Source: Myxococcales bacterium (GTDB lineage Bacteria > Myxococcota > Myxococcia > Myxococcales > Myxococcaceae). From it: 12,056 nt of DNA. The position numbers and the translations under genes are program-made. The stretch lies in contig PMBV01000363.1 of assembly GCA_003153055.1 (NCBI GenBank), positions 1-12,056 of the forward strand, read 5' to 3'. How positions within the stretch are numbered: the stretch's first letter is position 1; every line of letters starts with the position of its first letter. The notes below the pieces were generated by a model that searched no databases, was not told where the DNA came from, and saw only the letters and a list, made by a program, of their open reading frames with translations. Positions 1 through 12,056 of this stretch are shown here, piece after piece.

Positions 1-707
1 CCGCTGGCGGCGTAGACCATGTAGTACAAGTCATTGCGTTTGTAGAACCACGGTCCTTCTTCGAAGAGGGTGGCGCGTTTGGCGTCGCCATTGCGCTGGC
101 CGAAGCTCTCGATGGTCAGGGGCACGGTGACGATACCCACCTTTTCGTCATAAGAGATCATGTCGTTGTTGAGCTTGACGTACTTGAGGGCGGGGTTGCC
201 CCAGTAGAGGTAGGCCTGGTCATCGGAGTCGATCCAGACGGTGGGGTCGATGTTGCCGGCGCCGGAACCGATGAGGGGTTTGCCGATGGCGTCTTTGTAG
301 GGGCCTTCGGGTTTGTCGGCGACGGCGACGCCGATCATTTTGTCGCCGCGTTGGGGGGTCATGGGAACGTAGTAGTAGAACTTTTTGTTGCGTTCGATGA
401 CCTGTCCGGCCCAGGCGTCGTCTTTGACCCAGGAGAAGTCCTTGCAGGACAGCGGCGTGCCGTGGTCGGTCCAGTTGACCATGTCGGTGCTGGTGTAGAG
501 CAGCCAATCATACATGGTGAAGCCAGTCGCGTCGTCCTCGTCATGGCTGGTGTACAAATACACCCCGCCGTCGAAGACCATGGGCGCTGGATCGGCGGTG
601 AACTTCGTTTGAATGATTGGATTGTCGGCAAGACTGGCCGAGGCCATCAGCGCCATCGATGACAGCCACAGCCGCCCGAACCGAGTCATCGCGATCGTCC
701 AACGCAT
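1..707 (-). CDS. Exported GH43-family glycoside hydrolase, 3' end cut off by the window edge
   Basis: Secreted five-bladed-propeller glycosidase, probably an exo-acting alpha-L-arabinofuranosidase or beta-xylosidase on hemicellulose side chains. 235 complete codons are visible. Residues 1-27 form a signal peptide (Arg-rich start, hydrophobic stretch [14 protein letters not shown], likely cleavage after ASLA). All three GH43 catalytic acids are present: Asp39 in TADPAP (general base), Asp154 in NIDPTVW (pKa modulator) and Glu217 in EEGPW (general acid). Family-like blocks are [23 protein letters not shown] and AYLYWGNP. The start at 707 is chosen because AAGGGG lies about 7 nt upstream and it yields the complete signal peptide; Met at 689 is an alternative. 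It begins 15 nt after the stop of the four-haem gene, so the two are probably co-transcribed. Eight of 14 lysine codons read are AAA, which looks less biased than the neighbouring genes. The truncated C-terminus could hold a carbohydrate-binding module. Family assignment is firm; exact substrate is inference. Confidence 0.93.
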
Positions 708-722
708 CGACAGCCCCTTTTT

Positions 723-3700
723 CTACTCGATGGTCGGGGTGACGACGTCACCCTTGGACTGTGCGTCTCGCTTCGCCTGGTCGGAGAACATGTCTGAGTT
801 CAGGTCGAGCCAGAGGCCGAAGGCGTGGAGCTCATCGGCCGAGAGCGTCACGTTTTGGTGGCCGGCCTTGAGGAGCGGGTAGAGGCGGGAGCTGAGGGCC
901 CCGAACTTCCCCGGCGTCGTCACGGTAGGGCCGAAGGCGTCGTTGAAGTTGTAGAACGAGGCATAGGGCTTCAGGTTGGCGTACGAGGAATAGAAGCGGT
1001 CCCCGTTGCTCTGGTAGTTGCCCGTGCTCAGCGAGAACGTCTGCCCGTTCCCCTCGTGGCAGGTCGCGCAGCGCTTGTCGAGGATGGGCTGGATGAGCCG
1101 CGGGAACGAGAGCGGCATGCTCCCATCGCCCTCCGGCTGCAGCACCGACGCCGGGCGTGAGAGGGCGAGCGGGAGCGCCGCCGCTCGGCTGGGAGCCCGG
1201 TACCGCCGCTCATGGCACCCCTGGCAGACGACGCGGGTCGACCCGGCCACCGCGTAGGTCGCCGACCGCATGGACTGCACCGCGAGGCCGTTGGCGTCGA
1301 GCGCCTGGAAGAACACCGGCACCCCTGGAGGCAGCATGAACCGGGCGCTGCCGTCCTTCTCTACCGGCACCGTGCCGAGCGAGCCACGCCCATTCTGATC
1401 ATTGTACATCATCGCGCCGTGGCCCAACCGCGGGTTGATGGTGTTCGGCGTGGACTTGGGGAACACTTGCACGACCCGGAGCGCTTTGATCTCCACTCCA
1501 GTCGGGAAGGGCAGCATGGAGTCGTAGACGTTGAGCAGGGTGACCTCGGCCGGGTCGGTCTTCTTCCCGGTGCGGCTGGGGAGGAGCACCGGCGGCGCCT
1601 GGCGCGCGGCCAGCGGAATCGGGTCGAGGCAGGAGTGCGAGGAGTCCTTGTAGATGAGCTTCTTATTGCCCTGGCGATCGATGAGGTAGATGGCGAACCG
1701 CTTGTTGAGGCCCGCCTCGTTGGCCTGAGGGTCGTGCACCACCAGGAAGCGGTCCTCGTCAATCGGCCACGCCGTGGCGTACTTCTGGTCGCCGCCGGTG
1801 TCGGTGGTGGCCTCGGGGAACTTGGCGTCGTTGGTGAGAACGGTGTACTGCGCCATCCCGTCGTCGTCCTCGATGTCAGGGTCGACGATGACCAGCGACC
1901 CGTAGGCCTGCTGGTGGTGGGGCGAGGCGGTGCCGACGAACTTGTTCGTCCCCGGAATGTTTCGGAGGTTCAAGAGCGCCCGCGGCGTGACGTTCATGCG
2001 GGTGGCATAGTTGCCGCCCACCGCCCGCGCGTCGAGCCCGTCGGGCGTGGTGGTCCACGAGTTGTGCACCTGATTGGCGCCGCGGTCTACGTAGTCCCAG
2101 CGCGAGTAGAGCAGCATCCCGTTTCGGTCGACGCTGGGCTGCCACTCGTTGGTCTCGTGGAGGCTGATAGGCTCGACCCCGCTGCCGTCGGCGTTCATCA
2201 CGTGGAGCGTGTAGACCGGCACGGGGCGCGGGTGGCAGCGACCCCAGCCGCCGCGGCGCTCCGAGATGAAGACGATGCGCCCGTCGGGCAGCCAGGTTGG
2301 ATCGAAGTCGTTGTGCGGGCCTTGGGTCAATTGGGTCAGCCCGGTCCCATCGGCGTTGACTTTGAAGATGTGGAACACCGAGCCCTCGTTCCAGGTCACC
2401 CGCTGGCCGATGTCGGTGTAGGCGAAGAGAATCTGCTTGCCGTCGGGGTGGAGGTCTGGCGACAGGAACCCGCCCCCTTCCAACTTCTTGCCCTGGTGCG
2501 GGCCGTTGGCGCACGTCGCGCTGGCCAGCACGTTCCGCTCCTTGGGGTTCCCCGAGAGGACGTTCTCGAGGACGAACAGCCCGCCGCCAGACTGCGCATT
2601 GAAGCCGAAGTACTGGTCGCAGATGTGGGCCCCATAGCCGTTGTCCCCGGTGGGAATGAAGTCGCGCTTGATGAAGAGGATCTTGTCCAGCATCGCGAGC
2701 TTGGGGTCGGTGAGGTCGAGCCCACCCTTGGCGCTCGCGGTGGGGGCCTCGCCCTGGAACTTCTCCTTGGGCGGCGCGGCGTCTCCACCGGGGTACACCG
2801 CCACCTTCTCTGAAGTCGGGGCGTCGAGCTCGAGAACGTACTGGACGAGATCGCCGAGGTCGGCCGCGGAGAGCCCCGAGGTCGCGGCATGCTTGCCGCT
2901 GGGGTTGCGAGTGGTCAGCACGTCTTTCACCGTCGGCGCCGAGCCATCATGCAGGTAGGGAGCAGAGCGCCACAGCTCGATCAGTGTCGGCGTATCGAAG
3001 TCGCCGCGCGAGTCACGGCTGTTCTTGGTGCCCACGTCGTGCATCTTCATGTCGGTGAAGTACCGGCCGGCGTGACACTGACCGCACCCCACCTTGGCGA
3101 ACACCGCTTGGCCGCGCTGCGATGAGGCGCTCCGCTGCCCTGCTTGGCTGGTCGGGGTCCGCTCGCCACTCAAGGTGTTGAGGTACGCCCCCAGCGCGAT
3201 CTCCTGCTCGGCCGTCGGCTTGAATGACTTGACGTATTCGAACTCCGCGGTGATGGCCACTCCGGGGGTCGCGAGGATTCCGTGGGCCATCGCGGGAGGC
3301 GTGTTCACCGTGTAGACGACCGACTTGGTGTTCTTGGCGTTTCCCATGCCGTCGTTCACCAGGTCCCAGGTCAGCCCGTCGGACCGGGCATCGACGTGGC
3401 AGGTGGCACAGGCCAACCAACCCTGCAGGGTGCTGGTGGCGTCGTTGAAGAGGCGCTCGCCTTGCCGGGCCCAGGTCTCATCGGGCTGGGTGCCTACAGT
3501 GACGTAGCGATCGACCGTGCCCCCAGTCGCGTTCACCAGCCCGACTTGGCCGGCGAAGTAGAGGGCCACCGCGATTTGCTTCCCGTCGGGAGAGACGGCG
3601 ACGCCCCGCGGTCCGTGGGCGGGCGCGAGCTTGATGATCTGCAAGACACCAGCGCTGTACAGCGCTCCGAGATCGTCGGCGAGGAGCGCTCGCTTCTTCG

Positions 3701-4901
3701 AGTCGGCGGCGATATCAAACCACACGTCAGACAGCGGCTTCGTATACGCGGCCTTGGATCGGTCGGTGGCCGTCGGCGTCTTCCCCTGAGTGCGAACCAG
3801 AGCCGAGGGAATCTGCCCAGCCATGAGCGGGTGGAGGACCGAGAGGTCCACCCGGAGCACGGTCTGAACGCCCGAGGCCGAGACCCAGAGACTCTTCCCG
3901 TCTTTGCTCACATCGACGCCCCAGGGGTTCGCCGAGCCCTCGTTCAGCCGATCGAGCAGCACCGTCCCGTAGAGGCTCTGGCCCGCGAGGTCGATGACAG
4001 ACAGGGCGTTGGTGTTGACCCAGCCTCTGAGCAACTGAGTGGCCGGCGCGCTGACCCGCCCCAAGGTATGCACCACATAGGCCCACTTGCCATCAGGAGA
4101 GCAGCGCACCCCCCGCACCCCCGAGGAGCCGAGCGGGAGCCGGATGGAGGCGGTCACCTTCGCGCTCGACACGTCAACCAGACTGACCGAGGCGGCGGCG
4201 TCGGCTTGGGTAGCGTCGCCCGAGGCCATCAAGTGGCTCACGACCGCCGTCTTCCCGCTGGGCGCCAGGGCGACGGCATACGGATACGGGGCGACGGCCA
4301 CGGTGGCCTGCGTCGCTCCGGTGGCTCCGTTGAGGATGAGGACCTGACCGAGCCCGAACTCGGGCACCACGACCGTGGCTCCGTCAGCGCTCACCGCCAC
4401 GTCGGTCGGCTTGGGGCCCACCGCCAGGCGCCGCACCACCGAGCCAGCAGCCGCGTCCACCTCGGCGACCGTGCCCGCCCCGTACTCGGCGACGAATACA
4501 TGCCCAGCCCCAGACCACGAGAGCCCCTTGGGGCGGCCGGTCAGCTTCACCGACCGGAGCGCACTGCCAGCCTTGGCGTCGAGGACGACCAACTCGCCCG
4601 CGGTCACGTCGGAGACTGCGATGAGAGCAGAGTCGCTGGAGTAGGCGACCGCGTACGGCGAACGGTACACTGGCGAGGTCGATGGGTCGCTATCGGTGGA
4701 CCCGCCACCGTTCCCGCCGTTCTCACTGTCCCCACCGTTCTCACCATTCCCACCGTTCCCACCGTTCGACCCTCCCCCGCCCGCCCCTGGGGTCGGCCTC
4801 GCGCCGTTGCCGAGGTCGGAGGCCATGCCCTCCGCGCACGAACAGGCGCAGGCGAAGCCGAACAGCACCGAAGTCGCAATGAGGAGCCTTCGTGCGTTCA
4901 T
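723..4901 (-). CDS. Four-haem double-propeller lipoprotein: YVTN propeller + MauG-like di-haem + hydrazine-synthase-alpha-like domain
   Basis: Predicted 1392-residue exported c-type cytochrome; reaction unknown. Residues 1-22 are a signal sequence rich in Cys (FACACSC), suggesting a lipoprotein. Residues 28-77 are a Gly/Asn linker. Residues 80-470 are YVTN/lactonase-type propeller repeats (SADGATVVV, SPDGKQIAV). Residues 470-695 are MauG/di-haem cytochrome c peroxidase-like, with haem sites C498-ATCH and C606-GQCH and the family block TPTLIELWRSAPYLHDGSAP. Residues 735-1215 resemble the hydrazine synthase alpha-subunit propeller (CDQYFGF, GGGLFVLE, LSPDLHPDGKQILFAYTD, SERRGGWGRCHPRP). Two further haem sites follow at C1226-QGCH and C1278-ATCH. 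The start at 4901 is favoured over a longer reading (to 5720) because GGAGAG sits just upstream and a signal peptide begins there. The longer frame would run into the divergent GH97 gene. It heads an operon with GH43. Hydrazine synthesis itself is unlikely outside anammox bacteria; electron transfer or substrate oxidation at the cell surface is a guess. Confidence 0.9.
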   Translation of the reverse strand: MNARRLLIATSVLFGFACACSCAEGMASDLGNGARPTPGAGGGGSNGGNGGNGENGGDSENGGNGGGSTDSDPSTSPVYRSPYAVAYSSDSALIAVSDVTAGELVVLDAKAGSALRSVKLTGRPKGLSWSGAGHVFVAEYGAGTVAEVDAAAGSVVRRLAVGPKPTDVAVSADGATVVVPEFGLGQVLILNGATGATQATVAVAPYPYAVALAPSGKTAVVSHLMASGDATQADAAASVSLVDVSSAKVTASIRLPLGSSGVRGVRCSPDGKWAYVVHTLGRVSAPATQLLRGWVNTNALSVIDLAGQSLYGTVLLDRLNEGSANPWGVDVSKDGKSLWVSASGVQTVLRVDLSVLHPLMAGQIPSALVRTQGKTPTATDRSKAAYTKPLSDVWFDIAADSKKRALLADDLGALYSAGVLQIIKLAPAHGPRGVAVSPDGKQIAVALYFAGQVGLVNATGGTVDRYVTVGTQPDETWARQGERLFNDATSTLQGWLACATCHVDARSDGLTWDLVNDGMGNAKNTKSVVYTVNTPPAMAHGILATPGVAITAEFEYVKSFKPTAEQEIALGAYLNTLSGERTPTSQAGQRSASSQRGQAVFAKVGCGQCHAGRYFTDMKMHDVGTKNSRDSRGDFDTPTLIELWRSAPYLHDGSAPTVKDVLTTRNPSGKHAATSGLSAADLGDLVQYVLELDAPTSEKVAVYPGGDAAPPKEKFQGEAPTASAKGGLDLTDPKLAMLDKILFIKRDFIPTGDNGYGAHICDQYFGFNAQSGGGLFVLENVLSGNPKERNVLASATCANGPHQGKKLEGGGFLSPDLHPDGKQILFAYTDIGQRVTWNEGSVFHIFKVNADGTGLTQLTQGPHNDFDPTWLPDGRIVFISERRGGWGRCHPRPVPVYTLHVMNADGSGVEPISLHETNEWQPSVDRNGMLLYSRWDYVDRGANQVHNSWTTTPDGLDARAVGGNYATRMNVTPRALLNLRNIPGTNKFVGTASPHHQQAYGSLVIVDPDIEDDDGMAQYTVLTNDAKFPEATTDTGGDQKYATAWPIDEDRFLVVHDPQANEAGLNKRFAIYLIDRQGNKKLIYKDSSHSCLDPIPLAARQAPPVLLPSRTGKKTDPAEVTLLNVYDSMLPFPTGVEIKALRVVQVFPKSTPNTINPRLGHGAMMYNDQNGRGSLGTVPVEKDGSARFMLPPGVPVFFQALDANGLAVQSMRSATYAVAGSTRVVCQGCHERRYRAPSRAAALPLALSRPASVLQPEGDGSMPLSFPRLIQPILDKRCATCHEGNGQTFSLSTGNYQSNGDRFYSSYANLKPYASFYNFNDAFGPTVTTPGKFGALSSRLYPLLKAGHQNVTLSADELHAFGLWLDLNSDMFSDQAKRDAQSKGDVVTPTIE
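4705..4767 (-). repeat. Seven 9-bp tandem units encoding a Gly-Gly-Asn linker
   Basis: Seven consecutive 9-bp units close to CCACCGTTC on the plus strand (4705-4767) lie inside the four-haem gene and encode the Gly/Asn/Glu-rich linker after its signal sequence (about residues 45-66). Four units are identical and three differ by one to four bases. The array keeps the reading frame, so unit gain or loss would only change tether length between membrane anchor and propeller. Confidence 0.85.
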
Positions 4902-4954
4902 GTTCTCTCCGGGCAAATCCGGCACGTCATGGCAGCCGCCGAGAAGCGGCCAGA

Positions 4955-4980
4955 GGTCGAATGTCGCCGGAAATTGGGTT
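4955..4980 (-). promoter_or_regulatory. Candidate ECF-sigma-like promoter of the leftward operon
   Basis: Read on the minus strand, AACCCAATTTCC occupies 4980-4969, and CGACC follows at 4959-4955 after a 16-nt spacer counted from AACCC. This fits the general ECF-sigma pattern (AAC-containing -35 element followed by A/T bases, CG-rich -10 element). It would give a leader of roughly 45-50 nt before the four-haem gene. The support is the matching copy, in the same orientation, in front of the divergent operon. The sigma class is inference. Confidence 0.5.
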
Positions 4981-5135
4981 GCACTTCGGGAACGATGCCG
5001 ACCCGCCTTGAACTGGGTCATCTCCCACGACGAGCGGCTGGAGTCTGTCGAGCTAGCCAGAGATTCCAAGGCCTTGAGCCATCGCCCTCCGGGTAGGACG
5101 AAGGTGCACATCGGCCGGATTGATGATCTCAGCGT

Positions 5136-5162
5136 AACCCAATTCCCTCGGCGGCGGCGTCC
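5136..5162 (+). promoter_or_regulatory. Candidate ECF-sigma-like promoter of the rightward glycosidase operon
   Basis: AACCCAATTCCC at 5136-5147 matches the leftward element at 11 of 12 positions. CGTCC follows at 5158-5162 after a 17-nt spacer counted from AACCC. Initiation a few bases downstream would give a leader of about 35-40 nt before GH97. It could instead be one half of a widely spaced operator bound by a transcription factor, since the two copies together form an inverted repeat about 155 bp apart. Confidence 0.5.
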
Positions 5163-5204
5163 ATACCATCGGACACCGCGGGCTCGACCGAGGAAAACGG
5201 AGAC

Positions 5205-7181
5205 ATGAGGCTGCCCAAGCTCTGGACGATCACCGCGCTCGTGCTCAGCGCCTGCACTCAAGGAGAGATCGGCGACCTGAAGCCCGACGCCTCCTCGGAT
5301 CACGTCGACGGGGGTGCTCCAGCGCGCGACGCAGGCCCGCCGGCGAGAGACGACGCTGGCACTGGCGCCGATGCCGGCACCGATGCGGGAGGCGCCCTGG
5401 TACCAGACAGCGGGCTCCCTCAACCTCCCAACACCGTGCTCAGCCCAGACGGGCGCATCGCCGTCGAGCTCTCGACGACCGGGGGCGTGCTGCGGTACCA
5501 AGTCAAGGTCGATGGTGCCCGGGTCCTCTCGCCCTCCGAGCTCGGGCTTCGAAGTGATGGAGTGGAGTTCGGCCAGAACGCCACCCTGGGCACCTTCTCC
5601 CGTCGCTCGGTCGACGAACAGTACCCATTCTTCGGGGCCCACGCGGTGGCTGTGAACAAAGCCAACGAGGCCTCGGTGCCGGTCACCAGCGGAGGTGATT
5701 CGTATAGCGTCGATGTGCACGTCGCCGACGACGGGCTGGCCCTTCGGCTCCGCGTGCCCGCCAAGAAGGGCCGAAAGGTCGAGGCTGAGCGATCAGCGTG
5801 GCGACTCGACGGAGACCCGACTGTCTGGGTGACCGAGCAGGACCAGAGCTACGAGGCCCACTACCGGACCAAGACACTGAGCACGCTGGGCACCGCTTCC
5901 TACGACATGCCCCTGACGGCGAAGGTCGGCACTCTCTACCTCAGCATGACCGAGGCAGGAGTGAGGGACTACGGCGATGCGTCGCTCAAGGTCTCCGCCG
6001 GTGCGCTGCAAGCACTTCTGTACGCCGACCAGACCGGGTGGACGACCGACGCCGAGGTCATTCAGCCGTGGCGGGTGACGGTCATCGCCCGTGACCTGAC
6101 GGCGTTGATCAACACCACGCTGGTGCAGAACCTGAGCGCACCGCGAGATGCCTCGCTCGACGGCGCCGATTGGATCAAGCCCGGGCGGTCGACCTGGCAG
6201 TGGATGGCCGTCGGCTCGCCGCAACTGGCGGATCAACACCAGTGGGTCGATTGGACTCAGCAGCTCGGTATGGAATATTACCTCGTCGATGATGGCTGGA
6301 GCGCCTGGCCGGACCCCTGGCCGTCGTTGCAGTCGTTGGTCACCTACGCTGAGAGCAAAGGAGTCAAGGTCTGGCTGTGGGTGCACAGCCGCGAGGTCAC
6401 CGACGCGACCGCGCGCCGGGGCTACTTCAAGCAGGCGAGCGACATCGGAATCGCCGGGGTGAAGATCGACTTTCCCCCCGCGTGCAACCGCCCCACGGCG
6501 ACCTGGTACTGGGACAGCGCGCGCGACGCGGCCCAGTACAAGCTGCTGCTCGACTTCCATGGCGCGGCCAAGCCCACGGGCATGGAACGCACCTGGCCGA
6601 ACGTGCTCACCCGCGAAGGGGTTCGCGGCCATGAGTATCAGATGACTCGATACAACCGAATTCTGGAGCCTGCCCACGACACCATCTTGCCCTTCACTCG
6701 GTACGTGGCCGGCAGCGCTGACTATACACCGACGGTCTTCGCGCCAGTCGAGCTGCAGGGGAATACGTGGGCCCACGAGCTGGCTCAGGCGATCGCCTTC
6801 TCTTCACCATTCCTGTGCTACGGCGGACACCCCAAAGACTACGTCTCCAATGCCGCCGCCGACGTCCTGAAGGCCATACCCGCCACCTGGGACGAATCGA
6901 TTGTGCTCCCAGGGGCCGAGCCGGGAAGCGTAGCGGCGCTGGCCCGCAGGAACGGAAAGAGCTGGTTTGTCGGTATACTCAATGGCGCGGCTCCCACGAC
7001 GATGGATGTGCCGCTCACGTTCCTTGGAGCTGGCCAGTGGTCCTCGGTACGGCTCGGCGACGTGGAGGGGAGAGCCGACGCGTGGGACCGGAAGGAAGGG
7101 GCCGTCTCGGCCTCCGATACCCTCAAGGTGAAGCTGTCGGGCCGGGGAGGCTTCGTCGCCTGGTTCAAGCAGGAAGGGTGA
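5205..7181 (+). CDS. GH97 lipoprotein, predicted retaining alpha-galactosidase
   Basis: A 658-residue surface or periplasmic lipoprotein expected to release alpha-linked galactose with retention. Residues 1-16 are a signal peptide ending in lipobox LSA-Cys17. An Asp-Ala-Gly-rich tether (about 28-72) follows, then the GH97 N-terminal beta-sandwich (about 75-320) and the (beta/alpha)8 catalytic barrel (about 325-580). A C-terminal beta domain ends with the run GGFVAWF. Asp422 in GVKIDF is the predicted nucleophile and Glu477 in REGVRGHEY the acid/base. Their 55-residue spacing equals that of Asp415/Glu470 in the retaining Bacteroides thetaiotaomicron enzyme BT1871, as I recall it. The inverting SusB-type alpha-glucosidases have a Glu at the first of these positions. 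Glu471 matches a calcium ligand of the family. CGGAGA precedes the ATG closely. It is first of three glycosidase genes read together; GH95 follows after 58 nt. Full length. Retaining mechanism is well supported; galactose specificity is inferred. Confidence 0.94.
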   Translation: MRLPKLWTITALVLSACTQGEIGDLKPDASSDHVDGGAPARDAGPPARDDAGTGADAGTDAGGALVPDSGLPQPPNTVLSPDGRIAVELSTTGGVLRYQVKVDGARVLSPSELGLRSDGVEFGQNATLGTFSRRSVDEQYPFFGAHAVAVNKANEASVPVTSGGDSYSVDVHVADDGLALRLRVPAKKGRKVEAERSAWRLDGDPTVWVTEQDQSYEAHYRTKTLSTLGTASYDMPLTAKVGTLYLSMTEAGVRDYGDASLKVSAGALQALLYADQTGWTTDAEVIQPWRVTVIARDLTALINTTLVQNLSAPRDASLDGADWIKPGRSTWQWMAVGSPQLADQHQWVDWTQQLGMEYYLVDDGWSAWPDPWPSLQSLVTYAESKGVKVWLWVHSREVTDATARRGYFKQASDIGIAGVKIDFPPACNRPTATWYWDSARDAAQYKLLLDFHGAAKPTGMERTWPNVLTREGVRGHEYQMTRYNRILEPAHDTILPFTRYVAGSADYTPTVFAPVELQGNTWAHELAQAIAFSSPFLCYGGHPKDYVSNAAADVLKAIPATWDESIVLPGAEPGSVAALARRNGKSWFVGILNGAAPTTMDVPLTFLGAGQWSSVRLGDVEGRADAWDRKEGAVSASDTLKVKLSGRGGFVAWFKQEG

Positions 7182-7239
7182 TGCCGCGCCCGCTCCGTTT
7201 GACCCAGAGGGCCCGCGTTGGGTCTCTCTCTCGTGGCTC

Positions 7240-9915
7240 ATGGGTAGCCTCGTTCGCGTCCTGTTCGTGCTCCTGTCGCTCTCCGCCTGCGAGGGCATTG
7301 CCTTTCGGGCAGTTGCCGACGGAGGCCTGCCTGGCGGTGGCCCCGGTCGCGTGGGAGGTGGCTCGGGCGGCGGACACGGGTCCACGGGCGGAGGCACGTC
7401 CACTGGCGGAGGCAGCTCCACCGGCGGAGGCACGTCCACTGGCGGAGGCAGCTCCACCGGCGGCGGCGGCTCCACCGGCGGAGGCTCGGCAGCTGGGGGT
7501 GGCACGGCCGAGGTCCCCGGCATCGACATCGACGGAGGCGCCCTGACCCTGTGGTACGACACGCCGGCGGCCGTCTGGACCGAGGCGTTGCCCGTGGGCA
7601 ATGGGCGGCTCGGCGCCATGGTCTTCGGTGGGCCGACGAGCGAGCGGCTCCAACTCAACGAGAGCTCATTCTGGTCGAGCGGGCCTTCTCGGAACGACAA
7701 CCCCAAGGCCGCGGGTGTGCTGGCCCAGGTTCGCCAGCTCATCTTCGATGGAAAGAACAAAGACGCCGAGTCGCTCATCAACGCCAACTTCCTCACCCAG
7801 AACAACGCGGCGAAGTTCCAGACCGTCGGCGACCTCAGCGTGCGCTTCTCGGGGCACGAGAGCTTCACCGCCTACACTCGCAACCTCGATCTCAAACGAG
7901 CCGTCGCCACGACGACGTACAAGGTCGACGGGGTCACCTACACCCGGGAAACCTTCGCCTCTCAGCCTGATCAGGTCATCGTGGTGCGGCTCTCCGCCGA
8001 CCGCAAGGCACAGCTCACCTTCACCGTCGGCCTTGATGGCCCCCTCAAGACCGGCGTCAACGTTCTCGACGAGCGCACCTTGGAGTTGACGGGACTCTCC
8101 GGCTCGAATGGAGGCGTCACCGGGCAGGTCAAGGTCGACGCCCGGGTCAAGGTCGTGAGCTCGGGAGGCACCACGGCGAAGTCGGCGAACGGAATCATTG
8201 TCACCAACGCCGACGAGGCGCTGCTCCTCGTGTCGATCGCCACCAACTTCGTCGACTACAAGACCCTGACGGCCGATGAGAAGGCGACCTGCGCGAAGTT
8301 TCTCTCGGACGCTGGGGCCAAGTCCTACGACAGCCTCCTCGCGAGCCACCTGGCCGCGTATCAAGGGTACTTCAACCGCGTGGCCCTCGACCTCGGGCCG
8401 GCCACCTCGACGGCCACGACCAATCAACGCATTCAAGGGTTCTCGTCAGGCAAAGACTCCCAGTTCGCCGCCATGTACTTCCAGTTCGGCCGCTACCTGC
8501 TCATCTCGAGCTCGCAGCCCGGAGGTCAGCCGGCCAACCTGCAGGGAATCTGGAACGACTCGACGGACCCCGCGTGGGGCAGCAAATACACCATCAACAT
8601 CAACACCGAGATGAACTACTGGCCCGCCGAGAAGACCAACCTCTCCGAGATGTTCGACCCCCTGAAGCGCATGCTGCAGGAGCTCTCCGAGAGTGGCAAA
8701 CAGACGGCTTCGAGCATGTACGGGGCCAAGGGCTGGGTGGCGCACCACAACACCGATATCTGGCGCATCAGCGGTGTGGTCGATTTCGCCAGCTCGGGCA
8801 TGTGGCCCATGGGGAGCGCCTGGCTCTCACAGCACCTATGGGAGCACTATGCCTATACGGGCGACCTGAAATACCTCGAGGAGGTCTACCCTGTATTGAA
8901 ATCGGCGTGCGAATTCTATCAAGACTTCCTCGTCGAGGAGCCGAAGAACAAGTGGCTCGTCGTGTCTCCGTCGGTTTCGCCGGAGAATGCCCCGGGTGCG
9001 ACCGGTGGTTCGGCCGTCTGCGCGGGAAACACCATCGACAACCAACTCCTCTTCGACCTCTTCACGAAGACCATCAAGGCGGCGACCCTGCTCGGAAAGG
9101 ACAGCGACCTGGTGAGCAAGCTCCAGGGCCTCCTCGACCGGCTTCCGCCGATGCAGGTCGGCAGCTGGGGTCAACTCCAGGAATGGATGCAAGACTGGGA
9201 CAGCCAGAATGACACCAACCGCCACGTCTCGCACTTGTATGGTCTGTACCCGAGCAATCAGATCTCGCCCGATGCGACCCCGCAGCTCCTCGACGCCGCG
9301 CGGACCTCGCTGATTCACCGGGGCGATGTGTCCACCGGCTGGTCCATGGGCTGGAAGGTGAACTTCTGGGCGCGACTCCTCGACGGGAACCACGCCCTGA
9401 AGCTCATTCGTGACCAACTGTCTCCCCAGAGCGGCGGGGGCGGCGGCACCTACCCCAACCTCTTCGACGCCCACCCCCCGTTTCAAATCGATGGGAACTT
9501 CGGCTGCACCTCAGGCATCACCGAGATGCTGCTGCAGACTCAAGGTGGCGTGGTGCACATTCTGCCGGCGCTGCCCGACGATTGGGCAAGCGCGGGGGGT
9601 GTCAGAGGCCTGCGCGCCTACGGAGGCTTCGAGGCCGACTTCACATGGAAGAACGGCCAGGTCGAGAAGCTCGTGATTCGCTCGCGCCTGGGTGGCACCT
9701 GTCGAATTCGCGTCCCCAACGAGATGGCCCTGAGCGACGCCACGGCGCTCACGAAGGCCTCCGGCAAGAACCCCAACGCGTTCTTCGACACTCCGGCGGT
9801 CAAGAAGGCGTTGATCTCCCCGTCTGCGAAGCTGAACGAGGTCGTCCTTCGCAAGACCTTTGAGTACGACCTCCAAACCAAGGCCGGGGAGGGCTATGTC
9901 CTCATCAAGAAGTAG
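7240..9915 (+). CDS. GH95 lipoprotein, predicted alpha-L-fucosidase or alpha-L-galactosidase
   Basis: An 891-residue exported inverting glycosidase of the (alpha/alpha)6-barrel family GH95, removing terminal alpha-L-fucose or alpha-L-galactose. Residues 1-16 are a signal peptide with lipobox LSA-Cys17. Residues 28-88 are a Gly/Ser/Thr repeat tether. The N-terminal beta domain starts at about 102 with the GH95 block [14 protein letters not shown] and LNESSFW. The barrel carries Asn453 and Asn455 in [14 protein letters not shown], Glu582 in SPEN and Asp751 in FQIDGNFG. These match the Asn421/Asn423, Glu566 and Asp766 set of Bifidobacterium bifidum AfcA. Thr451 stands where AfcA has His419 near the sugar C6, a substitution reported in an alpha-L-galactosidase. 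The start at 7240 is chosen because no other start codon in frame precedes it after the GH97 stop and it opens the signal peptide. No strong ribosome-binding site is visible, so expression may depend on GH97 translation. The gene overlaps GH27 by 20 nt. Full length, intact. Confidence 0.95.
7387..7476 (+). repeat. Five 18-bp tandem units in the GH95 tether
   Basis: Five 18-bp units starting GGCGGAGGC alternate between an ACGTCCACT ending and an AGCTCCACC ending (7387-7404, 7405-7422, 7423-7440, 7441-7458); the fifth (7459-7476) is a variant beginning GGCGGCGGC. The first four form two exact copies of a 36-bp super-unit, which points to recent duplication. They encode Gly-Gly-Gly-Thr/Ser-Ser-Thr steps of the flexible tether between lipid anchor and enzyme. 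Confidence 0.9.
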
Positions 9916-11866
9916 AGGGAGCCGCGAGTCCGCTGGGCGCGCGCTTCGTTCCGTGACGGCGGTGGCCATGCTCGCCGCCGCGGGGGCCCATGGCGCAGCC
10001 ACTGACATGACCATCTCGATGGACCAGGCACCGTCGACGCCGAAAATCCACGCGCCCTCGGTGGTCTCGGCGCGGCCGGGCAGCCCCTGGGTGTACGCCA
10101 TCCCCTCGACCGGCCAAGCGCCGCTCGGCTTCTCGGCGCAGGGGCTCCCCGCGGGCCTCTCGCTGGACGCCAGCTCGGGGATTCTCTCGGGCACGATGCC
10201 GGTCGCCGGCTCGTACCCAGTGGTCATCACCGCGAGCAACTCCAGTGGGAGCGCGAGCGCGACGTTGACGCTCGTGTCTGGCAACACGCTCAGCCTCACT
10301 CCGGCGATGGGCTGGAACAGCTACGACTCCTTCGGCGGCGGGGTCACCGAGCAAGAGACGATGGACGCGGCGACGGTGCTCAAGGCGAAGCTCCAGCCGT
10401 TCGGGTGGAACACGGTGGTGGTCGATTACCTCTGGTACGACGGAGAGCAGCTCATCGACGCCAACGGGCGCTACCTCCCATCGCCGCGGCGGTTCCCCTC
10501 GGCCACGGGGACGCTTGGGTTCAAGCCCCTCGCCGACAAAATCCATGCCCTGGGCCTCCAGTTCGGCATCCACATCATGCGTGGCGTTCCCCGGAAGAGC
10601 GTCTCGGCGAAGAGCCCCATCGCTGGGTCGACGTACACCGCGGCCGACGCGGCCAACACCAGCGACGCCTGCGCGTGGGACTCGCACATGTGGGGCGTCC
10701 GGGGAGCCACGGCCGCCGGGCAGGCCTGGTACGACTCGATCTTCAGTCAGTACGCCGAGTGGGGCATCGACTTCGTCAAGGTCGACGACATGGTCGGCGG
10801 CGCCTATCACCAGGAAGAGGTGATTGCGATTCGGAAGGCGATCGACAAGACCGGCCGGTCGATCGTTCTCAGCCTCTCGCCCGGGCCGATGCAGACCCGC
10901 GACGCGGTCAACTTGAACGCCAACGCAAACATGTGGCGAATGGTGAACGACTTCTGGGACACCAATGGTCTGAGCAACCTCAACGACGAGTTCGACACCG
11001 CCGCCAATTGGCAGGCGGTCACGGGCCTCGACGTGGGGCACTGGCCAGACGCCGACATGCTGCCCTTGGGGTACATCGGACCGCGCTGTCCTGTGCATGG
11101 GGCGGGCCCCACGGGTCTCAGTCATAACCTGCAGGTGTTGGTCATGACGCTCTGGAGCATCCTGCCCTCGCCGTTGATGTTCGGTGGCAACGTACCGGCG
11201 CTCGCCACCGACGGGACGGGCCCATGGACCACGGCGTTGCTGACCAACGAGGAGGTCCTCGCGGTCGACCAGGACGGCCTGGGAGCTCGCGCGAAGCGGC
11301 TCCGGCGCGATGGCAGCACCGAGGTGTGGACCCGGGCGCTCAGCGGCGGTCGGCTGGCGGTGGCGCTGTTCAATCGGGGGACGCAAGACGCGACGATGAC
11401 CGTGCCCTTCAGCCAGCTCGGGGTCTCGGGGCCGACGGTGGCCCGAGATCTCTGGCACCGACAGCAGGTCAGCAGCGCTGCCGCGGAGCTGAGCGCGAAC
11501 GTCCCCCACGAATCCGCGCTGCTGTTCACCCTCTCCCCACCGGCGCCCGACGGCGGAGTTGGCGGAACCGACGGAGGCGCGACCACGGCAGACGCGGGGC
11601 ACGGCAATGGCGAACCTGGCACTGGAGGCGGCGGCGGGACTGGCGGGGGCGGCGACACTGGAGGGGGAACCGGCGGGGCCGCTGGAGGGGGAGCCGGCGG
11701 AGGGCCCGGGGTAGACGCGGGGGTCCACCCAGTCGATGGCGGGGTCTCCAAACCGAACGGCTTCGCGACCGGTGGGTGCGGGGCAGCCTCCGGCGAACAG
11801 CGTGGCTCGATGGCCTGGGTGGTGCTGGTGGGGGCGCTGCTCCTCGGGGCCCGACGGAGACCTTGA
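9896..11866 (+). CDS. GH27 alpha-galactosidase-like enzyme with Ig-like domain and MYXO-CTERM tail
   Basis: A 656-residue secreted retaining glycosidase. Order: basic start and signal peptide (1-35, hydrophobic core about 19-33); putative Ig-like domain of the He_PIG type (about 50-128, GLPAGLSLDASSGILSGT); GH27 barrel from about 135 (PAMGWNSYDSFG); beta-sandwich (about 460-547); Gly-rich stalk (about 552-606); sorting tail (626-656). Asp297 in DFVKVDD is the predicted nucleophile and Asp352 in WRMVNDFW the acid/base. GHWPDADML matches the family GxWNDPDML block. The ATG at 9896 is preferred over a TTG at 9860 because GGGGAGG sits just upstream and it starts the signal peptide cleanly. It overlaps the end of GH95 by 20 nt, so coupled translation is likely. 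GH27 also contains beta-L-arabinopyranosidases and isomalto-dextranases, and this protein has divergent stretches (GIHIMRGVPR), so alpha-galactosidase is the best but not certain call. Confidence 0.92.
   Translation: MSSSRSRGSRESAGRALRSVTAVAMLAAAGAHGAATDMTISMDQAPSTPKIHAPSVVSARPGSPWVYAIPSTGQAPLGFSAQGLPAGLSLDASSGILSGTMPVAGSYPVVITASNSSGSASATLTLVSGNTLSLTPAMGWNSYDSFGGGVTEQETMDAATVLKAKLQPFGWNTVVVDYLWYDGEQLIDANGRYLPSPRRFPSATGTLGFKPLADKIHALGLQFGIHIMRGVPRKSVSAKSPIAGSTYTAADAANTSDACAWDSHMWGVRGATAAGQAWYDSIFSQYAEWGIDFVKVDDMVGGAYHQEEVIAIRKAIDKTGRSIVLSLSPGPMQTRDAVNLNANANMWRMVNDFWDTNGLSNLNDEFDTAANWQAVTGLDVGHWPDADMLPLGYIGPRCPVHGAGPTGLSHNLQVLVMTLWSILPSPLMFGGNVPALATDGTGPWTTALLTNEEVLAVDQDGLGARAKRLRRDGSTEVWTRALSGGRLAVALFNRGTQDATMTVPFSQLGVSGPTVARDLWHRQQVSSAAAELSANVPHESALLFTLSPPAPDGGVGGTDGGATTADAGHGNGEPGTGGGGGTGGGGDTGGGTGGAAGGGAGGGPGVDAGVHPVDGGVSKPNGFATGGCGAASGEQRGSMAWVVLVGALLLGARRRP
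11609..11710 (+). repeat. Glycine-rich stalk of the GH27 protein
   Basis: Low-complexity GGC/GGG-rich stretch encoding residues 572-605, mainly GGGT, GGGD and GGGA steps. It is a third independent Gly-rich tether in this locus, here next to a C-terminal rather than an N-terminal anchor. The DNA repeats are imperfect, without a strict period. Confidence 0.75.
11771..11863 (+). other. MYXO-CTERM-like sorting signal
   Basis: Residues 626-656 of the GH27 protein have the tripartite layout of MYXO-CTERM tails: GG-Cys (Cys628), a hydrophobic helix (MAWVVLVGALLLGA) and a terminal Arg-Arg-Arg-Pro. In Myxococcota such tails are thought to be cut near the Cys by myxosortase-type intramembrane proteases and the protein moved to the cell surface. 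This is the best single taxonomic marker in the window. The spacing between Cys and helix is slightly long, so the exact model score is not known. Confidence 0.85.
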
Positions 11867-11871
11867 CGCTC

Positions 11872-11893
11872 CGCCGACGCCCTTGGCTCGGCG
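11872..11893 (+). terminator. GC-rich hairpin after the glycosidase operon
   Basis: CGCCGA (11872-11877) pairs with TCGGCG (11888-11893), with an inner GCC/GGC stem around CTT and one bulged C. It starts 5 nt after the GH27 stop and sits between that gene and the next. There is no T-run behind it, so it may end transcription poorly or merely protect the 3' end. Confidence 0.4.
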
Positions 11894-11948
11894 CCGGGGA
11901 GACCCGTGGTAGGAGGACTCCTCGAAAGACCGGAGGAAGGTCAGCGCC

Positions 11949-12056
11949 ATGAGCCCCCATCGCTATCCCGAGAGCGACGTTGCCGCCATCGAGCGCGTGA
12001 TTCGCGAGCGCCGCGACATGCGGCACTTCGTCCCGGGCTCGCTGCCGGACGGATTG
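11949..12056 (+). CDS. Start of a BluB/nitroreductase-like protein, cut off by the window edge
   Basis: Only 36 codons are visible, so identification is tentative. The block VIRERRDMRHFVPG resembles the N-terminus of BluB (5,6-dimethylbenzimidazole synthase), a flavin-destroying enzyme that makes the lower ligand of vitamin B12; related nitroreductase-fold proteins share a similar RRDxR motif. GGAGG (11932-11936) and AAGG (11937-11940) precede the ATG, the latter at 8 nt. It begins 82 nt after the GH27 stop with a hairpin between, so it is probably outside the glycosidase operon. No link to the polysaccharide genes is evident. Confidence 0.6.
   Translation, partial: MSPHRYPESDVAAIERVIRERRDMRHFVPGSLPDGL

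Follow-up and report, generated by a model that had tools for sequence, protein, structure and literature searches.

A hydrazine-synthase-like beta-gamma-alpha fusion protein in Myxococcota

Genes and features of the locus

The window analysed here is the whole stretch of 12,056 nucleotides. Its minus strand carries, at 723..4901, an open reading frame of 1392 amino acids, which starts with an ATG at 4901, is preceded by a ribosome-binding-like stretch (GGAGAG, read from the sequence) and ends with a stop codon at 725-723. An earlier sequence-only reading by a model had described this frame, leaving its strand unstated, as a lipoprotein joining a YVTN propeller, a MauG-like di-haem enzyme and a di-haem domain resembling the alpha subunit of hydrazine synthase (HZS); the frame itself is real. 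The features of the window are as follows (evidence in brackets).

723..4901, minus strand: whole gene of a beta-gamma-alpha hydrazine-synthase-like fusion (open reading frame, family and structure searches)
4842..4901, minus strand: signal peptide with a probable lipobox, residues 1-20, Cys18 or Cys20 (sequence and a crude pattern)
3522..4664, minus strand: HZS-beta-like seven-bladed YVTN propeller, residues 80-460
4008..4070, minus strand: counterpart of the beta-subunit loop found at the gamma-alpha tunnel of HZS, residues 278-298 (opposite Kuenenia beta 245-260 in the alignment)
2826..3479, minus strand: HZS-gamma-like, MauG-related di-haem domain, residues 475-692 (family, structure and profile-profile matches)
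3396..3410, minus strand: haem site gammaI, C498-x-x-C501-H502 (invariant in 45 aligned fusions)
3072..3086, minus strand: haem site gammaII, C606-x-x-C609-H610 (invariant in 45 aligned fusions)
2703..2825, minus strand: gamma-to-alpha linker, residues 693-733 (read through in the 45-row alignment)
1602..2699, minus strand: HZS-alpha-like N-terminal propeller, residues ~735-1100 (model and fold search)
1209..1493, minus strand: HZS_alpha middle domain PF18582, residues 1137-1231 (Pfam, 3.5e-17)
1212..1226, minus strand: haem site alphaI, C1226-x-x-C1229-H1230 (alignment)
1200..1202, minus strand: Tyr1234, aligned to alphaTyr591 of Kuenenia HZS (ungapped; 45/45 fusions)
1056..1070, minus strand: haem site alphaII, C1278-x-x-C1281-H1282 (H1282 in 44/45 fusions)
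858..860, minus strand: His1348, candidate distal alphaII ligand, one column from alphaHis772 (45/45 fusions; 39/39 rows of alignment A2)
3..707, minus strand: GH43-family gene, running off the window, 15 nt downstream of the fusion (family search)
5205..7181, plus strand: GH97 lipoprotein, alpha-galactosidase-like, divergent (family search)
7240..9915, plus strand: GH95 lipoprotein (family search)
9905..11866, plus strand: melibiase (GH27-type alpha-galactosidase) open reading frame, true start probably further in (family search)

No Rfam or tRNA feature was found in the window. Cys18, Cys20 and Cys22 of the fusion protein follow a hydrophobic stretch, and a crude lipobox pattern matches the window protein. 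Of the 46 family rows, 25 match it, and roughly 11 of the others offer no usable N-terminus. A relative at locus L159 has a clearer lipobox of the LVIMGC type. The product is therefore likely to be a lipoprotein, as previously suggested, although the assignment is putative and derived from sequence patterns.

The glycosidase neighbours reported earlier are all present, namely the GH43, GH97, GH95 and melibiase genes around the fusion, and the GH43 gene is probably co-transcribed with it. Examined by eye, the melibiase frame closes with Gly-rich sequence, a transmembrane-like segment and finally RRR, resembling a Myxococcota C-terminal anchor. The ends of the distant fusion P0049 and of the melibiase frame may, judging by eye, be MYXO-CTERM-like tails (the NCBIfam matches are weak, E 0.44 and 0.02). 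A conserved glycosidase operon for the fusion is not borne out, since among four fusion settings (the window, L159, L160 and L009/L161) the window alone has adjacent glycosidases. A GH38 gene in L160 and a GH44-like gene in L009 lie several kb from the fusion. In L159 and L160, a PF01042 (RidA-fold) gene and a lipoprotein gene of unknown family are found beside the fusion and are divergently transcribed.

Family assignment and spread of the fusion

Pfam recognised HZS_alpha (PF18582, 3.5e-17, residues 1137-1231), CCP_MauG (1.9e-8) and a YNCE propeller (1.7e-8) in the window protein, and the proposed propeller, MauG/cytochrome c peroxidase relation and HZS-alpha similarity (also 5c2v_A, 4.8e-9) were all recovered by these domain searches. 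The NCBIfam models place the first two more precisely. The HZS betagamma fusion model was the top match of the front half (1.8e-39), hydrazine_beta matched residues 80-362 (1.4e-25) and hydrazine_gamma residues 478-626 and on (7.8e-25), with MauG (2.2e-12) and MbnH (1.5e-10) both behind HZS gamma. Thus, the propeller that had been read as a separate module is of the YVTN type but is a homologue of HZS beta, and the MauG-like module is indeed MauG/cytochrome c peroxidase-related but closest to HZS gamma (87.5 bits vs 46.8 for MauG and 40.6 for MbnH). All scores stay far below the NCBIfam HZS equivalog cut-offs (90.2 of 560, 87.5 of 625 and 39.1 of 800 bits) and below that of TIGR03791 for MauG (46.8 of 443.85 bits). 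Weak NCBIfam matches taken alone mean little; among the controls, Caulobacter also matched the HZS alpha model and Methanosarcina the betagamma model.

Each chain of the solved HZS structure 5c2v was matched by its own section of the window protein (5c2v_C, gamma, 1.9e-22; 5c2v_B, beta, 6e-20; 5c2v_A, alpha, 4.8e-9), and the profile-profile comparison of the gamma part with anammox gamma gave an E value of 1.4e-39. For the fold search, betagamma and alpha were modelled as separate, haem-free pieces, and its results refer to the matches listed. Altogether, a beta propeller, a gamma di-haem domain and an alpha propeller with its di-haem domain make up one polypeptide, beta and alpha being recognised by sequence and fold and gamma by sequence. 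By homology, all three HZS subunit relatives, alpha, beta and gamma, are present in one chain, in the beta-gamma-alpha order of the anammox operon. A fusion of two enzymes from unrelated families that normally occur in separate proteins, as formerly assumed, is rejected, since every part maps to a subunit of one complex.

MauG, MbnH and bacterial cytochrome c peroxidase share the di-haem fold of the gamma part. The MauG and MbnH models match the gamma part more weakly (46.8 and 40.6 bits), and these matches would suit a protein modifier of this kind, with the propellers binding a partner whose residues are oxidised by the gamma part. We consider such a modifier unlikely, since HZS gamma scores higher, the MauG/cytochrome c peroxidase Trp position is A, S or V in the fusions, and a partner-protein gene was not recognised next door. 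The catalytic meaning of this Trp position is taken from the available parts of PMC12758564.

The search of 5.8 billion proteins gave 1179 matches, of which the best 120 were examined. Among the matches listed, at least 45 full-length beta-gamma-alpha fusions, including the window protein, lie on different contigs. Alignment A1 comprises the window protein and 44 other full-length fusions (55-88% identical); P0002, the cluster to which the window protein itself belongs, and the incomplete rows P0046-P0048, P0050 and P0051 were excluded. The CxxCH motif occurs four times in 43 of the 45 aligned fusions and three times in the other 2; P0049 has CxxxCH at the fourth haem site. Across the 45 rows the joint (residues 691-735) is conserved, with P695, G717 and P733 invariant and P697, V700, P711, P720, L728 and D729 nearly so.

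An artefact, that is, a frameshift or chimera of separate genes, could be suspected from the existence of stand-alone relatives and from two family rows that look frame-broken (P0048, P0051). The sequence-only reading had itself named a frameshift around residues 695-735 as something that would refute it. The conserved joint, read through as one chain in 45 fusions on different contigs, and one complete fusion in an independent genome (L159) have already refuted this explanation, which keeps a negligible probability.

That complete fusion, in genome G1162, is 1470 amino acids long and is matched by the beta, gamma and alpha models. Within the order of genome G001, the betagamma model matches 3 of 18 genomes (G1162, G001 and G1166); the fusion of G001 is split over contig ends (beta part at L161, alpha part at L009), and in G1166 a contig end cuts gamma. 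The organism-named relatives belong to Myxococcota, namely L009 (Myxococcales), P0048 (Polyangiaceae, placed within Myxococcota) and P0122 (Polyangia).

The most distant fusion, P0049, has at about residues 650-815 a long Gly/Ser linker containing a pair of Cys, then a transmembrane-like stretch and an Arg-rich end, after which a second signal-peptide-like segment precedes alpha. This may be an anchored betagamma protein run on into an alpha precursor, possibly a fusion intermediate or a gene-calling join.

Haem sites and key residues compared with hydrazine synthase

The CxxCH motifs start at residues 498, 606, 1226 and 1278, exactly as read before, and their retention in the homologues argues against chance. 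Two lie in gamma and two in alpha, which is the set of four c-haem sites of HZS. The Kuenenia stuttgartiensis enzyme HzsABC (5C2V) is alike in its three subunits, beta-gamma-alpha order, four c-haem sites, alpha and beta folds, tunnel loop and the residue equivalent to Tyr1234, whereas the window protein is one chain, a probable lipoprotein and about 23% identical in alpha.

Residue numbering was verified on the Kuenenia genes. In Kuenenia HZS, we take alphaTyr591 to be the ligand of haem alphaI, alphaCys303 and alphaHis587 to form the zinc site, gammaCys165 to make a third covalent haem bond, and alphaHis772 to be the distal ligand of haem alphaII. Tyr1234 aligns with alphaTyr591 without a gap and is present in 45/45 fusions, which makes it a candidate for ligation only. 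The same column held His in 24 and Tyr in 1 of the 38 stand-alone or locus alphas aligned beside the window protein (alignment A2), and among 133 alpha-like open reading frames of the loci it held His (30), Asn (20), Thr (15), Arg (11), Tyr (6, two of these rows being one gene) and others. In a tree of 60 rows, the 14 fusions included form a single clade (100/100) nested inside the stand-alone alphas, and anammox lies far from them, at the end of a branch 3.82 changes per column long. Given this variation among the relatives and the distance from anammox, the Tyr, which is fixed in the fusions, is probably convergent with that of anammox. As proof of HZS activity, the Tyr591 equivalent is weakened by the same variable column and tree position.

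HzsABC features without an equivalent in the window protein are gammaCys165, gammaHis144, alphaCys303 and the loop Glu. No Cys was found in the column aligned with alphaCys303; 4 of the 9 anammox rows lack it too, so that this residue is not strict. Between the two gamma haem sites, none of the 45 fusions has a Cys that could correspond to gammaCys165. The gammaHis144 position is A539 (A, S or V in 16/16 fusions of alignment A4), and one residue further H540 is present in 16/16 fusions of A4 and 40/45 of A1. The tunnel loop (278-298) ranks 11th in conservation among 361 windows of 21 residues. Its Glu is not kept: the alignment places Q289 and L291 opposite Kuenenia E254 and E256, and 29 of the 60 rows of A4 have E or D at position 291. 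His1348 is invariant in the fusions and lies one column off alphaHis772 in both alignments, and the gammaI region is strongly kept, with W512, N524 and others invariant.

A further cysteine, C889 (2235-2237), which is different from the alphaCys303 position, is kept in 44/45 fusions and in 39/39 rows of A2. C889 and H995/H996 are retained across fusions and stand-alone alphas and not in anammox HZS, and may represent a metal- or haem-binding site common to the wider family.

The HAO family (PF13447) gave no match in the related genomes G001, G1162 and G1166, which may be incomplete, and 12 matches in the Kuenenia control; cytochrome c assembly (PF01578) was found in all four. In this the three related genomes differ from the Kuenenia system. 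These data bear on whether the fusion is a true HZS or another N-N bond-forming enzyme outside anammox, in which gammaI would convert NO to hydroxylamine and alphaI would condense it with an amine. The three subunits, four haem sites, tunnel loop and Tyr591 equivalent in 45/45 fusions fit such an enzyme. We nevertheless regard it as quite improbable, given that gammaCys165, gammaHis144 and alphaCys303 are not kept, that the scores are far under the NCBIfam HZS cut-offs (the alpha cut-off is passed in 27 of 392 genomes of the Planctomycetota sample), that HAO is absent from the three related genomes, and that the Tyr is not constant among stand-alone relatives, the tree making it look convergent.

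An intramolecular electron relay between the two haem pairs had also been suggested. The available parts of PMC12607021 describe haem alphaII of HZS as too remote from the other haems for efficient electron transfer, and a tunnel as running between gammaI and alphaI, which speaks against a relay. For alphaI, PMC12607021 reports a rhombic high-spin haem that is hard to reduce. If the HZS layout is kept, a diffusing molecule and not electrons would link the two halves.

Stand-alone relatives, carbohydrate modules and proposed function

Alpha-like genes occur widely in Planctomycetota, Verrucomicrobiota and neighbouring groups (at least 80 loci), and PF18582 occurs in 76 of 377 sampled Myxococcota genomes, in 67 of them above the cut-off. 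As a general trend, betagamma and alpha are found apart, with both present at 4 of 79 loci; the split relatives L004, L013, L054 and L061 have a fused betagamma with a nearby alpha-like gene. The 7.1 Mb genome of L004 (G002) contains 27 PF18582 matches, several of them in tandem beside the betagamma gene.

According to the available parts of PMC12758564 and PMC10732223, a fused betagamma with a nearby alpha-like gene is likewise seen in the fused HzsBC of Scalindua and in hzs-like operons of Planctomycetota and others, where alpha is a separate gene and not part of the chain as here. In those parts, PMC12758564 (December 2025) treats distant split HZS homologues whose key residues are judged lost, with a two-residue gap at Ser590/Tyr591 in clades I-III, and PMC10732223 proposes that hzs-like proteins are a broader family with other substrates. 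The Diamond search described in PMC12758564 required 50% subject and query coverage, a filter that, we infer, would drop a three-subunit fusion. We found no mention of Myxococcota or of a three-subunit fusion in the available parts of either paper, and no three-subunit HZS fusion in the open-licence literature.

Carbohydrate modules recur on relatives of both halves. Among the best 120 of 3067 betagamma matches, 26 have at least one domain of the dockerin, lectin, CBM or F5/8C type, with dockerins present in 21, and NPCBM was found in 27 of 70 stand-alone alpha rows among the matches listed; a Pfam rescan of nine such relatives bears out these modules. As far as domain content can tell, the dockerins, lectins and CBMs (cellulose-binding ones among them) that accompany betagamma, and the NPCBM domains that accompany alpha, point to a role of the family in extracellular polysaccharide breakdown. 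The placement among glycosidases, once called unexpected, is less odd in this light, but it is not conserved at the other fusion loci. Near 79 stand-alone alpha loci, no glycosidase family with two or more members and one GH95 were found among the best 25 of 107 families in 114 of 214 flanking open reading frames, a scan that is biased by its omission of 100 mainly short or very long frames.

In cellulolytic clostridia, betagamma-like di-haem proteins with type I dockerins occur (P0123-P0153), in which both CxxCH motifs are kept where aligned; by their domains, these are apparently haem c proteins destined for cellulosomes. Such clostridial proteins (e.g. P0128 of Anaerobacterium chartisolvens) share the betagamma core and two CxxCH motifs with the window protein, and differ in having no alpha part, a MauG-like Trp, a dockerin or ricin-type lectin and no lipid tether.

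The propellers and the lectin and dockerin links of relatives, together with the variable alphaI ligand position in stand-alone relatives, would also suit a non-catalytic structural or electron-sink protein, whose haems store or pass electrons and whose propellers bind glycan. The strongly kept gammaI region, with W512 and N524 invariant, argues against this possibility, and we rate it as rather unlikely.

The window protein is best read as a membrane-tethered, two-site tetra-haem redox enzyme, perhaps glycan-linked. In this mechanism, the bis-His haem gammaII would receive the electrons and hand them on to haem gammaI, whose open face would handle a small substrate. A small product would then travel through the loop-gated gamma-alpha tunnel, predicted by homology, to haem alphaI for a second step. 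The fusion would set a 1:1:1 ratio and tether the enzyme outside the cytoplasm. Its reaction is most likely other than hydrazine synthesis, because gamma residues are lost and the HAO partner is missing. The family may act on, or next to, extracellular polysaccharide; that the window gene serves the adjoining galactoside/arabinoside-type degradation genes is the weakest step. The combined explanation, a tethered single-chain HZS relative with two sites that most likely does not make hydrazine and serves the adjoining glycan genes in a polysaccharide-linked role, appears to us rather probable. Against it stand the three other fusion genomes without glycosidases next door, the lack of a recurring glycosidase family beside stand-alone alphas, the separation of betagamma and alpha at most loci, which need not act as one unit everywhere, and the invariant Tyr1234, which is easier to reconcile with an alphaI site of the HZS type than with a plain haem c.

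To our knowledge, HZS is held to be unique to anammox bacteria. The fusion keeps its subunits, their order and the Tyr591 equivalent in a different phylum, and offers a clue to the origin of hydrazine synthase, though it probably does another redox job. We tentatively propose, while regarding it as doubtful, that secreted, carbohydrate-targeted haem enzymes with two active sites, some of them on cellulosomes, make up a very large family in which HZS is one specialised branch and the Myxococcota fusion would be the single-gene version of the machinery. If true, the origin of the key anammox enzyme and its tunnel mechanism would become accessible in a heterologously expressible one-gene protein, for which a single transcription unit would give assembly and stoichiometry for free on expression. 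A polysaccharide role would make the origin of HZS open to testing, and an uncharacterised class of oxidative or reductive glycan enzymes may come to light with it.
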